Below, in pieces: positions 1-64,000 of a stretch of DNA of 64,000 nucleotides. The stretch's first letter is position 1. Each line of letters starts with the position of its first letter. A program made the translations under genes and the position numbers. The DNA comes from Pseudarthrobacter albicanus (GTDB lineage Bacteria; Actinomycetota; Actinomycetes; Actinomycetales; Micrococcaceae). The stretch covers positions 1 to 64,000 of the forward strand of contig NZ_JAGPOT010000009.1 of NCBI RefSeq assembly GCF_018224015.1, read 5' to 3'. The notes beneath the pieces were generated by a model. That model saw only the letters and a program-made list of their open reading frames with translations. It did no database searches and was not told where the DNA came from.

Positions 1-42
1 GTTTTGGGCGCCCAAAACGACAACAAATGCGAGCCAGTTGGG
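1..42. repeat. Truncated copy of dispersed palindromic repeat (family A)
   Basis: The window opens in the loop and right arm of a palindrome. A run of CCAAAACGACAAC followed by GCGAG and AGTTGGG matches the right half of the complete element at 15078-15143. Both copies are intergenic. This looks like a REP-type or bidirectional-terminator element. The left arm lies outside the window. Confidence 0.75.
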
Positions 43-46
43 GGAT

Positions 47-475
47 TCACCCGGGGGAGCGCAGGACGGTGAAGCCTGCCCCGTGTTCCGGGAGGCCGTG
101 TTCCGGGAGGCCGGGGCCGGGGAGCACGACGGCGATCGGGGCGCCCGGCGCCGTCACGCGCCCGAGTTCGCGGACGACGTCGTCCCTCTCCCCGGGCGGC
201 AGGCCCGCCAGGGCGTCCACCGCCCAGACCGCGGGAAACACCGAGTCGGCAAACGGCAGCACGGCGTCGGCAGCCACCGAGGCCTCCAGGCCCCTGGCGC
301 GCGCGGAATGGATGTTTTCCTCGGACGGGTCCACGCCGGTGAAATGGATGCCGGACGCTACGAACAGGAGCCCGTCCGTGCCGTGGCCGCAATCGAGGCC
401 GAGCACCGAATGCCGGCCCTCGGACTTGAGCAGCGCCACGAACCCGGCCAGCCGGTCCTCCCGGATACCTGCCAT
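47..475 (-). CDS. Small class I SAM-dependent methyltransferase
   Basis: The protein has about 142 residues. Near the N-terminus it carries a glycine-rich SAM-binding motif I (VLGLDCGHGTDG), followed by an acidic residue at the end of the second strand (FTGVDPSEEN) and a DAVLPFADSVF stretch typical of motif II/III in Rossmann-fold methyltransferases. It is short for the family, with no clear substrate domain, so the methyl acceptor cannot be named. I prefer the ATG at 475; a TTG twelve bases upstream is also open. It ends a few bases from a palindromic repeat and is transcribed in the same direction as purU, 68 bp downstream of it, so the two may be cotranscribed. The SAM fold is fairly certain; the function is unknown. 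Confidence 0.7.
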   Translation of the reverse strand: MAGIREDRLAGFVALLKSEGRHSVLGLDCGHGTDGLLFVASGIHFTGVDPSEENIHSARARGLEASVAADAVLPFADSVFPAVWAVDALAGLPPGERDDVVRELGRVTAPGAPIAVVLPGPGLPEHGLPEHGAGFTVLRSPG

Positions 476-543
476 AGCTCCAGTCAAGGACGGTGGCGGC
501 CCAAAGACAATGGCCAGTTATCGGCCGTCCAGTCGGAAACCGT

Positions 544-1404
544 TCAGTTGAAGACCACGGTCCGGTTGCCGTCAAGGAGCACCCGGTGTTCGGCGTGCCA
601 CTGCACGGCCTGGGCCAGCGTCCGCGCTTCCACGTCGCGGCCCATCTGGACGAACTGTTCGGGCGTGCGGCGGTGGTCCACCCGGATGACTTCCTGCTCG
701 ATGATCGGACCCTCATCCAGGGCGGCCGTGACGTAGTGGGCGGTGGCGCCGACGAGCTTCACGCCGCGGGCATGCGCCTGGTGGTACGGCCTGGCGCCCT
801 TGAAGGACGGAAGGAAGGAGTGGTGGATGTTGATGGCGCTGCCGGTGAGCTCGGCGCACAGGTCGTCGGAGATGATCTGCATGTACCGGGCGAGGACCGT
901 GAGCTCGATGTCGTGCTCCGCCACGAGGGCGCGGAGGGTGTCCTCGGCCTGGACCTTGGTGTCCGGGGTGACCGGGATGTGGTGGAAGGGGATGCCGTAG
1001 AACTCGGCCAGGCCGGCCAGGTCCTGGTGGTTGGACACGATGGCCGGGATCTCGATGGGCAGGGTTCCGGAGCGCTGAAGGAACAGCAGATCGTTGAGGC
1101 AGTGCGCCGAGGTGCTGGCCATCAGCAGGGTGCGGACCTTGCGGCCTGCCGGGTTGAGGCTCCACCGCATGCCGAAGGCCTGGGCCACCGGCTCGAGTGC
1201 GGCCTGGAGCCCGGCGTGCGGCGCCGCCGTCGTGGCCTCGACCCGCATGAAGAAAGTGCCTGTGCTCTGGCTGCCGTACTGCTGGGAGTCCGTAATATTG
1301 CAGCCCGCCACGAGGAGGGCGCCGGCGACGGCGTGGACGATTCCCGGCCGGTCGGGGCAGGAAAGGGTCAGGATATAGGAGGCAGTCAGCTGGTCGTCAA
1401 TCAC
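544..1404 (-). CDS. purU: Formyltetrahydrofolate deformylase
   Basis: PurU hydrolyses 10-formyl-tetrahydrofolate to formate and tetrahydrofolate in the cytoplasm, balancing one-carbon pools and supplying formate for purine synthesis. The 286-residue length is normal for the family. Residues about 8-85 form an N-terminal ACT domain (SCPDRPGIVHAVAGAL). The rest is a formyltransferase fold with the catalytic-region motif HHSFLPSFKGARPYHQA and GATAHYVTAALDEGPII, which supplies the conserved His and Asp. The start is GTG at 1404 with only a weak ribosome-binding site. It is divergent from the riboswitch-controlled glyA-folD pair, which works in the same pathway. Confidence 0.95.
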   Translation of the reverse strand: MIDDQLTASYILTLSCPDRPGIVHAVAGALLVAGCNITDSQQYGSQSTGTFFMRVEATTAAPHAGLQAALEPVAQAFGMRWSLNPAGRKVRTLLMASTSAHCLNDLLFLQRSGTLPIEIPAIVSNHQDLAGLAEFYGIPFHHIPVTPDTKVQAEDTLRALVAEHDIELTVLARYMQIISDDLCAELTGSAINIHHSFLPSFKGARPYHQAHARGVKLVGATAHYVTAALDEGPIIEQEVIRVDHRRTPEQFVQMGRDVEARTLAQAVQWHAEHRVLLDGNRTVVFN

Positions 1405-1486
1405 GTAGAACAGCCTACCCGCGCGTAACCGCGGGCCCGGGCACCGGGCGCGGCCACCGGGTGCGGGCAGGGCCCTGGGGTAGGCT

Positions 1487-1566
1487 TAACCCGTCGCAAC
1501 TGGCGTTGGGTGGTGAACCACCAGGGAGCGGCACTCACGAAGACCACGGATCGTACGCCTGGGCCG
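1487..1566 (+). promoter_or_regulatory. ZTP (pfl) riboswitch upstream of glyA-folD
   Basis: The key conserved parts of the pfl motif occur in order: a 5' block CGCAACTGGCG (1495-1505), a GGTGGTGAACCACC hairpin followed by AGGGAGC (about 1510-1529), and the 3' block ACGCCTGGGC (1556-1565), whose CGCC can pair with GGCG of the first block. This is the class that senses ZMP/ZTP (AICAR nucleotides) and switches on folate and purine genes; glyA and folD are classical targets. A TAGGCT box at 1481 could be the -10 element. The assignment is by eye. Confidence 0.88.
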
Positions 1567-1582
1567 AGGGTCCTGTTTTGCC

Positions 1583-1635
1583 GGCTGGCAGCACGATGCT
1601 GCCAGCCCGCCGCCGGCACCCGCTACGGGTGCCGG
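1583..1635 (+). terminator. Tandem hairpins, probable riboswitch expression platform
   Basis: Two strong stem-loops follow the riboswitch core. The first has a perfect 10-bp stem (1583-1592 with 1598-1607, loop ACGAT). The second has a 10-bp stem (1613-1622 with 1626-1635). No long T run follows, so termination versus anti-termination is inferred from position. The distance to the glyA start is about 108 bases. Confidence 0.5.
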
Positions 1636-1743
1636 TCCCCGGCTCGTGCCCCGTCTTCCGGGTGCCGTAATCTGGGGGCGCCGCAGCGGGCCAGCCGGTA
1701 ACCTGACCTTAAAGCAGTGCCGTCGCCTAGCCAGGAGTTATCC

Positions 1744-3045
1744 GTGACCACTTCCGTTAGCCTTTCATCCGCCGCCGTGAGCAACCAGCCGCTGGCCGAC
1801 CTTGATCCCGAAATCGCCGCAGTCCTTGCCCAGGAGCTTGGCCGCCAGCGCGGCACCCTGGAAATGATCGCCTCCGAGAACTTCGCCCCGCGCGCCGTCA
1901 TGGAGGCCCAGGGCTCGGTCCTGACCAACAAGTACGCCGAGGGCTACCCGGGCCGCCGCTACTACGGCGGCTGCGAGTACGTCGACGTCGCCGAGCAGCT
2001 GGCGATCGACCGCGTCAAGGACCTCTTCGGCGCCGAATACGCCAACGTGCAGCCGCACTCGGGCGCCCAGGCCAACGCGGCCGCGCTCGCCGCCATGATC
2101 ACTCCGGGAGACAAGATCCTGGGCCTGTCGCTGGCCCACGGCGGCCACCTGACCCACGGCATGAAGCTGAACTTCTCCGGCAAGCTCTACAAGGTTGCCG
2201 CGTACCAGGTCGAGGAAGACACCTTCCGGGTCGACATGGACAAGCTGCGCGCGCAGGCCGTCGCCGAGAAGCCGCAGGTCATCATCGCCGGCTGGTCCGC
2301 GTACCCCCGCCATCTCGACTTCGCCGCCTTCCGCTCCATCGCCGACGAGGTCGGCGCGCTGCTCTGGACGGACATGGCCCACTTCGCCGGACTCGTGGCC
2401 GCCGGCGTGCACCCGAGCCCGGTGCCGCACTCCGACGTCGTGACCTCCACCGTGCACAAGACCCTCGCCGGCCCGCGCTCCGGCGTGATCCTGGCCAAGC
2501 AGGAATGGGCCAAGAAGCTCAACTCCGCCGTCTTCCCGGGCCAGCAGGGCGGCCCGCTCATGCACGTGATCGCCGCGAAGGCTGTGGCCTTCAAGATTGC
2601 CGGGACCGCTGAATTCAAGGAGCGCCAGGAGCGCGTCCTGGAAGGCGCCCGGATCATCGCCGACCGCCTCAACCAGGCCGACCTGGCCGACGCCGGCGTG
2701 TCCGTCCTGACCGGCGGCACGGATGTGCACCTGGTCCTGGTGGACCTGCGCAACTCCGCGCTGGACGGCCAGCAGGCCGAAGACCTGCTGCACTCCGTCG
2801 GCATCACCGTCAACCGCAACGCCGTGCCGTTCGATCCCCGCCCGCCGATGGTCACCTCGGGCCTGCGCATCGGCACCCCGGCCCTGGCCACCCGCGGCTT
2901 CGGTGCCGAGGAGTTCACCGAAGTTGCAGAGATCATCGCCGCGGCGCTGAAGGCCGGTGCGGCCACGGACGTGGAGGCCCTGCAGTCCCGCGTGGACAAG
3001 CTCGCGGCGGACTTCCCGCTGTACCCGCAGCACGAGCAGTGGTGA
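1744..3045 (+). CDS. glyA: Serine hydroxymethyltransferase
   Basis: GlyA is a PLP enzyme that interconverts serine plus tetrahydrofolate with glycine plus 5,10-methylene-THF, and is the main source of one-carbon units. The 433-residue product carries the family landmarks [11 protein letters not shown] near the N-terminus, [20 protein letters not shown], and the PLP-lysine motif [12 protein letters not shown] (Lys near residue 239). I place the start at GTG 1744, seven bases after an AGGAG ribosome-binding site at 1732-1736; an upstream in-frame GTG at 1717 lies before that site and is unlikely. folD follows with almost no gap. The leader carries a ZTP riboswitch. Confidence 0.97.
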
Positions 3046-3050
3046 CGCGG

Positions 3051-3971
3051 ATGAGCAACCCGGCCCGGGAAACAACGGCCACGGCAACAACGGCGCAGAT
3101 CCTCGACGGCAAAGCCACCGCCGCCACGATCAAGGCCGAACTGACCGAACGCGTTGCCGTGCTCAAGGCCCAGGGCGTCGTCCCCGGCCTGGGCACCATC
3201 CTGGTGGGCTCGGACCCGGGCAGCACCTGGTACGTGGCCGGCAAGCACAAGGACTGCGCCGAGGTGGGCATCACGTCCATCCGCCGCGACCTGCCCGAGG
3301 ACACCAGCCAGGACGAACTGCTGGCCGTGGTCCGCGAGCTTAACGGGAACCCGGAATGCACCGGCTACATCATCCAACTTCCGCTGCCCAAGCACATCGA
3401 CCAGAACACCGTCCTGGAGGCCATGGATCCCGAGAAGGACGCCGACGGCCTGCACCCGATGAACCTGGGCCGGCTCGTGGCCAGCGTCAGCGGGCCCATG
3501 ACGTCCCCGCTGCCCTGCACGCCCAAGGGCTGCGTGGAGCTCCTGACCCGGCACGGGATCAACCTCAACGGCAAGCGCGTGCTGGTCGTCGGCCGCGGCG
3601 TCACCATCGGCCGCCCGGTGGGACTCCTGCTCACCCGCAAGGACGTCAACGCCACGGTCATCCTCGCCCACACCGGCACGGTGGACCTGCCCGCCGAACT
3701 CCGGCAGGCCGACGTCGTGATCGCCGCAGCCGGACAGCCGCACATGATCAAGGCGGGCGACCTCAAGCCCGGCGCGATCGTGCTCGACGTCGGCGTCAGC
3801 CGCGTCGACGACGGCAACGGCAAGGCCGTGGTCACCGGAGACGTGGACCCGGCTGCTGCCGGCGTCGCCGCCTGGCTGTCCCCGAACCCCGGGGGAGTGG
3901 GCCCGATGACCCGCGCCATGCTGCTGGCCAACGTGGTGGAAACCGCGGAACGCCACGTGGGAATCGCTTAG
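3051..3971 (+). CDS. folD: Methylenetetrahydrofolate dehydrogenase / cyclohydrolase
   Basis: FolD is a bifunctional enzyme that oxidises 5,10-methylene-THF to methenyl-THF with NADP and hydrolyses it to 10-formyl-THF. Signature pieces are [14 protein letters not shown] (catalytic Tyr/Lys region), [13 protein letters not shown], the nucleotide-binding loop [13 protein letters not shown], and [18 protein letters not shown] near the C-terminus. Length is about 306 residues from ATG 3051; in-frame GTGs at 3039 and 3042 overlap the end of glyA and are alternatives. The tight coupling to glyA places both under the same riboswitch. The product 10-formyl-THF is the substrate of PurU encoded just upstream. 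Confidence 0.95.
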
Positions 3972-3974
3972 CCC

Positions 3975-4049
3975 GGTGGTCGAGCCTGTCGAGACCTGAT
4001 TTCGACGGGCTCAATCACCGGTCCGCCCCAGGGCTCAATCGCCGGTCCG
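3975..4049. repeat. Palindromic repeat (family C) with a partial second unit
   Basis: The left arm, starting GGTGGTCGAGCCTGTCGAGA (3975-3994), pairs with TTTCGACGGGCTCAATCACC (4000-4019) across a 5-base loop. The right-arm segment GGGCTCAATC(A/G)CCGGTCCG then recurs at 4031-4049, giving a 24-bp direct repeat. Sequences of the form GGTGGTCGAGCCTGTCGAGACC are common intergenic repeats in Micrococcales genomes, as far as I know. Confidence 0.75.
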
Positions 4050-4086
4050 GCAGGGCGCCTACTCCCGCGGGAGTAGGCGCCCTGCC
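4049..4086. terminator. Perfect 17-bp hairpin after folD
   Basis: Bases 4049-4065 are exactly complementary to 4070-4086, with a CGCG centre that is itself self-complementary. It lies between folD and the downstream two-component operon. There is no U tract, so it may act as a Rho-assisted or bidirectional terminator. Confidence 0.6.
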
Positions 4087-4143
4087 CCGTTAATGCCCCG
4101 ACAAGCAGACGACGCCGGCCCGCTCCGCCGCTAGGCTCGGGGT

Positions 4144-5313
4144 ATGCAGCGCCGATTCCAGGGTCCGCCCACGAGCTTCGTGGTGATCGCCGTGGCTTCG
4201 GTCCAGGTGGTGGGCACCCTCTTCGCCGCAGCCCGGCAGCCGGACCACAGGCCGCTGGACGCGCTGGCCTTCGCGCTGCTGCTGGCCGGCCCGGCCGCGC
4301 TGTCCCTGCGGCGCCGCGCACCGCTGGTCATGCTTCCCGCAGCCGTGGCAGCCGCCGGGGCCTACCTGGCCCTCGGCTATCCGTGGGGGCCGGTGTTGCT
4401 CTCGCTGGCGCTGGCCCTGATCCTCACCGCCGCAGCCGGCAAGCGCTGGCAGGCATGGACCGTGGCCGCACTGTGCGCCGCTGCCGTGACCATCGGCTCG
4501 GTCCTCAGCGGCGCTGAGACCGCGCTGGTCCGCGCGTTCGCGGGCACCGCCTGGCTGGCCATCCTTGTCCTGCTGGGCGAGGGCATCAGGCTCAGGAGCG
4601 AGCGGGTGGCCGAACGGCACCGCCAGCGCGAAGCCCGGGAGCAGGCAGCGCGGGATGAATACCGCCTGGCGCTGGCCCGCGATATCCACGACGTGGTGGC
4701 CCACTCGCTCTCCCTGATCAACGTCCGGGCCTCCGTTGCGCTGCATCTGGGCGACCGGGATCCGGAGCAGTTCCGGCCGGCGCTGGAGGCCATCAAGGCG
4801 GCCAGCAAGGAATCCCTGGACGAGGTCCGCCAGCTGCTGGGAGTGTTGCGCGACGATGTCCCGCTCGGCCCGGCGGCCGGTCGCGGGCTCGGAAGGCTGC
4901 CCGCACTGGCCGAGACCGCGCGCCGGGCCGGACTCGAAGTGCGGCTGGAGGAGCGGATCGAGGTCCCGCTCACGGCTCCCGTCCAGGAGGCCGCCTACCG
5001 GATCGTGCAGGAGGCCCTGACCAACGTGGTGCGGCACGCCGGAGCCGGCCGGACCGCCGTCGTCCTGGCCGCTCCCGCTGCCGGCCCGGACGCCGGACGG
5101 CTCACCGTAACGGTCGACGACGACGGCCGTGGCGCTGCCGGGGCCGCCGAAGGAAACGGGGTGACCGGCATGCGGGAAAGGGCTGCGGGGCTGGGCGGAA
5201 CCGTGGAGTTCCTGCCCCTGGACCCGGGCTGGCGGGTCCGGGCGGTCCTTCCGGCGGCGGGGGTTCCCGGGCCGGCGCCGTCGTCCCGCGGCACGGGGAA
5301 CGGCCGGCGGTGA
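4144..5313 (+). CDS. Membrane sensor histidine kinase, NarL/DesK type
   Basis: The protein has 389 residues. The first 145 or so hold several hydrophobic segments. The dimerisation/phosphoacceptor domain follows, with motif ARDIHDVVAHSLSLI (His near residue 182), as in HisKA_3 kinases. A C-terminal HATPase domain contains EALTNVVRHAGA and the GVTGMRERAAGLGG box. It autophosphorylates and passes phosphate to the response regulator encoded by the next gene, whose GTG start overlaps this stop (5310-5313). There is no recognisable extracellular sensor domain, so the signal may be membrane-derived. The target is not known; the small SHOCT membrane protein at 6165 is the nearest candidate. Confidence 0.9.
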   Translation: MQRRFQGPPTSFVVIAVASVQVVGTLFAAARQPDHRPLDALAFALLLAGPAALSLRRRAPLVMLPAAVAAAGAYLALGYPWGPVLLSLALALILTAAAGKRWQAWTVAALCAAAVTIGSVLSGAETALVRAFAGTAWLAILVLLGEGIRLRSERVAERHRQREAREQAARDEYRLALARDIHDVVAHSLSLINVRASVALHLGDRDPEQFRPALEAIKAASKESLDEVRQLLGVLRDDVPLGPAAGRGLGRLPALAETARRAGLEVRLEERIEVPLTAPVQEAAYRIVQEALTNVVRHAGAGRTAVVLAAPAAGPDAGRLTVTVDDDGRGAAGAAEGNGVTGMRERAAGLGGTVEFLPLDPGWRVRAVLPAAGVPGPAPSSRGTGNGRR

Positions 5314-5975
5314 TCCGCATCCTGATCGCCGATGACCAGACGCTCATCCGCGCCGGATTCCGGGCCCTCCTGGACGCGGAGCCGGACATGGACGTGGTGG
5401 CGGAATGCGGCACGGGGGACGAGGCGGTGCGCCTGGCGGCCCGGGACAGGCCCGACGTCGTGCTGATGGACATCCGGATGCCGCACGGCGACGGGCTGGA
5501 CGCCACCCGCCGGATCCTGGCCGATCCCGGCCTCGCGGGAACGCGGGTCATCATCCTGACCACCTTCGAACTCGATGAGTACATCGCCGAAGCGGTGCGG
5601 GCCGGGGCAGCCGGGTTCCTCGTCAAGGACACCGAACCGGCGGAACTGCTCCGCGCCGTGCGCGTCGTGCACGACGGCGACGCGCTCCTCTCGCCCTCGG
5701 TGACCCGCCGGATCATGGCGGCGCTGGCGGTGCAGTCCCGCGCCGCCACACCGCCCACGGCCCTGGACCGGATCACCGAACGCGAACGGGAAGTCCTGCA
5801 ACTCGTGGGCGAGGGGCTTAACAACGCGGAAATCGCGGAGCGGCTCTTCATCACCCCGCTGACCGCGAAGACCCACGTGTCCCGGATCATGGCCAAGCTG
5901 CAGGTCCGCGACAGGGTGCAGCTGGTGGTCCTGGCATACGAATCGGGCCTCGTCCGGCCCGGCTGGGCCGGGTAG
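5310..5975 (+). CDS. LuxR/NarL-family response regulator
   Basis: The 221-residue protein has a receiver domain with the acidic pair D8-D9, the phosphoacceptor Asp54 (VVLMDIRMP) and Lys near residue 108 (FLVKD). A C-terminal LuxR helix-turn-helix follows (LTEREREVLQLVGEGLNNAEIAERLF type, then TAKTHVSRIMAKL). It overlaps the kinase gene by four bases (GTGA), so the pair is translationally coupled. It should bind DNA as a dimer on phosphorylation. Its regulon cannot be read from this sequence. Confidence 0.93.
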   Translation: MIRILIADDQTLIRAGFRALLDAEPDMDVVAECGTGDEAVRLAARDRPDVVLMDIRMPHGDGLDATRRILADPGLAGTRVIILTTFELDEYIAEAVRAGAAGFLVKDTEPAELLRAVRVVHDGDALLSPSVTRRIMAALAVQSRAATPPTALDRITEREREVLQLVGEGLNNAEIAERLFITPLTAKTHVSRIMAKLQVRDRVQLVVLAYESGLVRPGWAG

Positions 5976-6164
5976 TGGCCTGCCGGGCTGCCGGCGAGGG
6001 TGCGCCGGGCGGGGCGGACGGTGCGGGTGCACCGGGCGGACTCCCGCCGGAGTACGCCGGGCGGGGACAATGACTCCCGGCGGCGGACGCGGCGCGAACG
6101 CCCGCGCGGAAGACTCGGTACAGGGCCGGAAACACGGCCCGAACCGAGAGTCTGGACAACTGAC

Positions 6165-6443
6165 ATGATTACCTCAATGACCGCGGCAACCGCCGACGTC
6201 CTCACCACCTACGGGCCCTGGCACGACGGCGGATTCTCGCCCTGGTTCCTGCTGTTCCCGCTGTTCTGGATCCTCGTGATCGGCCTGTTGATCTTCATCG
6301 GCCGGCGCACGTGGCGCTCCAACCGCCGCTGGGCCGCGACGCAGGGCGGCGAAAGCGTGCTGCGGGAACGCTATGCCCGCGGAGAAATCGACGAGAACGA
6401 ATACCGCAAGCGCCTGCAGGTGCTGCGCGGCGACACGAAATAG
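6165..6443 (+). CDS. Small single-pass membrane protein with SHOCT domain
   Basis: From ATG 6165 the product is about 92 residues. It has a hydrophobic helix around residues 20-42 (WFLLFPLFWILVIGLLIFI), a basic stretch, and a C-terminal SHOCT motif (LRERYARGEIDENEYRKRL). SHOCT domains are short helical tails found on many membrane proteins of unknown role, often stress related. The frame is open further upstream to 6000, but the sequence before 6165 is poor in protein-like character and the ATG suits a membrane protein start. It lies about 190 bp after the two-component genes and could be their target. Confidence 0.75.
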   Translation: MITSMTAATADVLTTYGPWHDGGFSPWFLLFPLFWILVIGLLIFIGRRTWRSNRRWAATQGGESVLRERYARGEIDENEYRKRLQVLRGDTK

Positions 6444-6561
6444 GCCGGCGCGGGCCGGGGGATCCGTTGGGTCCGCCCGGCCCGGGGCGGGCTGGGCTGG
6501 CCCGGGCCGGTTCCCGGCGCAGCGCCGACGCAGCCAGCAGTCGAAGACAAGGAGCAGGCTT

Positions 6562-6989
6562 GTGTCCTCATCGGTGCTTTACATGTCGATGTCCCTGGAC
6601 GGGTACATCGCGGGTCCGAACGACGAGCCGGGAAACCCCGGCGGCGATGGCTTCGGCCGGCTGCACGAGTGGTTCATCACCGTGGACGGGGAGTTCTTCC
6701 GGCCGTCCGGGGCCGCCGGGGAGTTGTTCGACGAGATGAACGCGCCCGGTGCGGTGCTGGCGGGCCGGTGTACCGCGGAGCAGGCCGATCACTGGAAAGG
6801 TGATCTTCACGGTGTCCCGATCGTGGTGCCCAGCCACCGGCCGCCGGATCCCTCGGTGGCGGACTATCCGTTGGTGATGTATGTGGCCGCCGGCTGTTCG
6901 AGCTGTTGCCGTCGCGCGTCGAGCTGGAGGTCATGCGGGTGATCGACACACCGGAGGCCACCCACATCCGTTACCGGGTCCGCCGCTGA
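6562..6989 (+). pseudogene. Decayed DHFR/RibD-C family gene with internal deletion
   Basis: Translation starts well: GTG 6562 follows an AAGGAG site at 6549-6554, and the protein begins with YMSMSLDGYIAGPND and a HEWF motif, typical of dihydrofolate-reductase-like RibD C-terminal proteins. Around 6880-6888 the normal frame is lost. The family C-terminus (RRLFELLPSRVELEVMRVID and then TPEATHIRYRVRR, stop at 6987-6989) continues in a different frame directly at that point. The expected middle third, with the nucleotide-binding GG motif and the VDEL region, is missing. This is best explained by a deletion of roughly 60 codons plus a frame change. An intact relative lies next door at 7043-7582. 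Confidence 0.85.
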
Positions 6990-7042
6990 GCCGGCCGCGG
7001 CGGACCCGCCCACGACCATCGACCCGCTGCTCAGGCCGCTCC

Positions 7043-7582
7043 TCAGGCCGCCGCCGGTGTCATCCGCAGCGCCAGCATCCCGCCTTCGAGGAGCCGCGGT
7101 TCAACGATCCGCAGCGTGTGCCGGGTTCCGTCCTCCGGCAGCATCTTCTTGCCGTGCCCGAGCACGATGGGCGAAACCAGCAGAACGTACTCGTCGACGA
7201 GATTCTCCGCCATGAGCGTCTTGACGAGCGTGGGGCTGCCCCAGACGATCACGTTCTCCCGCTCGCGAAGGGCGCGGACCCGGCCGGGTATGTCAGCGGC
7301 GATAATCGTGCTGTTGTTCCAGCCGGCGTGTTCCAGGGTGGTGGACACGACGTACTTGGGCATGGCATTGAACTTGTCGGAGATGAAGTCGCCCGATCGC
7401 GACGGCCAGGCGGCGGCGAAGCCGTCATAGGTGACCCGGCCGAGCAGCATCGAGTCCGCCTCGGCCAGCACTTCGCCGTTGAACGCGCCGGTGGCGTCGC
7501 TGAAAAACGGGCCCGTCCAGAGCTGGGGCTCCTCGGCGACGTTGTCCAGGGTGGTAAAAGCGGTGACGGTGAGCTTGCCCAT
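7043..7582 (-). CDS. Dihydrofolate-reductase-like protein (RibD C-terminal family)
   Basis: The 179-residue, single-domain protein begins GKLTVTAFTTLDNVAEEP and has the LLGRVTYDGFAAAWP motif, a nucleotide-binding-like VIVWGSPTLVKTL segment, and VDEYVLLVSPIVLGHGKKM near the C-terminus. These proteins are annotated as dihydrofolate reductase or riboflavin-type reductases, but most have no proven substrate. An NADPH-dependent reductase is the safe description. A GGAG site sits six bases before the ATG. It faces the decayed relative at 6562-6989 and lies beside a recombinase remnant, so this segment may have been acquired or rearranged. Confidence 0.85.
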   Translation of the reverse strand: MGKLTVTAFTTLDNVAEEPQLWTGPFFSDATGAFNGEVLAEADSMLLGRVTYDGFAAAWPSRSGDFISDKFNAMPKYVVSTTLEHAGWNNSTIIAADIPGRVRALRERENVIVWGSPTLVKTLMAENLVDEYVLLVSPIVLGHGKKMLPEDGTRHTLRIVEPRLLEGGMLALRMTPAAA

Positions 7583-7756
7583 GAAGATCTCCTTCGGCTT
7601 GGTGACGGTTGGCCTGCAGCGCGGTTGGCCTGCCGCGCCCGGATGTGCAGAGCCTGCACTTCACGACATTGTGCGCGGCCTCCGCGACCCTGGACAAGGT
7701 ATCGGCTCAGCTGAAGTCGTTGTTGCACTGTCCAAAAGCGACCGCGAACCCGTGAT

Positions 7757-7938
7757 TCCGATGACGGGGAATGGGCCGAATTCGAGGAACATTTCGATAA
7801 AAGCAAAGTCCAGTTCGGCAACTGCGGGCCACCCTACGCCACCCCCCTGCGAGCACGAGCATGCCTGCATCCGTTGCCCCATGCTCCTCGTTGACCCTGT
7901 CATGATCGACCGCCTCGACGAGATCAACACCGACCTCA
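7757..7938 (+). pseudogene. Remnant of a tyrosine recombinase/integrase C-terminal tail
   Basis: One frame reads DDGEWAEFEEHFDKSKVQFG followed by NCGPPYATP. After a run of six C (7842-7847), a second frame continues CEHEHACIRCPMLLVDP and IDRLDEINTDL. Joined across a one-base shift, these match the cysteine/histidine-rich tail I know from actinobacterial site-specific integrases (pattern EWAEF..HF..RKV..G.CGR.Y.TPC.HEHACIRCPML..DP). The catalytic recombinase domain is absent upstream and the match stops near 7938. It is therefore a truncated, frameshifted fossil of a mobile element. The family match is from memory. Confidence 0.65.
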
Positions 7939-8023
7939 CCTTTGAGTGGGTCAGTTGGTGCGGGATCTTTTTCATGAGAGGTGGTCCTTGGATTGAGGGG
8001 GTGATGGGCGGAAGCCCTCAGGG

Positions 8024-8050
8024 GGCGGCCCCGCGGGTTGGCCGGCCGCC
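8024..8050 (-). terminator. Candidate terminator of the ABC operon
   Basis: A GGCGGCC/GGCCGCC stem (8024-8030 with 8044-8050) lies 33 bases beyond the stop of the minus-strand ATPase gene. It has no clear T tract. Confidence 0.4.
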
Positions 8051-8083
8051 GTTCCTGCAGGACGTCAGCGGGGATGTTGGGTA

Positions 8084-8785
8084 TCAGACCGTCGTCAGCA
8101 CGGGGACGGTGAGTTTACCGTCGCGCATGGTGGCGACAGAGTCGGTCAGGGGGACGAATTCGGTGTCGTGGGTGACCATGACAGTGGCAACCATGAAGTC
8201 GTCGGTGACGCGGCGGAGGAGCCGGACGATGGAATCGCTGCGTTCGTGGTCCAGGGCCGCGGTTGGCTCGTCCACGAGCAGGACCTTGGGATGGCCCATC
8301 AGGGCGCGGGCGATGTTGACCCGCTGCCGCTGGCCGCCGGAGAGCTGGTGCGGGCGTTTGTCGGCGCTGGAGCTGAGTCCGACGATGTCGAGGAGTTCGG
8401 TGGCTTTGGCCCGGGCAGCCTTGAGGGGTTTTCCGCGCAAGTGGTCGCCGATGATGAGTTGTTCGACGGCGGTGAGGGACGCGAGCAGGTTCGGCTGCTG
8501 GAAGATGATGCCGATGTTCTCCCGCCGCAGCGCGGTGAGGTCCTTGTCCCGGAGCCCGGTGGCGTCGGTGCCGTCGATGATCACCAGTCCATGGGTGGGG
8601 CGGACGAGGGTGGCGGCGGCGGCCAGCAGACTGGATTTTCCGGATCCTGACGGGCCGACGAGGGAGATCATCTGGCCGGCTTGCACGGTGAGGTTCACGG
8701 CGTCCAGGGCTTTGATGGTTTCGTCCCCGTCCGGGTATTCGAGCGTGACGTTGACGAGGTTCAGGGGGCTGGGAGTGGAGGACAT
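8084..8785 (-). CDS. ABC transporter ATPase, LolD/MacB/FtsE type
   Basis: The 233-residue ATPase has Walker A GPSGSGKSS, Q-loop (FQQPNLLASLTAVEQL), signature LSGGQRQRV and Walker B VLLVDEPTAALD. It belongs to the small ATPases that drive FtsX/MacB-fold permeases by a mechanotransmission mechanism rather than classical transport. I choose ATG 8785 because AAGGAAG precedes it by seven bases; a longer frame begins at 8812. The permease gene lies just upstream on the same strand (8867-10000), so they form a two-gene operon divergent from a two-component system that probably controls it. Confidence 0.92.
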   Translation of the reverse strand: MSSTPSPLNLVNVTLEYPDGDETIKALDAVNLTVQAGQMISLVGPSGSGKSSLLAAAATLVRPTHGLVIIDGTDATGLRDKDLTALRRENIGIIFQQPNLLASLTAVEQLIIGDHLRGKPLKAARAKATELLDIVGLSSSADKRPHQLSGGQRQRVNIARALMGHPKVLLVDEPTAALDHERSDSIVRLLRRVTDDFMVATVMVTHDTEFVPLTDSVATMRDGKLTVPVLTTV

Positions 8786-8866
8786 GGTGTTACTTCCTTT
8801 CAGAATGTGCACGGGTCGGAATCTGTGGCGGGGCCGCGGGCGGGACCCGCTGGCTGCGGAGGGCCT

Positions 8867-10000
8867 CTAGTTCCCGCCGAGGGCGATCAGGGCGTCGACC
8901 TTGGTGACGCGGCGGACGGCCAGTGCCGCTCCGGCCAGGCCGAGGGCGATGATTCCGAGGATGGGCAGGAGTGTCGTTGCGGGGTTGACCAGGAAGGGGG
9001 CTGCCCGGGCTGCGAAGAAGCCGCCGAGGATGCCGATCCCGCCGCCGATTCCGGCCCCGGCCACCAGGACGATGGCGGCCTGGGCGATGGCGTCGCGCAG
9101 GACGTAACCGCCGGATGCTCCCATGGCCTTCAGGACAGCGATGTCGCGGGTCCGCTGGACGGTCCATACGGTCAGGAAGGCCACGATGACCAGGGCGGAG
9201 ATGCCGTAGAGGAAGGCCTGCATCAGCGTCAGGGAGCCGTTTTCGCTCTTGAAGGAGCCCAGGGCCTGGAAGGATCCGGTGCGCGAAGCGCTCACGCTGT
9301 TCGCTGCCGCGTTGGCGGCGGCCTCGTCAACGGTGGCGCCGTCCTTGTAGGTGATGGCGGCGACGGTTCCGAGCTGGTCAGGGTCGGTCAGGTGGGCGAG
9401 TTTGGCCCAGGTGGGCAGGGCGGTCCAGATGACACTGGTGTGGGAGTACCACCGGTCCTCGACCACGGCGCTGACAGTCAGTTCGGTTCCTCCGACGCTG
9501 GCCTTGTCCCCGATGTTCAGGGACAGAGCCGTGGCCACGGTCTTGCCGATCACGACAGTGTCGGCGGTAACGGGTGACGGTGCCAGCTGGCCGTCCGGTG
9601 CAACGCCGAAGACTGCGACGTTGGTGGTCCCGGTGCCCGTGCCGCCGTCTGTGGCCACGGACTGGAACCGGGTCTGGCTGATGCCCAGGGCTTCGGCGTT
9701 TTGGACTCCGGCCCGGTTCTTCCAGCTGTCGACCTGCGCGGCGGTGACTTCACTTTCCGTGAAGGATGCCTTGGGCTCGTTTGTGCCGGGGGCGCCGAAG
9801 ACGATGCTGTCCACCGCCTTGGACGCGACTCCGCCGCCGTGGCTGCTGCCGAGTTTGTCGATCGCTGAGGTCGACTGGTCGCCCAGGCCGGCCGTCAAGC
9901 CGGAGAGCATGACGAGCAGCAGGGTGATCAGCGCGATGACGCCGCCCATCAGGGCGAACCGTCCTTTGGCAAAGCGGATATCGCTTAGGGCAAGAAACAC
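8867..10000 (-). CDS. FtsX/MacB-type ABC transporter permease
   Basis: From GTG 10000 the product has about 377 residues. It has one N-terminal membrane helix (residues about 17-42), a large extracytoplasmic region of roughly 200 residues, and three C-terminal helices (starting LMQAFLYGISALVIVAFLT), the FtsX topology. The last part contains VLKAMGASGGYVL, the cytoplasmic coupling motif of this family. I prefer this start to the upstream open frame at 10081 because a purine-rich GAAAGAAG precedes it. Together with the ATPase it likely exports a peptide or lipid-like compound or gives antimicrobial resistance. The substrate is not visible. Confidence 0.88.
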   Translation of the reverse strand: MFLALSDIRFAKGRFALMGGVIALITLLLVMLSGLTAGLGDQSTSAIDKLGSSHGGGVASKAVDSIVFGAPGTNEPKASFTESEVTAAQVDSWKNRAGVQNAEALGISQTRFQSVATDGGTGTGTTNVAVFGVAPDGQLAPSPVTADTVVIGKTVATALSLNIGDKASVGGTELTVSAVVEDRWYSHTSVIWTALPTWAKLAHLTDPDQLGTVAAITYKDGATVDEAAANAAANSVSASRTGSFQALGSFKSENGSLTLMQAFLYGISALVIVAFLTVWTVQRTRDIAVLKAMGASGGYVLRDAIAQAAIVLVAGAGIGGGIGILGGFFAARAAPFLVNPATTLLPILGIIALGLAGAALAVRRVTKVDALIALGGN

Positions 10001-10090
10001 GTTTTTTCTTCTTTCAATTGGTGAGGCAACGGCAGGGAGGTCTCTTGTATCCACTCTCCCGCGGGTCGGAACCGGCACCATCGGGGAGTC

Positions 10091-10144
10091 GGTTGATAGG
10101 CGGGGGAAGAACGGTTGATCCCCGGGTCAACCATGTGGTTGATC
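10091..10144. promoter_or_regulatory. GGTTGAT repeats in the divergent promoter region
   Basis: Three GGTTGAT copies occur at 10091-10097, 10113-10119 and 10137-10143, spaced 22 and 24 bases. An inverted GTCAACC at 10126-10132 gives two overlapping inverted repeats. They lie between the FtsX-type permease (minus) and the histidine kinase (plus), a good place for binding sites of the cognate response regulator. Confidence 0.55.
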
Positions 10145-10176
10145 CCGCCCGGGCCGGGCACGCATAAGCTGATCCA

Positions 10177-11514
10177 ATGCCTGCCACGGAACCACTCCGC
10201 CCCCTGGACGAGTCCGATCTCAACGGACCCGGCGACCCGCTCAGCGGCCTGGACGCTGCACCCTCCGTTGCGATCCTGCGCGTCCTGAGATTGACGCTGC
10301 ACGTCGGCTTCGCCGCCCTGCTGGGTGTGGCTGTCCTGAGGCTGCTGGTCTCCGGTGGCGGGGACCCGCTGCGGTATGTCTGGGCCGGGACCGCGCTTGT
10401 TCTGGCCGGGGTTTACCTGACCGGCACCATCCTGGAAAAGCGCTTCGCCGCCGGCACCACGGGTTTCGATCCGCGCCGCTACGGTGTCCTGTGGCTGGGG
10501 CTCGTCACCGCCCTGTGGGCCATCCTGCTGGCCGGGAGCGCCGACTTCGCCTGGCTGGCATTCCCCCTCTTCTTCCTCCACCTGCACCTGTTGCCGCGAC
10601 GGATCGCGCTGTTGACCATCGCGTTGATGACGGCGGCGGTGATCGCCGCCCAGTGGGCCGCCAGCGGAGTCCCGGCCCCCCAGGTGGCGGTCGTCCTGGG
10701 TCCGCTGTTTGGTGCGGCGTTTTCCGTCGTCACCGGGCTGGCCTACCTCGCGCTCTACCGCGAGGCGGAGAACCAGCGCCGTGCAGCCGATGAACTCCGC
10801 CGGACCCGTGCGGAGCTGGCAGCTTCCCAGCACGACGCCGGCGTGCTAGCCGAGCGCGAACGGCTGGCCCGGGAAATCCACGACACCCTTGCCCAGGGGC
10901 TCTCCAGCATCGTGCTGGTGGCCCGCGCGGCGGAAAAATCGCTCTCCGACGGAGATACCGCCGCCGCTGCCGCACGCTTCGCGCTGGTGCAGCAGACCGC
11001 CTCGGAGAACCTGGCCGAAGCCCGGAATTTTGTCCGCGGGCTCTCCTCCCCGCACCTGCAGGAATCCTCCCTGGTGGATTCCCTGCGCCGGCTCTGCGAG
11101 AGTACGGAAACCAGCGCCGTGGCCCGGGGCTTAGAGTTGCGGTGCCGGTTTGAACTCGACGGCGACCCCGTTGAACTGCCGCAACCGTACCGGGTGGCCC
11201 TGCTCCGGGCCGCCCAGGCCAGCCTCGCCAACGTCAGAGACCACGCCAAAGCCAGCAACGCCGTGGTGACCGTCGCATTTCTGGGCAGCGAAGTCACCAT
11301 GGACATCTTTGATGACGGTGTCGGCTTCGACCCCGCAGGGTTGGCCGCCCACATGAATGCCCGGACGGACGGGAGCGGTTTCGGGATCCCGGCCCTGCAG
11401 GAACGGGTGACCGCGCTGAAAGGCTCTCTCGAACTCGAATCAGCACCGGGGGAGGGGGCCGTAGTGGCTATCCGCCTGCCCCTGGACGACGTGCCTGAGA
11501 GGGAAGAACAATGA
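10177..11514 (+). CDS. Membrane sensor histidine kinase, NarL type
   Basis: The 445-residue kinase has five or six hydrophobic helices in residues about 35-195 and a coiled-coil linker (EAENQRRAADELRRTRAELAA begins near 198). The phosphoacceptor motif is ERLAREIHDTLAQGLSSI (His near 235). A HATPase domain follows, with GVGFDP and GSGFGIPALQERVTALKGSL. It lacks an extracellular domain, like intramembrane-sensing kinases next to ABC exporters such as LiaS or DesK relatives. Its stop overlaps the response regulator start (ATGA at 11511). One leucine, near residue 319, is encoded by TTA (11131-11133), a very rare codon here. Confidence 0.92.
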   Translation: MPATEPLRPLDESDLNGPGDPLSGLDAAPSVAILRVLRLTLHVGFAALLGVAVLRLLVSGGGDPLRYVWAGTALVLAGVYLTGTILEKRFAAGTTGFDPRRYGVLWLGLVTALWAILLAGSADFAWLAFPLFFLHLHLLPRRIALLTIALMTAAVIAAQWAASGVPAPQVAVVLGPLFGAAFSVVTGLAYLALYREAENQRRAADELRRTRAELAASQHDAGVLAERERLAREIHDTLAQGLSSIVLVARAAEKSLSDGDTAAAAARFALVQQTASENLAEARNFVRGLSSPHLQESSLVDSLRRLCESTETSAVARGLELRCRFELDGDPVELPQPYRVALLRAAQASLANVRDHAKASNAVVTVAFLGSEVTMDIFDDGVGFDPAGLAAHMNARTDGSGFGIPALQERVTALKGSLELESAPGEGAVVAIRLPLDDVPEREEQ

Positions 11515-12164
11515 ACGACATCCGCATTCTGCTGGTCGATGACCATCCCGTGGTCAGGACCGGGCTGCGGGCCATGCTCACCGAATTCGAGGGCATCTCA
11601 GTAGCAGCCGAAGCAGCCGACGGCGACGCAGCGCTCAAGGAACTAAAACGGTTACAAACCCTGGGCGACCCGGTCGACGTCGTGCTCATGGACCTGCAAA
11701 TGGGTGCCGGCATGGACGGAGTCACCGCGACCGCACAGATCAGGCTGCTGGAAGTGGCCCCGCCGGTCCTGATCCTGACCACCTACGACACGGATGCGGA
11801 CATCCTGGCCGCCGTGGAGGCAGGCGCCAGCGGGTACATGCTCAAGGACGCACCGCCAGAACAGATCCGGCAGGCCGTGCTGGCAGCCGCCGCCGGCCAG
11901 ACTGTCCTGGCCCCCAAAATAGCGGCCCTGCTCATGAACCGGATCGCGAATCCTGCTCCTGCCCTCACCCCACGGGAAATCCAATTGCTCGGGCTGCTGG
12001 CGACCGGACTGTCCAACCGGGCCATCGCAAAACAGACCTTCATCTCCGAGGCAACCGTGAAAACCCACCTGGTGCACATCTACGGAAAGCTCGGCGTGGA
12101 CAACCGCACCGCAGCCATCGCCGCAGCAACCCGGCGACGCATCATCCGGGCCCCTGGTCAGTAG
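11511..12164 (+). CDS. LuxR/NarL-family response regulator
   Basis: This is a 217-residue receiver plus LuxR helix-turn-helix protein. The phosphoacceptor is Asp61 (VVLMDLQMG), slightly later than usual because of an insertion at residues 45-54. Acidic D10-D11 and Lys near 117 (YMLKD) are present. The output domain runs LTPREIQLLGLLATGLSNRA then SEATVKTHLVHIYGKLG. It is coupled to the kinase gene by a four-base overlap. The divergent ABC transporter is its most likely target, with the GGTTGAT repeats at 10091-10143 as candidate sites. Leu48 is encoded by a rare TTA codon (11651-11653). Confidence 0.93.
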   Translation: MNDIRILLVDDHPVVRTGLRAMLTEFEGISVAAEAADGDAALKELKRLQTLGDPVDVVLMDLQMGAGMDGVTATAQIRLLEVAPPVLILTTYDTDADILAAVEAGASGYMLKDAPPEQIRQAVLAAAAGQTVLAPKIAALLMNRIANPAPALTPREIQLLGLLATGLSNRAIAKQTFISEATVKTHLVHIYGKLGVDNRTAAIAAATRRRIIRAPGQ

Positions 12165-12403
12165 CTGCATGCGCTGAACCGAGGCGCTTCCACAACTCGA
12201 CCATGGAAGTCGCGTCGTGAAAAGTGCCGAGGCGTCGGGGATCACGGGGGTTGAGAGGTGACGAACCGGATCGCTTGCAAGGTAATCCAGGCACTTCCCA
12301 TCGGCCGAGAATGGCCCTTGGAACTGGCCGAAAGCCGCCGGGCAGCCCACGCCGGCACCGCGCGCCCTTTCCTTGTTCGAACGCCGCTACTAACGTGGTG
12401 CGG

Positions 12404-13384
12404 GTGGCTGAACTCCAGTCGAAAGCGTCCCCCGTGGACAGGCCCCCCGGCGCCGGGGCGCCGCAGTACGTCATCACCGCCGGGAACCTGACGAAGTACT
12501 ACGGCGACGTCGCCGCCGTCGACGGTATCTCCTTCCGCGTGGCGGCCGGAGAGGCCTTCGGGCTGCTCGGGCCCAACGGGGCCGGCAAGTCCACCGCGAT
12601 GAAGATGATCGGCGGGGTTTCCCGGCGGACCTCCGGCAGCCTGAGCGTCATGGGGCTGGATCCGGACCAGCACGGGCCCGAGGTCCGCGCCCACCTGGGC
12701 GTCGTGCCGCAGCAGGACAACCTGGACGAGGAACTCCGGGTCCGGGACAACCTGCTGGTCTACGGACGCTACTTCGGCCTGCCGATGAGCTACCTGCGGC
12801 CCAAGGCAGACGAACTGCTCGAATTCGCCCAGCTCACTGACAAGGCCAGGTCCAGGGTCGACGCGCTCTCCGGCGGCATGAAGCGCCGCCTCACCATCGC
12901 CCGCTCACTCATCAACGAGCCCCGGATCCTGCTGCTGGACGAGCCCACCACCGGCCTGGACCCGCAGGCCCGGCACATCCTCTGGGACCGGCTGTTCCGG
13001 CTCAAGGAACAGGGCGTCACGCTCATCCTGACCACCCACTACATGGACGAGGCCGAGCAGCTCTGCGACCGCCTGATCGTGGTGGACAAGGGCAGAATCA
13101 TGGCCGGAGGCTCACCGGCGGCCCTGATCCGCGAACACTCCAGCCGGGAGGTCCTGGAGCTGCGGTTCGGCTCGGACCGGAATGCGGGCATCGGCGCCGA
13201 ACTGGCAGGCATCGGCGAACGGGTGGAAACCCTTCCGGACCGCGTGCTGATCTACGCCCACGACGGCGAAGCCGCCCTCGAGCAGGTTTCCGCCCGGGGA
13301 CTGCGCCCGCTGGCCTCCCTGGTGCGCCGCTCCTCGCTCGAGGACGTCTTCCTGCGCCTGACCGGCAGGAGCCTCGTTGACTGA
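12404..13384 (+). CDS. ABC exporter ATPase, DrrA/NodI type
   Basis: The ATPase domain covers residues about 25-250 with Walker A GPNGAGKST, signature LSGGMKRRL and Walker B ILLLDEPTTGLD. The C-terminal extension (LEVLELRFG... SLEDVFLRLTGR) is typical of drug or polysaccharide exporters of the DrrA/NodI group. I choose GTG 12404, which gives 326 residues; the frame is open to 12224 but that part is low-quality. No Shine-Dalgarno site is evident, and TACTAA at 12389-12394 could be a -10 box for a near-leaderless transcript. It forms an operon with two ABC-2 permeases, a full heteromeric exporter. The substrate is unknown. Confidence 0.92.
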   Translation: MAELQSKASPVDRPPGAGAPQYVITAGNLTKYYGDVAAVDGISFRVAAGEAFGLLGPNGAGKSTAMKMIGGVSRRTSGSLSVMGLDPDQHGPEVRAHLGVVPQQDNLDEELRVRDNLLVYGRYFGLPMSYLRPKADELLEFAQLTDKARSRVDALSGGMKRRLTIARSLINEPRILLLDEPTTGLDPQARHILWDRLFRLKEQGVTLILTTHYMDEAEQLCDRLIVVDKGRIMAGGSPAALIREHSSREVLELRFGSDRNAGIGAELAGIGERVETLPDRVLIYAHDGEAALEQVSARGLRPLASLVRRSSLEDVFLRLTGRSLVD

Positions 13385-14255
13385 GGCGGCACCGGGGGGC
13401 CAGAGGCCCCTGTCCCAGCCGCCACACGCCGCACCCGTGCACGCCCACGCGCCCGCCGTCTCGGCGGCCCGGGCGCGGCGGTGGGGGGCCTTCTACTACG
13501 CCGAGCAGGTCCTGCGGGTCATGAAGGGCTACGGCTGGACCATCATCATGTACGGCGTCGGGCAGCCGGTGGCCTACCTCTTCGCCATGGGCGTAGGCCT
13601 GGCGACGCTGGTCGAGGCCAACGGCGCGCCGGGCTTCGGCGGCGTCAGCTACCTGGTGTTCATCGCCCCGGCCCTGCTGGTCTCCGCCGCCGTCATGACG
13701 GGCGCCAGCGAGTTCACCTTCCCGGTGATGGACGGCTTCAAATGGCGCCGGGTCTACTACGGCCCGCACGCCTCGCCGCTGACCCCGCAGCAGATCGCCG
13801 CCGGGCAGATCATCGCCGTCACCGTACGTTTTGTGCTGCAGTCGGCCCTCTTCTTCGCCGTCATCGCGCTGTTCGGGGCGTCCCCCGGCGGCTGGGGCGC
13901 GGTCTCGATCGTGGTCGCGACCCTGGCCGGGCTGTCCTTCGGACTGCCCCTGATGGCCTACGCGGCGTCGATCACGGACGACAAGGGCCAGTTCGCCATG
14001 GTCATGCGGTTTGTCGTCACCCCGCTGTTCCTCTTCTCCGGCACGTTCTTCCCGCTGGACACCCTGCCGCCCGCGGTGCGGTGGATCGGCTGGATCTCAC
14101 CGATCTGGCATGGAACCCAGCTGGGCCGGGTCTTCACCTACGGGTACCAGGAGCCCCCGCTGCTCACCGCCGCCCACCTGGTGTTCCTGCTGGCCCTCAG
14201 CGCCGCCGGCTGGACGCTGACCAGGCGGCAGTTCGCCCGGCGGATGGGCCCATGA
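13377..14255 (+). CDS. ABC-2 type permease, first subunit
   Basis: The protein has 292 residues from TTG 13377, overlapping the ATPase stop; an internal GTG at 13438 would shorten it. After a proline/alanine-rich start it has six hydrophobic helices, with the ABC-2 motif LFLFSGTFFPLDTLPPAVRW before the last part, as in DrrB/NodJ. It pairs with the next permease to form the membrane channel of the exporter. The near-identical architecture of the two permeases suggests an old duplication. Confidence 0.9.
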   Translation: MTEAAPGGQRPLSQPPHAAPVHAHAPAVSAARARRWGAFYYAEQVLRVMKGYGWTIIMYGVGQPVAYLFAMGVGLATLVEANGAPGFGGVSYLVFIAPALLVSAAVMTGASEFTFPVMDGFKWRRVYYGPHASPLTPQQIAAGQIIAVTVRFVLQSALFFAVIALFGASPGGWGAVSIVVATLAGLSFGLPLMAYAASITDDKGQFAMVMRFVVTPLFLFSGTFFPLDTLPPAVRWIGWISPIWHGTQLGRVFTYGYQEPPLLTAAHLVFLLALSAAGWTLTRRQFARRMGP

Positions 14256-15064
14256 GCGTCACGGAGGCCGCCCGCAACCGCCGCTACGGGGCGCTGTACT
14301 CCCGCAACGTGCGCGCCGTCGTCGGGCGCGGGCTGATGGCCACCAAGAGCAGCAACGCGCTGGTCATGCTCTCGGGCTTCTTCGAACCCGTGCTCTACCT
14401 GATCTCCATGGGCGTGGGCCTGGGCGCCATCGTCGGTCCGGTGCAGGGACCGGGCGGGCAGGAGATCAGCTACGCCGCCTACATCGCGCCGGCGCTGCTG
14501 GCCGTCTCGGCCATGAACGGCGCCGTCTACGACTCCACCTGGAACGTCTTCTTCAAGATGAACTTCGCCAGGCTGTACCAAGGCATGCTTTACACCTCGC
14601 TCGGGCCGCTGGACGTCGCCATGGGGGAGATCTTCCTGGCCCTGCTGCGCGGGCTCCTGTACGCCACCGGCTTCACCGCGGTGCTGGGCGTGCTGGGGCT
14701 CATCACCACGCCGTGGGCCGTCCTCATGATTCCGGCCTCGGTCCTGATCGCGTTCGGCTTCGCGAGCCTCGGGATGGGCATCACGAGCTTCATGAAGACG
14801 TTCCAGCAGATGGACTGGATCAGCTTCGTGATGCTGCCGATGTTCCTGTTCAGCGCCACGTTCTACCCGCTGAGCGTCTACCCGCAGCACATCCAGTGGC
14901 TGATCCAGGCCATGCCGCTGTGGCACGGGGTGGAGCTGCTGCGCCAGATCAGCGTGGGGGTGTTCAGCCCGGCCACCGCGGTGCACCTCGGCTACTACCT
15001 GGCCATGGTCGCCGTGGGCATCCTGCTCACCACGGGCCGACTGCGCGCGCTCTTCCTGAAGTAG
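14252..15064 (+). CDS. ABC-2 type permease, second subunit
   Basis: The 270-residue protein begins at ATG 14252, overlapping the previous stop by four bases. It has six predicted helices and the family motif MLPMFLFSATFYPLSVYPQ. It parallels the first permease, so the exporter is probably a heterodimer of permeases driven by the ATPase at 12404. A family A palindromic repeat begins 13 bases after the stop and may end transcription. Confidence 0.9.
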   Translation: MSVTEAARNRRYGALYSRNVRAVVGRGLMATKSSNALVMLSGFFEPVLYLISMGVGLGAIVGPVQGPGGQEISYAAYIAPALLAVSAMNGAVYDSTWNVFFKMNFARLYQGMLYTSLGPLDVAMGEIFLALLRGLLYATGFTAVLGVLGLITTPWAVLMIPASVLIAFGFASLGMGITSFMKTFQQMDWISFVMLPMFLFSATFYPLSVYPQHIQWLIQAMPLWHGVELLRQISVGVFSPATAVHLGYYLAMVAVGILLTTGRLRALFLK

Positions 15065-15077
15065 GGCGGTCCCGGAC

Positions 15078-15143
15078 CCCAACTGACTAGCAGTAGTTGT
15101 CGTTTTGAGCACCCAAAACGACAACTACTGCGAGCTAGTTGGG
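15078..15143. repeat. Complete palindromic repeat (family A)
   Basis: A 30-base left arm (CCCAACTGACTAGCAGTAGT and on through TGTCGTTTTG) is mirrored by CAAAACGACAACTACTGC...AGTTGGG around an AGCAC loop, with about three mismatches. It is the same element as the half copy at 1-42. It lies just after the exporter operon, so it may serve as a transcription terminator as well as a dispersed repeat. Confidence 0.85.
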
Positions 15144-15216
15144 ATGGACGGCGGCAGCGCGTTCGCCCGGGGTGGAAGCGTCCGGCGGCGGGGGCCGCGT
15201 TTGAGACAATGGAGTC

Positions 15217-15777
15217 ATGCGAACTCTGGGCAGCCTCAACTCCTCGTCCAAACCGGCCAAGGGCGGGTTCTCCATGTTCCGGATCAGCGGGCCCGGCATG
15301 ATGGTCTTCATCATCGCGTTCCTTGTCGCCGTCATCTTTGCGGCCAACCAGAACGACGTCGTGGGCTGGGTCGTGGCGATCATCGCCGCCTTCTGGCTCG
15401 CGCTGGCATCCTTCGTCGTCTTCAGCATCCAGAAGGCGGCCAAAAAGGCCGGAGCCAAGCTCAACGAGGCGCAGAACGCGTTCAACGCGGCGACCGGCCG
15501 GGCGCCTTCGACGGCCAGCGCCGACCACGGCGGCACCCGCCTCGTGGGGGCGCGCCGCGAAGCGGACGAGGTCCGCGACCTCAAACTCGACCACTCCTTC
15601 AAGATCGTCCAGGTCCAGGCCCGCGTCGTCGAGGACGAACGCGCCAAGGGGGCGGCCGCGGACCAGGACAGGATCCGCCGGGCCCTGGAGACCATCGCCA
15701 TCACCGCCACCAACGCCCGCGACATGATCAAGTCCGGCGGCGCCGACGAGCCCGTGGCCGGAACCATCATCGACTAG
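15217..15777 (+). CDS. Two-helix membrane protein of unknown function
   Basis: The 186-residue protein has two membrane helices (about residues 27-45 and 50-72: MMVFIIAFLVAVIFAA and WVVAIIAAFWLALASFVVF). A long charged, alanine-rich cytoplasmic tail follows, with a likely coiled-coil or helical segment (DLKLDHSFKIVQVQARVVED) ending near DMIKSGGADEPV. I do not recognise a family with a known role. It lies immediately before xthA with no spacer, so it may be cotranscribed with the repair nuclease. Confidence 0.75.
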   Translation: MRTLGSLNSSSKPAKGGFSMFRISGPGMMVFIIAFLVAVIFAANQNDVVGWVVAIIAAFWLALASFVVFSIQKAAKKAGAKLNEAQNAFNAATGRAPSTASADHGGTRLVGARREADEVRDLKLDHSFKIVQVQARVVEDERAKGAAADQDRIRRALETIAITATNARDMIKSGGADEPVAGTIID

Positions 15778-15778
15778 A

Positions 15779-16621
15779 GTGGATCGGGTGATCTCGGCAT
15801 TGAAGAAGGACCACCTTCGCATCGCATCAGTCAACGTCAACGGCCTGCGCGCCGCCTACAAGAAGGGCATGGCGGAATGGCTGGAGCCCCGCGGGGTGGA
15901 CATCCTCTGCCTCCAGGAAGTCCGGGCACCGGATGCGATCGTGGCGGAACTCCTCGGTGAGGGCTGGTACATCCTGCACGCCGAAGCCGAAGCGAAGGGT
16001 CGCGCCGGCGTCGCCATCGCCTCCCGCGAAGAGCCCCTCGCCACCCGCACCGGGATCGGGGACGACTACTTCGCCACCACCGGCCGCTGGGTCGAGGCAG
16101 ACTACACCGTCCGGAACGCCGAGGGCCAGGCCTCCCGGCTGACGGTCGCCAGCGCCTACGTGCACTCCGGCGAGGCCGGCACTCCCAAGCAGGACGACAA
16201 GTTCCGATTCCTCGACGTCATGGTCAACCGGCTGCCCGAGCTGGCCAAGCACAGCGACCACGCCCTCGTCGTGGGCGACCTCAACGTCGGCCACACCGAG
16301 CTGGACATCAAGAACTGGAAGGGCAACGTCAAACGTGCCGGCTTCCTTCCCGAGGAGCGCGCGTATTTCGACCGCTTCTTCGGCGATGAAATCGGCTGGA
16401 AGGATGTTCACCGGGGCCTGGCGGGTAACGTCGACGGCCCCTACACCTGGTGGTCGCAACGCGGCCAGGCCTTCGACAACGACACCGGCTGGCGCATCGA
16501 TTACCACCTGGCCACGCCCGCCCTCGCTGCTGCCGCAGTGTCAGCCGTCGTCGACCGGGCACCGTCCTGGGACACGCGCTTCTCCGACCACGCCCCGCTG
16601 GTAGTGGACTACCGGCTCTAA
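15779..16621 (+). CDS. xthA: Exodeoxyribonuclease III / AP endonuclease
   Basis: This is a base-excision-repair enzyme that cuts abasic sites and removes 3' blocks. The 280 residues show the family motifs in order: ASVNVNGLRAA, DILCLQEVRAPD (metal-binding Glu), RAGVAIASR, GDLNVGHTELDIKNWKGN (catalytic Asp/Asn), and a final SDHAPLVVDY with the catalytic His. The start is GTG 15779, one base after the preceding stop. trpS follows 21 bases downstream in the same direction. Confidence 0.95.
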   Translation: MDRVISALKKDHLRIASVNVNGLRAAYKKGMAEWLEPRGVDILCLQEVRAPDAIVAELLGEGWYILHAEAEAKGRAGVAIASREEPLATRTGIGDDYFATTGRWVEADYTVRNAEGQASRLTVASAYVHSGEAGTPKQDDKFRFLDVMVNRLPELAKHSDHALVVGDLNVGHTELDIKNWKGNVKRAGFLPEERAYFDRFFGDEIGWKDVHRGLAGNVDGPYTWWSQRGQAFDNDTGWRIDYHLATPALAAAAVSAVVDRAPSWDTRFSDHAPLVVDYRL

Positions 16622-16642
16622 GCCCCTGAAGGTTTTCACATC

Positions 16643-17686
16643 ATGACGACTCCGACCACCCCTGGTACCAAGAAGCGCATCCTTTCGGGCGCGAAGCCCA
16701 CCGCGGACTCCCTGCACCTGGGAAATTACATCGGTGCTGTCCGCAACTGGGTGGACATGCAGTCGGAATACGACGCCGTGTTCTTCATTCCCGATCTCCA
16801 CGCGATCACCGTGGACTTCGAGCCTTCCGAGCTGGCCAAACGCACCCGCGTTGTCGCCGCCCAGTACATCGCCGCCGGCATCGACCCGGACAAGAGCATC
16901 TTCTTCGTCCAGTCCCACGTTCCCGAGCACGCGCAGCTCGCCTGGGCCCTGAACTGCATCACCGGATTCGGCGAAGCCTCCCGCATGACGCAGTTCAAGG
17001 ACAAGACCCAGAAGTCCGGCGCCGACGCGGCAACCGTAGGCCTGTTCGCGTATCCCACGCTGATGGCCGCCGACATCCTCCTCTACCAGACGGATCTGGT
17101 GCCCGTCGGCGAGGACCAGCGGCAGCACCTGGAGCTGACCCGCAATCTGGCCCAGCGCTTCAACACCCGCTTCGGGCACACCTTCACCGTGCCGGAGGCC
17201 ACCATCCTCAAGGCCACCGCCAAGATCTACGACCTGCAGAGTCCCACGGCCAAGATGTCCAAGACCGGCGGGTCACCCCACGGTTCCATCCAGCTGCTGG
17301 AGGACCCCAAGATCGCGGCCAAACGCATCAAGTCCGCAGTGACGGACACCGGCACGGAAGTCCGCTTCGATGCCGAAGCCAAGCCCGGGGTGTCCAATCT
17401 GCTGACCATCTATTCCACGCTGACCGGCAAGTCGGTGCCGGACCTTGAAACCGAATACCAGGGCAAGATGTACGGCCACCTCAAAGCGGATCTGGCGGAG
17501 GTGATGGTGGAGTTCCTCACGCCGCTGCGGAACCGTACCAACGAGCTCATGGCGGATCCGGCAGAGCTGGACAGGCTGCTGGCCCGGGGCGCCGAGCGTG
17601 CCCGCGAAATCGCGTCGGTGACGCTCAGCCAGGTCTACGAGCGCATGGGTTTCCTGCCGTCGCTGAGCCTCGCGGGAGTCTACTAG
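16643..17686 (+). CDS. trpS: Tryptophanyl-tRNA synthetase
   Basis: TrpS charges tRNA-Trp. The 347-residue class I synthetase has the HIGH-like region [17 protein letters not shown] near the N-terminus and the KMSKS loop as [13 protein letters not shown] near residue 210, with conserved [19 protein letters not shown] between. It starts at ATG 16643 after a short leader. A 2H phosphoesterase gene follows four bases later. Nothing suggests a second, resistance-type synthetase; this looks like the housekeeping enzyme. Confidence 0.97.
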
Positions 17687-17690
17687 CCCG

Positions 17691-18323
17691 ATGGCGTCCG
17701 TCAGCAAAGCCACCGCAGACGACACCGGCCGGGCCACTGCCCGTGGCGCGGGCCCCCGCCGGAACGGGCAGGACCGCAGCGAGGGCATCAGCATCGGCGT
17801 GATCCTGGGCTTCCCGCCGGACATTGCCGAGGAACTCCAGCGCTGGCGTGCCTCGTTCGGGGACCCCATGGCCGGCGTCATCCCGGCACACATCACGCTC
17901 GTCACCACCACCCTGACCCAGGACTGGGAGGCGACCTGCCGCCACGTGCGGGAGATCGCCCGCCGGCAGCCGCCGTTCACCGTCACCATCGCCGGCACCG
18001 GGTCCTTCCGGCCGGTCTCCCCGGTGGTCTTCCTCAACGTCGACGACGGCTTCGAGGACTGCGTCAGCCTGCACCGGCAGCTCCAGGCCGGGCCGCTGGA
18101 GAGCGAGTTGCCCTTCGCGTACCACCCGCACGTCACGGTCGCCCATGACGTCGCGCCGGAAAGCCTCGATGAAGCCGAAACCGCGCTCAAGGATTACCGG
18201 GCCACGTTCCCGGTCGCTAGCATGGGACTTTACGAGCACGACGACAACGGCATCTGGCAGCTACGGGAAGAGCTTGACTTTGGCACCGAACCCGACGACG
18301 ACGGCGGCCGCGCCGCCTGCTGA
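17691..18323 (+). CDS. 2H phosphoesterase (2'-5' RNA ligase family)
   Basis: The 210-residue protein has two HxTx catalytic motifs, HITL (His near 67) and HVTV (His near 147), spaced as in LigT-like 2H phosphoesterases acting on cyclic phosphates or 2'-5' linkages in RNA. The first 30 residues are a poorly ordered extension. It directly follows trpS, and the next gene (YihY) begins inside its end from TTG 18274. The physiological substrate is not known for this group. Confidence 0.85.
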   Translation: MASVSKATADDTGRATARGAGPRRNGQDRSEGISIGVILGFPPDIAEELQRWRASFGDPMAGVIPAHITLVTTTLTQDWEATCRHVREIARRQPPFTVTIAGTGSFRPVSPVVFLNVDDGFEDCVSLHRQLQAGPLESELPFAYHPHVTVAHDVAPESLDEAETALKDYRATFPVASMGLYEHDDNGIWQLREELDFGTEPDDDGGRAAC

Positions 18324-19440
18324 ACCTCCCCTTCCCACCGATCTTGCCCTGCTGAAGCGCGAAGTCATCCGGAAACGGGTCGACTGGGGCAGGGCCCGCC
18401 GCTCCGGCGGCGGACCGCTGGCCACCCTGCTGCCGCTGGTCCAGTGGCTCCTCGCCCGGCTCAACGCGTTCCGGCCCATGCGCGCCTTCCAGCACTACAA
18501 CCTCCGGCACGGCCCGCTGATGAGCGCCGGCATCGGCTTCAGGATGTTCTTTTCGATCACGGGCCTGCTGGCCACCGGTTTCTCCGTCGCGGGGCTGCTG
18601 CTGCGCGGGCAGCCCGCCCTGCTGGACCGGATCATCAGCTCCGTCGTTTCCAGCGCTCCCGGCCTGTTGAAGGTCGACGGCGGTGAGGGCCTGGTTGACC
18701 CGCAGGAACTGCTGAATCCCAACGGCCTCGGCTGGGCCGCCGTGATCGCCGCGGCGGTGACCCTGGTGACCTCGCTCGGCTGGATCGACGGCCTGCGCGA
18801 CGGCCTGCGCGGCGTCATGGGGCTGGGTCCGCGGAAGCTGAACCCGGTCCTGGTCAAGCTCCGCGACCTCGGTACCCTGGTGCTTTTGGGCCTGGCCCTG
18901 GTGATCAGCGCCGGCGCCTCGCTCGTGTTCGGCACGGCGGCCGGCTGGGTCACCGACCAGCTCCGCCTGGATCCCCTGGTGGCCGGGCCGCTGGCCACCT
19001 CCATCAAGATTGCCGTGCCCCTGCTGCTGGGCTGGTGCACGGCACTGATCATGTTCCGGCTCGCGGCGGGGCTGAAGCTGGCCCGGCGGGCCCTGCTGGA
19101 AGGCACCATCCTGGCCGCCGTGGGCACCGGTGTGCTGCAGATCTTCAGCGCCGAGCTGCTGGCCGGTGCCGGCCGGAACCCGATCCTGGCGCCCTTCGCC
19201 ATCATCATCGGCCTGCTGATCTGGTTCAACCTGGTCAGCCAGGTCTACCTGCTCTCCGCCGCCTGGGCAGCGGTCCGCGAGACGGACCTGAACGCCGGCC
19301 CCGCGGCGGCGACGACAGGATGGGGCGCCCGCCAGGTGCAGCCGGGCAAGACCCCGCCCGCGGGAAAACAGTCTGCGGGAAGTCAGCCTGCCGGCGGTGT
19401 GTTCAGGCGTCGAGGTACTGGTCGGCCCACGCCGAGATGA
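18274..19440 (+). CDS. YihY/BrkB-family membrane protein
   Basis: From TTG 18274, which follows a GGGAAG site by six bases, the product has about 388 residues. A basic cytoplasmic N-terminus precedes the family signature YNLRHGPLMSAGIGFRMFFS. About six membrane helices follow, with the conserved polar segment PILAPFAIIIGLLIWFNLVSQVYLLSAAW. The family was once called RNase BN in error; its role is unknown, possibly lipid or solute transport. The C-terminal tail is a disordered Gly/Pro/Gln stretch that overlaps the end of the convergent hydrolase gene by 38 bases. Confidence 0.88.
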   Translation: MTLAPNPTTTAAAPPAEPPLPTDLALLKREVIRKRVDWGRARRSGGGPLATLLPLVQWLLARLNAFRPMRAFQHYNLRHGPLMSAGIGFRMFFSITGLLATGFSVAGLLLRGQPALLDRIISSVVSSAPGLLKVDGGEGLVDPQELLNPNGLGWAAVIAAAVTLVTSLGWIDGLRDGLRGVMGLGPRKLNPVLVKLRDLGTLVLLGLALVISAGASLVFGTAAGWVTDQLRLDPLVAGPLATSIKIAVPLLLGWCTALIMFRLAAGLKLARRALLEGTILAAVGTGVLQIFSAELLAGAGRNPILAPFAIIIGLLIWFNLVSQVYLLSAAWAAVRETDLNAGPAAATTGWGARQVQPGKTPPAGKQSAGSQPAGGVFRRRGTGRPTPR

Positions 19441-20167
19441 TCTTCGCGGCTCGCGCCGCCTGGCCCTTGCCGGTCAGCAGGTGGTCGCTGCCCTCGAGCG
19501 AGACGAAGCTGCGCGGGTGCCGGGCCGTCTGGAAGATGGTGCTGGCGTTCTCGATCCCCACCGTGTTGTCGGTGGGGGAGTGGAGCACCATGAGCGGCTT
19601 GTGCAGGGCCCTGATGCAGTCCGTCAGGTCGGCGTTTTCGAGATCCTCGACGAAGTGCCGGCGGATCTGGACCCGCTTGCCGCCGAGATCGACTTCCGCG
19701 CTGCCCTCGCTGAGGATCCGGTCCAGCGCCGCGTCGAAGACGTGGGCCACGTGCTTGGGCGAGAACGGGGCGCCCACGGTGGCCACGGCGTCCAGGTCCG
19801 GGATCAGCCGGGCGGCCGCCAGGACCGCGGCCCCGCCGAAGGAATGCCCCACGAGCAGCGAGACCTGCCGGCCCGAGGCGCCCATGAATTCGGCCGCCTT
19901 CACGGTGTCCGCCACCTTGTGGCTGAAGGATCCCTCGGACCACAGCCCGGCGGACTCGCCCAGGCCGAGGTTGTCGAAGCGGAGCATGCCCACCCCGTTG
20001 TCCGCCAGCGCCTTGCACATCCGGGACGCCGCGGGGCTGTCCTTGCCGAGCGTGAAGCCGTGCGAGAAGACGCCCCAGCCCTTCACCTTCCCGTCGGGGA
20101 CGTCGATGATGCCGGAGAGCAGTTCACCGGTGGAACCGTGGAATGAGACTTTTTCGGAACGGGACAT
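19403..20167 (-). CDS. Alpha/beta hydrolase
   Basis: The 254-residue protein starts SRSEKVSFHGSTGELLSG. It has an oxyanion region FSHGF, the nucleophile elbow GHSFGGAAV (Ser near residue 105), a likely acid at SPTDNTV and the catalytic His in GSDHLL. This matches the hydrolase half of the hydrolase-OsmC proteins (COG1073/YhfR-type), here without the OsmC half. The substrate is unknown, probably a small ester. It lies after the sdh terminator and is probably transcribed alone. Confidence 0.87.
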   Translation of the reverse strand: MSRSEKVSFHGSTGELLSGIIDVPDGKVKGWGVFSHGFTLGKDSPAASRMCKALADNGVGMLRFDNLGLGESAGLWSEGSFSHKVADTVKAAEFMGASGRQVSLLVGHSFGGAAVLAAARLIPDLDAVATVGAPFSPKHVAHVFDAALDRILSEGSAEVDLGGKRVQIRRHFVEDLENADLTDCIRALHKPLMVLHSPTDNTVGIENASTIFQTARHPRSFVSLEGSDHLLTGKGQAARAAKIISAWADQYLDA

Positions 20168-20192
20168 GGCGGCCCTTTCGTTTAATTCGGAT

Positions 20193-20240
20193 TACGACGA
20201 CGGCGCCCCCACCCGGAAGGTGAGAGGCGCCGTCGTCGTA
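20193..20240 (-). terminator. Terminator of the sdhCDAB operon
   Basis: A perfect 15-bp stem (20193-20207 with 20226-20240, TACGACGACGGCGCC arm) lies 20 bases after the sdhB stop on the minus strand and before the hydrolase gene. Confidence 0.75.
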
Positions 20241-20260
20241 CTGCTTGGGGAGTGCGGCCG

Positions 20261-21043
20261 TCAGACCTTGCGGGACAGGATGGCCTGCTTGACCTCGGCG
20301 ATAGCCTGCGTGATCTGGATGCCGCGGGGGCATGCCTCGGTGCAGTTGAAGGTGGTGCGGCAGCGCCACACGCCTTCCTTGTCGTTGAGGATCTCCAGGC
20401 GCATGTCGCCGGCGTCGTCGCGGGAATCGAAGATGAAGCGGTGCGCGTTGACGATTGCCGCCGGGCCGAAGTACTGGCCGTCGGTCCAGAACACCGGGCA
20501 GGACGAGGTGCACGCGGCACACAGGATGCACTTGGTGGTGTCGTCGAACCGCTCGCGGTCCTCGGCGGACTGCAGGCGTTCCTTGGTGGGCTCGTGGCCG
20601 CGGTTGACCAGGAAGGGCATGACTTCGCGGAAGGACTGGAAGAACGGCTCCATGTCCACGATCAGGTCCTTCTCCACCGGCAGGCCCTTGATGGGCTCGA
20701 CGGTGATGGGCTTGGACGTGTCCAGGTCCTTGAGCAGCGTCTTGCAGGCCAGGCGGTTGCGGCCGTTGATGCGCATGGCATCGGAACCGCAGACGCCGTG
20801 GGCGCACGAACGGCGGAAGGAAACACTGCCGTCGAGTTCCCACTTGACCTTGTGCAGGGCATCGAGGACGCGGTCGGTCCCGTACATGGTCACCTTGAAG
20901 TCATCCCAGGTGGATTCCTCGGAGACCTCGGGGTTGTAGCGGCGCACGCGCAGGGTGACATCGAAGGACGGGATCTCCCCGCCGCCTCCGATGTGGGCGG
21001 GCAGTTCGATCTTGGAGGCTGGCTCAGCAAGTTCAGCGGTCAT
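20261..21043 (-). CDS. sdhB: Succinate dehydrogenase iron-sulfur subunit
   Basis: SdhB carries electrons from the flavoprotein to the quinone site of complex II. The 260-residue sequence shows the [2Fe-2S] cysteines in SCAHGVCGSDAMRINGRN and a later C, then the [4Fe-4S]/[3Fe-4S] motifs CILCAACTSSCP and NCTEACPRGI. It is the last gene of the sdhCDAB operon, starting one base after the sdhA stop. The length is normal for actinobacteria. Confidence 0.97.
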   Translation of the reverse strand: MTAELAEPASKIELPAHIGGGGEIPSFDVTLRVRRYNPEVSEESTWDDFKVTMYGTDRVLDALHKVKWELDGSVSFRRSCAHGVCGSDAMRINGRNRLACKTLLKDLDTSKPITVEPIKGLPVEKDLIVDMEPFFQSFREVMPFLVNRGHEPTKERLQSAEDRERFDDTTKCILCAACTSSCPVFWTDGQYFGPAAIVNAHRFIFDSRDDAGDMRLEILNDKEGVWRCRTTFNCTEACPRGIQITQAIAEVKQAILSRKV

Positions 21044-21044
21044 C

Positions 21045-22844
21045 TTAGTACTTCCTCACCATCGGCTCGTAGCGCGTAAAGACAACCGGCTTGGTGCCAA
21101 GCCGGATGCCGGCGATCGCCTCCGCAGAACCATCCGCAGGGGCATGCTCATCCTTGTACGCCATGGAGTGCTTCATGAATTTTTCGTCGTCGCGCTCGGG
21201 GAAGTCCTCGCGGAAGTGTCCGCCGCGGGATTCCTCGCGGTGCAGGGCGGCCACGGTCATGACCTTGGCCAGTTCCAGCAGGAAGCCCAGTTCCACGGCC
21301 TCGAGCAGGTCAAGGTTGAAGCGCTTGCCCTTGTCCTGGACGCTGATGCGCTGGTACCGCTCCTCGAAGGAGGCGATGTCCGTCAGGACCTGGTTCAGCG
21401 TGTCGGCGGTGCGGAACACCTGCATGTTGGCATCCATGGTGTCCTGCAGTTCCTTGCGGATCGCAGCGACCTTCTCGGTGCCGTCGGAGGTGCGGACGTG
21501 GTCCAGCAGGTTCAGCGTGTAGCCCTCCGGATCGGCGGGGAGTTCCACGTAGTCGGCGGTCTTGGCGTATTCCGCTGCGGCGATGCCGGCGCGCTTGCCG
21601 AAGACGTTGATGTCCAGCAGTGAGTTGGTGCCGAGGCGGTTGGAGCCGTGCACCGAAACGCAGGCGACCTCGCCGGCGGCGTAGAGGCCCGGGATGACGG
21701 TGTCGTTGTCCTGGAGCACCTCGGCGCTGATGTTGGTGGGGATGCCGCCCATGGCGTAGTGCGCCGTCGGGAAGACCGGAACCGGCTCCGTGTAGGGCTC
21801 GACGCCGAGGTAGGTGCGGGCGAACTCGGTGATGTCCGGCAGCTTCGCGTCGATGTGCGCCGGCTCAAGGTGGGTCAGGTCAAGGAGGACGTAGTCCTTG
21901 TTCGGGCCGCAGCCGCGTCCCTCACGGACTTCGTTGGCCATGGAGCGGGCCACGATGTCGCGGGGGGCGAGGTCCTTGATGGTGGGGGCGTAGCGCTCCA
22001 TGAAGCGCTCACCCTCGGAGTTGCGCAGGATGGCGCCTTCGCCGCGGGCGGCCTCGGAGAGGAGGATGCCCAGGCCCGCCAGGCCTGTCGGGTGGAACTG
22101 GAAGAACTCCATGTCCTCCAGGGGGATGCCGCGGCGGAACGCGATGCCCATGCCGTCACCGGTGAGGGTGTGGGCGTTGGAGGTGGTCTTGAAGACCTTC
22201 CCGGCGCCGCCGGAGGCGAAAATCACGGACTTGGCCTGGAAGACGTGCAGTTCGCCGGAGGCGAGGTCGTAGGAGACGACGCCGGCAACGCGCTTCTGCT
22301 TGTACGGCGTGCCGTCCTCGCGGACGGCGTCCTCCTCGACGGTCAGCAGGTCCAGCACGTAGTACTCGTTGTAGAACTCGACGTTGTGCTTGACGCAGTT
22401 CTGGTACAGGGTCTGCAGGATCATGTGGCCGGTGCGGTCGGCGGCGTAGCAGGCGCGGCGGACCGGGGCCTTGCCGTGATCGCGGGTGTGGCCGCCGAAA
22501 CGGCGCTGGTCGATCCGGCCCTCGGGCGTGCGGTTGAACGGCAGGCCCATCTTTTCCAGGTCCAGGACGGCGTCGATCGCTTCCTTCGCCATGACCTCGG
22601 CGGCGTCCTGGTCCACCAGGTAGTCGCCGCCCTTGATGGTGTCGAAGGTGTGCCACTCCCAGTTGTCTTCCTCGACATTCGCCAACGCCGCGCACATGCC
22701 GCCCTGCGCCGCGCCGGTGTGGGACCGGGTGGGGTAGAGCTTGGTCAGTACTGCTGTTCGCGCGCGCTGGCCGGATTCGATGGCCGCGCGCATCCCGGCG
22801 CCACCGGCACCGACGATGACGACGTCGTACTTATGGACCTGCAT
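21045..22844 (-). CDS. sdhA: Succinate dehydrogenase flavoprotein subunit
   Basis: SdhA oxidises succinate to fumarate with covalent FAD. The 599-residue protein begins MQVHKYDVVIVGAGGAGMRA with the dinucleotide-binding loop. It has SHTGAAQGGMCAAL (FAD-linkage region), the active-site RFGGHTRDHGK segment, HPTGLAGLGIL, and a C-terminal domain rich in ESRGGHFREDFPERDD. I use ATG 22844, preceded by AGAAAGAG, instead of the longer frame from 22865. It sits between sdhD and sdhB, in the canonical order. Confidence 0.97.
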   Translation of the reverse strand: MQVHKYDVVIVGAGGAGMRAAIESGQRARTAVLTKLYPTRSHTGAAQGGMCAALANVEEDNWEWHTFDTIKGGDYLVDQDAAEVMAKEAIDAVLDLEKMGLPFNRTPEGRIDQRRFGGHTRDHGKAPVRRACYAADRTGHMILQTLYQNCVKHNVEFYNEYYVLDLLTVEEDAVREDGTPYKQKRVAGVVSYDLASGELHVFQAKSVIFASGGAGKVFKTTSNAHTLTGDGMGIAFRRGIPLEDMEFFQFHPTGLAGLGILLSEAARGEGAILRNSEGERFMERYAPTIKDLAPRDIVARSMANEVREGRGCGPNKDYVLLDLTHLEPAHIDAKLPDITEFARTYLGVEPYTEPVPVFPTAHYAMGGIPTNISAEVLQDNDTVIPGLYAAGEVACVSVHGSNRLGTNSLLDINVFGKRAGIAAAEYAKTADYVELPADPEGYTLNLLDHVRTSDGTEKVAAIRKELQDTMDANMQVFRTADTLNQVLTDIASFEERYQRISVQDKGKRFNLDLLEAVELGFLLELAKVMTVAALHREESRGGHFREDFPERDDEKFMKHSMAYKDEHAPADGSAEAIAGIRLGTKPVVFTRYEPMVRKY

Positions 22845-23021
22845 ACCAGACGCTCTTTCTCTCAAAATTCGCTATAAGACACCGGCCGGCGGAGCCTGGC
22901 CGGTGAATTCTCGTGACATCCCGGCCTGCGCTGGGCAGGCAGGGACCGGTTGCCGGAACGGGCCGCCAGCAGGTGGTGCTGATCATGCCCGGAGGGGCAC
23001 CGGCCCGCTACGGGTGCGCCG

Positions 23022-23534
23022 TTAAGGCGCGGGGCAGAAACCGCCCGGCAGCTGCACACCGTTGACCACGGGGCACGGGTTGAAGGTGAAGATCACCAGG
23101 GTGCCGAGGATGATGATGACGGCGGTGGCCGCGAAGAGGACAATCTTCAGCCAGAGGCGGGTGGAGTCCTTCTCGGCGTAGTCGTTGATGATGGTCCGGA
23201 CACCGTTGGTGCCGTGCAGCATGGCCAGCCACAGCATCGCGAGGTCCCAGACCTGCCAGAACGGGTCGGCCCACTTGCCGGCGACGAAACCGAAGTCGAT
23301 CGCGTGGATACCCTCGCCCACCAGGAGGTTGACGGTCAGGTGTCCGAAGATCAGGACAATCAGGACGACGCCGGAAAGCCGCATGAACAGCCATGACAGC
23401 ATTTCGAAGTTTCCCTTGGAGGAACCGCTGCGGCGGTACTGCGGCGCAATGCGCCCGCCCGCCGTGGTCTTCTCGCTGATTTGTCCACTACTGCTTTGTC
23501 CACTGCGTGGGGCCTTGATCTCTGTTGCACTCAT
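23022..23534 (-). CDS. sdhD: Succinate dehydrogenase membrane anchor subunit
   Basis: The 170-residue protein has about 50 charged N-terminal residues, then three membrane helices. The first contains RLSGVVLIVLIFGHLTVNLL with a heme-ligand-type His, and the next carries MLHGTNGVRTIINDY. It pairs with SdhC to hold heme b and the quinone site. It starts four bases after the sdhC stop. The 177 bases between its stop and sdhA hold no gene. Confidence 0.92.
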   Translation of the reverse strand: MSATEIKAPRSGQSSSGQISEKTTAGGRIAPQYRRSGSSKGNFEMLSWLFMRLSGVVLIVLIFGHLTVNLLVGEGIHAIDFGFVAGKWADPFWQVWDLAMLWLAMLHGTNGVRTIINDYAEKDSTRLWLKIVLFAATAVIIILGTLVIFTFNPCPVVNGVQLPGGFCPAP

Positions 23535-23537
23535 GGC

Positions 23538-23918
23538 TTAGTGGCCTCCAAGGGCGAGGGAAAGGTGGCGGATGGAGAAGCCAACCATGACGACGAGCCA
23601 CAGGGCCAGAACCGTCCACAGCATCTGGCGCTGGTACTTCGCGCCCTTCTTCCAGAAGTCGACGGCGATGATCCGCAGGCCGTTGAAGGCGTGGAACACG
23701 ATCGCTGCGACAAGGCCCGTTTCACCCAGGGCCATCAGGGGATTCTTGTAGGCGCCGATCACGGCCGTGTAGGCCTCGGGGGACACACGCACCAATGAGG
23801 TGTCCAGCACGTGGACCAACAAGAAGAAAAAAATCACTACACCGGTAATGCGGTGTCCAACCCAGGACCACTGGCCTTCACGGCCGCGGTACAAGGTGCC
23901 AGCTGGTTTTGTCGGCAC
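23538..23918 (-). CDS. sdhC: Succinate dehydrogenase cytochrome b556 subunit
   Basis: From GTG 23918, eight bases after GGGAGG, the product has 126 residues with three helices. Signature elements are GQWSWVGHRITGVVIFFFLL followed by a heme His (VHVLD), and VFHAFNGLRIIAVD. The longer frame from 23963 includes the ribosome-binding site and is rejected. It is the first gene of the operon; a perfect inverted repeat at 24002-24019 lies in the promoter region. Confidence 0.93.
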   Translation of the reverse strand: MPTKPAGTLYRGREGQWSWVGHRITGVVIFFFLLVHVLDTSLVRVSPEAYTAVIGAYKNPLMALGETGLVAAIVFHAFNGLRIIAVDFWKKGAKYQRQMLWTVLALWLVVMVGFSIRHLSLALGGH

Positions 23919-24001
23919 TGAATAAACCTCCCTGCAACGCAGCGGCGCTGGCATGGGATCCACGCGGGGGGAACGCCTGCTGCGAGAGCACTCAAAAGCT
24001 C

Positions 24002-24019
24002 AAGCCTAAATCTAGGCTT
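24002..24019. promoter_or_regulatory. Inverted repeat upstream of sdhC
   Basis: AAGCCTAAATCTAGGCTT is a perfect 7-4-7 inverted repeat about 85-100 bases before the sdhC start. It could be a transcription-factor operator. The regulator is unknown. Confidence 0.5.
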
Positions 24020-24176
24020 CGCTCACAGCTTATTCAATTCAGCGGGGGGATCGTGACGGCGCCCCGGCGCGGTATTCATCCAGTTTTGAGACTAACGCCA
24101 CACCGGCGGGCGTTCAAGCGGATCCGGGGGCCAGGTTCACGGGCTATCCGGCGGTGGTCGGCTAAAGTAGGCCGTG

Positions 24177-25310
24177 ATGAGTACAAACAAGATGACAAGC
24201 CAGGGTTCACCACTTGACCGTTTCATTGCGGTGATTCCCGCCGGCGGGGTGGGGACCCGCCTCTGGCCGCTGTCACGGGCAGCCGCCCCCAAGTTCCTCC
24301 ACGACCTCACGGGATCGGGCAGTACTCTGCTGCGCGCAACCTACGACCGGCTGGAGCCGCTCACCGGCAGGCACGTGCTTGTGGTCACCGGAACGGCGCA
24401 CCGCGCGGCGGTCTGCCGGCAGTTGCCGGAAGTGCAGGAAGCGGATCTGGTGCTGGAAAGCGAACCCAAGGACTCGGGGGCGGCGATCGGACTTGCCGCG
24501 GCCATCCTCTACGAACGGGACCCGGACACCATCATGGGCTCCTTCGCCGCGGACCAGGTCATCAGCCCCGACGAGTTGTTCCGGGATGCCGTCCGCGAGG
24601 CGATCCACACGGCCGCGGCCGGCAAGATCGTCACCATCGGCATCAAGCCCACCCACCCCTCCACAGGGTTCGGCTACATCCGCTCGGGTGCCTCCCTCAA
24701 CATCCCCGGCGCCCCCAGTGCCCAGTCCGTCGTCGAGTTCGTGGAGAAGCCCAGCGAGGAAGTCGCCCAGCAGTACCTGGACAGCGGTGAATACGTCTGG
24801 AACGCCGGCATGTTCGTGGCCCCGGTTTCGCTCATGCTCAAGCACCTCGAGGCCAACCAGCCCGAACTCTTCGCCGGCCTGCAGGAAATCGCCAAGGCCT
24901 GGGACACCCCCCTGCAGGACGAAGTCACGGCCCGCGTCTGGCCGACCCTGCCCAAGATTGCCATCGACTACGCCGTCGCCGAACCCGCCGCCGCCGCCGG
25001 CGACGTCGCGGTGGTGCCCGGCGCCTTCCGCTGGGACGACGTCGGGGACTTCGCCTCCGTGGGCCGGCTCAACAGCGCCAAGGAAGTCGACGACGTCACC
25101 GTCATCGGCGAGGGCGCCCGGGTGTTCACCGAAAACGCCAGCGGCGTGGTGGTCTCCGACACCAAGCGCGTCATTGCCCTGATCGGCATCAAGGACGTGG
25201 TCATCGTGGACACCCCGGATGCCCTGCTGGTGACCACCAAGGAACATTCCCAGCGGGTCAAGCAGGCCGTCGATGCCCTCAAGGCCAAGGGTGACACAGA
25301 CGTCCTGTAG
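24177..25310 (+). CDS. manC: Mannose-1-phosphate guanylyltransferase
   Basis: The enzyme makes GDP-mannose from mannose 1-phosphate and GTP for polysaccharides and glycolipids. The N-terminal nucleotidyltransferase motif is IPAGGVGTRLWPLSRAAAPK, followed by DLVLESEPKDSGAAIGLAAA and GSFAADQVI; later FVEKPSEEV and WNAGMFVAPV appear. At 377 residues it is the short, monofunctional form without the isomerase domain. It starts ATG 24177 (GTG 24174 is adjacent) only nine bases after a TAAAGT -10-like box at 24163, so the mRNA is probably leaderless. Confidence 0.93.
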   Translation: MSTNKMTSQGSPLDRFIAVIPAGGVGTRLWPLSRAAAPKFLHDLTGSGSTLLRATYDRLEPLTGRHVLVVTGTAHRAAVCRQLPEVQEADLVLESEPKDSGAAIGLAAAILYERDPDTIMGSFAADQVISPDELFRDAVREAIHTAAAGKIVTIGIKPTHPSTGFGYIRSGASLNIPGAPSAQSVVEFVEKPSEEVAQQYLDSGEYVWNAGMFVAPVSLMLKHLEANQPELFAGLQEIAKAWDTPLQDEVTARVWPTLPKIAIDYAVAEPAAAAGDVAVVPGAFRWDDVGDFASVGRLNSAKEVDDVTVIGEGARVFTENASGVVVSDTKRVIALIGIKDVVIVDTPDALLVTTKEHSQRVKQAVDALKAKGDTDVL

Positions 25311-25440
25311 CAGTGCAGTGGCCCTGCCCGCGCAGTGCAGTGGCCCTGCCGGTGCCGCCGGGGCGGCCCCGGATGTTCAGGAATCCGTAATGCGCCGTTC
25401 GCTATGCCGCTAATCATTGTCCGGTCGCTAGAGTTAGTCA

Positions 25441-26640
25441 GTGCACAACTACACTACTGAAGCTGAGCCCACCACTCTGGTGGGGCCGTGGCTGGAGCCC
25501 CTCCTGCCGGAGCTGATCGCTTTCCGCCGTGACCTGCATGCGCACCCCGAGCTGTCCTTCAAGGAGTTCCGCACCACGGACAGGCTGGCGAAACGGCTCG
25601 AGGCTGCCGGCCTGAAGCCGCGCCGCCTCGACGGCACCGGCCTGACCGTGGACATCGGCGAAGGCCCCATCGCAACCGCCCTCCGGGGCGACATCGACGC
25701 CCTGCCCATCATCGAGGAAACGGGCCTGGAGTTCGCGTCGAAGAACCACGGCGTCACCCATGCCTGCGGGCACGACGTGCACACCACCACCATGCTGGGC
25801 ATCGCCCTGATCCTGCAGCGCATGCACGAGGCCTCGCCGCTGGGCGGCTCGGTCCGGATCGTCTTCCAGCCCGCCGAGGAAACCATGCCCGGCGGAGCGC
25901 AGGCCTGCATCGAGCAGGGCGTCCTGGAAGGCGTCCCGCGCATCCTGGCCCTGCACTGCGATCCCAGGATCGAGGTGGGCAAGATCGGTACCCGGATCGG
26001 CGCCATCACCTCCGCCTCGGACACCATCAAGATTGAACTCTCGGGACGCGGCGGCCATACCTCCCGCCCGCACCTGACCGAGGACCTCGTTTTCGCCCTG
26101 GCGCAGATCGCCGTCAGCGTCCCCGCAGTGCTCTCCCGCCGCGTCGACGTGCGCAGCGGCGTCTCCGTCGTCTGGGGCCAGATCTCCGCGGGCTCCGCGC
26201 CTAACGCCATTCCCGGCAGCGGCTACATGGCCGGCACCATGCGCTGCCTGGACCGCGACGCCTGGCACGGCGCCGGCAAAATCCTCGACGAGGTCGTGCA
26301 GCAGGTCGCCGCGCCCTACGGCGTCGACGTCCGCCTGGAACATACCCGCGGGGTCCCTCCCGTGGTGAACTCCGAACAGGAGACCGCGCTGATTGAAGCC
26401 GTGGCCCGTGCGGAAATCGGCGAGGGCTCCGTGGTCCTGACACCCCAGTCCATGGGCGGGGAGGACTTCGCCTGGTTCCTCGCGGACATCCCCGGGGCCA
26501 TGATGCGCCTGGGCACCAGGACCCCGGGCGGGGAAGAGTACGATCTGCACCGCGGAGACTATATCCTCGACGAACGGTCCCTCGGGATCGGCATCCAGGT
26601 CCTCACCGCGGCCGCGCTGCGTACCCTCCGCGACCTCTAA
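25441..26640 (+). CDS. M20-family amidohydrolase/peptidase
   Basis: The 399-residue metalloenzyme has the M20D layout: ELSFKEFRTTDRL near the start, ACGHDVHTTTMLG with metal-binding His/Asp, FQPAEETMPGGA with the Glu pair, an LHCDPRIEVG segment with the metal His, a lid/dimerisation domain, and MGGEDFAWFL near the end. Such enzymes cleave N-acyl amino acids or related amides (hippurate hydrolase/IAA-amino-acid hydrolase group). The exact substrate is unknown. The start is GTG 25441 just after a TAGAGT box (25429-25434), suggesting a leaderless transcript. It stands alone. Confidence 0.9.
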   Translation: MHNYTTEAEPTTLVGPWLEPLLPELIAFRRDLHAHPELSFKEFRTTDRLAKRLEAAGLKPRRLDGTGLTVDIGEGPIATALRGDIDALPIIEETGLEFASKNHGVTHACGHDVHTTTMLGIALILQRMHEASPLGGSVRIVFQPAEETMPGGAQACIEQGVLEGVPRILALHCDPRIEVGKIGTRIGAITSASDTIKIELSGRGGHTSRPHLTEDLVFALAQIAVSVPAVLSRRVDVRSGVSVVWGQISAGSAPNAIPGSGYMAGTMRCLDRDAWHGAGKILDEVVQQVAAPYGVDVRLEHTRGVPPVVNSEQETALIEAVARAEIGEGSVVLTPQSMGGEDFAWFLADIPGAMMRLGTRTPGGEEYDLHRGDYILDERSLGIGIQVLTAAALRTLRDL

Positions 26641-26703
26641 GCCGCACCGCGCACCCACCCAAACCACCCAAAACCCCCCGCGCGAACCCACCCAAACCCC
26701 GCG

Positions 26704-26760
26704 CGAACGTACACTTGGGGCCCCGATTTCGACGGTTTCGGGGCCTCAAGTGTCCGTTCG
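26704..26760. repeat. Palindromic repeat (family B), copy 1
   Basis: The arm CGAACGTACACTTGGGGCCC continuing to CGA (26704-26726) pairs with 26738-26760, with few mismatches, around a TTTCGACGGTT loop. It lies after the M20 gene. A near-identical element is at 28876-28932, so the two bracket the ohrR-ohr-oxidoreductase block. Confidence 0.85.
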
Positions 26761-26792
26761 GCCGGGGGTGCGGGCACCGGATTGAGTTGTGC

Positions 26793-26805
26793 GCAATTGA
26801 ATTGC
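26793..26805. promoter_or_regulatory. Probable OhrR operator
   Basis: GCAATTGAATTGC is a perfect 6-1-6 inverted repeat, 16 bases before the ohrR start. OhrR proteins bind AT-rich repeats of the form CAATT...AATTG, so this fits autorepression. Confidence 0.75.
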
Positions 26806-26821
26806 CCGCTACCGTAGGGGG

Positions 26822-27271
26822 ATGACCGATGCTCCCCGCCTCCACTCTCCCCGCCTGAACAGGCAGCTGTGCTTCGCTATGTACTCGGCGTCCCGCGCTG
26901 CCACGGCCGCCTACCGGCCCATGCTCGAGCAGCTCGGCCTGACCTATCCGCAGTACCTCGTGATGCTGGTGCTCTGGGAGGAGCAGCCGCGCACCGTCCG
27001 GGCACTGGGGGAGGAGCTGGGACTCGATTCGGGCACCCTCTCGCCCCTGCTCAAGCGGCTGGAATCCTTGGGTTTCGTGGAGCGGCGGCGGTCCGCCGCG
27101 GACGAGCGCAGTGTCGAGGTTTTCCTGACCGACGCCGGCACCGCGCTGAGCGCCGGGGCCGCCGGCATCCCGCAGCGGCTTGCGGAGGCCGCCGGACTTT
27201 CCGGCGCAGAACTCGACCGGCTCCGGGAGACCCTGAACCGGCTGACCACCGCGCTCCATTCGTCCCGCTGA
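26822..27271 (+). CDS. ohrR: MarR-family organic hydroperoxide sensor
   Basis: The 149-residue winged-helix repressor carries the OhrR hallmark QLCFAMYSASRAATAAYRP with the peroxidatic Cys17. LTYPQYLVMLVLWE, LDSGTLSPLLKRLE and ADERSVEVFLTDAG follow. Oxidation of the cysteine by organic peroxides releases DNA and turns on ohr. The operator-like repeat at 26793-26805 sits in its own promoter, and the target ohr is the next gene. It has only one further clear cysteine-free body, so it may be of the one-Cys class. Confidence 0.92.
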   Translation: MTDAPRLHSPRLNRQLCFAMYSASRAATAAYRPMLEQLGLTYPQYLVMLVLWEEQPRTVRALGEELGLDSGTLSPLLKRLESLGFVERRRSAADERSVEVFLTDAGTALSAGAAGIPQRLAEAAGLSGAELDRLRETLNRLTTALHSSR

Positions 27272-27389
27272 GGCCAGACCCCGGGCAGTGGGCCGCGTGT
27301 GCCTCCCCGGACCCGCGCATTTCGCGTCCAGTCCCCGCGCCTATCCCGCGCAACAGACCTGTACTTCCCACGCAACAGAACGGAATCCC

Positions 27390-27821
27390 ATGAAGACTCT
27401 CTACACGGCAGAAGCACTGGCATCGGGCGAGGGCCGCGACGGCAACGCCCGCACCCGGGACGGCAAGCTCAACGTGACCCTGGCCAGCCCGGTGGAACTG
27501 GGCGGCAACGGGGAAGGCACCAACCCGGAGCAGCTGTTCGCCGCCGGCTACGCGGCATGCTTCCACTCCGCATTGCGCGTCGTGGGACGCAAGGAGCGCG
27601 CGGACCTGACGGATTCCGCCGTTGCGGCGAAGATCCACTTCGGCGCCCTCGCGGACGGTGCCGGCTACGGCCTGGCCGCCGAGCTCGAGATCGCCCTTCC
27701 CGCCGTCGACCGGCAGACCGCCGAGGCGCTGGTGGCCAAGGCCCACCGGATCTGCCCGTATTCCAACGCCACCCGCGGCAACATCACCGTCGCCATCACC
27801 ATCCTGGCGACCGCCGCATGA
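27390..27821 (+). CDS. ohr: Organic hydroperoxide resistance protein
   Basis: Ohr is a lipoyl-dependent thiol peroxidase of the OsmC family that reduces organic hydroperoxides. The 143-residue protein has the catalytic Cys57 (AAGYAACFHSAL), the second cysteine Cys122 (ICPYSNATRGN) and the conserved Arg near residue 23 in the TRDGKLNV segment. It lies 118 bp after ohrR and overlaps the next gene by four bases. That the neighbouring oxidoreductase shares the operon suggests a joint response to peroxide or electrophile stress. Confidence 0.95.
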   Translation: MKTLYTAEALASGEGRDGNARTRDGKLNVTLASPVELGGNGEGTNPEQLFAAGYAACFHSALRVVGRKERADLTDSAVAAKIHFGALADGAGYGLAAELEIALPAVDRQTAEALVAKAHRICPYSNATRGNITVAITILATAA

Positions 27822-28861
27822 GCGCCGACACCGCCGCAAACAGCCCCACCACCGCCCTCCCTGCGACCACAAGGGAAATCCGGCTGGCGTCGCGGCCGCA
27901 CGGCCGTCCCGTGCCGGAGAACTTCCGCCTCGCGGAATCCCGGCTGCCTGCACTCCGGGACGGCCAGGTGCTGGTCCGCAACCTCTACATCTCGGTGGAT
28001 CCCTACATGCGCGGCCGGATGAATGACGCCAAGTCCTACTCCGCGCCGTTTGCGCTGGACGCCGCGCTCGACGGCGGCGCCGTCGGCGAGGTCATCGCGT
28101 CCCGGGCCGAAGGGCGGAGGGTGGGTGACGCCGTCGTGCATCTGCTCGGCTGGCGGGAGTACGCCGTGGTGGAGGCCGCGGCGACCACCCTGGCGCGCAC
28201 GGACCTGGCCCCCGCCCCGGCCTTCCTCGGCGCCCTGGGCATGACGGGGCTCACGGCCTACGCCGGGCTGCTGAAAGTGGCCGGGTTCCAGCGCGGCGAC
28301 GCCGTCTTCGTCTCCGGGGCTGCCGGAGCGGTGGGCTCGCTCGTGGGGCAGATCGCCAAGGCCGAGGGCGCTTCCCGCGTGATCGGCAGCGCCGGAAGCC
28401 CCGAAAAGGTCGCGCGGCTGCTCGAACTCGGCTTTGACGCGGCGTTCAACTACCACGACGGTCCGGTGCGGGAACTGCTCCGGGAGGCCGCCGGTTCAGA
28501 GGGCATCGACGTCTACTTCGACAACGTCGGCGGCGAGCACCTCGAGGCGGCACTCGCAGAACTGAATGTCGGCGGACGCGTGGCCCTGTGCGGGGCGATT
28601 TCCCAGTACAACGCAACCGTTGCCCCGGCTGCCCCGCGCAACCTGGCCGTCGCGATCGGAAAGCAGCTGACCCTCCGGGGCTTCCTCGTCGGCGGGCAGC
28701 GGCAGCACGCGGCAGAATTCGCCGCCCGGATGTCGGGGTGGCTGGCCGACGGCACCGTGCGCTACGACGAGACAATCGTGGACGGGCTGGAAAACGCGCC
28801 GCAGGCCTTCATCGACCTGCTGGACGGCGCCAACACGGGCAAGATGCTCGTCCGCATCTGA
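27818..28861 (+). CDS. NADP-dependent oxidoreductase, MDR family (CurA/leukotriene-B4-DH type)
   Basis: The 347-residue protein begins after a ~12-residue tail with REIRLASRPHGRPVPENFRL, typical of this zinc-free medium-chain reductase group. It has the SVDPYMRGRM motif, the Rossmann loop VSGAAGAVGSLVGQIAK and DVYFDNVGGEHLEAAL. Members reduce double bonds of alpha,beta-unsaturated ketones and aldehydes with NADPH. Its ATG overlaps the ohr stop (ATGA), so both should be induced together. Detoxifying lipid-peroxidation aldehydes next to Ohr is an appealing but inferred role. Confidence 0.9.
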   Translation: MSADTAANSPTTALPATTREIRLASRPHGRPVPENFRLAESRLPALRDGQVLVRNLYISVDPYMRGRMNDAKSYSAPFALDAALDGGAVGEVIASRAEGRRVGDAVVHLLGWREYAVVEAAATTLARTDLAPAPAFLGALGMTGLTAYAGLLKVAGFQRGDAVFVSGAAGAVGSLVGQIAKAEGASRVIGSAGSPEKVARLLELGFDAAFNYHDGPVRELLREAAGSEGIDVYFDNVGGEHLEAALAELNVGGRVALCGAISQYNATVAPAAPRNLAVAIGKQLTLRGFLVGGQRQHAAEFAARMSGWLADGTVRYDETIVDGLENAPQAFIDLLDGANTGKMLVRI

Positions 28862-28875
28862 CGCCCCGGCCGGCG

Positions 28876-28932
28876 CGAACGTACACTTGGGGCCCCGATT
28901 TCGACGATTTCGGGGCCCCAAGTGCCCGCTCG
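28876..28932. repeat. Palindromic repeat (family B), copy 2
   Basis: This has the same arms and loop as 26704-26760 (arms 28876-28898 and 28910-28932, loop TTTCGACGATT). It lies 15 bases after the oxidoreductase stop, where it could terminate the ohr operon. Confidence 0.85.
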
Positions 28933-29006
28933 CGCAGACGGCGGCTACCGCCTGGTAACAAGTTCTCAACAATCCGGGAAATCACGGCCGGCTGTGCTGT
29001 CTGGAC

Positions 29007-29027
29007 GTGTCCCGGGACACTAGGGTA
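29007..29027 (+). promoter_or_regulatory. Palindromic operator and -10 box of the nucleoside operon
   Basis: GTGTCCCGGGACAC (29007-29020) is a perfect 14-bp palindrome directly before a TAGGGT -10-like box (29022-29027). A repressor bound there would block the promoter of the BMP lipoprotein gene. The regulator is unknown. Confidence 0.55.
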
Positions 29028-29082
29028 GCTTCCATCAGAGCGCCGCTCGTCGTAGCGCCTACTCTTTCGTCCTGGAGGAAAA

Positions 29083-30195
29083 TTGAAGAACTCACTGCGA
29101 GCAACCCTCAAACGCGGTTCCATGGCCGGAGCCGCCACCGCGGGCATGGCCGCTCTTCTGCTGACCGGCTGCGGGTCCGCCCCGTCCGGATCCGGCGCGT
29201 CAGGCTCCGCGGCGAAATCGGATTACACGGCCTGCATGGTGTCCGACTCCGGTGGATTCGACGACAGATCGTTCAACCAGTCCGGCTATGAAGGCCTGCA
29301 GCAGTCGGTCAAGGACCTCGGCATCCAGGAGAAGCACGTTCAGTCCAAGGCTGACACGGACTACGACCCCAACCTGCGCTCCATGGTGCAGCAGGGCTGC
29401 AAGCTCACGGTCACTGTCGGCTTCCTGCTCGGCGACGCTACGAAGAGCATCGCCGAGGCCAACCCGAACAGCCACTTCGCGATCATTGACTACAACGACC
29501 CCACGTTCCCCAAGAACGTCAAGCCGATTGTTTACGACACGGCCCAGGCAGCATTCCTGGCGGGCTACCTGGCCGCGGGAACGTCAAAGACCGGGAAAGT
29601 GGCCACTTTCGGCGGCATTAACATCCCGACTGTCACGATCTTCATGGACGGCTTCGCCGACGGCGTGAAGTACTACAACGACAAGAAGGGTAAGAACGTA
29701 CAGCTCATCGGCTGGGACAAGGCCAAGCAGGACGGCACCTTCGTCGGTGACTTCAAGCAGGTCGACAAGGGCAAGGTCCTGACCCAGGGCTTCCTGGACC
29801 AGGGTGCGGACATCGTGCTCCCCGTCGCCGGGCCGGTGGGTTCCGGCGCAGGCAGCGCCATTGTGGACGCCAAGTCCAAGGGCAAGGACGCCAAGCTGAT
29901 CTGGGTTGACTCCGACGGCTACCTGACCGCCCCTGACTACAAGTCCGTGATCCTGTCCTCGGTCCAGAAGACCATGTCCACCGCTGTGGAGACGGTGATC
30001 AAGGATGACAAGGACGGCAAGTTCGACGCCGCGCCGTACATCGGCACCCTCGAAAACGGCGGTGTGGCCCTGGCGCCTTTCCACGATCTCGATTCCGCCG
30101 TGCCGGCGGAGCTGAAGAGCGAACTGGACCAGCTGAAGAAGGACATCGTTTCCGGAACCGTCAAGGTTGAATCAAAGTCCAGCCCGACCAAGTAG
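29083..30195 (+). CDS. BMP-family nucleoside-binding lipoprotein
   Basis: The 370-residue lipoprotein is predicted to bind nucleosides outside the membrane and hand them to the ABC transporter encoded next. The signal peptide ends in lipobox LLTGCGS (Cys30). The mature protein shows SDSGGFDDRSFNQSGYEGLQ, the classic start of BmpA/Med/PnrA-like proteins, then GFLLGDATKSIAEANP and VLPVAGPVGSGAG. It starts TTG 29083 after a strong GGAGG. A palindrome in the promoter (29007-29020) suggests repression. The order lipoprotein-ATPase-permease-permease-cdd-deoA-add strongly supports nucleosides as substrate. Confidence 0.93.
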   Translation: MKNSLRATLKRGSMAGAATAGMAALLLTGCGSAPSGSGASGSAAKSDYTACMVSDSGGFDDRSFNQSGYEGLQQSVKDLGIQEKHVQSKADTDYDPNLRSMVQQGCKLTVTVGFLLGDATKSIAEANPNSHFAIIDYNDPTFPKNVKPIVYDTAQAAFLAGYLAAGTSKTGKVATFGGINIPTVTIFMDGFADGVKYYNDKKGKNVQLIGWDKAKQDGTFVGDFKQVDKGKVLTQGFLDQGADIVLPVAGPVGSGAGSAIVDAKSKGKDAKLIWVDSDGYLTAPDYKSVILSSVQKTMSTAVETVIKDDKDGKFDAAPYIGTLENGGVALAPFHDLDSAVPAELKSELDQLKKDIVSGTVKVESKSSPTK

Positions 30196-30214
30196 GCACC
30201 AAACCGCGGGGCGT

Positions 30215-30250
30215 GCTGCCCTTCCGCCGTTACCCCGGCCGAAGGGCAGC
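30215..30250 (+). terminator. Stem-loop after the lipoprotein gene
   Basis: A 10-bp perfect stem, GCTGCCCTTC (30215-30224) with GAAGGGCAGC (30241-30250), encloses a 16-base loop. It may attenuate transcription so that lipoprotein is made in excess over the transporter. Confidence 0.55.
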
Positions 30251-30309
30251 GCCAGTGTTTTGCTTGCCAGTGTTTTGCTTGCCGCGTTTTGCTTGCCAGC
30301 GTTCTCCTT
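30251..30309 (+). repeat. Short tandem repeat, four units of about 15 bp
   Basis: Units GCCAGTGTTTTGCTT, GCCAGTGTTTTGCTT, GCCGCGTTTTGCTT and GCCAGCGTTCTCCTT lie head to tail between the lipoprotein and ATPase genes. The first two are identical. The tract is T-rich compared with the surroundings and may vary in copy number. Confidence 0.85.
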
Positions 30310-30419
30310 GCCGCCCTGCTCTGCCCAAGGACTCCTGCGGACACTAGGCTGTGATTACCCGCTGCCCCGCCGCCGACAACGCGCCGGATCAGATCCATAC
30401 ACACAGATTGGTTGGGGTT

Positions 30420-32015
30420 TTGAAACTCGAACTGAGAGGGATCACGAAGCGATTCGGATCCCTGATAGCCAACGACCACATCGATTTGGTCGTAGAGCCC
30501 GGGCAGGTCCACTGCCTGCTGGGGGAAAACGGCGCAGGGAAGTCCACCCTGATGAACGTGCTCTACGGACTGTACGACCCCACCGAAGGTGAAATTCTGA
30601 TCGACGGCAAACCCGTCGTCTTCAAGGACCCCGGACAGGCGATGGCGGCGGGCATCGGCATGGTCCATCAGCACTTCATGCTGATTCCGGTCTTCACCGT
30701 GGCTGAGAACGTGGCGCTGGGCAACGAGGCCACCAAGGCTGCCGGGCTTCTCAACCTCGAATCCACGCGACGGAAGATCCGCCAGATTTCCGAGCAGTAC
30801 GGGTTCGACGTCGACCCCGACGCCGTTGTGGAAGACCTGCCCGTGGGCGTCCAGCAACGCGTCGAAATCATCAAGGCCCTGGTCCGGGATGCAGAGGTCC
30901 TGATCCTGGACGAGCCCACTGCCGTGCTCACTCCGCAGGAGACCGACGAACTGCTTGACATCATCCGTCAGCTCAAGAGGGACGGGAAATCGATCGTCTT
31001 CATTTCCCACAAACTGCGCGAGGTGAAGGATATTTCGGACACCATCACCGTCATCCGCCGCGGCAAGGTCGTAGGCCAGGCAGAGCCTACGGCCTCACCC
31101 ACAGAGCTGGCCTCCGCCATGGTGGGGCGGGCAGTGAGCCTGACGCTGGACAAGGCACCCGCCAAGACCGGCGAGGTCACGTTCAAGGTCCGTCACCTGA
31201 CAGTGATCGACCACAACAGCCAGCACGTTGTCGACGATCTGTCCTTTGACATTGCCAAGGGCGAGGTGCTCGCCATCGCCGGGGTGCAGGGCAATGGCCA
31301 GACGGAACTGACCGAAGCCATCCTTGGGGTCCAGCCGCACGCCTCGGGATCCATCACCCTGGATGGCGAGGAACTGCTGGGCCGCAGCGTCAAGCACGTT
31401 CTCGGAGCCGGAGTCGGTTTCGTTCCCGAAGACCGAACGCTGGACGGACTGGTGGGCACGTTCTCGATCTCCGAAAACATGATCCTGGATCTCTACGACA
31501 AGGCACCCTTCGCCCGGGGCGTCGGCATGAAGCCTGGCGTGATCGCCGACAACGCCGCGAAAAAGGTCGAGGAATTCGACGTCCGGACACCGTCCGTGTC
31601 GGCGGCCGTGGGCACTCTCTCCGGGGGCAACCAGCAAAAGGTCGTGCTCGCGCGCGAACTGTCCCGGCCGCTCCGTCTGTTTATTGCTTCGCAGCCCACC
31701 CGGGGGCTGGACGTGGGGTCGATCGAATTCGTCCACAAGCGGGTCATTGCTGAACGGGACCACGGAACGCCCGTCATGATCGTCTCCACCGAACTGGACG
31801 AGGTGATGCAGTTGGCCGACCGGATCGCGGTTCTTTACCGGGGACGGCTGGTGGGCATTGTTCCCGCCACCACCTCCCGCGACGTGCTGGGCCTGATGAT
31901 GGCCGGAGTCCCGGCCAACGAGGCCGAAGCCAGCGTCGCAGCCCACTCCGACAGCCGCCCGACGCCGGCCGCGGTCCCGGATGCGGCTGGCCGCGAAGGA
32001 GAAACACATGTCTGA
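30420..32015 (+). CDS. Nucleoside ABC transporter ATPase (double domain)
   Basis: The protein of about 531 residues has two ABC modules. The first has Walker A GENGAGKST, a divergent signature (PVGVQQRVEI) and Walker B LILDEPTAVLTP. The second has a degenerate Walker A (GVQGNGQTE), a normal LSGGNQQKVVLAREL signature and a Walker-B-like LFIASQPTRGLD. This is the usual pattern of BMP-type nucleoside and sugar importers. I choose TTG 30420; the frame opens at 30351 and the true start is uncertain because no clear ribosome-binding site is seen. It overlaps the following permease by eight bases. Confidence 0.93.
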   Translation: MKLELRGITKRFGSLIANDHIDLVVEPGQVHCLLGENGAGKSTLMNVLYGLYDPTEGEILIDGKPVVFKDPGQAMAAGIGMVHQHFMLIPVFTVAENVALGNEATKAAGLLNLESTRRKIRQISEQYGFDVDPDAVVEDLPVGVQQRVEIIKALVRDAEVLILDEPTAVLTPQETDELLDIIRQLKRDGKSIVFISHKLREVKDISDTITVIRRGKVVGQAEPTASPTELASAMVGRAVSLTLDKAPAKTGEVTFKVRHLTVIDHNSQHVVDDLSFDIAKGEVLAIAGVQGNGQTELTEAILGVQPHASGSITLDGEELLGRSVKHVLGAGVGFVPEDRTLDGLVGTFSISENMILDLYDKAPFARGVGMKPGVIADNAAKKVEEFDVRTPSVSAAVGTLSGGNQQKVVLARELSRPLRLFIASQPTRGLDVGSIEFVHKRVIAERDHGTPVMIVSTELDEVMQLADRIAVLYRGRLVGIVPATTSRDVLGLMMAGVPANEAEASVAAHSDSRPTPAAVPDAAGREGETHV

Positions 32016-33420
32016 GAAGACGACCCCGGAGCCGGCAGCCCAGGCCCGCAAGCACGCCACGGATCCCGCTGGGCCGCCGAAGGCCGCGCAGTCCCCGTCC
32101 GGGGCCGACGCTGCAGATGCGGTCCTTGACACCGCCGAATCGGACGTGGTCCTTGACGCCGCCGGCGGCCAGATCCCGCCGTCGGCCGTTCCGGCAGCGA
32201 CGCAACGGCGGAACCTGGATGGCGGCGCTTCAGTGCTGCGCCAGATCTTCGCCGGCAACGCCATGGTTTCCGTGCTCTCCGTGCTGCTCGCCATTGTGCT
32301 TGGCGGCATCCTGATGGCGGTGACCAATCCCAAGGTTGCGGCGACAGCAGGTTATTTCTTTGCCCTGCCCGGGGACCTGCTGACCGAGGTGTTCCGCCCG
32401 TACACGGCCCTCGTCCAGGGATCCATCTTCAACTGGGCAGGGGCGGACCTGGCCGCGCAGCTGTATCCCATCACAGAGACGCTCACCGTTGCCACCCCGC
32501 TGATCTGTGCCGGACTGGGTGTGGCACTCGCCTTTCGTGCGGGCCTGTTTAATATCGGCGCGCAGGGGCAGATCATTTTCGGCGCACTGTTTGGCGCTTA
32601 CGCCGGTTTCGCCTGGCATCTTCCCGTGGGGCTGCACCTCGTGGTCGTCATCCTTGCCGGACTCGTCGGCGGCGCGATATGGGGCGGCGTTGTCGGCCTG
32701 CTGAAGGCCAGGACGGGGGCGCATGAAGTGATTGTGACGATCATGCTCAACTACATTGCGAACTTTCTTCTGCTGTTCCTGCTGACCACTCCGGCCTTCC
32801 AGCGCAGGGGCTCCACCAACCCCATCTCGCCGTTCCTGGACTCCAGCGCTCTGTTCCCCGGACTGCTGGGCCCTCAGTTCCGGCTGCACGCCGGTTTCAT
32901 CGTTGCGATCCTGGCCACGGCATTCGTCTGGTGGCTGCTGAACCGGTCCACCATCGGCTTTGAATTCCGCGCCGTCGGCGCCAACCCGAGCGCTGCCAGG
33001 ACCGCCGGAATCAACGTCTCCCGCAGCACCATCGTGGTGATGGCGATCGCTGGCGCCCTGGCCGGCCTGGCGGGCATAGCCCAGGTGTCGGGGACGGAAA
33101 AATACCTTTCCGGCGGTGTGGCCGCCTCCATCGGCTTCGATGCCATCACCGTCGCGCTGCTCGGACGCTCCACGCCGTGGGGCACCTTCTTTGCCGGACT
33201 CCTGTTCGGGGCCTTCCGCGCGGGCGGCGTTGCCATGCAGGCCCAGACCCAGACCCCCATCGATATTGTGCTGGTCATCCAGTCCCTGATCGTGCTGTTC
33301 ATCGCGGCACCGCCGCTGGTCCGTGCGATATTCGGACTGAACCCCCGCAAGAAGAAGTCCACCAGGGGTAGTACCGCCGCTTCAACCGCCGGCGGCGTGA
33401 AGAGCGGAGCAGCAGCATGA
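32008..33420 (+). CDS. Nucleoside ABC transporter permease 1
   Basis: The 470-residue permease has a long, low-complexity, Ala/Asp-rich cytoplasmic start (about 75 residues), then eight or more helices. Family motifs are GLFNIGAQGQIIFGALFGAY, HEVIVTIMLNYIANF and the EF..VG.N..AAR.AGI box (FRAVGANPSAARTAGINV). ATG 32008 follows GAAGGAGA and lies inside the ATPase end. It forms the channel with the next permease. Confidence 0.92.
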   Translation: MSEKTTPEPAAQARKHATDPAGPPKAAQSPSGADAADAVLDTAESDVVLDAAGGQIPPSAVPAATQRRNLDGGASVLRQIFAGNAMVSVLSVLLAIVLGGILMAVTNPKVAATAGYFFALPGDLLTEVFRPYTALVQGSIFNWAGADLAAQLYPITETLTVATPLICAGLGVALAFRAGLFNIGAQGQIIFGALFGAYAGFAWHLPVGLHLVVVILAGLVGGAIWGGVVGLLKARTGAHEVIVTIMLNYIANFLLLFLLTTPAFQRRGSTNPISPFLDSSALFPGLLGPQFRLHAGFIVAILATAFVWWLLNRSTIGFEFRAVGANPSAARTAGINVSRSTIVVMAIAGALAGLAGIAQVSGTEKYLSGGVAASIGFDAITVALLGRSTPWGTFFAGLLFGAFRAGGVAMQAQTQTPIDIVLVIQSLIVLFIAAPPLVRAIFGLNPRKKKSTRGSTAASTAGGVKSGAAA

Positions 33421-34925
33421 GCGCCACCTCACAACCTCCCGCCAGCCAGCGGACCACCGATGGCCCTGCACAGTCCAGTGGTCCGGCCGGCGTCAAGACG
33501 GGCACCGCTGAACTCGTGAGCTGGAAAGCCGGCATCGGACTCGGGCTTCTGGCGGTGCTGGGCGTAATCCTGTTCGGCTTCCTGGCCAACACCAAGACAG
33601 CCGGGTTCCGCATCGCCGAGGCCCGCGACCCCAACGCCTCAACAGCGGCAGCCTGGGTAACCCTGGTGGTGGCACTGGCTGCCGCCGCCTACTTGGGATA
33701 CCTGTGGACCAACCGGCGCCGCACGGGTGCGGCTGTGGGGCGCTGGATTCCGGCAACCACTGTCGCGGCGGTCGTGGTCCTTGGCCTGGCCGCCCTCGGC
33801 GTTGCCCGGGTGGAAAAAATCGCCCTGCCGTCGATGGCGCTGGGCTGGATCTGCTCCGTCCTGCTCCTCGCGATGGCCGCGTACGCCTGCTTCCTGACGC
33901 TCCCCCATCGCCGGATCCCGGGCTGGCTCGGCGGCGTTTTCGCCGTCGTCTTCCTGATCGGTTTCATGGTCTGGATCGTTGCCGGGGGCCGGGACGCCGA
34001 GCCGTCGATCTCGCTCGGCGGCCTCATGGCGGGGGCGGTGACGCTCGCCGTTCCCCTCGTGTTTGGCTCACTCTCCGGCGTGCTCTGCGAGCGTGTCGGC
34101 GTTGTCAATATCGCCATTGAAGGGCAGCTGCTGCTTGGGGCGTTTTCGGCAGCGGTGGTGGCCACCGTGACGGGCAACGTCTACCTCGGACTGGTCTCTG
34201 CCGCTGTAGCCGGCGGGCTGGTCTCGCTGGTCCTGGCCGTGGTGAGCATCAAATACCTGGTGAACCAGATCATTGTGGGCGTGGTGCTCAATGTCCTGAT
34301 CAGCGGGCTCACCAGCTTCCTGTTCTCCACCCTCCTGACCGCCGACCCGCAGCACCTGAACAAGCCCGGCCGGCTCGAGCCTGTGGACATCCCGTTCCTG
34401 GTGGATATCCCGGTCATCGGCCCCATCCTGTTCCGCCAGTCGCTGGTGGGCTACCTGATGTACGTGGCCGTCATTGTCGTCTATGTCGGGCTGTTCCATA
34501 CCAAGTGGGGCCTGCGGGTCCGGGCAGTGGGGGAGCACCCCCAAGCTGCGGACACCGTCGGCATCAACGTGAACCGGACCCGGTTCCGGAATGTCCTCAT
34601 GGGCGGGGCGGTCGCCGGCATCGGCGGGTCCTTCTTCACCCTGGTCTCGGTGGATGCGTTCAGCAAGGACATGTCCGGCGGCCGCGGCTACATTGCGCTG
34701 GCTGCCATGATCTTCGGCCGCTGGAACCCGATTGGAGCATTCCTGGCCGCCCTCCTCTTCGGTTTCGCGGACAACCTGCAGAGCATCATCACCATCATCG
34801 GCTCACCTGTTCCCAGCCAGTTCATGGCGATGCTGCCCTATGCGCTGACGGTGATCGCGGTGGCCGGACTGGTGGGCCGCTCCCGTCCGCCGGCCGCCAG
34901 CGGCATACCCTACGTCAAGGGCTGA
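33417..34925 (+). CDS. Nucleoside ABC transporter permease 2
   Basis: The 502-residue permease overlaps the first by four bases. Besides the family core (RVGVVNIAIEGQLLLGAF, GVVLNVLISGLTSF, RVRAVGEHPQAADTVGINV), it has an extra N-terminal part of about 190 residues with several added helices, longer than typical partners of about 300-430. The conserved EHP/GE box supports the nucleoside or basic-membrane-protein type importer. cdd follows six bases later. Confidence 0.92.
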   Translation: MSATSQPPASQRTTDGPAQSSGPAGVKTGTAELVSWKAGIGLGLLAVLGVILFGFLANTKTAGFRIAEARDPNASTAAAWVTLVVALAAAAYLGYLWTNRRRTGAAVGRWIPATTVAAVVVLGLAALGVARVEKIALPSMALGWICSVLLLAMAAYACFLTLPHRRIPGWLGGVFAVVFLIGFMVWIVAGGRDAEPSISLGGLMAGAVTLAVPLVFGSLSGVLCERVGVVNIAIEGQLLLGAFSAAVVATVTGNVYLGLVSAAVAGGLVSLVLAVVSIKYLVNQIIVGVVLNVLISGLTSFLFSTLLTADPQHLNKPGRLEPVDIPFLVDIPVIGPILFRQSLVGYLMYVAVIVVYVGLFHTKWGLRVRAVGEHPQAADTVGINVNRTRFRNVLMGGAVAGIGGSFFTLVSVDAFSKDMSGGRGYIALAAMIFGRWNPIGAFLAALLFGFADNLQSIITIIGSPVPSQFMAMLPYALTVIAVAGLVGRSRPPAASGIPYVKG

Positions 34926-34930
34926 GCGGC

Positions 34931-35335
34931 GTGGACGGACAGGACGTCGACTGGAAGGCCCTCGAGGCCGCGGCCGTCGCGGCCATGAAGAACGCCTACG
35001 CGCCGTATTCGAAGTTCCCGGTCGGGGCCGCGGCCCTCACCGGGGACGGCCGGATCGTGAGCGGCTGCAATGTCGAAAACGCCAGCTACGGGCTGACCCT
35101 CTGCGCCGAATGCGTCCTCGTGGGCAATCTGCAGATGACCGGGGGCGGCCTCCTCCGCGCCTTCTACTGCGTCGACGCCCACGGCACCATCCTGATGCCG
35201 TGCGGACGGTGCCGGCAGCTGCTGTACGAATTCCGGGCTCCCGAGCTGGAGATCATGACCACCCAGGGCATCAAGACCATGGACCAGGTGCTGCCCGACG
35301 CCTTTGGCCCCCACCATCTGGAGGAACCCCGGTGA
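34931..35335 (+). CDS. cdd: Cytidine deaminase
   Basis: Cdd converts cytidine and deoxycytidine to uridine and deoxyuridine. The 134-residue zinc enzyme has AYAPYSKFPVGAA, the catalytic GCNVENASYGLTLCAECV (Cys-Ala-Glu with the proton-shuttling Glu) and the second zinc motif PCGRCRQ. Start GTG 34931 follows the permease gene by five bases and the stop overlaps the deoA start, so import and catabolism are translationally linked. Confidence 0.95.
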   Translation: MDGQDVDWKALEAAAVAAMKNAYAPYSKFPVGAAALTGDGRIVSGCNVENASYGLTLCAECVLVGNLQMTGGGLLRAFYCVDAHGTILMPCGRCRQLLYEFRAPELEIMTTQGIKTMDQVLPDAFGPHHLEEPR

Positions 35336-36654
35336 CGCAAACCCCCAATCAGCCCGAAGCGTTCGACGCCGTCGACATCATCCGCATCAAGCGGGACAAG
35401 GGCGTGCTCAGCCCTGCCCAGATCGACTGGACCATCGACGCCTACACCCGCGGTGCCATCGCCGACGAGCAGATGGCCGCCCTGAACATGGCGATCCTGC
35501 TCAACGGCATGGACCGGGCCGAGATTTCGCGCTGGACGGCGGCGATGATCGCCTCCGGCGAGCGGATGGACTTCTCCAGCCTGCGGCGCCCCGGCGGCGG
35601 TGTGAAGCCAACCTCGGACAAGCACTCCACCGGCGGGGTGGGGGACAAGATCACGCTCCCGCTGGCGCCCCTCGTGGCGGTCTTCGGAGTTGCGGTACCG
35701 CAGCTGTCCGGCCGCGGCCTGGGCCACACCGGCGGCACCCTGGACAAGCTGGAATCGATCCCCGGCTGGCGCGCGGCGCTGAGCAACGAGGAAATGCTCG
35801 CCCAGCTCGAGGACGTGGGCGCGGTCATCTGCGCGGCCGGGGCGGGGCTGGCCCCCGCCGACAAGAAGCTCTACGCACTGCGGGACGTCACCGGAACGGT
35901 CGAGGCCATTCCGCTGATCGCCTCCTCGATCATGAGCAAGAAGATCGCCGAAGGCACCGGTTCGCTGGTGCTGGACGTCAAGGTGGGCAGCGGTGCATTC
36001 ATGAAGGACGAGGCCCGGGCCCGGGAACTGGCCGAGACCATGGTGGCCCTCGGCAAGGACGCTGGCGTCAACACCGTCGCCCTGCTGACCAACATGGACA
36101 CGCCCCTGGGGCTCACCGCGGGCAACGCGATCGAGGTCGAGGAATCCGTCGAGGTGCTCGCCGGCGGCGGCCCGGAAGACGTCGTCGAACTCACCGTCCG
36201 GCTGGCGGAGGAGATGCTGGCGTGCGCCGGCGTCCACGACGCCGACCCGCGGGCCGCGCTGAAGGACGGCCGGGCGATGGACGTCTGGAACCGCATGATC
36301 GCCGCGCAGGGCGGGGACCCGCGGGCCAAGCTGCCGGTCGCCAGGGAGTCCGAGGTCATCTATGCGCCGGCCGACGGCGTGCTGGTGCAGCTCGACGCCC
36401 TGGCCGTCGGCGTCGCCGCCTGGCGCCTCGGCGCCGGGCGCGCCCGCAAGGAAGACGCGGTCCAGGCCGGTGCCGGCGTGCGCCTGCACGCGAAGCCCGG
36501 CGCCGTGGTGCGCGCCGGCGAGCCGCTCATGACGCTGCTGACGGACACCCCGGAGAAGTTCGCCCGGGCCAGGGAAGCGCTGGAACACGCCGTCGTGATC
36601 GCCCCGGAAGGCTCGCGGCCGGCCCAGCAGCTCATCATCGACCGCATCGCCTAG
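35332..36654 (+). CDS. deoA: Thymidine phosphorylase
   Basis: DeoA cleaves thymidine and deoxyuridine with phosphate to the base and deoxyribose 1-phosphate. The 440-residue protein has KHSTGGVGDKITLPLAP and the PQLSGRGLGHTGGTLDKLES signature, AADKKLYALRDVTGTVE-like phosphate-site residues, and a C-terminal domain with APADGVLV. GTG 35332 overlaps the cdd stop; a GAGG site lies just upstream. It is homologous to pyrimidine nucleoside phosphorylase (pdp); uridine may also be used. Confidence 0.94.
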   Translation: MTQTPNQPEAFDAVDIIRIKRDKGVLSPAQIDWTIDAYTRGAIADEQMAALNMAILLNGMDRAEISRWTAAMIASGERMDFSSLRRPGGGVKPTSDKHSTGGVGDKITLPLAPLVAVFGVAVPQLSGRGLGHTGGTLDKLESIPGWRAALSNEEMLAQLEDVGAVICAAGAGLAPADKKLYALRDVTGTVEAIPLIASSIMSKKIAEGTGSLVLDVKVGSGAFMKDEARARELAETMVALGKDAGVNTVALLTNMDTPLGLTAGNAIEVEESVEVLAGGGPEDVVELTVRLAEEMLACAGVHDADPRAALKDGRAMDVWNRMIAAQGGDPRAKLPVARESEVIYAPADGVLVQLDALAVGVAAWRLGAGRARKEDAVQAGAGVRLHAKPGAVVRAGEPLMTLLTDTPEKFARAREALEHAVVIAPEGSRPAQQLIIDRIA

Positions 36655-36663
36655 GCTAAAGCG

Positions 36664-37299
36664 GTGCAGGCGATCAACGACTTCATCCTGGCTGCCGCCG
36701 GGCAGCCCTGGGTCCTGTTCCTCGTGTTCGCCTGCTGCGTCATCGACGGCTTTTTCCCGCCCATCCCGAGCGAATCGGTGGTGGTCGGGCTGGCCGCCGT
36801 GGCTGCCACGGCCGACGTCCCGGACCCCGCGTTCCTGATCGCCACCGCCGCCGCCGGCGCCTTCCTGGGCGACAACACCGCCTACCTGATCGGCCGGGGC
36901 ACCGGAACGCGCCGCTGGGCGTGGATGCGCGGGCCGCGCATGCAGAAGGCCTTCCTCTGGGCCGGACTGGAGCTGCGGAAGCGGCCGGCGTCGCTGATCC
37001 TCGTGGCGCGCTTCGTCCCCATCGGCCGGGTGGCCGTCAACCTGACAGCCGGCGCCACACACTACCCGAGGCCCAGATTCATGAGCCTGACGGTGCTCTC
37101 GGCGTTGCTGTGGGCCGGATACTCCGTGGCCATCGGAATGTTCTTCGGGCAGTGGTTTGAGGACAACCATCTGCTGGGGGCAGTGATCGCCATCATCTGC
37201 GCGATCGTCCTGGGCATCGGCGTGGACCTCGGCATCAGCAGACTGCGCGGGAAGATTCCGGAGGAAGCGGATAGTGCCGCGCCGCCGTCGGAGGTTTAA
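36664..37299 (+). CDS. DedA-family membrane protein
   Basis: The 211-residue protein has a reentrant-type start (FILAAAGQPWVLFLVF), the FPPIPSESVVVGLAA motif, GDNTAYLIGRG and the DedA signature RFVPIGRVAVNLTAGA, and three or four membrane helices. DedA proteins are thought to flip phospholipids or undecaprenyl phosphate, and affect membrane potential and drug resistance. It starts GTG 36664, nine bases after deoA, so it probably shares the transcript, although a link to nucleosides is not evident. A paralogue follows. Confidence 0.9.
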   Translation: MQAINDFILAAAGQPWVLFLVFACCVIDGFFPPIPSESVVVGLAAVAATADVPDPAFLIATAAAGAFLGDNTAYLIGRGTGTRRWAWMRGPRMQKAFLWAGLELRKRPASLILVARFVPIGRVAVNLTAGATHYPRPRFMSLTVLSALLWAGYSVAIGMFFGQWFEDNHLLGAVIAIICAIVLGIGVDLGISRLRGKIPEEADSAAPPSEV

Positions 37300-37464
37300 G
37301 ACGGCGGCGTCCCGGGCCGCACAGGCCGCCGCTGAGGCGCGCGCACTCCGGCCTGGGAAATTCTTGGCCGACGGCGGATTTTATCCGTGAAGGCGTAGCG
37401 GATCCATTCACGCCATGGGACACTGAAGAGCGCTTTTCCATCACTTTCTAGGAGCACTGCCTGC

Positions 37465-38181
37465 GTGGAATTCATCAATGAGGCCATTCTCCATGCCGCG
37501 GGCCAATGGTGGATTTATCCGACGCTGCTGGTGTTCTGCTTCATCGACGGCTTCGTGCCGATTCTGCCGAGTGAAACACTGATCGTTGCCCTGGGCGCCC
37601 TGTCCCTCTCGTCCGGGCAGCCGAACATGTGGCTCGTCATGGCCGCCGGCGCCCTCGGGGCCATCGGCGGGGACAACATGGCATACCTGCTCGGGCGGCA
37701 CGTCGGCGTGGAACGCTTCCGCTGGATGCGCAAACCGAAGGTCCAGCGGGCCATGCACTGGGCCCGCTACGAGTTGGACAAGCGCGGCGCCATGCTGATT
37801 TTCACGGCCCGCTACATCCCGGTGGGGCGTGTGGCGGTCAACTGGATCGCCGGCACCACCGGCTATCCCCGCCGCCGGTTCGTCATCCTCGACATCTGCG
37901 CCTCCATCACCTGGGTAGCCTATTCTGCCGGGATCGGCATCATGGCCGGCACCTGGGTCCACGAACACCCGCTGCTGGGTGTGGGCATCGCCATTGCCTT
38001 CGCCATCGTGCTCGGCATCGTGATCGACCACCTGCTGACCTGGCTGCACCGCTGGCGCGACACCCGGGCCGCTGCCGCGGCGGCCAGCCGGGCCGCCGCC
38101 GATGCCACCGCCACCGACACGGCGGCCGGCGGCGGGGCCTTGTCCATGACACCGCCGGCGCCCGCCGACGTCGAAGCCTGA
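37465..38181 (+). CDS. DedA-family membrane protein (second copy)
   Basis: The 238-residue paralogue has matching motifs (FVPILPSETLIVALGA, GDNMAYLLGRHVG, RYIPVGRVAVNWIAGTTGYP). It adds a longer Ala/Thr-rich cytoplasmic tail (about 40 residues). It starts GTG 37465 after TAGGAG and is separated from the first copy by 165 bp, so it probably has its own promoter. The pair looks like a tandem duplication that has since diverged considerably. Confidence 0.9.
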   Translation: MEFINEAILHAAGQWWIYPTLLVFCFIDGFVPILPSETLIVALGALSLSSGQPNMWLVMAAGALGAIGGDNMAYLLGRHVGVERFRWMRKPKVQRAMHWARYELDKRGAMLIFTARYIPVGRVAVNWIAGTTGYPRRRFVILDICASITWVAYSAGIGIMAGTWVHEHPLLGVGIAIAFAIVLGIVIDHLLTWLHRWRDTRAAAAAASRAAADATATDTAAGGGALSMTPPAPADVEA

Positions 38182-38286
38182 TCTCCCGGCCCGGTAGTAG
38201 CACCCGCCAACACCCCGCCCGGTGGCAACACCCGGCCCTTGGATATCCGGCTGGCATTGCACGGGCTCCGACCTTAGGGTGGGAAC

Positions 38287-39456
38287 GTGACTGAGACTAT
38301 TCCTGACGCTGCCCCTGACCTCGAATTCGATCTGAAGGGCCTCCCCAAGGTTTCCCTTCACGACCACCTGGACGGCGGACTTCGTCCGGCCACCATCATT
38401 GAACTTGCGGAGGCGGCCGGCCACACCCTGCCCTCGACCGACCCCGTCGCGCTGGGGGAGTGGTTCCGCGAATCCGCAGACTCCGGCTCGCTGGTGCGGT
38501 ACCTCGAGACCTTCGACCACACCGTCGCCGTGATGCAGACGAAGGAAGGCCTGTTCCGCGTCGCCCAGGAGTTCGTCGAGGACCTGGCGGAGGACGGCGT
38601 CGTCTACGGGGAAGTGCGCTGGGCCCCTGAGCAGCACCTGCAGCAGGGCCTGAGCCTGGACGACGCCGTCGAGGCCGTGCAGGCCGGGCTGGAAGCCGGG
38701 GTGGACGCCGTCGCCGAAACCGGGCGCGAGATCCAGGTGGGCCAGCTCATCACGGCCATGCGCCACGCGGACCGCGGCCAGGAGATTGCCGAACTGGCAG
38801 TCCGCCACCGCTACAAGGGCGCGGTCGGCTTCGACATCGCCGGCGCCGAGGACGGCTTCCTGCCCTCCCGTTTCAAGGACGCCTTCACGTATCTTGCCCA
38901 GCACAACTTCCCGGTGACGGTCCACGCGGGCGAGGCAGCGGGCCTGGACAGCATCCAGTCCGCGCTGGTCGACGGCCGCGCCCTGCGCCTGGGGCACGGC
39001 GTGCGGATCGCCGAAGATGTCACCGTCGAATTCGACGACGACGATAGCGACGACGACGCCGCAGCCGACGGCGGGGATGAAGTGAACGACAACATCGGCA
39101 TGGTGACCCTCGGTGAGCTCGCCAGCTGGGTCCGCGACCGCGGCATTGCGCTGGAGATCTGCCCGTCCTCCAACCTGCAGACCGGCGCCATTGCCGGCTT
39201 CGGCGAGGGGATCGAAAGCCACCCGCTGGACATGCTCTACCAGCTGGGCTTCAACGTCACCATCAACACGGACAACCGGCTCATGAGCGGCGTGACGCTG
39301 ACCGACGAGTTCGAACTCCTCGTGGAGACCTTCGACTACGACCTTGACGACCTGCTGGAGCTGACGCTGAACGCCGCCGAGGCCGCGTTCCTTCCGCTCG
39401 AAGAAAAGGAAGCGCTGGTCGAATACATCAACGATGCCTACGCGGACCTTGGCTAA
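38287..39456 (+). CDS. add: Adenosine deaminase
   Basis: Add deaminates adenosine and deoxyadenosine to inosine and deoxyinosine. Zinc and catalytic residues are visible: KVSLHDHLDGGLRP (two His), GEVRWAPEQH, VTVHAGEAAGLDS (His and Glu), GHGVRIAED and NTDNRLMSG (Asp). The 389 residues include an unusual Asp-rich insertion around residues 242-268 (VEFDDDDSDDDAAADGGDE). GTG 38287 sits right after a CTTAGGGT promoter-like sequence, so the mRNA may be leaderless. It completes the nucleoside salvage set and overlaps mazG by 23 bases. Confidence 0.95.
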   Translation: MTETIPDAAPDLEFDLKGLPKVSLHDHLDGGLRPATIIELAEAAGHTLPSTDPVALGEWFRESADSGSLVRYLETFDHTVAVMQTKEGLFRVAQEFVEDLAEDGVVYGEVRWAPEQHLQQGLSLDDAVEAVQAGLEAGVDAVAETGREIQVGQLITAMRHADRGQEIAELAVRHRYKGAVGFDIAGAEDGFLPSRFKDAFTYLAQHNFPVTVHAGEAAGLDSIQSALVDGRALRLGHGVRIAEDVTVEFDDDDSDDDAAADGGDEVNDNIGMVTLGELASWVRDRGIALEICPSSNLQTGAIAGFGEGIESHPLDMLYQLGFNVTINTDNRLMSGVTLTDEFELLVETFDYDLDDLLELTLNAAEAAFLPLEEKEALVEYINDAYADLG

Positions 39457-40252
39457 AGAGGACAGCTTACCCGTCCAGGGGTTGGTGGCAGTGCTGGCGG
39501 CGCTCCGCGAGCACTGCCCCTGGATGGGTGCCCTCACCCATGAGTCCCTCGTGGAGTATCTGCTCGAGGAGGCCTACGAGGTCGCGGAAACCATCGAGGC
39601 CGGCGGTGATGAAGCGGAACTGAAAGGCGAACTCGGCGACGTCCTGCTGCAGGTGGTGCTCCACTCCCGGCTCGCGGAAGAACGCAACGCCTTCACCTTC
39701 GACGACGTCGCCCGCGGCCTCGCCGCCAAGATGATCCGCCGCAATCCGCATGTCTTCCGCGCGGACGGCTCGCTGCAGGATTCCTTTCCCGCCACCATGG
39801 AGGACATCGTCCGTACGTGGGACGCCGTCAAGAAGGCGGAAAGGCCGGACCGCGGGCACGCCCTCGAGGGGGTTCCCGCCGCGCTTCCTGCCCTGGCCCG
39901 GGCACAGAAGCTCCTGGACCGCGCCGAACGTGCCGGGCTGCCGGCCCTCCCGCAGCCCGGCCCTCCCGGACCAACCGCCCCCGCTGCCACCGCCCCCGCG
40001 CCTGCCACCGCCGCGCCCGCCACCGAGGAGGAACTCGGCGAGCTGCTGTTCGGCATCGTGGCGGCCGCCCGCGCCGGCGGGCTCGACGCCGAACGCGCCC
40101 TCCGCGGGGCAGCCCGCCGCTTCCAGGACCAGCACGGCGCCAGCCATAACGGCGCCAGCCATAACGGCGCCAGCCATAACGGCGCCAGCCATAACGGCGC
40201 CAGCCATAACGGCGCCAGCCATAACCCTGTCAGCCACAACACCGGATCATGA
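39434..40252 (+). CDS. mazG: MazG-type nucleoside triphosphate pyrophosphohydrolase
   Basis: MazG hydrolyses (d)NTPs, clearing abnormal nucleotides and moderating stress signals. The 272-residue protein has the core HCPWMGALTHESLVEYLLEE, followed by ELKGELGDVLLQVVLHSRLA (the EExxE/EE.D metal motif). It has a second, shorter C-terminal helix pair (EEELGELLFGIVAAAR) after a Pro/Ala-rich linker. The last 45 residues are six GASHN pentapeptides and a degenerate unit, encoded by a 15-bp tandem repeat. The add stop overlaps its start. Confidence 0.92.
   Translation: MPTRTLAKEDSLPVQGLVAVLAALREHCPWMGALTHESLVEYLLEEAYEVAETIEAGGDEAELKGELGDVLLQVVLHSRLAEERNAFTFDDVARGLAAKMIRRNPHVFRADGSLQDSFPATMEDIVRTWDAVKKAERPDRGHALEGVPAALPALARAQKLLDRAERAGLPALPQPGPPGPTAPAATAPAPATAAPATEEELGELLFGIVAAARAGGLDAERALRGAARRFQDQHGASHNGASHNGASHNGASHNGASHNGASHNPVSHNTGS
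40136..40240 (+). repeat. In-frame 15-bp tandem repeat at the end of mazG
   Basis: The unit GGCGCCAGCCATAAC occurs six times without change (40136-40225), followed by a diverged seventh (40226-40240). Each unit adds Gly-Ala-Ser-His-Asn, so changes in copy number keep the reading frame. Confidence 0.95.
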
Positions 40253-40335
40253 CGTCCGGGTACCGGCCAGGTTTCCGTAACCTCCGGCGCTCTCGACTAC
40301 GCTAGTAGCGACCCGGACGCCGGGTGTCAGCCTGA

Positions 40336-41679
<1,344 letters not shown>

Positions 41680-41688
41680 AACCCGCAA

Positions 41689-41735
41689 AAACCGGTGGCC
41701 GGTGGCTATGGTTGAAGGACCATGGCCACCGGTTT
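41689..41735 (+). terminator. Hairpin terminator after eno
   Basis: A 12-bp perfect stem (AAACCGGTGGCC, 41689-41700, with 41724-41735) starts nine bases after the stop. The inner part can also pair (GGTGGC..ATGGT with ACCAT..GCCACC), giving one long hairpin. Confidence 0.75.
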
Positions 41736-41795
41736 CTGCTTTGGCGTGGCCCACCGCAAGCCAGCCCGGCAAGGACCGGGCATTACAGGAGTGAC

Positions 41796-42611
41796 ATGGC
41801 TACCCGCCGTCCCAAGGTCCCCCGGGCCACGCCTGCGGCCCCGAGGTCCCCGGACACGGGCGACGGCGGCGACGTCGTCCAGGGCGATTTCGGCGGTGTG
41901 CGCGGCAGCGGAACAGCCAGCGGAACCGGCAGCGGAACCGGGACAGCCGCCTCAGCCGTAAAACCCGCGGCCGGCAACCCGGCAGCGGGCGTTCCGGGGT
42001 CACGAAGCCCGGGGTCACAAAACCCGGGGCCACGAAGCCCAGAAACCGGAGAACGGCAGACCGGAGTGCCGCCGACCGGAGAACAGCGGGCCGGCCAACG
42101 GGCGGCCGGGCCCGGCGGCCCGGGAAAGCGTCCGGCAGGTGCCGGCACGGGGCCGTCCGCCCCGAACCGGACGCCCACGGCGAAACGCGGCACGGACGGG
42201 CCTGCGGAGTCCCTCGATCCCGTGCCCGCCAAGGCGTTCTCGGGCCGCATGCTGGCCCTGGCGGTCGTCATGGTTGCCATCACTATCATGCTGGCGCCCA
42301 CTGTGAAGATCTTCCTCGACAAGCGCGCCGAAATCGCCGCGCTCCAGGCGGATATCACGGCCAAGCAGGCGCAGCAGACCGACCTCAAACGCCAGGTCTC
42401 GCGCTGGCAGGATCCGAACTACGTCAAACAGCAGGCCCGCGACCGCATTAACATGGTTATGCCCGGTGAGACGGGCTACTGGGTCTTCGGCAGCGATCTT
42501 CCTGCCGGGCAGTCCGGTGGCGCGGCCGGCGAAGGATCAGCACAAGACCCGGCCGACCTGCCGTGGGTGGACGCCCTCTGGCAATCCATCAGGCGGTCGG
42601 CAACAGACTAG
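41796..42611 (+). CDS. FtsB/DivIC-like septum formation protein
   Basis: The 271-residue bitopic protein has a long disordered cytoplasmic N-terminus (about 145 residues) of Gly/Thr/Pro/Arg repeats, then a membrane helix (LALAVVMVAITIMLAPTVKI). A leucine/alanine coiled coil (KRAEIAALQADITAKQAQQT...) and the septum-initiator motif (YVKQQARDRINMVMPGETGYW) follow. These proteins bridge divisome components FtsQ and FtsL. ATG 41796 follows AGGAG. The eno-ftsB-DUF501-ppx order is standard for actinobacteria. Confidence 0.88.
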   Translation: MATRRPKVPRATPAAPRSPDTGDGGDVVQGDFGGVRGSGTASGTGSGTGTAASAVKPAAGNPAAGVPGSRSPGSQNPGPRSPETGERQTGVPPTGEQRAGQRAAGPGGPGKRPAGAGTGPSAPNRTPTAKRGTDGPAESLDPVPAKAFSGRMLALAVVMVAITIMLAPTVKIFLDKRAEIAALQADITAKQAQQTDLKRQVSRWQDPNYVKQQARDRINMVMPGETGYWVFGSDLPAGQSGGAAGEGSAQDPADLPWVDALWQSIRRSATD

Positions 42612-42676
42612 AAGCGGCGCCCGCCGCGGGATTGTCCGATGGACGATCCTTTACAGGGCAGGAAGGTGCCGCGCCA

Positions 42677-43429
42677 GTGGACGAGAACCGAGTGGACGAG
42701 AATTCCAGCGCCGGGACCCAAGTGGCGGCGAACCCGGCACGCACGCCGGAGGAATCCCGCCGGCCGTCAGCGGCGGACCTCGATGTCCTCAGCCGCCAGC
42801 TGGGACGACCGGTGCGTGACGTCGTGGAAATCCCGGCCCGCTGCGTCTGCGGCAACCCGCTCGTGGCGGCCACCTCGCCCCGGCTCAGCAACGGCACGCC
42901 GTTCCCCACCACCTTCTATCTGACGCACCCGGTCATCACCGCTGCGGTGTCTCGGCTGGAGGCCGCCGGCCTGATGAACGCGATGAACGATCGGCTCGGG
43001 GCTGACACGGCGCTGGCCGCGGAGTACCGCGCCGCCCACGAGGCCTACCTCGCCTCCCGCGCCGAGATCGGGGCCCGTGCCGGCATCGGGGCCGTGCCCG
43101 AAATCGCCGGCGTGTCCGCCGGCGGGATGCCGACCCGCGTCAAGTGCCTGCACGTCCTCGTGGGCCATTCGCTCGCCGCCGGGCCCGGCGTGAACCCGCT
43201 CGGGGACGAGGCCATCGCCGCGATCGGCGAATGGTGGACCACGGACCGCTGCTACTGCGACGGGGCCTGGGATACCGGCGGGGAGGCACCCTCGCGGGAC
43301 CTCAGCCGGCACGGGCCGCAGGGGCTGCCCGGGATCGTCGGGCGTCCGGCCCCGGTGCGCAAGCCCCGCACCGAGGAGTCCGGTGACACCGGCAACGCCG
43401 GCAGCGACAGTGCCGGGGCCGGCCAATGA
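42677..43429 (+). CDS. DUF501 domain protein
   Basis: The 250-residue protein shows the DUF501 core: LSRQLGRPVRDVVEIPARC, CGNPLVAATSPRL, FPTTFYLTHP, MPTRVKCLHVLVGHSL and GPGVNPLGDEA with a nearby CYC. Cys and His residues suggest metal or redox binding, but the function is unknown. The N-terminal 45 residues and the C-terminal 30 are disordered. I choose GTG 42677 (after GGAAGG) over the open frame at 42563. Its stop overlaps the ppx start. Confidence 0.9.
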   Translation: MDENRVDENSSAGTQVAANPARTPEESRRPSAADLDVLSRQLGRPVRDVVEIPARCVCGNPLVAATSPRLSNGTPFPTTFYLTHPVITAAVSRLEAAGLMNAMNDRLGADTALAAEYRAAHEAYLASRAEIGARAGIGAVPEIAGVSAGGMPTRVKCLHVLVGHSLAAGPGVNPLGDEAIAAIGEWWTTDRCYCDGAWDTGGEAPSRDLSRHGPQGLPGIVGRPAPVRKPRTEESGDTGNAGSDSAGAGQ

Positions 43430-44373
43430 CCCGGGTCGCCGCCATCGACTGCGGAACGAACTCCATCCGCCTGCTCATCGCAGATGCGGCAACTGACGGC
43501 GGCGCCCCCCGGCTGGGCGACATTGTGCGGGAAATGCGCGTGGTCCGGCTGGGCCAGGGTGTGGACGCCACCGGTGAACTGGCCCAGGAAGCCCTGGACC
43601 GCACCTTCGCCGCCGCGCAGGACTACGCGGGGCTGATCCGCCGCCACGGCGCCGGGAAAGTGCGCTTCGTGGCGACCTCCGCCACCCGGGACGCCCGCAA
43701 CCGCCGGGTCTTTGTCGACGGCATCCGCGGGATCCTGGGTGTCGAGCCGGAGGTCATCACCGGCGACGAGGAAGCGGCGTTGTCCTTCGCCGGCGCCAGC
43801 AGCGTCCTGCCCTCACGCGGCGCGGATCCCGTGCTCGTGGTGGACCTGGGCGGGGGCAGCACCGAATTCGTGCTGGGGGACGCCGGCGGCGTCATCGCCG
43901 CCAAATCCGTGGACGTCGGCTGCGTCCGGATGACCGAACGCCACCTGCGCAGCGACCCGCCGACGGCGGACCAGATCGCCGCGGCGGAGGCCGACGTCGA
44001 CGCCGCGATCAGCGAAGCGGCACTGCTCGTGCCGCTGGAACGCGCCACCGCCGTCGTCGGCGTCGCGGGCTCGGTCACCACCATCACAGCGCACGCGCTG
44101 CGTCTGCCGGAGTACTCCCCGGCGGCCATCCACGGCAGCGAGCTGTCCCTGGCGGCGGTGCGGCAGGCCTGCACGGAACTGCTGGGGATGTCCCGGGCGG
44201 AGCGTGCCGCGCTGCCGTACATGCACCCGGGCCGGGTGGACGTGATCGGAGCCGGCGCGCTCATCTGGCGGCGCGTCCTGGAACGCCTGGCGGACGTCAC
44301 GGACGGCCGGATCACCACGGCCGTGGCCAGCGAGCACGATATTCTTGATGGAATCGCCCTCAGCATCAGCTGA
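43426..44373 (+). CDS. ppx: Exopolyphosphatase / pppGpp phosphatase (Ppx/GppA)
   Basis: The 315-residue member of the ASKHA fold has AAIDCGTNSIRLLIAD (phosphate 1), EVITGDEEAALSFAG, DLGGGSTEFVLG (phosphate 2) and GVAGSVTTITA. It is the short actinobacterial form that lacks the C-terminal HD domain of E. coli Ppx. It degrades polyphosphate or hydrolyses pppGpp; the short actinobacterial forms vary in which they prefer. It overlaps DUF501 by four bases and is the last gene of the block. Confidence 0.92.
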   Translation: MTRVAAIDCGTNSIRLLIADAATDGGAPRLGDIVREMRVVRLGQGVDATGELAQEALDRTFAAAQDYAGLIRRHGAGKVRFVATSATRDARNRRVFVDGIRGILGVEPEVITGDEEAALSFAGASSVLPSRGADPVLVVDLGGGSTEFVLGDAGGVIAAKSVDVGCVRMTERHLRSDPPTADQIAAAEADVDAAISEAALLVPLERATAVVGVAGSVTTITAHALRLPEYSPAAIHGSELSLAAVRQACTELLGMSRAERAALPYMHPGRVDVIGAGALIWRRVLERLADVTDGRITTAVASEHDILDGIALSIS

Positions 44374-44428
44374 AATTGCGCATCACCGGGTGCACAGCGC
44401 CACCAGCTGTACCGCCGATAGGACGCGA

Positions 44429-45817
44429 ATGACCAGAGCAACAGCCCGGCCCCGCCGGACCGCCTCCGCATTGATGGCTTTGGCCCTTGCCGGCGGAACT
44501 TTCACCGCGGCCCTGACGGATGCCGTCCTGGCTGCGCCGGCCGCCCACGCTGATTCCTGGCGGGACAAGGAATACTGGCTCGCCGAGTCCGGCATCACCA
44601 AGGCCTGGGAGGTCTCCAAGGGCGCCAACGTCAAGGTCGCCGTGATCGACAGCGGCGTGGACGGCACACACCCTGACCTGAAAGGTGTGCTCAGCGGCGG
44701 CGCCGACGTTTCCGGTGCCGGCGGCCCGGGCGGCCAGGAGAGCATCGGTCTGAAATCCGAGCACGGCACGCTCGTGGCGACCATGCTCGCCGGGCGCGGG
44801 CACCAGCCCGCGGGGTCCACGGCCAGCCCGAGCCCGGGCCCGGGTTCCTCCGTCGGCCCGGACGGAATCGTCGGGGTCGCACCGGAGGCCCAGCTCCTCT
44901 CTGTCTCCACGTGGCTCGGATCGGCCAACCCCGGCGGCAAGAGCGACCAGGACCAGATCCCCGAAGCCGTCCGGTGGGCCGTCGACAACGGCGCCCGGGT
45001 CATCAATATCTCGCTGGGCAGCACCTCACCGGAGTGGCCGCAGAGCTGGGACGCGGCGTTCCTGTACGCCGAACAGAAGGACGTCGTCATCGTCGCCGCC
45101 GCCGGCAACCGCATCGGCGGCAACGTGCAGGTCGGCGCGCCGGCCACCATCCCCGGAGTGCTGACCGTGGCCGGACTGAACCGCCAGGGTGCCGCGAGCA
45201 TCGACTCATCGTCGCAGGGCATCAGCATCGGCGTCGCGGCTCCGGCCGAGAACCTGGTGGGGGGCCTGCCCGCGGGCGGCTACGCCGAATGGGCGGGGAC
45301 CTCCGGTGCGACCCCCATCGTTTCCGGCGTCGCCGCGCTGATCCGTTCCAAGTGGCCGGAAATGCCGGCCAGCCAGGTCATCAACAGGATCGTCAGCACC
45401 GCCAGGGATGCCGGGGCCGCGGGCAAGGACCCGTTGTACGGCTTCGGCGTGCTCGACGCCGAGGCGGCCCTCAAGGCCGACGTTCCAGAAACCAAAATCA
45501 ATCCGCTTGGCTCGATTTCGGACTGGATCCGGGTGCACCGGCGCGGGAATCCGGCCACGACGGCGGCCGCGGCCGGCCCGGCGCCCTCCAGCGCCGCGCC
45601 GACGCTTCCGGACGCCACGGTGCCGGCGGCAGAAGCGCCGTCGCAGCTCGACAACGCCGTCCCTGCCATGGTGGTGCTGGGATTCGGTGGCCTGTTCGTG
45701 TGCATCGTGGGAGCCGCGGCCATCCAGCTGCGGCGCGCCATGCGGGGCCCCGGAGCCGGTCCCGCCAGCCTGGAAACAGGGGTTTTGGATCCGCTGGAAC
45801 CGGGCGGGCAACCATAG
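44429..45817 (+). CDS. Membrane-anchored subtilisin-like serine protease (mycosin-like)
   Basis: The 462-residue protein has a signal peptide, the catalytic triad in VAVIDSGVDGTHPDLKG (Asp), SEHGTLVATMLAG (His) and GTSGATPIVSGVAALI (Ser), with oxyanion Asn in VAAAGN. A Pro/Ala-rich linker, a C-terminal membrane helix (AMVVLGFGGLFVCIVGAA) and a short basic tail follow. This matches mycosin-type proteases that process type VII secretion proteins, but no ESX genes occur here. It might serve a distant system or a general surface-processing role. Confidence 0.9.
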   Translation: MTRATARPRRTASALMALALAGGTFTAALTDAVLAAPAAHADSWRDKEYWLAESGITKAWEVSKGANVKVAVIDSGVDGTHPDLKGVLSGGADVSGAGGPGGQESIGLKSEHGTLVATMLAGRGHQPAGSTASPSPGPGSSVGPDGIVGVAPEAQLLSVSTWLGSANPGGKSDQDQIPEAVRWAVDNGARVINISLGSTSPEWPQSWDAAFLYAEQKDVVIVAAAGNRIGGNVQVGAPATIPGVLTVAGLNRQGAASIDSSSQGISIGVAAPAENLVGGLPAGGYAEWAGTSGATPIVSGVAALIRSKWPEMPASQVINRIVSTARDAGAAGKDPLYGFGVLDAEAALKADVPETKINPLGSISDWIRVHRRGNPATTAAAAGPAPSSAAPTLPDATVPAAEAPSQLDNAVPAMVVLGFGGLFVCIVGAAAIQLRRAMRGPGAGPASLETGVLDPLEPGGQP

Positions 45818-45818
45818 C

Positions 45819-45836
45819 TGGTGAAAAATTTCACAA
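45819..45836. promoter_or_regulatory. Rex-like operator upstream of ndh
   Basis: TGGTGAAAAATTTCACAA matches the Rex consensus TTGTGAANNNNTTCACAA with one mismatch. It lies 21 bases before ndh and overlaps its likely promoter (TATCCT at 45844). Rex represses NADH dehydrogenase genes until NADH rises, so this fits well. Confidence 0.75.
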
Positions 45837-45856
45837 ACCAATGTATCCTTTAAGGC

Positions 45857-47335
45857 ATGGCATCCTCCCCTCAGCTCCAGGACCGTCCCAGGGTACTCAT
45901 CGTCGGCGGCGGGTACGTCGGCCTGTACGTAGCCCTCAAACTGCAGAACAAGATCGCGAATGCCGGTGGCATCGTCACCGTCGTTGATCCGCTGCCCTAC
46001 ATGACCTACCAGCCCTTCCTGCCGGAAGTTGCCGGCGGCAACATCGAGGCCCGCCACGCCGTTGTCTCGCACCGCCAGCACCTGAAGCAGACCGAACTGA
46101 TCCAGGGCCGCATCACCTCGATCGACCACGCCAACCGTACGGCCGTGGTGGCACCGGCCGACGGCGGCGAAAACTTCGAAATCCCGTACTTCGACATCGT
46201 GGTCTCCGCAGGCGCCATCACCCGCACGTTCCCGATCAAGGGCCTGGCGGACAAGGGCATCGGCCTGAAGACGATCGAGGAAGCCGTTGCGCTGCGCAAC
46301 AAGGTCCTCGAGCGCATCGAAGCCGGTTCACTCATGACGGACCCGGCCGAACGCGCCCGCGCCCTGACGTTCGTCGTCGTCGGCGGCGGCTTTGCCGGCA
46401 TCGAGTGCATCACCGAAATGGAAGACCTCGCCCGCGCCGCGGTCAAGAACAACCCGCGCGTCAGGCAGGAGGAAGTCCGCTTCGTCCTGGTCGAGGCCAT
46501 GGGCCGCATCATGCCCGAGGTCACCGAGAAGCAGGCCGTATGGGTTGTGGAGCACCTCCGCAGCCGCGGCATGGAGGTGCTCCTCAACACCTCGCTGGAC
46601 AGCGCCGAAGGCACCCTGAAGCTCATCAACCTCCCGGACAAGTCCCCGGCACAGGAGTTCCAGGCCGACACCCTGGTCTGGACTGCCGGCGTGCAGGCCA
46701 ACCCGATGGTCCGTTCCACCGACTTCCCGCTCGAGCCGCGCGGACGCGTGCGCGTCCTGCCCGACCTCCGCGTCGCCGGCGATGAGGGCATCGTGCCGAA
46801 CGCCTGGGCCGCCGGCGACGTCGCAGCCGTGCCGGACCTCACGGGCAGCGGCCTGCCGGACGGCACCTGCGTGCCGAACGCCCAGCACGCGCTGCGCCAG
46901 GCCAAGCGCCTCGCCAAGAACCTCTGGGCCTCCCGCTGGGACAAGCCGCTCAAGGACTACAAGCACAAGAACCTGGGCGCCGTCGCCGGCTTCGGCGAAT
47001 GGAAGGGCGTTGCGAACATCAACCTCGTCGGCCGCATCGGCCTCAAGGGCCCGCTGGCCTGGCTGGCACACCGCGGCTACCACGGTCTGGCCATGCCGAC
47101 CGTGGAGCGCAAGATCCGGGTCATCTTCGGCTGGATCCTCGCCTTCTTCATGGGCCGCGACACCACACAGCTGATCGACCTGGACAACCCGCGCGGGGCC
47201 TTCGTCGCTGCGGCCGCCCCGGCACCCAGGCCTGCCGCCGCCCCGGCAGCCCCGGCTGCCTCGGCCGCGGAAAGGCCGGCAGCGGACGCTGCCAAGGCAC
47301 GCTCCAAGCAGTCTGTCCCGGCCGACGCCAAGTAG
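45857..47335 (+). CDS. ndh: Type II NADH dehydrogenase
   Basis: NDH-2 oxidises NADH and reduces menaquinone without pumping protons. The 492-residue protein has two dinucleotide-binding loops, VLIVGGGYVGLYVALKL for FAD and FVVVGGGFAGIE for NADH, with the FAD-closing AAGDVAAVPDLTG. A long Ala/Pro-rich C-terminal tail of about 40 residues is extra. A Rex-like operator sits in the promoter. A hairpin terminator follows at 47349-47392. Confidence 0.93.
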   Translation: MASSPQLQDRPRVLIVGGGYVGLYVALKLQNKIANAGGIVTVVDPLPYMTYQPFLPEVAGGNIEARHAVVSHRQHLKQTELIQGRITSIDHANRTAVVAPADGGENFEIPYFDIVVSAGAITRTFPIKGLADKGIGLKTIEEAVALRNKVLERIEAGSLMTDPAERARALTFVVVGGGFAGIECITEMEDLARAAVKNNPRVRQEEVRFVLVEAMGRIMPEVTEKQAVWVVEHLRSRGMEVLLNTSLDSAEGTLKLINLPDKSPAQEFQADTLVWTAGVQANPMVRSTDFPLEPRGRVRVLPDLRVAGDEGIVPNAWAAGDVAAVPDLTGSGLPDGTCVPNAQHALRQAKRLAKNLWASRWDKPLKDYKHKNLGAVAGFGEWKGVANINLVGRIGLKGPLAWLAHRGYHGLAMPTVERKIRVIFGWILAFFMGRDTTQLIDLDNPRGAFVAAAAPAPRPAAAPAAPAASAAERPAADAAKARSKQSVPADAK

Positions 47336-47348
47336 CCCGCAGAAGCCT

Positions 47349-47392
47349 GACGACGGCGGCTGTTCCCTTCCGGGGGAGCGGCCGCCGTCGTC
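47349..47392 (+). terminator. Hairpin terminator after ndh
   Basis: GACGACGGCGGC (47349-47360) pairs perfectly with GCCGCCGTCGTC (47381-47392); the loop contains a TTCC turn between CCC and GGG. Confidence 0.7.
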
Positions 47393-47435
47393 GTTGTCGG
47401 CCGTGGCGGCCGGGCGGGGAGCCTAAACTGGCTCC

Positions 47436-48395
47436 ATGACAGCTGAAAAGGACCTCCACGCCCTGCTGGCGACCATCCATCCCGTGCTCCGCGAGGGCGA
47501 GTTCGTCTATGTCCTGTGGCCGCACGGCAAAGCCCTGGCGGGCGGCATCGCGGCCGCCGTGCGGGAGGCCGAGGGACTGACCGTGGTGTTGCCGCGGGCC
47601 GAGGCGGACCGGCTGGGGCTGTCCTATGACTTTGTCGGGGCCTGGATCACTCTCGAGGTGCATTCCTCCCTGGAAGCGGTGGGCCTGACGGCTGCCGTCG
47701 GCACAGCACTGGCCGCGGCGAAAATCAGCTGCAATGTGCTGGCCGGCTTCCACCACGACCATCTGCTGGTGCCTGTGGCGGATACGGAACGGGCGCTGGA
47801 GGTCCTGCACGAACTGGCCGCCGACAGCGGCCGGCCTCGGCCCGCGGCGGTGCAGGTGCTGCGAAGCGAACAGCCGGCGGACCGCCCCGCCATCCTGGCC
47901 CTCACCGCCGCGGCTTTCGCCGTCTCACCGCTGACCGGGCTGCCCGTCGAGGGGGAACCGGAAGAGGTCGGGCTGCTGCGCCGGCTTTTCGACTGTGCGG
48001 ATTACCTCCCCGAATTCAGCATCGTGGCTGTGCTCGACGGCGAGATCGTGGGGCATGTCATCAGCACCCGTGGCCGGGTGGGGGAGCTGGAACTCCTGGG
48101 ACTCGGCCCCATCGGCGTGCTGCCGCGCCTCCAGCGCCACGGCATCGGTTCCGCGCTCATGAAGGAAACGGTGGTCCGGGCCAACGCCGCGGGGGAGCGG
48201 GGCATTGCGCTGCTGGGGGACCCGGACTATTACGCCCGATTCGGCTTCGTGCCCTCCACATCCCTCGGCGTGGAGCCGCCGGACCCCGCGTGGGGCGTGC
48301 ACTTCCAACTGCTCCCGCTCGCGGTCTGGCCCGGCGGCGTCAGCGGGACCTTCCGCTATGCCGGGCCGTTTAATGAACCCTCCGGCGTCGCGTAA
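47436..48395 (+). CDS. ACT-domain / GNAT acetyltransferase fusion protein
   Basis: The protein has 319 residues in two parts. Residues about 1-130 match the COG3602 ACT group (REAEGLTVVLPRAEADRLGL, LEVHSSLEAVGLTAAV, ISCNVLAGFHHDHLLVPV). ACT folds usually bind amino acids. Residues about 140-300 form a GNAT fold (RSEQPADRPAILALTAAAF, LPRLQRHGIGSALM with the acetyl-CoA loop, and DPDYYARFGF, a YhbS-type signature). An amino-acid-sensing or amino-acid-acylating enzyme is plausible but inferred. A tRNA gene starts 33 bases after the stop, so cotranscription is possible. Confidence 0.88.
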   Translation: MTAEKDLHALLATIHPVLREGEFVYVLWPHGKALAGGIAAAVREAEGLTVVLPRAEADRLGLSYDFVGAWITLEVHSSLEAVGLTAAVGTALAAAKISCNVLAGFHHDHLLVPVADTERALEVLHELAADSGRPRPAAVQVLRSEQPADRPAILALTAAAFAVSPLTGLPVEGEPEEVGLLRRLFDCADYLPEFSIVAVLDGEIVGHVISTRGRVGELELLGLGPIGVLPRLQRHGIGSALMKETVVRANAAGERGIALLGDPDYYARFGFVPSTSLGVEPPDPAWGVHFQLLPLAVWPGGVSGTFRYAGPFNEPSGVA

Positions 48396-48427
48396 GGGAC
48401 GGCCCGGCGGGATACCATGGACCGGGC

Positions 48428-48501
48428 GCCCCAGTAGCCCAATTGGCAGAGGCAGCGGACTTAAAATCCGCGTGTTGTGGGTTCGAGTCCCACCTGGGGC
48501 A
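48428..48501 (+). tRNA. tRNA with UAA anticodon (Leu-like) but short variable arm
   Basis: A full cloverleaf folds over 74 bases: acceptor GCCCCAG/CTGGGGC, a D arm of the leucine type (AATTGGCAGA loop), anticodon stem GCGGA/TCCGC with loop CTTAAAA (anticodon TAA), a 5-base variable region GTGTT, T arm GTGGG TTCGAGT CCCAC and discriminator A. The 3' CCA is not encoded. Normal bacterial tRNA-Leu has a long (type II) variable arm. This one has a type I arm while keeping Leu-like D and anticodon arms, so it may be a variant or repurposed leucine tRNA. Confidence 0.9.
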
Positions 48502-48505
48502 CAGG

Positions 48506-48802
48506 TCAGGCGGCGGCGCCCGGGGTGAAGTAGTTATGGGCTTCCAAGTACCTCACCTTCGGGGGTTCCGGTATCCCGGCCTCTGCACTGAAAGGCCCGA
48601 TCTGCTCCTGCGCGAAGGCGTCGTAGAGCTCCTTGGACTGCCAGAGGTCCGTGACGAGGATCCCGTTGTCCGTGGCTGCCACCCAGTGCCCGAGGGCACC
48701 GGCCGGACCGGGCCCTCCTGGGGTGAGGCCCATTTTGCCGATGACCTGGTCATATTGCTCCAGGGTGGCACCAGCAAATTCCATGATGACTGCAACTGCC
48801 AT
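48506..48802 (-). CDS. Small protein, probable dimeric alpha/beta-barrel fold
   Basis: The 98-residue product (AVAVIMEFAGATLEQYDQVI, ALGHWVAATDNGILVTDLWQ, YDAFAQEQIGP) has the pattern of antibiotic-biosynthesis-monooxygenase-like (ABM) dimeric alpha/beta barrels. The role is unknown. A GTGAGGTGAGGGA ribosome-binding site sits before ATG 48802. It converges on the tRNA gene and ends four bases from it. Confidence 0.75.
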   Translation of the reverse strand: MAVAVIMEFAGATLEQYDQVIGKMGLTPGGPGPAGALGHWVAATDNGILVTDLWQSKELYDAFAQEQIGPFSAEAGIPEPPKVRYLEAHNYFTPGAAA

Positions 48803-49252
48803 GTCCCTCACCTCACAACCGGCAGGCCGCAACGCGGCGGCCCACAAATGTATTGATATGGCTTGGTCTACGCTCCACCGTGGGGATCGTCAATAACCGA
48901 CGGAAAGGCCACTGTCCTGCTCCGCGCGGGTTTGCTCCCCGCGGGACGTTCTTCGGACACTCCAGCAAGAAGAAGTCCGAACGGCGCAGGTTCACCACGA
49001 TGGTCAGGATCATGCAACTGCCGGGGACGTGGCCGCCAGTGCGGCGCGAGTAGCCGGGACCGCAGCGACGGCGGTATGTCCGCCACCGTTGTCCCCCAAC
49101 TCCACAGATTTCTCCCAGGCAACGAGTGTTATCAGGATGTGACCGTAGTCCCTTATTTTCCGGTGGGATATGCATTAGCTTGAAGCTAAATCAGGAACAC
49201 CTGATCTTTCGCGTCAAAGGCCGTTCGCACCTTTAGATCGAGGAGATTATAC
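48803..49252 (+). other. Intergenic region before the binding protein, with two inverted repeats
   Basis: No gene is supported here. Two inverted repeats lie side by side: TTAGCTTGAAGCTAA (49175-49189, perfect 7-1-7) and ATCAGGAACACCTGAT (49190-49205, perfect 6-4-6), 48-78 bases before the livJ-like start. They are candidate operators or leader stems. A GAGGAG ribosome-binding site precedes the gene. Confidence 0.6.
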
Positions 49253-50602
49253 ATGACTTCACTGCCCCAGGTGGCGCCCCGCATCGCTAAGCTCACTGCG
49301 CTTAGCATCGGCGTCGCCCTTCTGGCTACGGCGTGTGGCGGTTCGCCCGCGCCGACGTCAACAGGATCCGCTTCGGCCAAGGCTGCGGGCATCTCTTGTC
49401 CCGCGCCGAGCGCGACCAGTGGCGCCACCACCCCGCCCGGCGCCGGCGGAGCCGTACCGCCGTCCTCCACGACGACTGACACGCCGCTGAAGATTGGATC
49501 GCTCCTGCCGACCACCGGGTCCCTGGCGTTCCTCGGCCCGCCCGAAATCGCCGGCGTCAACCTCGGCATCAAGGAAATCAACGACGCCGGCGGCGTGCTC
49601 GGCAAGCCGGTCGAGGTCATCCACCGCGACTCCGGCGACACGAAGACCGACATCGCCACCCAGTCCACCACGTCATTGCTTGGCCAGGGCGTCAGTGCGA
49701 TTGTCGGTGCTGCCTCCTCGGGCGTGTCCAAGACCGTGATCAACCAGATCACCGGTGCGGGGGTCCTCCAGTTCTCCCCGGCCAACACCTCTCCGGACTT
49801 CACCACCTGGGACGACAAGGGCCTCTACTGGCGCACGGCACCCTCTGACGTGCTCCAGGGCAAGGTCCTCGGGAACTACATGGCCACCTGCGGGGCCCAG
49901 ACCGTCGGCATGATCGTCCTCAACGACGCCTACGGAACCGGCCTCGCAAAGAACGTGCAGGCAGCATTTGAAGCAGCCGGCGGCAAGGTGGTTGCGCAGG
50001 AACTCTTCAATGAAGGTGATTCCCAGTTCAGCAGCCAGGTGGACAAGGTCATTGCGGCCAAGCCGGATGCCATTGCCCTGATCACCTTCGACCAGGCCAA
50101 GAGCATTATTCCGCTGGTGACAGGCAAGGGCGTCAAGCCCACCCAGCTCTTCATGGTGGACGGCAACATGGTCGACTACAGCAAGGACTTCCAGCCAGGC
50201 ACCCTGAAGGGCGCGGAGGGCACCATCCCCGGCACGTTCGCCAAGGAGGACTTCAAGAAGAAGCTCCTCACCATCGATCCTGCGCTGAAGGACTACACCT
50301 ACGCCGGCGAGTCCTACGACGCGTTGAACCTGATCGCCCTCGCAACAGAAGAAGCGAAGAGCACCAAGGGCGTTGACATCGCCAAGCACCTCAAGGACGT
50401 CTCCGAGGTCGGCGAGAAGTGCAACACGTTCCCGTCCTGCGTCACCCTGCTCCGCAACGGCAAGGACATCGACTACGACGGCCAGTCCGGCCCCATCACG
50501 TTCTCGGACGCCGGAGACCCGACGGAAGCCTACATCGGCATCTACCAGTACCAGGATGACAACACCTTCAAGGCGGTCAAGGAAGAATTCGGCAAGCTGT
50601 AA
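49253..50602 (+). CDS. Branched-chain amino acid-type ABC substrate-binding lipoprotein
   Basis: The 449-residue lipoprotein has lipobox LATACGGS (Cys28) and a periplasmic-binding-protein type I fold: LPTTGSLAFLGPPEIAGVNLGI at the ligand start, VIHRDSGDTKT, IVGAASSGVSKT, ANTSPDFTTW and MIVLNDAYGTGLAKNV. The ligand may be Leu/Ile/Val, another amino acid or an amide; it cannot be read from sequence. It is transcribed towards the livFGMH genes, which lie on the other strand, and a perfect terminator (50621-50659) separates them. Confidence 0.92.
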   Translation: MTSLPQVAPRIAKLTALSIGVALLATACGGSPAPTSTGSASAKAAGISCPAPSATSGATTPPGAGGAVPPSSTTTDTPLKIGSLLPTTGSLAFLGPPEIAGVNLGIKEINDAGGVLGKPVEVIHRDSGDTKTDIATQSTTSLLGQGVSAIVGAASSGVSKTVINQITGAGVLQFSPANTSPDFTTWDDKGLYWRTAPSDVLQGKVLGNYMATCGAQTVGMIVLNDAYGTGLAKNVQAAFEAAGGKVVAQELFNEGDSQFSSQVDKVIAAKPDAIALITFDQAKSIIPLVTGKGVKPTQLFMVDGNMVDYSKDFQPGTLKGAEGTIPGTFAKEDFKKKLLTIDPALKDYTYAGESYDALNLIALATEEAKSTKGVDIAKHLKDVSEVGEKCNTFPSCVTLLRNGKDIDYDGQSGPITFSDAGDPTEAYIGIYQYQDDNTFKAVKEEFGKL

Positions 50603-50620
50603 GCAGCCTCCTCCCGACTA

Positions 50621-50659
50621 GCAAGAGACCCCCGTCCGGTTCGGACGGGGGTCTCTTGC
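50621..50659. terminator. Strong bidirectional hairpin terminator
   Basis: GCAAGAGACCCCCGTCCG (50621-50638) is exactly complementary to 50642-50659, with a three-base loop. It lies 18 bases after the binding-protein stop. Confidence 0.85.
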
Positions 50660-50962
50660 GTGCGCGGGAGCGGGGCGGGCCGAATCGGGGCGAAGGCGTC
50701 ACGCGCGGCAAGCTTTGGCCCGCCAGGGGACTGCCCGACGCGGGAATTCAGGCTCCGGCTCAAGAGCACCCGCCCAAAAGACTGCGCTGCGTGACGCCGT
50801 CGTCGATGCGGCAGGTGACAAAAGCGCCGAGGGCGCCGGAGGCAGGGCCTTGCGAAAGCGCCGTTGTTGCGTGAGGAACGAGCGCAGGCGCCGAGCAAGG
50901 GCCTGCGGAGGCGACCGGAGCCTGCCCACGCCTCTGAGCGCCTATGGGTATTGCCCGGAAGC
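50660..50962. other. Gene-poor spacer between convergent ABC genes
   Basis: No convincing gene is present. Short open frames on both strands are arginine/proline-rich and look like GC-rich noise. No repeat matching families A to C was found. Confidence 0.6.
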
Positions 50963-51736
50963 CTACTCGACGGTGTCGGCCAGGGTGCCCAGGTACAGCT
51001 GGATGACCTTGGGGTCCTTCATGAGTTCCCGGCCGGTGCCCGTGTACGCGTCCTTGCCCTGGTCCAGCACGTAGCCGCGGTCGCAGATCTGCAGGCAGCG
51101 GCGTGCGTTCTGCTCAACCATGATCACGGAGACGCCGGCCCGGTTGATCTCGTGGACCCGCAGGAAGGTCTCGTCCTGTTTGACGGGGGAGAGGCCTGCG
51201 GAGGGCTCGTCGAGCAGCAGCACGGCCGGATCCATCATCAGGGCCCGCCCCATGGCCACCATCTGGCGCTCGCCGCCGGAGAGCGAGCCGGCCCGCTGGG
51301 CGCGCCGCTTGCCGAGGTCCGGGAACAGGCCGGTGACGAAGTCGAACCGCTCGGAGAAGTCCTTGGGCCGCTGGAACATGCCCATCTGCAGGTTTTCCTC
51401 GATGGTCAGGGTGGCGAAGACGTTGTTGTTCTGCGGGACGAAGCCGACGCCGCGGCTGACGAGCTTGTTGGCCTTCAGCCCGGTGATGTCCTGGCCGCGC
51501 ACGACCACCGAGCCGGAGTGGACCTTGACCAGGCCGAACATAGCCTTCAGGAGCGTGGACTTGCCCGCACCGTTGGGCCCGATGATGCCGATCAGTTCGC
51601 CCTTGCGGGCTTCGATGCTGCAGCCGTTGAGGATGTTCACGCCGGGAAGGTAGCCGGCCACCAGGTTGGTGACCTTGACGACCGAATCGCCGTCGTATGT
51701 GGGCTGTGCGGCGGGCGCCGCGCTGGTGGCGCTCAT
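50963..51736 (-). CDS. livF: ABC transporter ATPase, LivF type
   Basis: The 257-residue ATPase has Walker A GPNGAGKSTL, signature LSGGERQMVAMGRAL, Walker B VLLLDEPSAGLSP and the LivF-like EQNARRCLQICDRGYVL. It pairs with LivG below two permeases. It overlaps livG by four bases. The gene order livH-livM-livG-livF on the minus strand is the canonical branched-chain importer layout. Confidence 0.94.
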   Translation of the reverse strand: MSATSAAPAAQPTYDGDSVVKVTNLVAGYLPGVNILNGCSIEARKGELIGIIGPNGAGKSTLLKAMFGLVKVHSGSVVVRGQDITGLKANKLVSRGVGFVPQNNNVFATLTIEENLQMGMFQRPKDFSERFDFVTGLFPDLGKRRAQRAGSLSGGERQMVAMGRALMMDPAVLLLDEPSAGLSPVKQDETFLRVHEINRAGVSVIMVEQNARRCLQICDRGYVLDQGKDAYTGTGRELMKDPKVIQLYLGTLADTVE

Positions 51737-52803
51737 TCTGTGTCCTTCTCTGTGCGGCTGGGCTCATCGGCGCTGTTCTGGCCGCGGTCCGCGCCGGGGC
51801 CCTGATCCTTGGACTCGGCCTCAAGGACGTCGAGGGAGATGATGCCGGCGTTTTCGGTGCCGACGATCGACTCCTCGTCGGCTTCAAGCTCGGCGGCGAG
51901 TTCCTTGATTCCCTCGGTGTCGCCGAGATCCACGTCGTGGTGGGCGCCCAGGTAGGCGTCAATCACGGCCGGGTTCTTCATGACGTCGGCGGGCGGGCCT
52001 TCGGCAACGATCTTGCCCTCGGCCATCACCACCACCCAGTCGGCAATGTGGCGGACCATGTTCATGTCGTGCTCGACGAACAGCACGGTCATGCCCTCGG
52101 CCTTGAGGTTCCTGACGTGGTCCAGCAGTGACTGCGTCAGCGCCGGGTTGACGCCGGCCATCGGCTCATCCAGCATGACCAGTTTGGGCCGGACCATGAG
52201 GGAACGTGCCATTTCCAGCAGCTTGCGCTGCCCGCCGGACAGCGACGCCGCGTAGTCGTCCTTCTTGGCGTCCAGCTTGAACTTCTCCAGCAGCACGTCG
52301 GCCTGGGCCGTGATCTCCTTTTCCCGGCCGCCCCAGATGCCCTTGAACAGTGCCTTGGACAACCGCTCGCCGGACTGGTCGGAGGCGCCGAGGCGCATGT
52401 TTTCCATGACGGTGAGTTTGCCCATGACCTTGGTCAGCTGGAAGGTGCGCACCATGCCCATCCGGGCAACCTTGTACGAGGAGACGCCGGCAATGCTCTG
52501 GCCTTCGAACTGCCATTTGCCGGTGTTCGGGGTGTCGAAGCCGGTCAGCAGGTTGAACAGGGTGGTCTTGCCGGCACCGTTCGGACCGATCAGGGCCGTG
52601 ATCTTGTGCCGGGGGATCTCCAGGTACTCGACGTCGACGGCGTTGAGGCCGCCGAAGCTGCGGGTGACGTTCTCCGCGACCACGATCGGATCGCGTTTCT
52701 TGCAGCCCGGCGCCGTCTCGCCGGCGGCAATCGGCCGGTCATCCGTCATGTAGTTGATGGTTTCGTTTTCCGCCTTGCGGGGTTCTTCGCTATGCGTGCT
52801 CAT
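51733..52803 (-). CDS. livG: ABC transporter ATPase, LivG type
   Basis: Core motifs are Walker A GPNGAGKTTLFN, signature LSGGQRKLLEMARSL, Walker B LVMLDEPMAGVNP and the EHDMNMV switch. The 356-residue length exceeds the usual 255 because of a 35-residue N-terminal extension and a ~70-residue acidic tail (DLGDTEGIKELAAELEADEE...). The tail has no known domain and may be disordered. It overlaps livF and livM by four bases each, which shows tight coupling. Confidence 0.93.
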   Translation of the reverse strand: MSTHSEEPRKAENETINYMTDDRPIAAGETAPGCKKRDPIVVAENVTRSFGGLNAVDVEYLEIPRHKITALIGPNGAGKTTLFNLLTGFDTPNTGKWQFEGQSIAGVSSYKVARMGMVRTFQLTKVMGKLTVMENMRLGASDQSGERLSKALFKGIWGGREKEITAQADVLLEKFKLDAKKDDYAASLSGGQRKLLEMARSLMVRPKLVMLDEPMAGVNPALTQSLLDHVRNLKAEGMTVLFVEHDMNMVRHIADWVVVMAEGKIVAEGPPADVMKNPAVIDAYLGAHHDVDLGDTEGIKELAAELEADEESIVGTENAGIISLDVLEAESKDQGPGADRGQNSADEPSRTEKDTE

Positions 52804-53768
52804 GCGAACGCCAGCTCCTTCTTGTTGCCGAAGACGCCCTGCGGCCTGAAGATCATCAGCAGCATCAGCGCGACACCGACCAGGATGAAGCGGAGCTGCC
52901 CGGCCTGGACGGTGTTCAGCCAGGTGACGGCGCCGGATTCGATCAGGCCGAACAGGATGCCTTGTGTGAGGGACAGCACGACCCAGAAGATCATCGCGCC
53001 GACCACCGGGCCCAGCACCGTGCCGAGGCCGCCGAGCAGCAGGCAGGTGTAGAGGAAGAACGTCAGTTCGGTGCCGTAGTTTGCCGGCTGGACCGCGCCG
53101 CGGGGGAGCGTGAAGACCATGCCCGCGAAGGCGCCGAGCACGCCGCCGATGATGAGGGCCTGCATCTTGTACGAGTACACGTTCTTGCCGAGCGAGCGGA
53201 CGGCGTTCTCATCTTCGCGGATGCCCTTCAGGACGCGGCCCCAGGGGCTGCGCATCAGCAGCCAGACCAGGGTGCAGCAGACGATGACGAGTGCCCAGCC
53301 GACGACCCGGATGAAGAAGTCCCTGTTGTTCATGCCCAGATAGGAGCCTTCAGGGAACGGGTTCATGGCGTAGAAGTCGCCTTCGAAGGCGGCGAGGCCG
53401 TTGGCCGAACCGGTCACCGGGGTCAGCTGGTTCGTGGTGACGATGTAGCGGACGATTTCCGCCGCCGCGATCGTGACGATGGCGAGGTAGTCGGCCCTCA
53501 GCCGGAGGGTGGGAATACCCAGCAGCATGGCGAAGATTGCCGAGCAGACCACCGCGATGAGCAGGCCGACGAAGAACGGGACCTTAAAGGTCAGGGTGGA
53601 GATGGCAAACCCGTAGGCTCCCACAGCCATGAAGCCGGCCTGGCCGAAGTTGAGCAGGCCCGAGTAGCCGAAGTGGACCGCAAGGCCGAGCGCGGCGAGC
53701 GCGTAGGCCGCCGTCGTCGGGCTGAACAATTCAGCGGCGGCGCTGGAAAGAATGAATCCGAAGTTCAT
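52800..53768 (-). CDS. livM: ABC transporter permease, LivM type
   Basis: The 322-residue permease has about eight helices and the family motifs GYSGLLNFGQAGFMAVGAYGF, LRADYLAIVTIAAAEIVR, SPWGRVLKGIREDENAVRSLGKN (EAA loop) and GGLGTVLGPVVGA. It forms the channel with LivH and starts nine bases after the livH stop. Confidence 0.93.
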   Translation of the reverse strand: MNFGFILSSAAAELFSPTTAAYALAALGLAVHFGYSGLLNFGQAGFMAVGAYGFAISTLTFKVPFFVGLLIAVVCSAIFAMLLGIPTLRLRADYLAIVTIAAAEIVRYIVTTNQLTPVTGSANGLAAFEGDFYAMNPFPEGSYLGMNNRDFFIRVVGWALVIVCCTLVWLLMRSPWGRVLKGIREDENAVRSLGKNVYSYKMQALIIGGVLGAFAGMVFTLPRGAVQPANYGTELTFFLYTCLLLGGLGTVLGPVVGAMIFWVVLSLTQGILFGLIESGAVTWLNTVQAGQLRFILVGVALMLLMIFRPQGVFGNKKELAFA

Positions 53769-53777
53769 GGCGCTCCC

Positions 53778-55118
53778 CTAACCCACGCGCTCGCGGCGGC
53801 CCAAAATGCCCTGGGGCCGGAACAAGAGGACAACAATCATGATGAACAGCGCTCCCACGTATTTGAGGTCGGCAGCGAGGCCGAACACGGTGGTCAGCTC
53901 CACGAAGATGCCGACGATGATGGATCCGATCAGGGCACCGAAGACCGTGCCGAGGCCGCCCAGGGTCACGCCGGCGAAGATGAGCAGCAGGATCTGCGAG
54001 CCCATGTCGAAGGTGACGCCGGGCCGGTAGTACGCCCACAGGATGCCGCCGAGGGAGGCCAGCATGCCGCCGGCAATCCAGACAATCCGGATGACGGAGT
54101 CGACGTCGATGCCCGACGCCGCAGCCAGGGCCGGGTTGTCGGCTACCGCACGGGTGGCCTTGCCGAGCCGGGTCTTCAGCAGGATGATGCCGAGCAGGGC
54201 GATCACGACGGCGCTGATGACCAGGGACCAGAGGTTGTTGGGGGAGATGGAGACCGGGCCGAGCTGGATTTCCGCGCTCTGGGCGAACGGCAGCTGCTGC
54301 GTGGCGCCGCCGAAGTAGAACTGGATCACGTACCGGACGGCCAGCGCGAGGCCGATGCTGACGATCATCATCGGGACCAGGCCCGTGCCGCGGCGCCGCA
54401 GCGGCCGCCACAGGCCGGCGTCCTGCGCCCAGCCGAACAGGCCGCCGCCGAGCAGGGCCAGGACAATGGCCAGCCAGAACGGGAGGTTCATGGCGTTGAA
54501 CACGAAGACAAGGACCGCTCCGAGCGTGACCATCTCGCCGTGGGCAAAGTTGGTCAGGCCGGTAGTGCCGAAGATCAGCGAGAGGCCCACGGAGGCGAGC
54601 GCGAGCAGGAGCCCGAAGCTCAGCCCGGCCACCAGCCGGTTGAGCAGGTTCTTGCCGAAGTCCTGCTGCTGGACGACGATGCCCTTGCCGAAGGCAAAGA
54701 TCACCGAGACGTTGGAGGTCTGGCTGAAGGTGACCTTGCGGGGGTTTTCCTGGCCGTCGGCGAGCTTGATGCCCTCCGGCAGCGTGGACTCGTCAAGCTT
54801 GACCTCGTATGTTCCCTGGGTGGGGACGCCGATGGTCCATGAGCCGTTGGCTGTCGATTTGGCGGTTCCGGTGAAGTCGCCGCTTGTGGCGGTGACGGTC
54901 ACGTCGGCGATCGGTGCGCGGTCGTCGCCGCGAAGAAAGCCGCTGATGCTGTTCGAGAACTGCGTGGCCGACGGGGATGGTGCCGGCGAGGGGCTCGTGG
55001 CCTGCGACGTCGGGGCGACGATGAGCAGTAGCGCGGCGGCGGTGGCAAAAACGGCCCCGACAGCGTTCAGCAGTCTGCCGCGCCGTCTCTGCGACAGGCC
55101 TCTCGGTGTACTTCTCAA
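53778..55118 (-). CDS. livH: LivH-type permease with N-terminal extracellular domain
   Basis: From TTG 55118, seven bases after GGAGG, the product has about 446 residues. The first 45 form a signal-like segment. A Ser/Pro-rich linker and a beta-sandwich domain of about 90 residues follow (ISGFLRGDDRAPIADVTVTA, GTAKSTANGSWTIGVPTQGT, YEVKLDESTLPEGI), of the carboxypeptidase-regulatory-like or Ig-like type. The permease core then follows (GLSLIFGTTGLTNFAHGEM, EAA-like TRLGKATRAVADNPALAAASGI, GGLGTVFGALIGS). The normal LivH is about 300 residues. The extra domain faces outside and may bind substrate or the wall; its function is unknown. Confidence 0.88.
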   Translation of the reverse strand: MRSTPRGLSQRRRGRLLNAVGAVFATAAALLLIVAPTSQATSPSPAPSPSATQFSNSISGFLRGDDRAPIADVTVTATSGDFTGTAKSTANGSWTIGVPTQGTYEVKLDESTLPEGIKLADGQENPRKVTFSQTSNVSVIFAFGKGIVVQQQDFGKNLLNRLVAGLSFGLLLALASVGLSLIFGTTGLTNFAHGEMVTLGAVLVFVFNAMNLPFWLAIVLALLGGGLFGWAQDAGLWRPLRRRGTGLVPMMIVSIGLALAVRYVIQFYFGGATQQLPFAQSAEIQLGPVSISPNNLWSLVISAVVIALLGIILLKTRLGKATRAVADNPALAAASGIDVDSVIRIVWIAGGMLASLGGILWAYYRPGVTFDMGSQILLLIFAGVTLGGLGTVFGALIGSIIVGIFVELTTVFGLAADLKYVGALFIMIVVLLFRPQGILGRRERVG

Positions 55119-55545
55119 ATTCAAAACCTCCACATGGTGGTGTCGGTTGCGCCTGTGCAACCGCTGTTAACGGTCAGGGGGACGAGCGGCGGTGCGTTGC
55201 TGCCTTGTTGCAATGCGGGGTAACGCGCGCAGAGGTGGTGCGTGCAGCTTGTGACATCCATCACCCTGTTGGCCCATGTTACAGCCCGGGCGGGCCAATG
55301 AATGCCGTCGCGAGCAGGGAAAACGTCGCGATCGGATAACAACCGCGAGGCCCCGGCCCTCCTGCGATTCGTCGGTTCCGGCACGGGGGAGATCACGGTT
55401 GGGTTGCGGCCTTTTCCCTGCGGGAACTATCCCTGCCTTTCGGGCGTGGGAATTGGTAGCGTGATCTTTAATCAAGTCCTGACTAGGACAAAATACAGCT
55501 CACGCCCTCATCATCATTCACCCCCTTATCTGGAGGACACCAGCA
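55119..55545. other. Divergent promoter region between livH and the YccA-like gene
   Basis: No gene is seen. GGTTGC GCCTGT GCAACC (55145-55162) is an inverted repeat upstream of livH. For the plus strand, a TAGGAC box lies at 55483-55488 and GGAGGACACC precedes ATG 55546. Confidence 0.5.
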
Positions 55546-56487
55546 ATGGCACTTGGCGGAAACCCGATCTTCAACGGAAAGAATTTCCGGGGGGCCACCC
55601 AGGCACCGTCTGTCCCGCAGGCTTACGGGCAGGGCCCCTACGGGCAGAACGCCTACGGCCAGGGCCAGTACGGCCAGGTTCCGGGCCGGGCTCCCGGCCA
55701 GGTCATAGATGCCCAGGGCGGGTGGGCTGCTGCCCAGCAAGGGATGAGCCAGGAGCAGCTGCAGCAGATGTACAACCGGCCCGCCGCCGGACCTGCCGAC
55801 ACCGGCCGGATGACGTTTGACGACGTCATCGTCAAGACCGCGGCCTGCCTCGGCGTGCTGGTTGCCGGCGCCGCCGTCACGCTCCTCGTGGCGCAGGGCC
55901 TGGCCATGATGCTGATGCTCGTCGGCGCGCTCGGCGGATTCGTCCTCGCCCTCGTCAACACCTTCAAGAAGCAGCCCTCCCCGGCGCTGATCCTGGCCTA
56001 CGCCGGGCTGGAAGGCCTCTTCCTCGGCGGTCTGACCCGCGTCCTGGACGGGATGTTCCCGGGTGTCGGCCTGCAGGCCGTCATCGGCACGCTCTCCGTC
56101 TTCGCCGTGACCCTGGTGCTGTTCAAGAGCGGCAAGGTCCGGGCCACGCCCAAGGTCATGCGGTTCTTCATGATCGCCATGATCGGCTACGCCGTCTTCG
56201 CGCTGATCAACTTGGTCATGATGTGGACCGGCGCCGTGAACTCGCCGTTCGGCCTGCGCACTTCCGTGGAGATCTTCGGCATCCCGCTGGGCGTCTTCAT
56301 CGGCCTGCTGGCGATCGGCCTCGCCGCGTTCTCCCTGATCATGGACTTCACCAGCATCGAAGCGGGCGTCCGCAGCGGTGCCCCGCAGCGCTTTTCCTGG
56401 ACCGCGGCGTTCGGCCTCACGGTGACCCTGGTGTGGCTCTACGTTGAGATCATCCGCCTCCTGGCAATCCTCCGCGGCGACGACTGA
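55546..56487 (+). CDS. Bax inhibitor-1/YccA-family membrane protein
   Basis: The 313-residue protein starts with a disordered Gly/Tyr/Gln/Pro region containing repeated GQ-type units (QGPYGQNAYGQGQYGQ) over about 85 residues. Seven hydrophobic helices follow, with motifs RMTFDDVIVKT, ILAYAGLEGLFLGGLTR and FTSIEAGVRSGAPQRFSWTA. YccA/BI-1 proteins act as leak channels or protease modulators (FtsH in E. coli). GGAGG lies eight bases before the ATG. It stands alone with a perfect hairpin terminator. Confidence 0.92.
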   Translation: MALGGNPIFNGKNFRGATQAPSVPQAYGQGPYGQNAYGQGQYGQVPGRAPGQVIDAQGGWAAAQQGMSQEQLQQMYNRPAAGPADTGRMTFDDVIVKTAACLGVLVAGAAVTLLVAQGLAMMLMLVGALGGFVLALVNTFKKQPSPALILAYAGLEGLFLGGLTRVLDGMFPGVGLQAVIGTLSVFAVTLVLFKSGKVRATPKVMRFFMIAMIGYAVFALINLVMMWTGAVNSPFGLRTSVEIFGIPLGVFIGLLAIGLAAFSLIMDFTSIEAGVRSGAPQRFSWTAAFGLTVTLVWLYVEIIRLLAILRGDD

Positions 56488-56513
56488 CCAGGACCAACAA
56501 GCAAACGGTTCCA

Positions 56514-56549
56514 GGAGATGGGGCCCCGCCGCGGCGGGGCCCCATCTCC
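56514..56549 (+). terminator. Hairpin terminator after YccA-like gene
   Basis: GGAGATGGGGCCCCGCC (56514-56530) pairs perfectly with 56533-56549; the GC centre leaves essentially no loop, so it is a long cruciform-prone palindrome. Confidence 0.8.
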
Positions 56550-56601
56550 GTCTTCCCCGGCCGTCAGCTGGGCCGGACGCCGTCAGCTAAGCCGCTCGCT
56601 G

Positions 56602-57840
56602 TCAGCTGAGCCGCTCGAGGATGACCGCCATGCCCTGCCCGCCGCCGACGCACAGGGTGGCGAGGCCCAGGCCCGCATCGCGCTCCCGGAGCCCGTTCAG
56701 CAGGGTCGCGGTCAGGCGGGCGCCGGTCATGCCGAAGGGATGCCCCAGCGCTATGGCGCCGCCGTGGACGTTGAGCTTCCCGGGATCGATCCCCAGTTCC
56801 CGTGCGCTCGCCACGACCTGGACCGCGAAGGCCTCGTTGAGCTCCACGAGGTCGATGTCCCCGATGCCCAGCCCCGCGTGTTTCAGCGCCTGCCGGGTCG
56901 CCTCCACGGGGCCCAGGCCCATCAGTTCCGGGGACAGGGCGCTGGCTCCGGTGGCCACGATCCGTGCCAGCGGCTCCAGCCTCAGTTCACGGGCCCGCGC
57001 GTCGCTCATGACGACGACGGCGGCGGCGCCGTCGTTCAGCGGGCAGGCATTGCCGGCTGTCACGGTGCCTTCTGTGCGGAACACCGGCTGCAGGGCAGCG
57101 ACCGCCTCGATCGTCACCCCGGCCCGCGGGGAATCGTCCCGGTCGACGACGGTGCCGTCCTTCCGCGTGTACGGCGTGATTTCGCGGGCGAAGAACCCGG
57201 AGGCGATGGCACCCTCGGCGCGGTTCTGGCTCAGCACGGCCCAGGCGTCCTGCTCCGCACGGCTGATGCCGTAGCTCGTGGCGACGTTTTCCGCAGTCTG
57301 GCCCATCGCGGTGTAGATGTCCGGCAGCAGCCCCTCCAGCCGCGGATCGGTCCAGCGCGGGTTGGCCGCGGCCCTGGCCGCGGTGCGCTTCCCGGCCGCG
57401 TCGAAGAGCGGATTGTGGGTGCCGGCGTCGGTCTCCCCGGCACCGGCCCAGTCCCGGTAGCGGGACACCGCCTCCACCCCGGCCGCGACGAATGCCTGGC
57501 CTTCCCCGGCCTTGACGGCGTGGAAGGCCATCCGGAGGGTCTGCAGGCTCGAGGCGCAGAACCGGTTGATCGTGGCGGCGGGAACGTTGTCCAGCCCGGC
57601 CAGGACGCCGACCACCCGGGCCATGTTGGACCCGGCCTCGCCGCTCGGTTCCGCGCAGCCCAGGTACAGGTCGTCCAGGCCCCGGCCGGGGCCCGCCGCC
57701 GCGTCGAAGGAGGGAAGCTTGGCGAGTGCGGCCTTCACCATCGCCGCGGCGAGGTCATCGGGCCGCTCGTCCTTGAGCGAACCCTTGAACGCCCGTCCGA
57801 TGGGGCCCCGCGCAGTGGAAACTATGACGGCTTCTGGCAT
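56602..57840 (-). CDS. Acetyl-CoA C-acyltransferase (thiolase)
   Basis: The 412-residue thiolase has the nucleophilic Cys95 in INRFCASSLQTLRMA, the GHP motif in GGAIALGHPFGMTGAR with the catalytic His, and the second cysteine near CVGGGQGMAV. The N-terminus EAVIVSTARGPIGRAFKGSL is typical. It cleaves or condenses acyl-CoA/acetyl-CoA (beta-oxidation, or acetoacetyl-CoA synthesis). No hydratase or dehydrogenase partner is next to it. galK follows upstream on the same strand with 42 bp between. Confidence 0.93.
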   Translation of the reverse strand: MPEAVIVSTARGPIGRAFKGSLKDERPDDLAAAMVKAALAKLPSFDAAAGPGRGLDDLYLGCAEPSGEAGSNMARVVGVLAGLDNVPAATINRFCASSLQTLRMAFHAVKAGEGQAFVAAGVEAVSRYRDWAGAGETDAGTHNPLFDAAGKRTAARAAANPRWTDPRLEGLLPDIYTAMGQTAENVATSYGISRAEQDAWAVLSQNRAEGAIASGFFAREITPYTRKDGTVVDRDDSPRAGVTIEAVAALQPVFRTEGTVTAGNACPLNDGAAAVVVMSDARARELRLEPLARIVATGASALSPELMGLGPVEATRQALKHAGLGIGDIDLVELNEAFAVQVVASARELGIDPGKLNVHGGAIALGHPFGMTGARLTATLLNGLRERDAGLGLATLCVGGGQGMAVILERLS

Positions 57841-57882
57841 GTGCCCAGCCTACGCTCCGGCTCAGCCGGCAGGGCGGCTCGG

Positions 57883-59037
57883 CTAGGCCAGCCGGGTGGC
57901 TCCGCCCGCGGGGCGCACGCTGAAGATCTCCGGCGCGGCGTAGCTGGCCCGTGCGAAGCCGCGTTCGACGGCGGCGCGGACGGCCGGTTCGGAGCCCGCT
58001 GGGGTCAGCGCGATCGCCGAGCCGCCGAAGCCGCACCCGGTCATGCGGGCACCGATCGCGCCGCCGGAGCGGGCGGCGTCCACCGCAAGGTCCAATTCGG
58101 CGCAGGAGATCTCGAAATCGTCCCGCATCGAGGCATGGGAGGCATCGAGCAGCGTTCCGATTGCCTGCGGGCCGGCGTTCTCGAGCAGTTCCACCGTCTG
58201 CAGCACGCGGTCGTTTTCCGTGACGACGTGGCGGACCCTGCGGAACGTCTCCGGGTCCAGGAGCCCGCTGGCCTCCTCGAGGTCCTCGAACCCGACGTCG
58301 CGCAGGGCCTTCACGCCGAGCACCTCGGCGCCGAGTTCGCAGGATTCCCGCCGCGCGGCGTAGCCGCCCTCGGCATGGGAATGCGACACCCTGGTGTCGA
58401 TCACCAGCAGCACCAGCCCGGCGGCTTCGGCGTCGAACGGCACCAGCCGGACCCCCTGGTCCCGGCAGTCGAGGAAGACGGCGTGCCCGGCCGTGGCCCG
58501 CAGCGAGGCGGACTGGTCCATGATGCCGGTCGGGGCGCCGACGAAATCATTCTCCGCGTGCCGGGTGGCCAGTACCATATCCTTAACGTCCATCCCGGCG
58601 GCCGTGAGGGCGTTCAGGGCGGTGATCACGGCGCATTCGATGGCATGCGAGGAGGCCAGGCCGGCGCCCCGGGGCACGTCGGAGTCCAGCAGCAGGTCCA
58701 GGCCGGGGATGGCGAGGCCGCGCTGCTGCAGCGCCCAGATGACACCCAGCGGATACTTGGTCCAGCCCCGGGCGGCCGCGCGGTCCAGGGAGCCGGCGTC
58801 CGCCGTCGTCAATCCCTGGTTGCCGAAGGTGGACAGCATCCTGAGCGTGGAATCCGGCCGGAGCCGGACGGCGACCCGGGCCGTCCTGTCGATGGCGAAC
58901 GGCAGTACGAAACCCTCGTTGTAGTCTGTGTGCTCCCCGATCAGGTTGACGCGGCCGGGCGCCTGCCAGATGCCGTCGGGGGCCGCGCCGAAAACGCCCT
59001 CGAACCGGGACGCAAGTTCCTTGCTGCCGAGGATCAT
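57883..59037 (-). CDS. galK: Galactokinase
   Basis: GalK phosphorylates galactose to galactose 1-phosphate in the Leloir pathway. The 384-residue GHMP kinase has APGRVNLIGEHTDYNEGF (substrate signature), the ATP loop VPRGAGLASSHAIE and the C-terminal MTGCGFGGSAIALTP. I choose ATG 59037 after GGAAGG; an in-frame GTG sits at 59052. The upstream region contains a short direct repeat (GGCACAGCAGT twice). It is divergent from galM; galT and galE are not present in the window. Confidence 0.94.
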   Translation of the reverse strand: MILGSKELASRFEGVFGAAPDGIWQAPGRVNLIGEHTDYNEGFVLPFAIDRTARVAVRLRPDSTLRMLSTFGNQGLTTADAGSLDRAAARGWTKYPLGVIWALQQRGLAIPGLDLLLDSDVPRGAGLASSHAIECAVITALNALTAAGMDVKDMVLATRHAENDFVGAPTGIMDQSASLRATAGHAVFLDCRDQGVRLVPFDAEAAGLVLLVIDTRVSHSHAEGGYAARRESCELGAEVLGVKALRDVGFEDLEEASGLLDPETFRRVRHVVTENDRVLQTVELLENAGPQAIGTLLDASHASMRDDFEISCAELDLAVDAARSGGAIGARMTGCGFGGSAIALTPAGSEPAVRAAVERGFARASYAAPEIFSVRPAGGATRLA

Positions 59038-59163
59038 GCGGTGCCTTCCCACTGCTGTGCCTTCTTACTGCTGTGCCGTCCCATGGGGGGGGTGCCTTCC
59101 CAGGGACGTGGCGGATACTCCAGTTTATCGGCCGCCCTGTGCCACGGCCTGTACCGTGGTGCC

Positions 59164-60114
59164 ATGGAGCTGAGCGAATCCCCTGGCGGTCCCGATACTC
59201 CGGTGCGGCGCTGCGCCTCCGGCAGGCAGTACGAGCTGCGGCGCGGTGACGCCCTCGCCGTCGTCACCGAACTGGCCGCCGGCCTCCGGCTGTACAGCCG
59301 GGGCGGCACGCAGCTGACCGAGAGCTACGGCGACGCCGAGATTCCGCCCGGCGCCGCCGGGATCACGCTGGCGCCCTGGGCCAACCGCGTCGAAGACGGG
59401 GTCTGGTACCTGGACGGCAGGAAGCAGCAGCTGGACATCACCGAGGTCCCGCGCAACAACGCCAGCCACGGGCTGCTGCGCAACGCCTCCTACGGGCTCG
59501 TGGACGAATCCGCGTTTTCCGTGACCCTGGAGGCGGCCATCTTCCCGCAGCACGGCTACCCCTTCCTGCTGCGGCACCGGGTCCGCTACGAACTGGCCGC
59601 GGACCTGGGCCTGGCCGTCCGGCAGACCCTCATCAACGACTCCGGCGCACGGGCGCCGTTCGTCCTCGGCTCCCACCCCTATCTCCGGCTGGGCGAGGTG
59701 CCCAGCGGGGAGCTGACCGTGACGGTGGGCGCCCGCACCCGGCTCGTGACGGACGGGCGGCTCATCCCGCGCAGCACGGAACCGGTCGGCGGGGACTTCG
59801 ACCTGCGCGGCGGCCGGCAGGCTGCCGGACTGGAGATCGACTCCGCCTACACGGACCTGGAGTTCGACGGCGGGGTGGCCCGCCACACGCTCCGGGCACC
59901 GGACGGGCGGAGCGTGAGCCTCTGGCAGGACGGGAGCTGCGGCTACGTCCACGTCTTCGTGACCACGAAGTTCCCGGGCCGGGCGTTGGCGGTGGCCATC
60001 GAGCCCATGACCGGGCCGGCGAATGCCTTCAACAGCGGGGAGGGCCTCCGCTGGCTGGCGCCGGGGGAGCAGTTCAGCATGAACTGGGGCATCAGCGCGT
60101 CGCTGGCGGTCTGA
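59164..60114 (+). CDS. galM: Aldose 1-epimerase family protein
   Basis: The 316-residue beta-sandwich protein has LAPWANRVEDGVW (substrate Arg region), NNASHGLLRN with a catalytic His, LGSHPYLRLGE and the late IEPMTGPANAF with the catalytic Glu. It interconverts alpha and beta forms of sugars such as galactose, so placing it divergently next to galK is logical. ATG 59164 begins the recognisable sequence; a continuous open frame running upstream for 2.6 kb is antisense to thiolase and galK and is not coding. Confidence 0.9.
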   Translation: MELSESPGGPDTPVRRCASGRQYELRRGDALAVVTELAAGLRLYSRGGTQLTESYGDAEIPPGAAGITLAPWANRVEDGVWYLDGRKQQLDITEVPRNNASHGLLRNASYGLVDESAFSVTLEAAIFPQHGYPFLLRHRVRYELAADLGLAVRQTLINDSGARAPFVLGSHPYLRLGEVPSGELTVTVGARTRLVTDGRLIPRSTEPVGGDFDLRGGRQAAGLEIDSAYTDLEFDGGVARHTLRAPDGRSVSLWQDGSCGYVHVFVTTKFPGRALAVAIEPMTGPANAFNSGEGLRWLAPGEQFSMNWGISASLAV

Positions 60115-60215
60115 GCCAGGAGGCCAGGACCTGCCCGGGGAGGCGGTTTCCCGCGCGCTTCGCAGCCGGTTTCCGCGCGTTTCGCATTCGGGGCCCGCTG
60201 GGGAATCATGGGGCT

Positions 60216-61544
60216 ATGACGCCAGCTGAGGACGCCGCCCCACGAACCCGCTTCGATTCCGCCACCCCGGTAACCGCCCGGGGCGGCGATGGGATGCCAT
60301 CCCGCCGGGCACTGACGGACCGTGAGCTCGACCAGGAGATTCCCTACGGCGTCCGGATCGCGGCGTCATGGGCCTGGCGGATCGGGCTCATCCTCCTCGT
60401 GACCGGCGCACTCGTCTGGCTGCTGGGCAAGGTGAGTTTCCTCATCATCCCCGTCATGGTCGCCGCCCTGCTTGCAGGACTCCTGAGCCCCGTGGCGGGG
60501 TGGCTGGCCCGGCACCGGGTGCCGAAGGGTCTCGCCGTCGCGATCACTGTCCTTGGTTTCATCGGCGTGATCGCCGGCGCCCTGGCGCTCGTGGGCCGGC
60601 AGCTCGTGTCCGGCTTCGGCGAACTCTGGTCCCAGGCGCTCGTCGGGATCCAGCAGATCCAGGACTGGCTGTCCGACGGCCCGCTGCATCTGACGGCGAC
60701 CCAGATCGACCAGTACGTCAAAGACGCCACCGCGGCGCTGCAGAACAACAGCAGCAGCATCCTGAGCGGGGCGCTGAACTTCGGCAGCACCGCCGGCCAT
60801 TTCGCCGCCGGGCTCGTCCTGTCGCTCTTCATCCTCATCTTCTTCCTGCTCGAGGGGAACCGGATCTGGGGCTTCCTGGTCCGGCTGCTGCCCCGGAAGG
60901 CGAGGCCCGCGACCTACGGGGCCGGCCGCCGGGGATGGTCCTCGATGGTCAGCTACGTGCGGGTCCAGATGTTCGTGGCGTTCGTCGACGCCGTCGGCAT
61001 CGGGACGGGCGCCGCCATCATCGGCGTGCCGCTGGCGCTCCCGCTGGGGGTGCTGGTGTTCCTTGGCTCCTTCATTCCGATCGTGGGCGCGCTCGTCACG
61101 GGCGCCGTCGCCGTGCTGCTGGCCCTCGTGGCCAACGGGCCCGTCAACGCGCTGATCATGCTGGGCATCGTGCTGGCCGTCCAGCAGCTGGAAAGCCACA
61201 TCCTGCAGCCCCTCGTGATGGGCAAGGCCGTGGCCCTGCATCCGGTGGCGGTCATCCTGTCAGTGGCGGCCGGATCTTACCTCGCGGGAATCCCCGGCGC
61301 GCTCTTCTCCGTGCCGATCCTCGCCGTAGCAAATACGTCAATTCGCTACATTGCCGGCAGATCATGGGAACATGATGAAGTGCTGGCAACCGCGATTCCC
61401 CAGGGCATCCCTGCAACTGACGAGGCCGGCGCGGGCAACACCATCCAGGACGCCCACCTGCCGGGCGGCACGCCCGGCCGCCACGGCGCGCCCCACAACA
61501 CCGGTGTTCCGGGCAGCGATGCCGGACGGGACGCCGGAGCCTGA
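60216..61544 (+). CDS. AI-2E family transporter-like membrane protein
   Basis: The 442-residue protein has about eight helices in the arrangement of the AI-2E/TqsA/YdiK family (PF01594): a helical start (ILLVTGALVWLLGKVSFLIIPVMVAALLAG), a conserved VPKGLAVAITVLG, RVQMFVAFVDAVGIGTGA and LESHILQPLVMGKAVALHP. Members export small molecules, some linked to quorum signals or ion exchange; many are uncharacterised. The C-terminal 65 residues are disordered. ilvA follows 21 bases on. Confidence 0.9.
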   Translation: MTPAEDAAPRTRFDSATPVTARGGDGMPSRRALTDRELDQEIPYGVRIAASWAWRIGLILLVTGALVWLLGKVSFLIIPVMVAALLAGLLSPVAGWLARHRVPKGLAVAITVLGFIGVIAGALALVGRQLVSGFGELWSQALVGIQQIQDWLSDGPLHLTATQIDQYVKDATAALQNNSSSILSGALNFGSTAGHFAAGLVLSLFILIFFLLEGNRIWGFLVRLLPRKARPATYGAGRRGWSSMVSYVRVQMFVAFVDAVGIGTGAAIIGVPLALPLGVLVFLGSFIPIVGALVTGAVAVLLALVANGPVNALIMLGIVLAVQQLESHILQPLVMGKAVALHPVAVILSVAAGSYLAGIPGALFSVPILAVANTSIRYIAGRSWEHDEVLATAIPQGIPATDEAGAGNTIQDAHLPGGTPGRHGAPHNTGVPGSDAGRDAGA

Positions 61545-61565
61545 CCCGAAGAAGGAGACTAGTTC

Positions 61566-62804
61566 GTGAATACCCTTGAGAGCCTGCCCGTCACGCTGGA
61601 CGATGTCCTGGAGGCGCAGAAGCTGCTCGACGGGATTATTACGCGGACGCCGGTCGAGTCCTCGCGGGCCCTCGGCGCCATGGTGGGCGGCGAGGTGTTC
61701 CTCAAATGCGAAAACCTCCAGCGCGCCGGCTCCTTCAAGGTCCGCGGCGCCTACGTGCGGATGGCCAAGCTCTCCGCCGAGGAGAAGAAGCGCGGCGTCG
61801 TCGCTGCCTCGGCCGGAAACCATGCCCAGGGCGTGGCGGTGGCCGCGAAGAGCCTGGGCATCAAGGCCCGCATCTACATGCCGCTGGGCGTCGCCCTGCC
61901 CAAGCTCGCCGCCACCCGCAGCCATGGCGCCGAGGTCGTGCTGCACGGACACAACGTCGACGAGGCCCTCGCGGAGGCAAAGCGCTACGCCGATGAAACC
62001 GGCGCGGTGTTCGTCCACCCCTTCGACGACGTCGACATCGTGGCCGGCCAGGGCACCGTCGGACTCGAAATCCTGGAGCAGGTCCCGAACGTTGACACCA
62101 TCCTGATGGGCGTCGGCGGCGGCGGCCTGCTGGCCGGCGTCGCCGCGGCCGTCAAGGCCCGCGCGAAGGAACTCGGCCGCGAAATCCGCATCATCGGCGT
62201 CCAGGCCGAAAACGCGGCCGCCTACCCGCCCTCACTGGCCGCCGACGCCCTGGTCCCGCTCAAGCGCGTCTCCACGATGGCCGACGGCATCGCCGTGGGC
62301 CGCCCGGGCCAGCTGCCCTTCAGCATCATCCGCGAACTCGTCGACGACGTCGTCACCGTCAGCGAGGACGCCCTGGCCCGGGCGCTGATCTTCCTGCTGG
62401 AGCGCGCCAAGATGGTCGTCGAGCCTGCCGGGGCCGTGGGCGTCGCGGCGCTGATGGAAGGCAAGATCGAAAACCCCGGAACCGTCGCGGTGGTCCTCTC
62501 CGGCGGCAACATCGACCCGATGCTGATGCTCAAGGTCATCCAGCGCGGCCTCTCCGCCGCGGGCCGCTACATGACCGTGCGGATGATGCTGGACGACCGC
62601 CCCGGCTCGCTGGCCACGATCGCGCGCATCATCGCCGAAAACGACGCCAACGTCACCGGGCTGGACCACACGCGCGTCGGCGGCTCCATCAGCATGGGCG
62701 ACGTCTCCATCACGGTCAACCTGGAGACCAAGGGCCACGAACACTGCGAGCAGGTCCTCGCGGCGCTCCGGGCCGAGGGCTTCCAGCCGATCGTGGTGCA
62801 CTGA
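61566..62804 (+). CDS. ilvA: Threonine ammonia-lyase
   Basis: IlvA deaminates threonine to 2-oxobutanoate, the first step to isoleucine. The 412-residue PLP enzyme has CENLQRAGSFKVRGAYVRM (PLP lysine), ASAGNHAQGVAVAAK, GVGGGGLLAGVAAA, and a C-terminal ACT-like regulatory domain (MTVRMMLDDRPGSLATIARI). The single shorter ACT domain is like the catabolic tdcB/ilvA2 type rather than the 500-residue two-domain enzyme. GTG 61566 follows AAGGAGA. Confidence 0.93.
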   Translation: MNTLESLPVTLDDVLEAQKLLDGIITRTPVESSRALGAMVGGEVFLKCENLQRAGSFKVRGAYVRMAKLSAEEKKRGVVAASAGNHAQGVAVAAKSLGIKARIYMPLGVALPKLAATRSHGAEVVLHGHNVDEALAEAKRYADETGAVFVHPFDDVDIVAGQGTVGLEILEQVPNVDTILMGVGGGGLLAGVAAAVKARAKELGREIRIIGVQAENAAAYPPSLAADALVPLKRVSTMADGIAVGRPGQLPFSIIRELVDDVVTVSEDALARALIFLLERAKMVVEPAGAVGVAALMEGKIENPGTVAVVLSGGNIDPMLMLKVIQRGLSAAGRYMTVRMMLDDRPGSLATIARIIAENDANVTGLDHTRVGGSISMGDVSITVNLETKGHEHCEQVLAALRAEGFQPIVVH

Positions 62805-62808
62805 CGCC

Positions 62809-63429
62809 ATGGCACTGGACGCGTTCAGGGGGGAACGGCGCGGCGCAGGCGATACGCCTGCCGCCCGCGCCCGCCGGGGCCTGCTGGTGGTGGGCTCGTT
62901 CGTGGTGCTGCTGTACCTGATCGAGATCATCAACACGCTCATGTTCCATTCCCTGAACCGCACGTTCGGCCTGCGCCCGCGCAGCCTGGACGGGATCCTG
63001 GACATCCTGACGTTCCCGCTGCTGCACGCCAACCTGGCCCATCTGCTCTCCAACACGCTGCCGCTGATCATCTTCGGATTCCTGGTGTTCCTGTCCGGGC
63101 TGCGGGTATTCGTCACCGCGCTGGCCTCCAGCTGGCTGGGCTCCGGTGCCGTGGTGTGGCTGATCGGCCTCAACGTCACCGTGGGCGCGTCCGGGCTCGT
63201 CTTCGGGCTCTTCGCGTTCCTGCTGGTGCGCGGCTTCATCAACCGAAACTGGTGGCAGATCCTGCTCTCCGTGGTGCTGTTCATGGCCTACGGCAGCATC
63301 CTGTTCGGCGTCCTGCCGAGCGTGGCAAGCTTCGTGTCCTGGCAGGCGCACCTCGGCGGAGCGATCGGCGGCGTCGCGGCGGCGCTCCTCCTGGGCGCCG
63401 GCCGGGAGGGCCGGCTGCGCACCCGCTAG
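62809..63429 (+). CDS. Rhomboid-family intramembrane serine protease
   Basis: The 206-residue protein has six helices. Key elements are the HANLAHLLSN loop, catalytic GASGLVFGLFAF (Ser) and the late helix with WQAHLGGAIGG (His), so the Ser-His dyad is intact. Rhomboids cut membrane-protein helices; no substrate is evident here. It starts five bases after the ilvA stop, so it may be transcribed with it. Confidence 0.9.
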   Translation: MALDAFRGERRGAGDTPAARARRGLLVVGSFVVLLYLIEIINTLMFHSLNRTFGLRPRSLDGILDILTFPLLHANLAHLLSNTLPLIIFGFLVFLSGLRVFVTALASSWLGSGAVVWLIGLNVTVGASGLVFGLFAFLLVRGFINRNWWQILLSVVLFMAYGSILFGVLPSVASFVSWQAHLGGAIGGVAAALLLGAGREGRLRTR

Positions 63430-63608
63430 AATCCCGGCCCGCCGCAGGTATGAGGCCCGGCTTGGCCGGGCAGGCCGCCGTCCGGGGGGACTTTGGAGCC
63501 GATCCGGGCACCTGGGCGGCTAAACGACGGCGTGTCCGCGCCAAAGTGCCCCCGGACCGCGCCCCCGGACCGCGCCGCGGGCCCGCGCGAGGCTGCCGGA
63601 AACAACAA

Positions 63609-63649
63609 ACGACGCCGGCCCTCCCGCTGCGGGGGAGGGCCGGCGTCGT
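63609..63649. terminator. Bidirectional hairpin between rhomboid and greA
   Basis: ACGACGCCGGCCCTCCC (63609-63625) pairs perfectly with 63633-63649, with a GCTGCGG loop. It lies 27 bases beyond the greA stop, on the minus strand. Confidence 0.8.
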
Positions 63650-63675
63650 GGTAACCGGTGCGCTGAATCCGGGTC

Positions 63676-64000
63676 TTAGCCGGCGTACGGCTTGGCCGAG
63701 ATGATCTCGACGGTGATGACCTTGCCGTTGGGGGCGGTGTAGCTGAGCGACTCGCCCTCCTTGTGGCCCACGATGGCTGCGCCAAGGGGGGATTTTTCGC
63801 TGAAGACGTCGAGGTCCGAGTCTCCGGCGATTTCACGGGAGCCGAGCAGGAACGTCTCTTCGTCGCCGGCGATCCTGGCCACCACGAGCATGCCGGGCTC
63901 GACGATTCCGTCGTCGGCCGGGGATTCGCCCACGTGCGCATCCCGGAGCAGCGCGGTGAGCTGGCGGATGCGGGCTTCGATCTTGCCCTGCTCCTCCTTG
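63676..64000 (-). CDS. greA: Transcription elongation factor GreA (5' end outside window)
   Basis: The visible ~108 residues cover the end of the coiled-coil (KEEQGKIEARIRQLTALLRD) and the C-terminal domain, with DGIVEPGMLVVA, SEKSPLGAAIVGHKEGE and APNGKVITVEII. GreA rescues backtracked RNA polymerase by stimulating transcript cleavage. The gene continues beyond base 64000. A hairpin terminator follows it. Confidence 0.95.
   Translation of the reverse strand, partial: KEEQGKIEARIRQLTALLRDAHVGESPADDGIVEPGMLVVARIAGDEETFLLGSREIAGDSDLDVFSEKSPLGAAIVGHKEGESLSYTAPNGKVITVEIISAKPYAG

Follow-up and report, generated by a model that had tools for sequence, protein, structure and literature searches.

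Bacterial tRNA-Leu is taught as one of the three tRNAs carrying a long variable arm. The gene at positions 48428-48501 of the window (by which we mean the whole stretch of DNA analyzed here, 64 kb in length) has a leucine anticodon and a variable loop of only five bases. Is it the regular tRNA with which this organism reads UUA, or a leucine-like tRNA put to some other use, as a preliminary description of the sequence had proposed? We consider it very probable that the gene encodes an ordinary leucine tRNA, charged by LeuRS and the sole reader of UUA, of a structural class that is unusual but common in its lineage. The organism would then depend on the short tRNA-Leu(UAA) as its regular and only UUA reader, one example of a widespread actinobacterial form in which a loop of five, sometimes six, bases replaces the class II arm.

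Structure of the tRNA Gene and Its Closest Known Counterparts

The letters, ARAGORN and Rfam agree on a complete cloverleaf with anticodon UAA, discriminator A73 and a five-base variable loop, as had been described from the sequence initially; the parts are collected in Table 1. ARAGORN calls tRNA-Leu(taa) at 48428-48502, the sole tRNA that it calls in the window, and the Rfam tRNA model matches the full length of 48428-48501 with 64.1 bits (E = 1.3e-11). Free folding of this interval recovers the acceptor, anticodon and T stems at -32.4 kcal/mol (z = -2.9); its minimum-energy drawing pairs positions 10-12 with 18-20 next to a longer anticodon stem, and the standard D stem is not drawn. We assign the standard D stem because of the Rfam match and because 10-25 and 11-24 covary among relatives. 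A scan for promoter-like and terminator-like sites near the gene revealed none. Chance or pseudogene origin was ruled out by the Rfam score together with 143 covarying homologues, and a chimera with tRNA-Trp or tRNA-Arg was dropped, the best global match being the genome's own tRNA-Leu(CAA), with 62 identical positions versus 59 for tRNA-Arg(UCU).

Table 1. Position and structure of the tRNA gene, its arms and the upstream gene (window coordinates).
Feature	Position	Strand	Remarks
tRNA-Leu(UAA) gene, short (type I) variable loop	48428..48501	+	A73 at 48501; CCA not encoded
D arm GCC-C-AATTGGCAGA-GGC	48437..48453	+	pairs 10-25, 11-24, 12-23; C13.A22 mismatch
Anticodon arm GCGGA-CTTAAAA-TCCGC	48455..48471	+	anticodon UAA at 48462-48464
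Variable loop GTGTT, five bases (44-48)	48472..48476	+	U48 able to form trans-Levitt pair with A15
T arm GTGGG-TTCGAGT-CCCAC	48477..48493	+	letters, free folding, homologues
ACT-ACT-GNAT protein gene	47436..48395	+	upstream, 32 bases before tRNA

The acceptor stem reads GCCCCAG/CTGGGGC. In the D arm, A14, A15, G18G19 and A20a stand in the leucine layout, and the arm is one nucleotide longer than in the Lys, Asn and Trp tRNAs of the same genome, which bears out its earlier characterization as leucine-like. The segment AATTGGCAGA is common to the window tRNA and the own Leu(CAA); the own tRNA-Asn has it too, so that it is not leucine-specific.

Four known systems come close. Class II tRNA-Leu(UAA), including bldA of Streptomyces, has the anticodon UAA, A73, A14/A15 and the leucine D-loop layout in common with the short form, but combines a variable region of 11-17 nt (in the sequences that we collected) with G12-C23 and G9, whereas the short form has C12-G23 and mostly A9; with five nucleotides in place of the ten or more that define class II, the window tRNA lacks the arm of the bldA type. 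The mitochondrial tRNA-Leu(UUR), compared here by description, likewise has no long arm, and its LeuRS is described as using mainly A73 and A14; it differs in being mitochondrial, in the floppy anticodon branch of its transcript and in the enzyme that serves it (PMC9976931). A mycobacterial tRNA-Leu(TAG) is also a short-variable-loop leucine tRNA in an actinobacterium, but is reported from a horizontally acquired, likely phage-derived cluster as an extra copy beside the normal one (PMC6582537). The allo-tRNAs, finally, are non-canonical and read leucine codons; they are described as inserting serine and as having acceptor/T arms of 8/4 or 9/3 (PMC7609411), unlike the window tRNA with its 7/5 arms and leucine determinants.

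Distribution of the Short and Long Forms

Across the genomes of the order, short and long Leu(UAA) are nearly mutually exclusive. Of 248 genomes, 189 match the short pattern, some of them by chance, and 47 match the strict long-arm pattern; from the matched letters we judge these 47 to comprise 36 real cases, 10 chance matches and one genome (G210) with an odd 9-nt tRNA. The 36 real cases are made up of five f3/g50 genomes, eighteen of f4, twelve of f14 and one (G023) from the window's own family, and 33 of the 36 are without a short-pattern match among the matches listed. The short-pattern match of G290, another real long-arm genome, is a chance match by its letters; G167 has two such matches, one by chance and one (L346) failing the stem check; G348 carries both forms. 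A six-base loop was present where the five-base pattern had missed in four f17 genomes, G172 and G365. Among individual loci, the loop has 6 nt in L342, L343 and L358-L361 and 7-9 nt in L333, L334, L341 and L363.

Some genomes deserve separate mention. The long-arm gene of G023 (L340), a genome without a short-pattern match, could reflect reversal, retention or import. L341 (G210) and L363 (G421) are UAA tRNAs of 76 bases in which the variable loop has 9 nt and the D arm is of another type (GGCC...AGCC); they are almost the same in genomes of two families and perhaps represent a separate mobile tRNA. The complete 1.46-Mb genome of IMCC26103 (G387:C1) has two short Leu(UAA) matches 13 kb apart, at 76667 and 89594.

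A scan of named records gave at least 118 short-form loci. Each of the 118 listed has A73 and no fewer than 6 of the 7 acceptor pairs. Their number is no census, because the pattern prescribes the five-base loop length, U48 and a portion of the D arm (GGCAGAGGC). Among the loci listed, 110 are Actinomycetota by title, the titles including Mycobacterium, Mycolicibacterium, Nocardia, Rhodococcus, Gordonia, Corynebacterium, Dietzia, Tsukamurella and Amycolatopsis as well as Pseudonocardia, Actinomadura, Streptosporangium, Nocardioides, Microbacterium, Arthrobacter, Acidimicrobiales and others. Six listed loci bear other phylum names (L151, L154, L173, L174, L219, L234) and two are unspecified (L184, L245); since all eight are metagenome bins, misbinning is possible for them. 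A sample of 149 genomes across the phylum contains 136 from outside the window's own class; of these 136, 114 match, 22 reading as short and about 90 as long, and all 22 short forms were fetched and confirmed as short. Outside the own class the long form therefore prevails, and the Streptomyces-like group g122 has it in 6/6 genomes.

The preliminary description held that the tRNA lacks the arm of every ordinary bacterial tRNA-Leu. This is accurate for the own genome and does not extend to the phylum, in which short forms are common; its mention of odd type I leucine-like tRNAs in actinobacteria was well placed. ARAGORN labels such short-arm genes tRNA-Leu(taa) without remark. In the open-access literature, with subscription papers and preprints outside the scope of the search, we found no account of short-arm Leu(UAA) beyond the short-loop tRNA-Leu(TAG) as described in PMC6582537, and judged from this literature the novelty of the form in print is uncertain.

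We also considered whether the short form is confined to the anticodon UAA, an idea that was dropped. When the anticodon is left free, 129 of 178 genomes in the order contain a match to the short leucine body. Among the matches listed, short Leu(CAA) occurs in many families, including f3/g50 and f14, whose Leu(UAA) stays long, and there are single cases with UAG (G162) and CAG (G335); the 20 non-UAA short loci that were fetched (18 CAA, one UAG, one CAG) are all 74-base cloverleaves with A73. Short-arm leucine tRNAs are present in phages as well (UAA in Myxococcus phage Mx1 and Mycobacterium phage Kykar, CAA in Rhodococcus phage Peregrin), and with several anticodons in two tRNA-dense stretches, one of 26 tRNA genes in a Chloroflexaceae MAG (L173, 56-4411) and one of 21 in a Pyrinomonadaceae MAG (L234, 74-4667).

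A D-Arm Change Coupled to the Short Loop

Among 143 distinct short-form homologues, compensatory changes are seen in the acceptor, anticodon and T stems, and C13, A14, A15 and A73 are present in 143/143. None of these four was required by the search pattern, which did require, among others, G18G19, A20a, A22, G23 and U48. Where the search imposed no D-arm pattern, GCCCAA and A73 occur in 36/36 tRNAs, A14 and A15 likewise in 36/36, and GGCAGAGGC in 34/36.

The D core was then compared between 139 distinct tRNA-Leu(UAA) from loci found without a D-arm requirement, a set that left out L143-L260, L281-L310, L355, L381-L386 and L456 onward and for which, outside the own class, all 22 short and 18 of the about 90 long forms were fetched, picked before their D arms had been seen. 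Every tRNA whose variable loop does not exceed 6 nt has C12-G23 with C13.A22 (74/74), and every one with a variable region of at least 10 nt has G12-C23 and G9 (61/61), CC at 12-13 being found in 0/61; three of the 61 long forms do have C13.A22, but paired with G12-C23, and four of the 139 tRNAs are of intermediate length. The association of arm length with the D core gives a Fisher p of 6e-40, not corrected for relatedness. The short form L253 carries the CC signature once its acceptor stem is correctly placed. Among the short forms, the outer D pairs (10-25, 11-24) are GC/CG in 63, TA/CG in seven, CG/TA in three and CG/CG in one; the signature at 12-13 is more than whole-arm identity, because these outer pairs still covary.

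The short loop is coupled to a fixed D core, C12-G23 with C13.A22, in place of the G12-C23 of long-arm forms, and we suggest that this altered core presumably lets the tRNA body pack without the long arm, as a class I tRNA.

Leucine tRNAs of the Own Genome and Its Congeners

The own assembly (G000) is a draft of 4.57 Mb in 241 contigs, 94.8% complete, in which the Rfam tRNA model has 44 matches, each typed by ARAGORN. The other leucine tRNAs found there are long-arm, with ARAGORN lengths of 83 (CAA), 83 (UAG) and 84 (GAG) bases. A search for a further tRNA-Leu(UAA), as recommended in the preliminary description, had a negative outcome here, with none among the 44 typed tRNAs, and by pattern in seven congeners. 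For the own draft the absence is weak alone, because Leu(CAG), Phe and Asp tRNAs are likewise missing among those typed. The seven congeners, 99-100% complete, each have one match of the TTAAAATC...GTGTT type among the matches listed, and the strict long-arm pattern finds no long-arm Leu(UAA) in them. Such pattern searches can miss tRNAs, as 9 of 26 probed genomes gave neither short nor long Leu(UAA) (G417, G440, G458, G416, G456, G473, G392, G426 and G204); in these nine the tRNA may have diverged, fall into an assembly gap or be truly absent.

The 3' end of the own tRNA-Leu(CAA) (G000:C101:23923-24004) is repeated at G000:C66:874-897 and, at a distance of about 20 kb on its own contig, at G000:C101:3879-3902, which resembles the attachment-site trace left by an integrated element.

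UUA as a Leucine Codon and Probable Charging by LeuRS

Whether UUA means leucine was examined in the LeuRS genes of seven lower-GC genomes from another family of the order (G182, G224, G263, G237, G347, G377, G250), all with the short form and with no long-arm Leu(UAA) found, the single long-pattern match in G237 being due to chance. These genes contain 27 UUA codons, 15 of them in G237. At conserved columns, defined by at least 60% agreement among 13 other genomes, UUA falls on leucine in 18 of 21 cases (the others being two valine and one alanine), with UUG at 107/119 and CUG at 76/81 for comparison. In this small sample from one protein family, UUA is, as judged from the alignment, a codon that behaves as leucine where the short tRNA is the sole reader found.

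The tRNA itself carries the leucine identity list, namely A73, the A15-U48 trans-Levitt pair, G18G19, A20a and U8-A14, together with an anticodon for a codon that relatives place at leucine columns. For E. coli tRNA-Leu the determinants given in PMC9976931 are A73, A15-U48, G18G19 and A20a, the long arm not being named in that list; human mitochondrial tRNA-Leu(UUR) is described there as recognized by LeuRS yet without a long arm. Against this, the long arm is given as a leucine determinant in the archaeon H. volcanii. Because the E. coli determinants are intact in the window tRNA and do not include the long arm, charging by LeuRS is to be expected; the tRNA should be a LeuRS substrate, recognized, as the short form in general would be, through A73, A15-U48, G18G19 and A20a. 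The gene is presumably also expressed. The own draft has one LeuRS gene above the family cut-off, and since its Leu(CAA) is long, one enzyme would serve both forms.

Alternative Explanations and Implications

The reading first put forward for this gene, a repurposed or regulatory tRNA that would act, alongside a long-arm tRNA-Leu(UAA) of the normal kind, as a bldA-like switch or in some role outside translation, now appears very improbable. Such a role would suit the rarity of UUA, correctly named from the outset as the rarest leucine codon (6 of the 1954 leucine codons in the 55 heuristically called genes of the window), and UUA decoding is regulatory in Streptomyces (PMC4255298). However, neither the own draft nor, by pattern, the seven congeners offered the second Leu(UAA) that it presupposes, the short form is kept in genomes of lower GC content, where UUA is used more (15 times in one LeuRS gene) and still stands at leucine positions, and the group resembling Streptomyces itself has the long-arm form. 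The developmental significance of bldA may moreover not reach beyond the Streptomycineae, outside which TTA is described as sometimes occurring in conserved growth-associated genes (PMC4255298). The proposal has thus found no support. It is also highly unlikely that another synthetase, for example that for Ile, Ser or Arg, charges this leucine-anticodon tRNA, leaving UUA mistranslated or reassigned: the acceptor stem is indeed identical to that of the own tRNA-Arg(UCU), and allo-tRNAs on the leucine codons CUC and UUA inserted serine in E. coli (PMC7609411), but relatives have UUA at leucine columns, the acceptor sequence varies across short forms while A15 and A73 are constant, and 7 acceptor and 5 T pairs are unlike the 8/4 and 9/3 of allo-tRNAs. 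We give almost no credence to a degraded or recently acquired mobile gene from a phage or tRNA array, of no cellular importance. The short-arm leucine tRNAs of Mx1, Kykar and Peregrin and of the tRNA-dense L173 and L234 lend it some color; against it stand the same upstream gene at 10 loci, the single copy in each of the seven congeners among the matches listed, and the strong stem covariation across 143 homologues.

For the regular leucine tRNA that we prefer, the direction of change was presumably loss of the arm. That the short form is instead old or horizontally spread, and not the outcome of arm loss in place, is a possibility of some weight, if the lesser one. All 74 short forms have one D-arm signature, phages carry copies, and in f49, f57 and f87 the acceptor stems are not shared between short and long forms, which fits import or separate histories; in f56 and f58, by contrast, short and long forms share the family-typical acceptor stem (GCGGGCG in 5/6 of f56, GGGGGCG in 12/12 of f58), which fits change in place. 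A bolder proposal, unlikely as we judge it at present, is that UUA/UUG leucine tRNAs have repeatedly, and perhaps reversibly, switched between class II and class I in Actinomycetota with the same coupled rewiring and the amino acid unchanged. Nucleases specific for long-arm tRNAs exist, and if class switching were true, its benefit could lie in evading nucleases or synthetases that recognize such tRNAs, an idea with which the presence of short-arm leucine tRNAs in phages and in tRNA-dense stretches would agree.

Many Actinomycetota, mycobacteria included, seem to run their UUA, and often their UUG, leucine tRNA without a long arm. One LeuRS charging both forms would constitute a natural experiment on leucine identity and tRNA class. 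For tRNA classifiers, tRNA sequencing and orthogonal-tRNA design in actinobacteria, the long arm should not be assumed, and the bldA model of Streptomyces should be checked before it is transferred to short-form bacteria.

Genomic Neighborhood

Of the 121 tRNA-bearing loci compared, 10 have a homologue of the upstream ACT-ACT-GNAT gene in front of the tRNA, on the same strand and at a distance of 26-74 bases, with record titles that include Arthrobacter, Pseudarthrobacter, Paenarthrobacter and Renibacterium. An identical tRNA is found in a 1.35-Mb replicon (labeled plasmid) of Arthrobacter sp. StoSoilB13, where stretches of the surrounding DNA are 74-88% identical. Downstream of the tRNA, a small ORF at 48506-48847 on the reverse strand (113 aa) has no Pfam match; a similar stretch occurs elsewhere in the own genome, at G000:C228:30717-30770, with 81% identity over 54 bases. 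Near the start of the window, a serine hydroxymethyltransferase gene at 1717-3045 is preceded by a predicted ZMP/ZTP riboswitch aptamer at 1486-1571 on the forward strand (40 bits, with a cut-off of 39).
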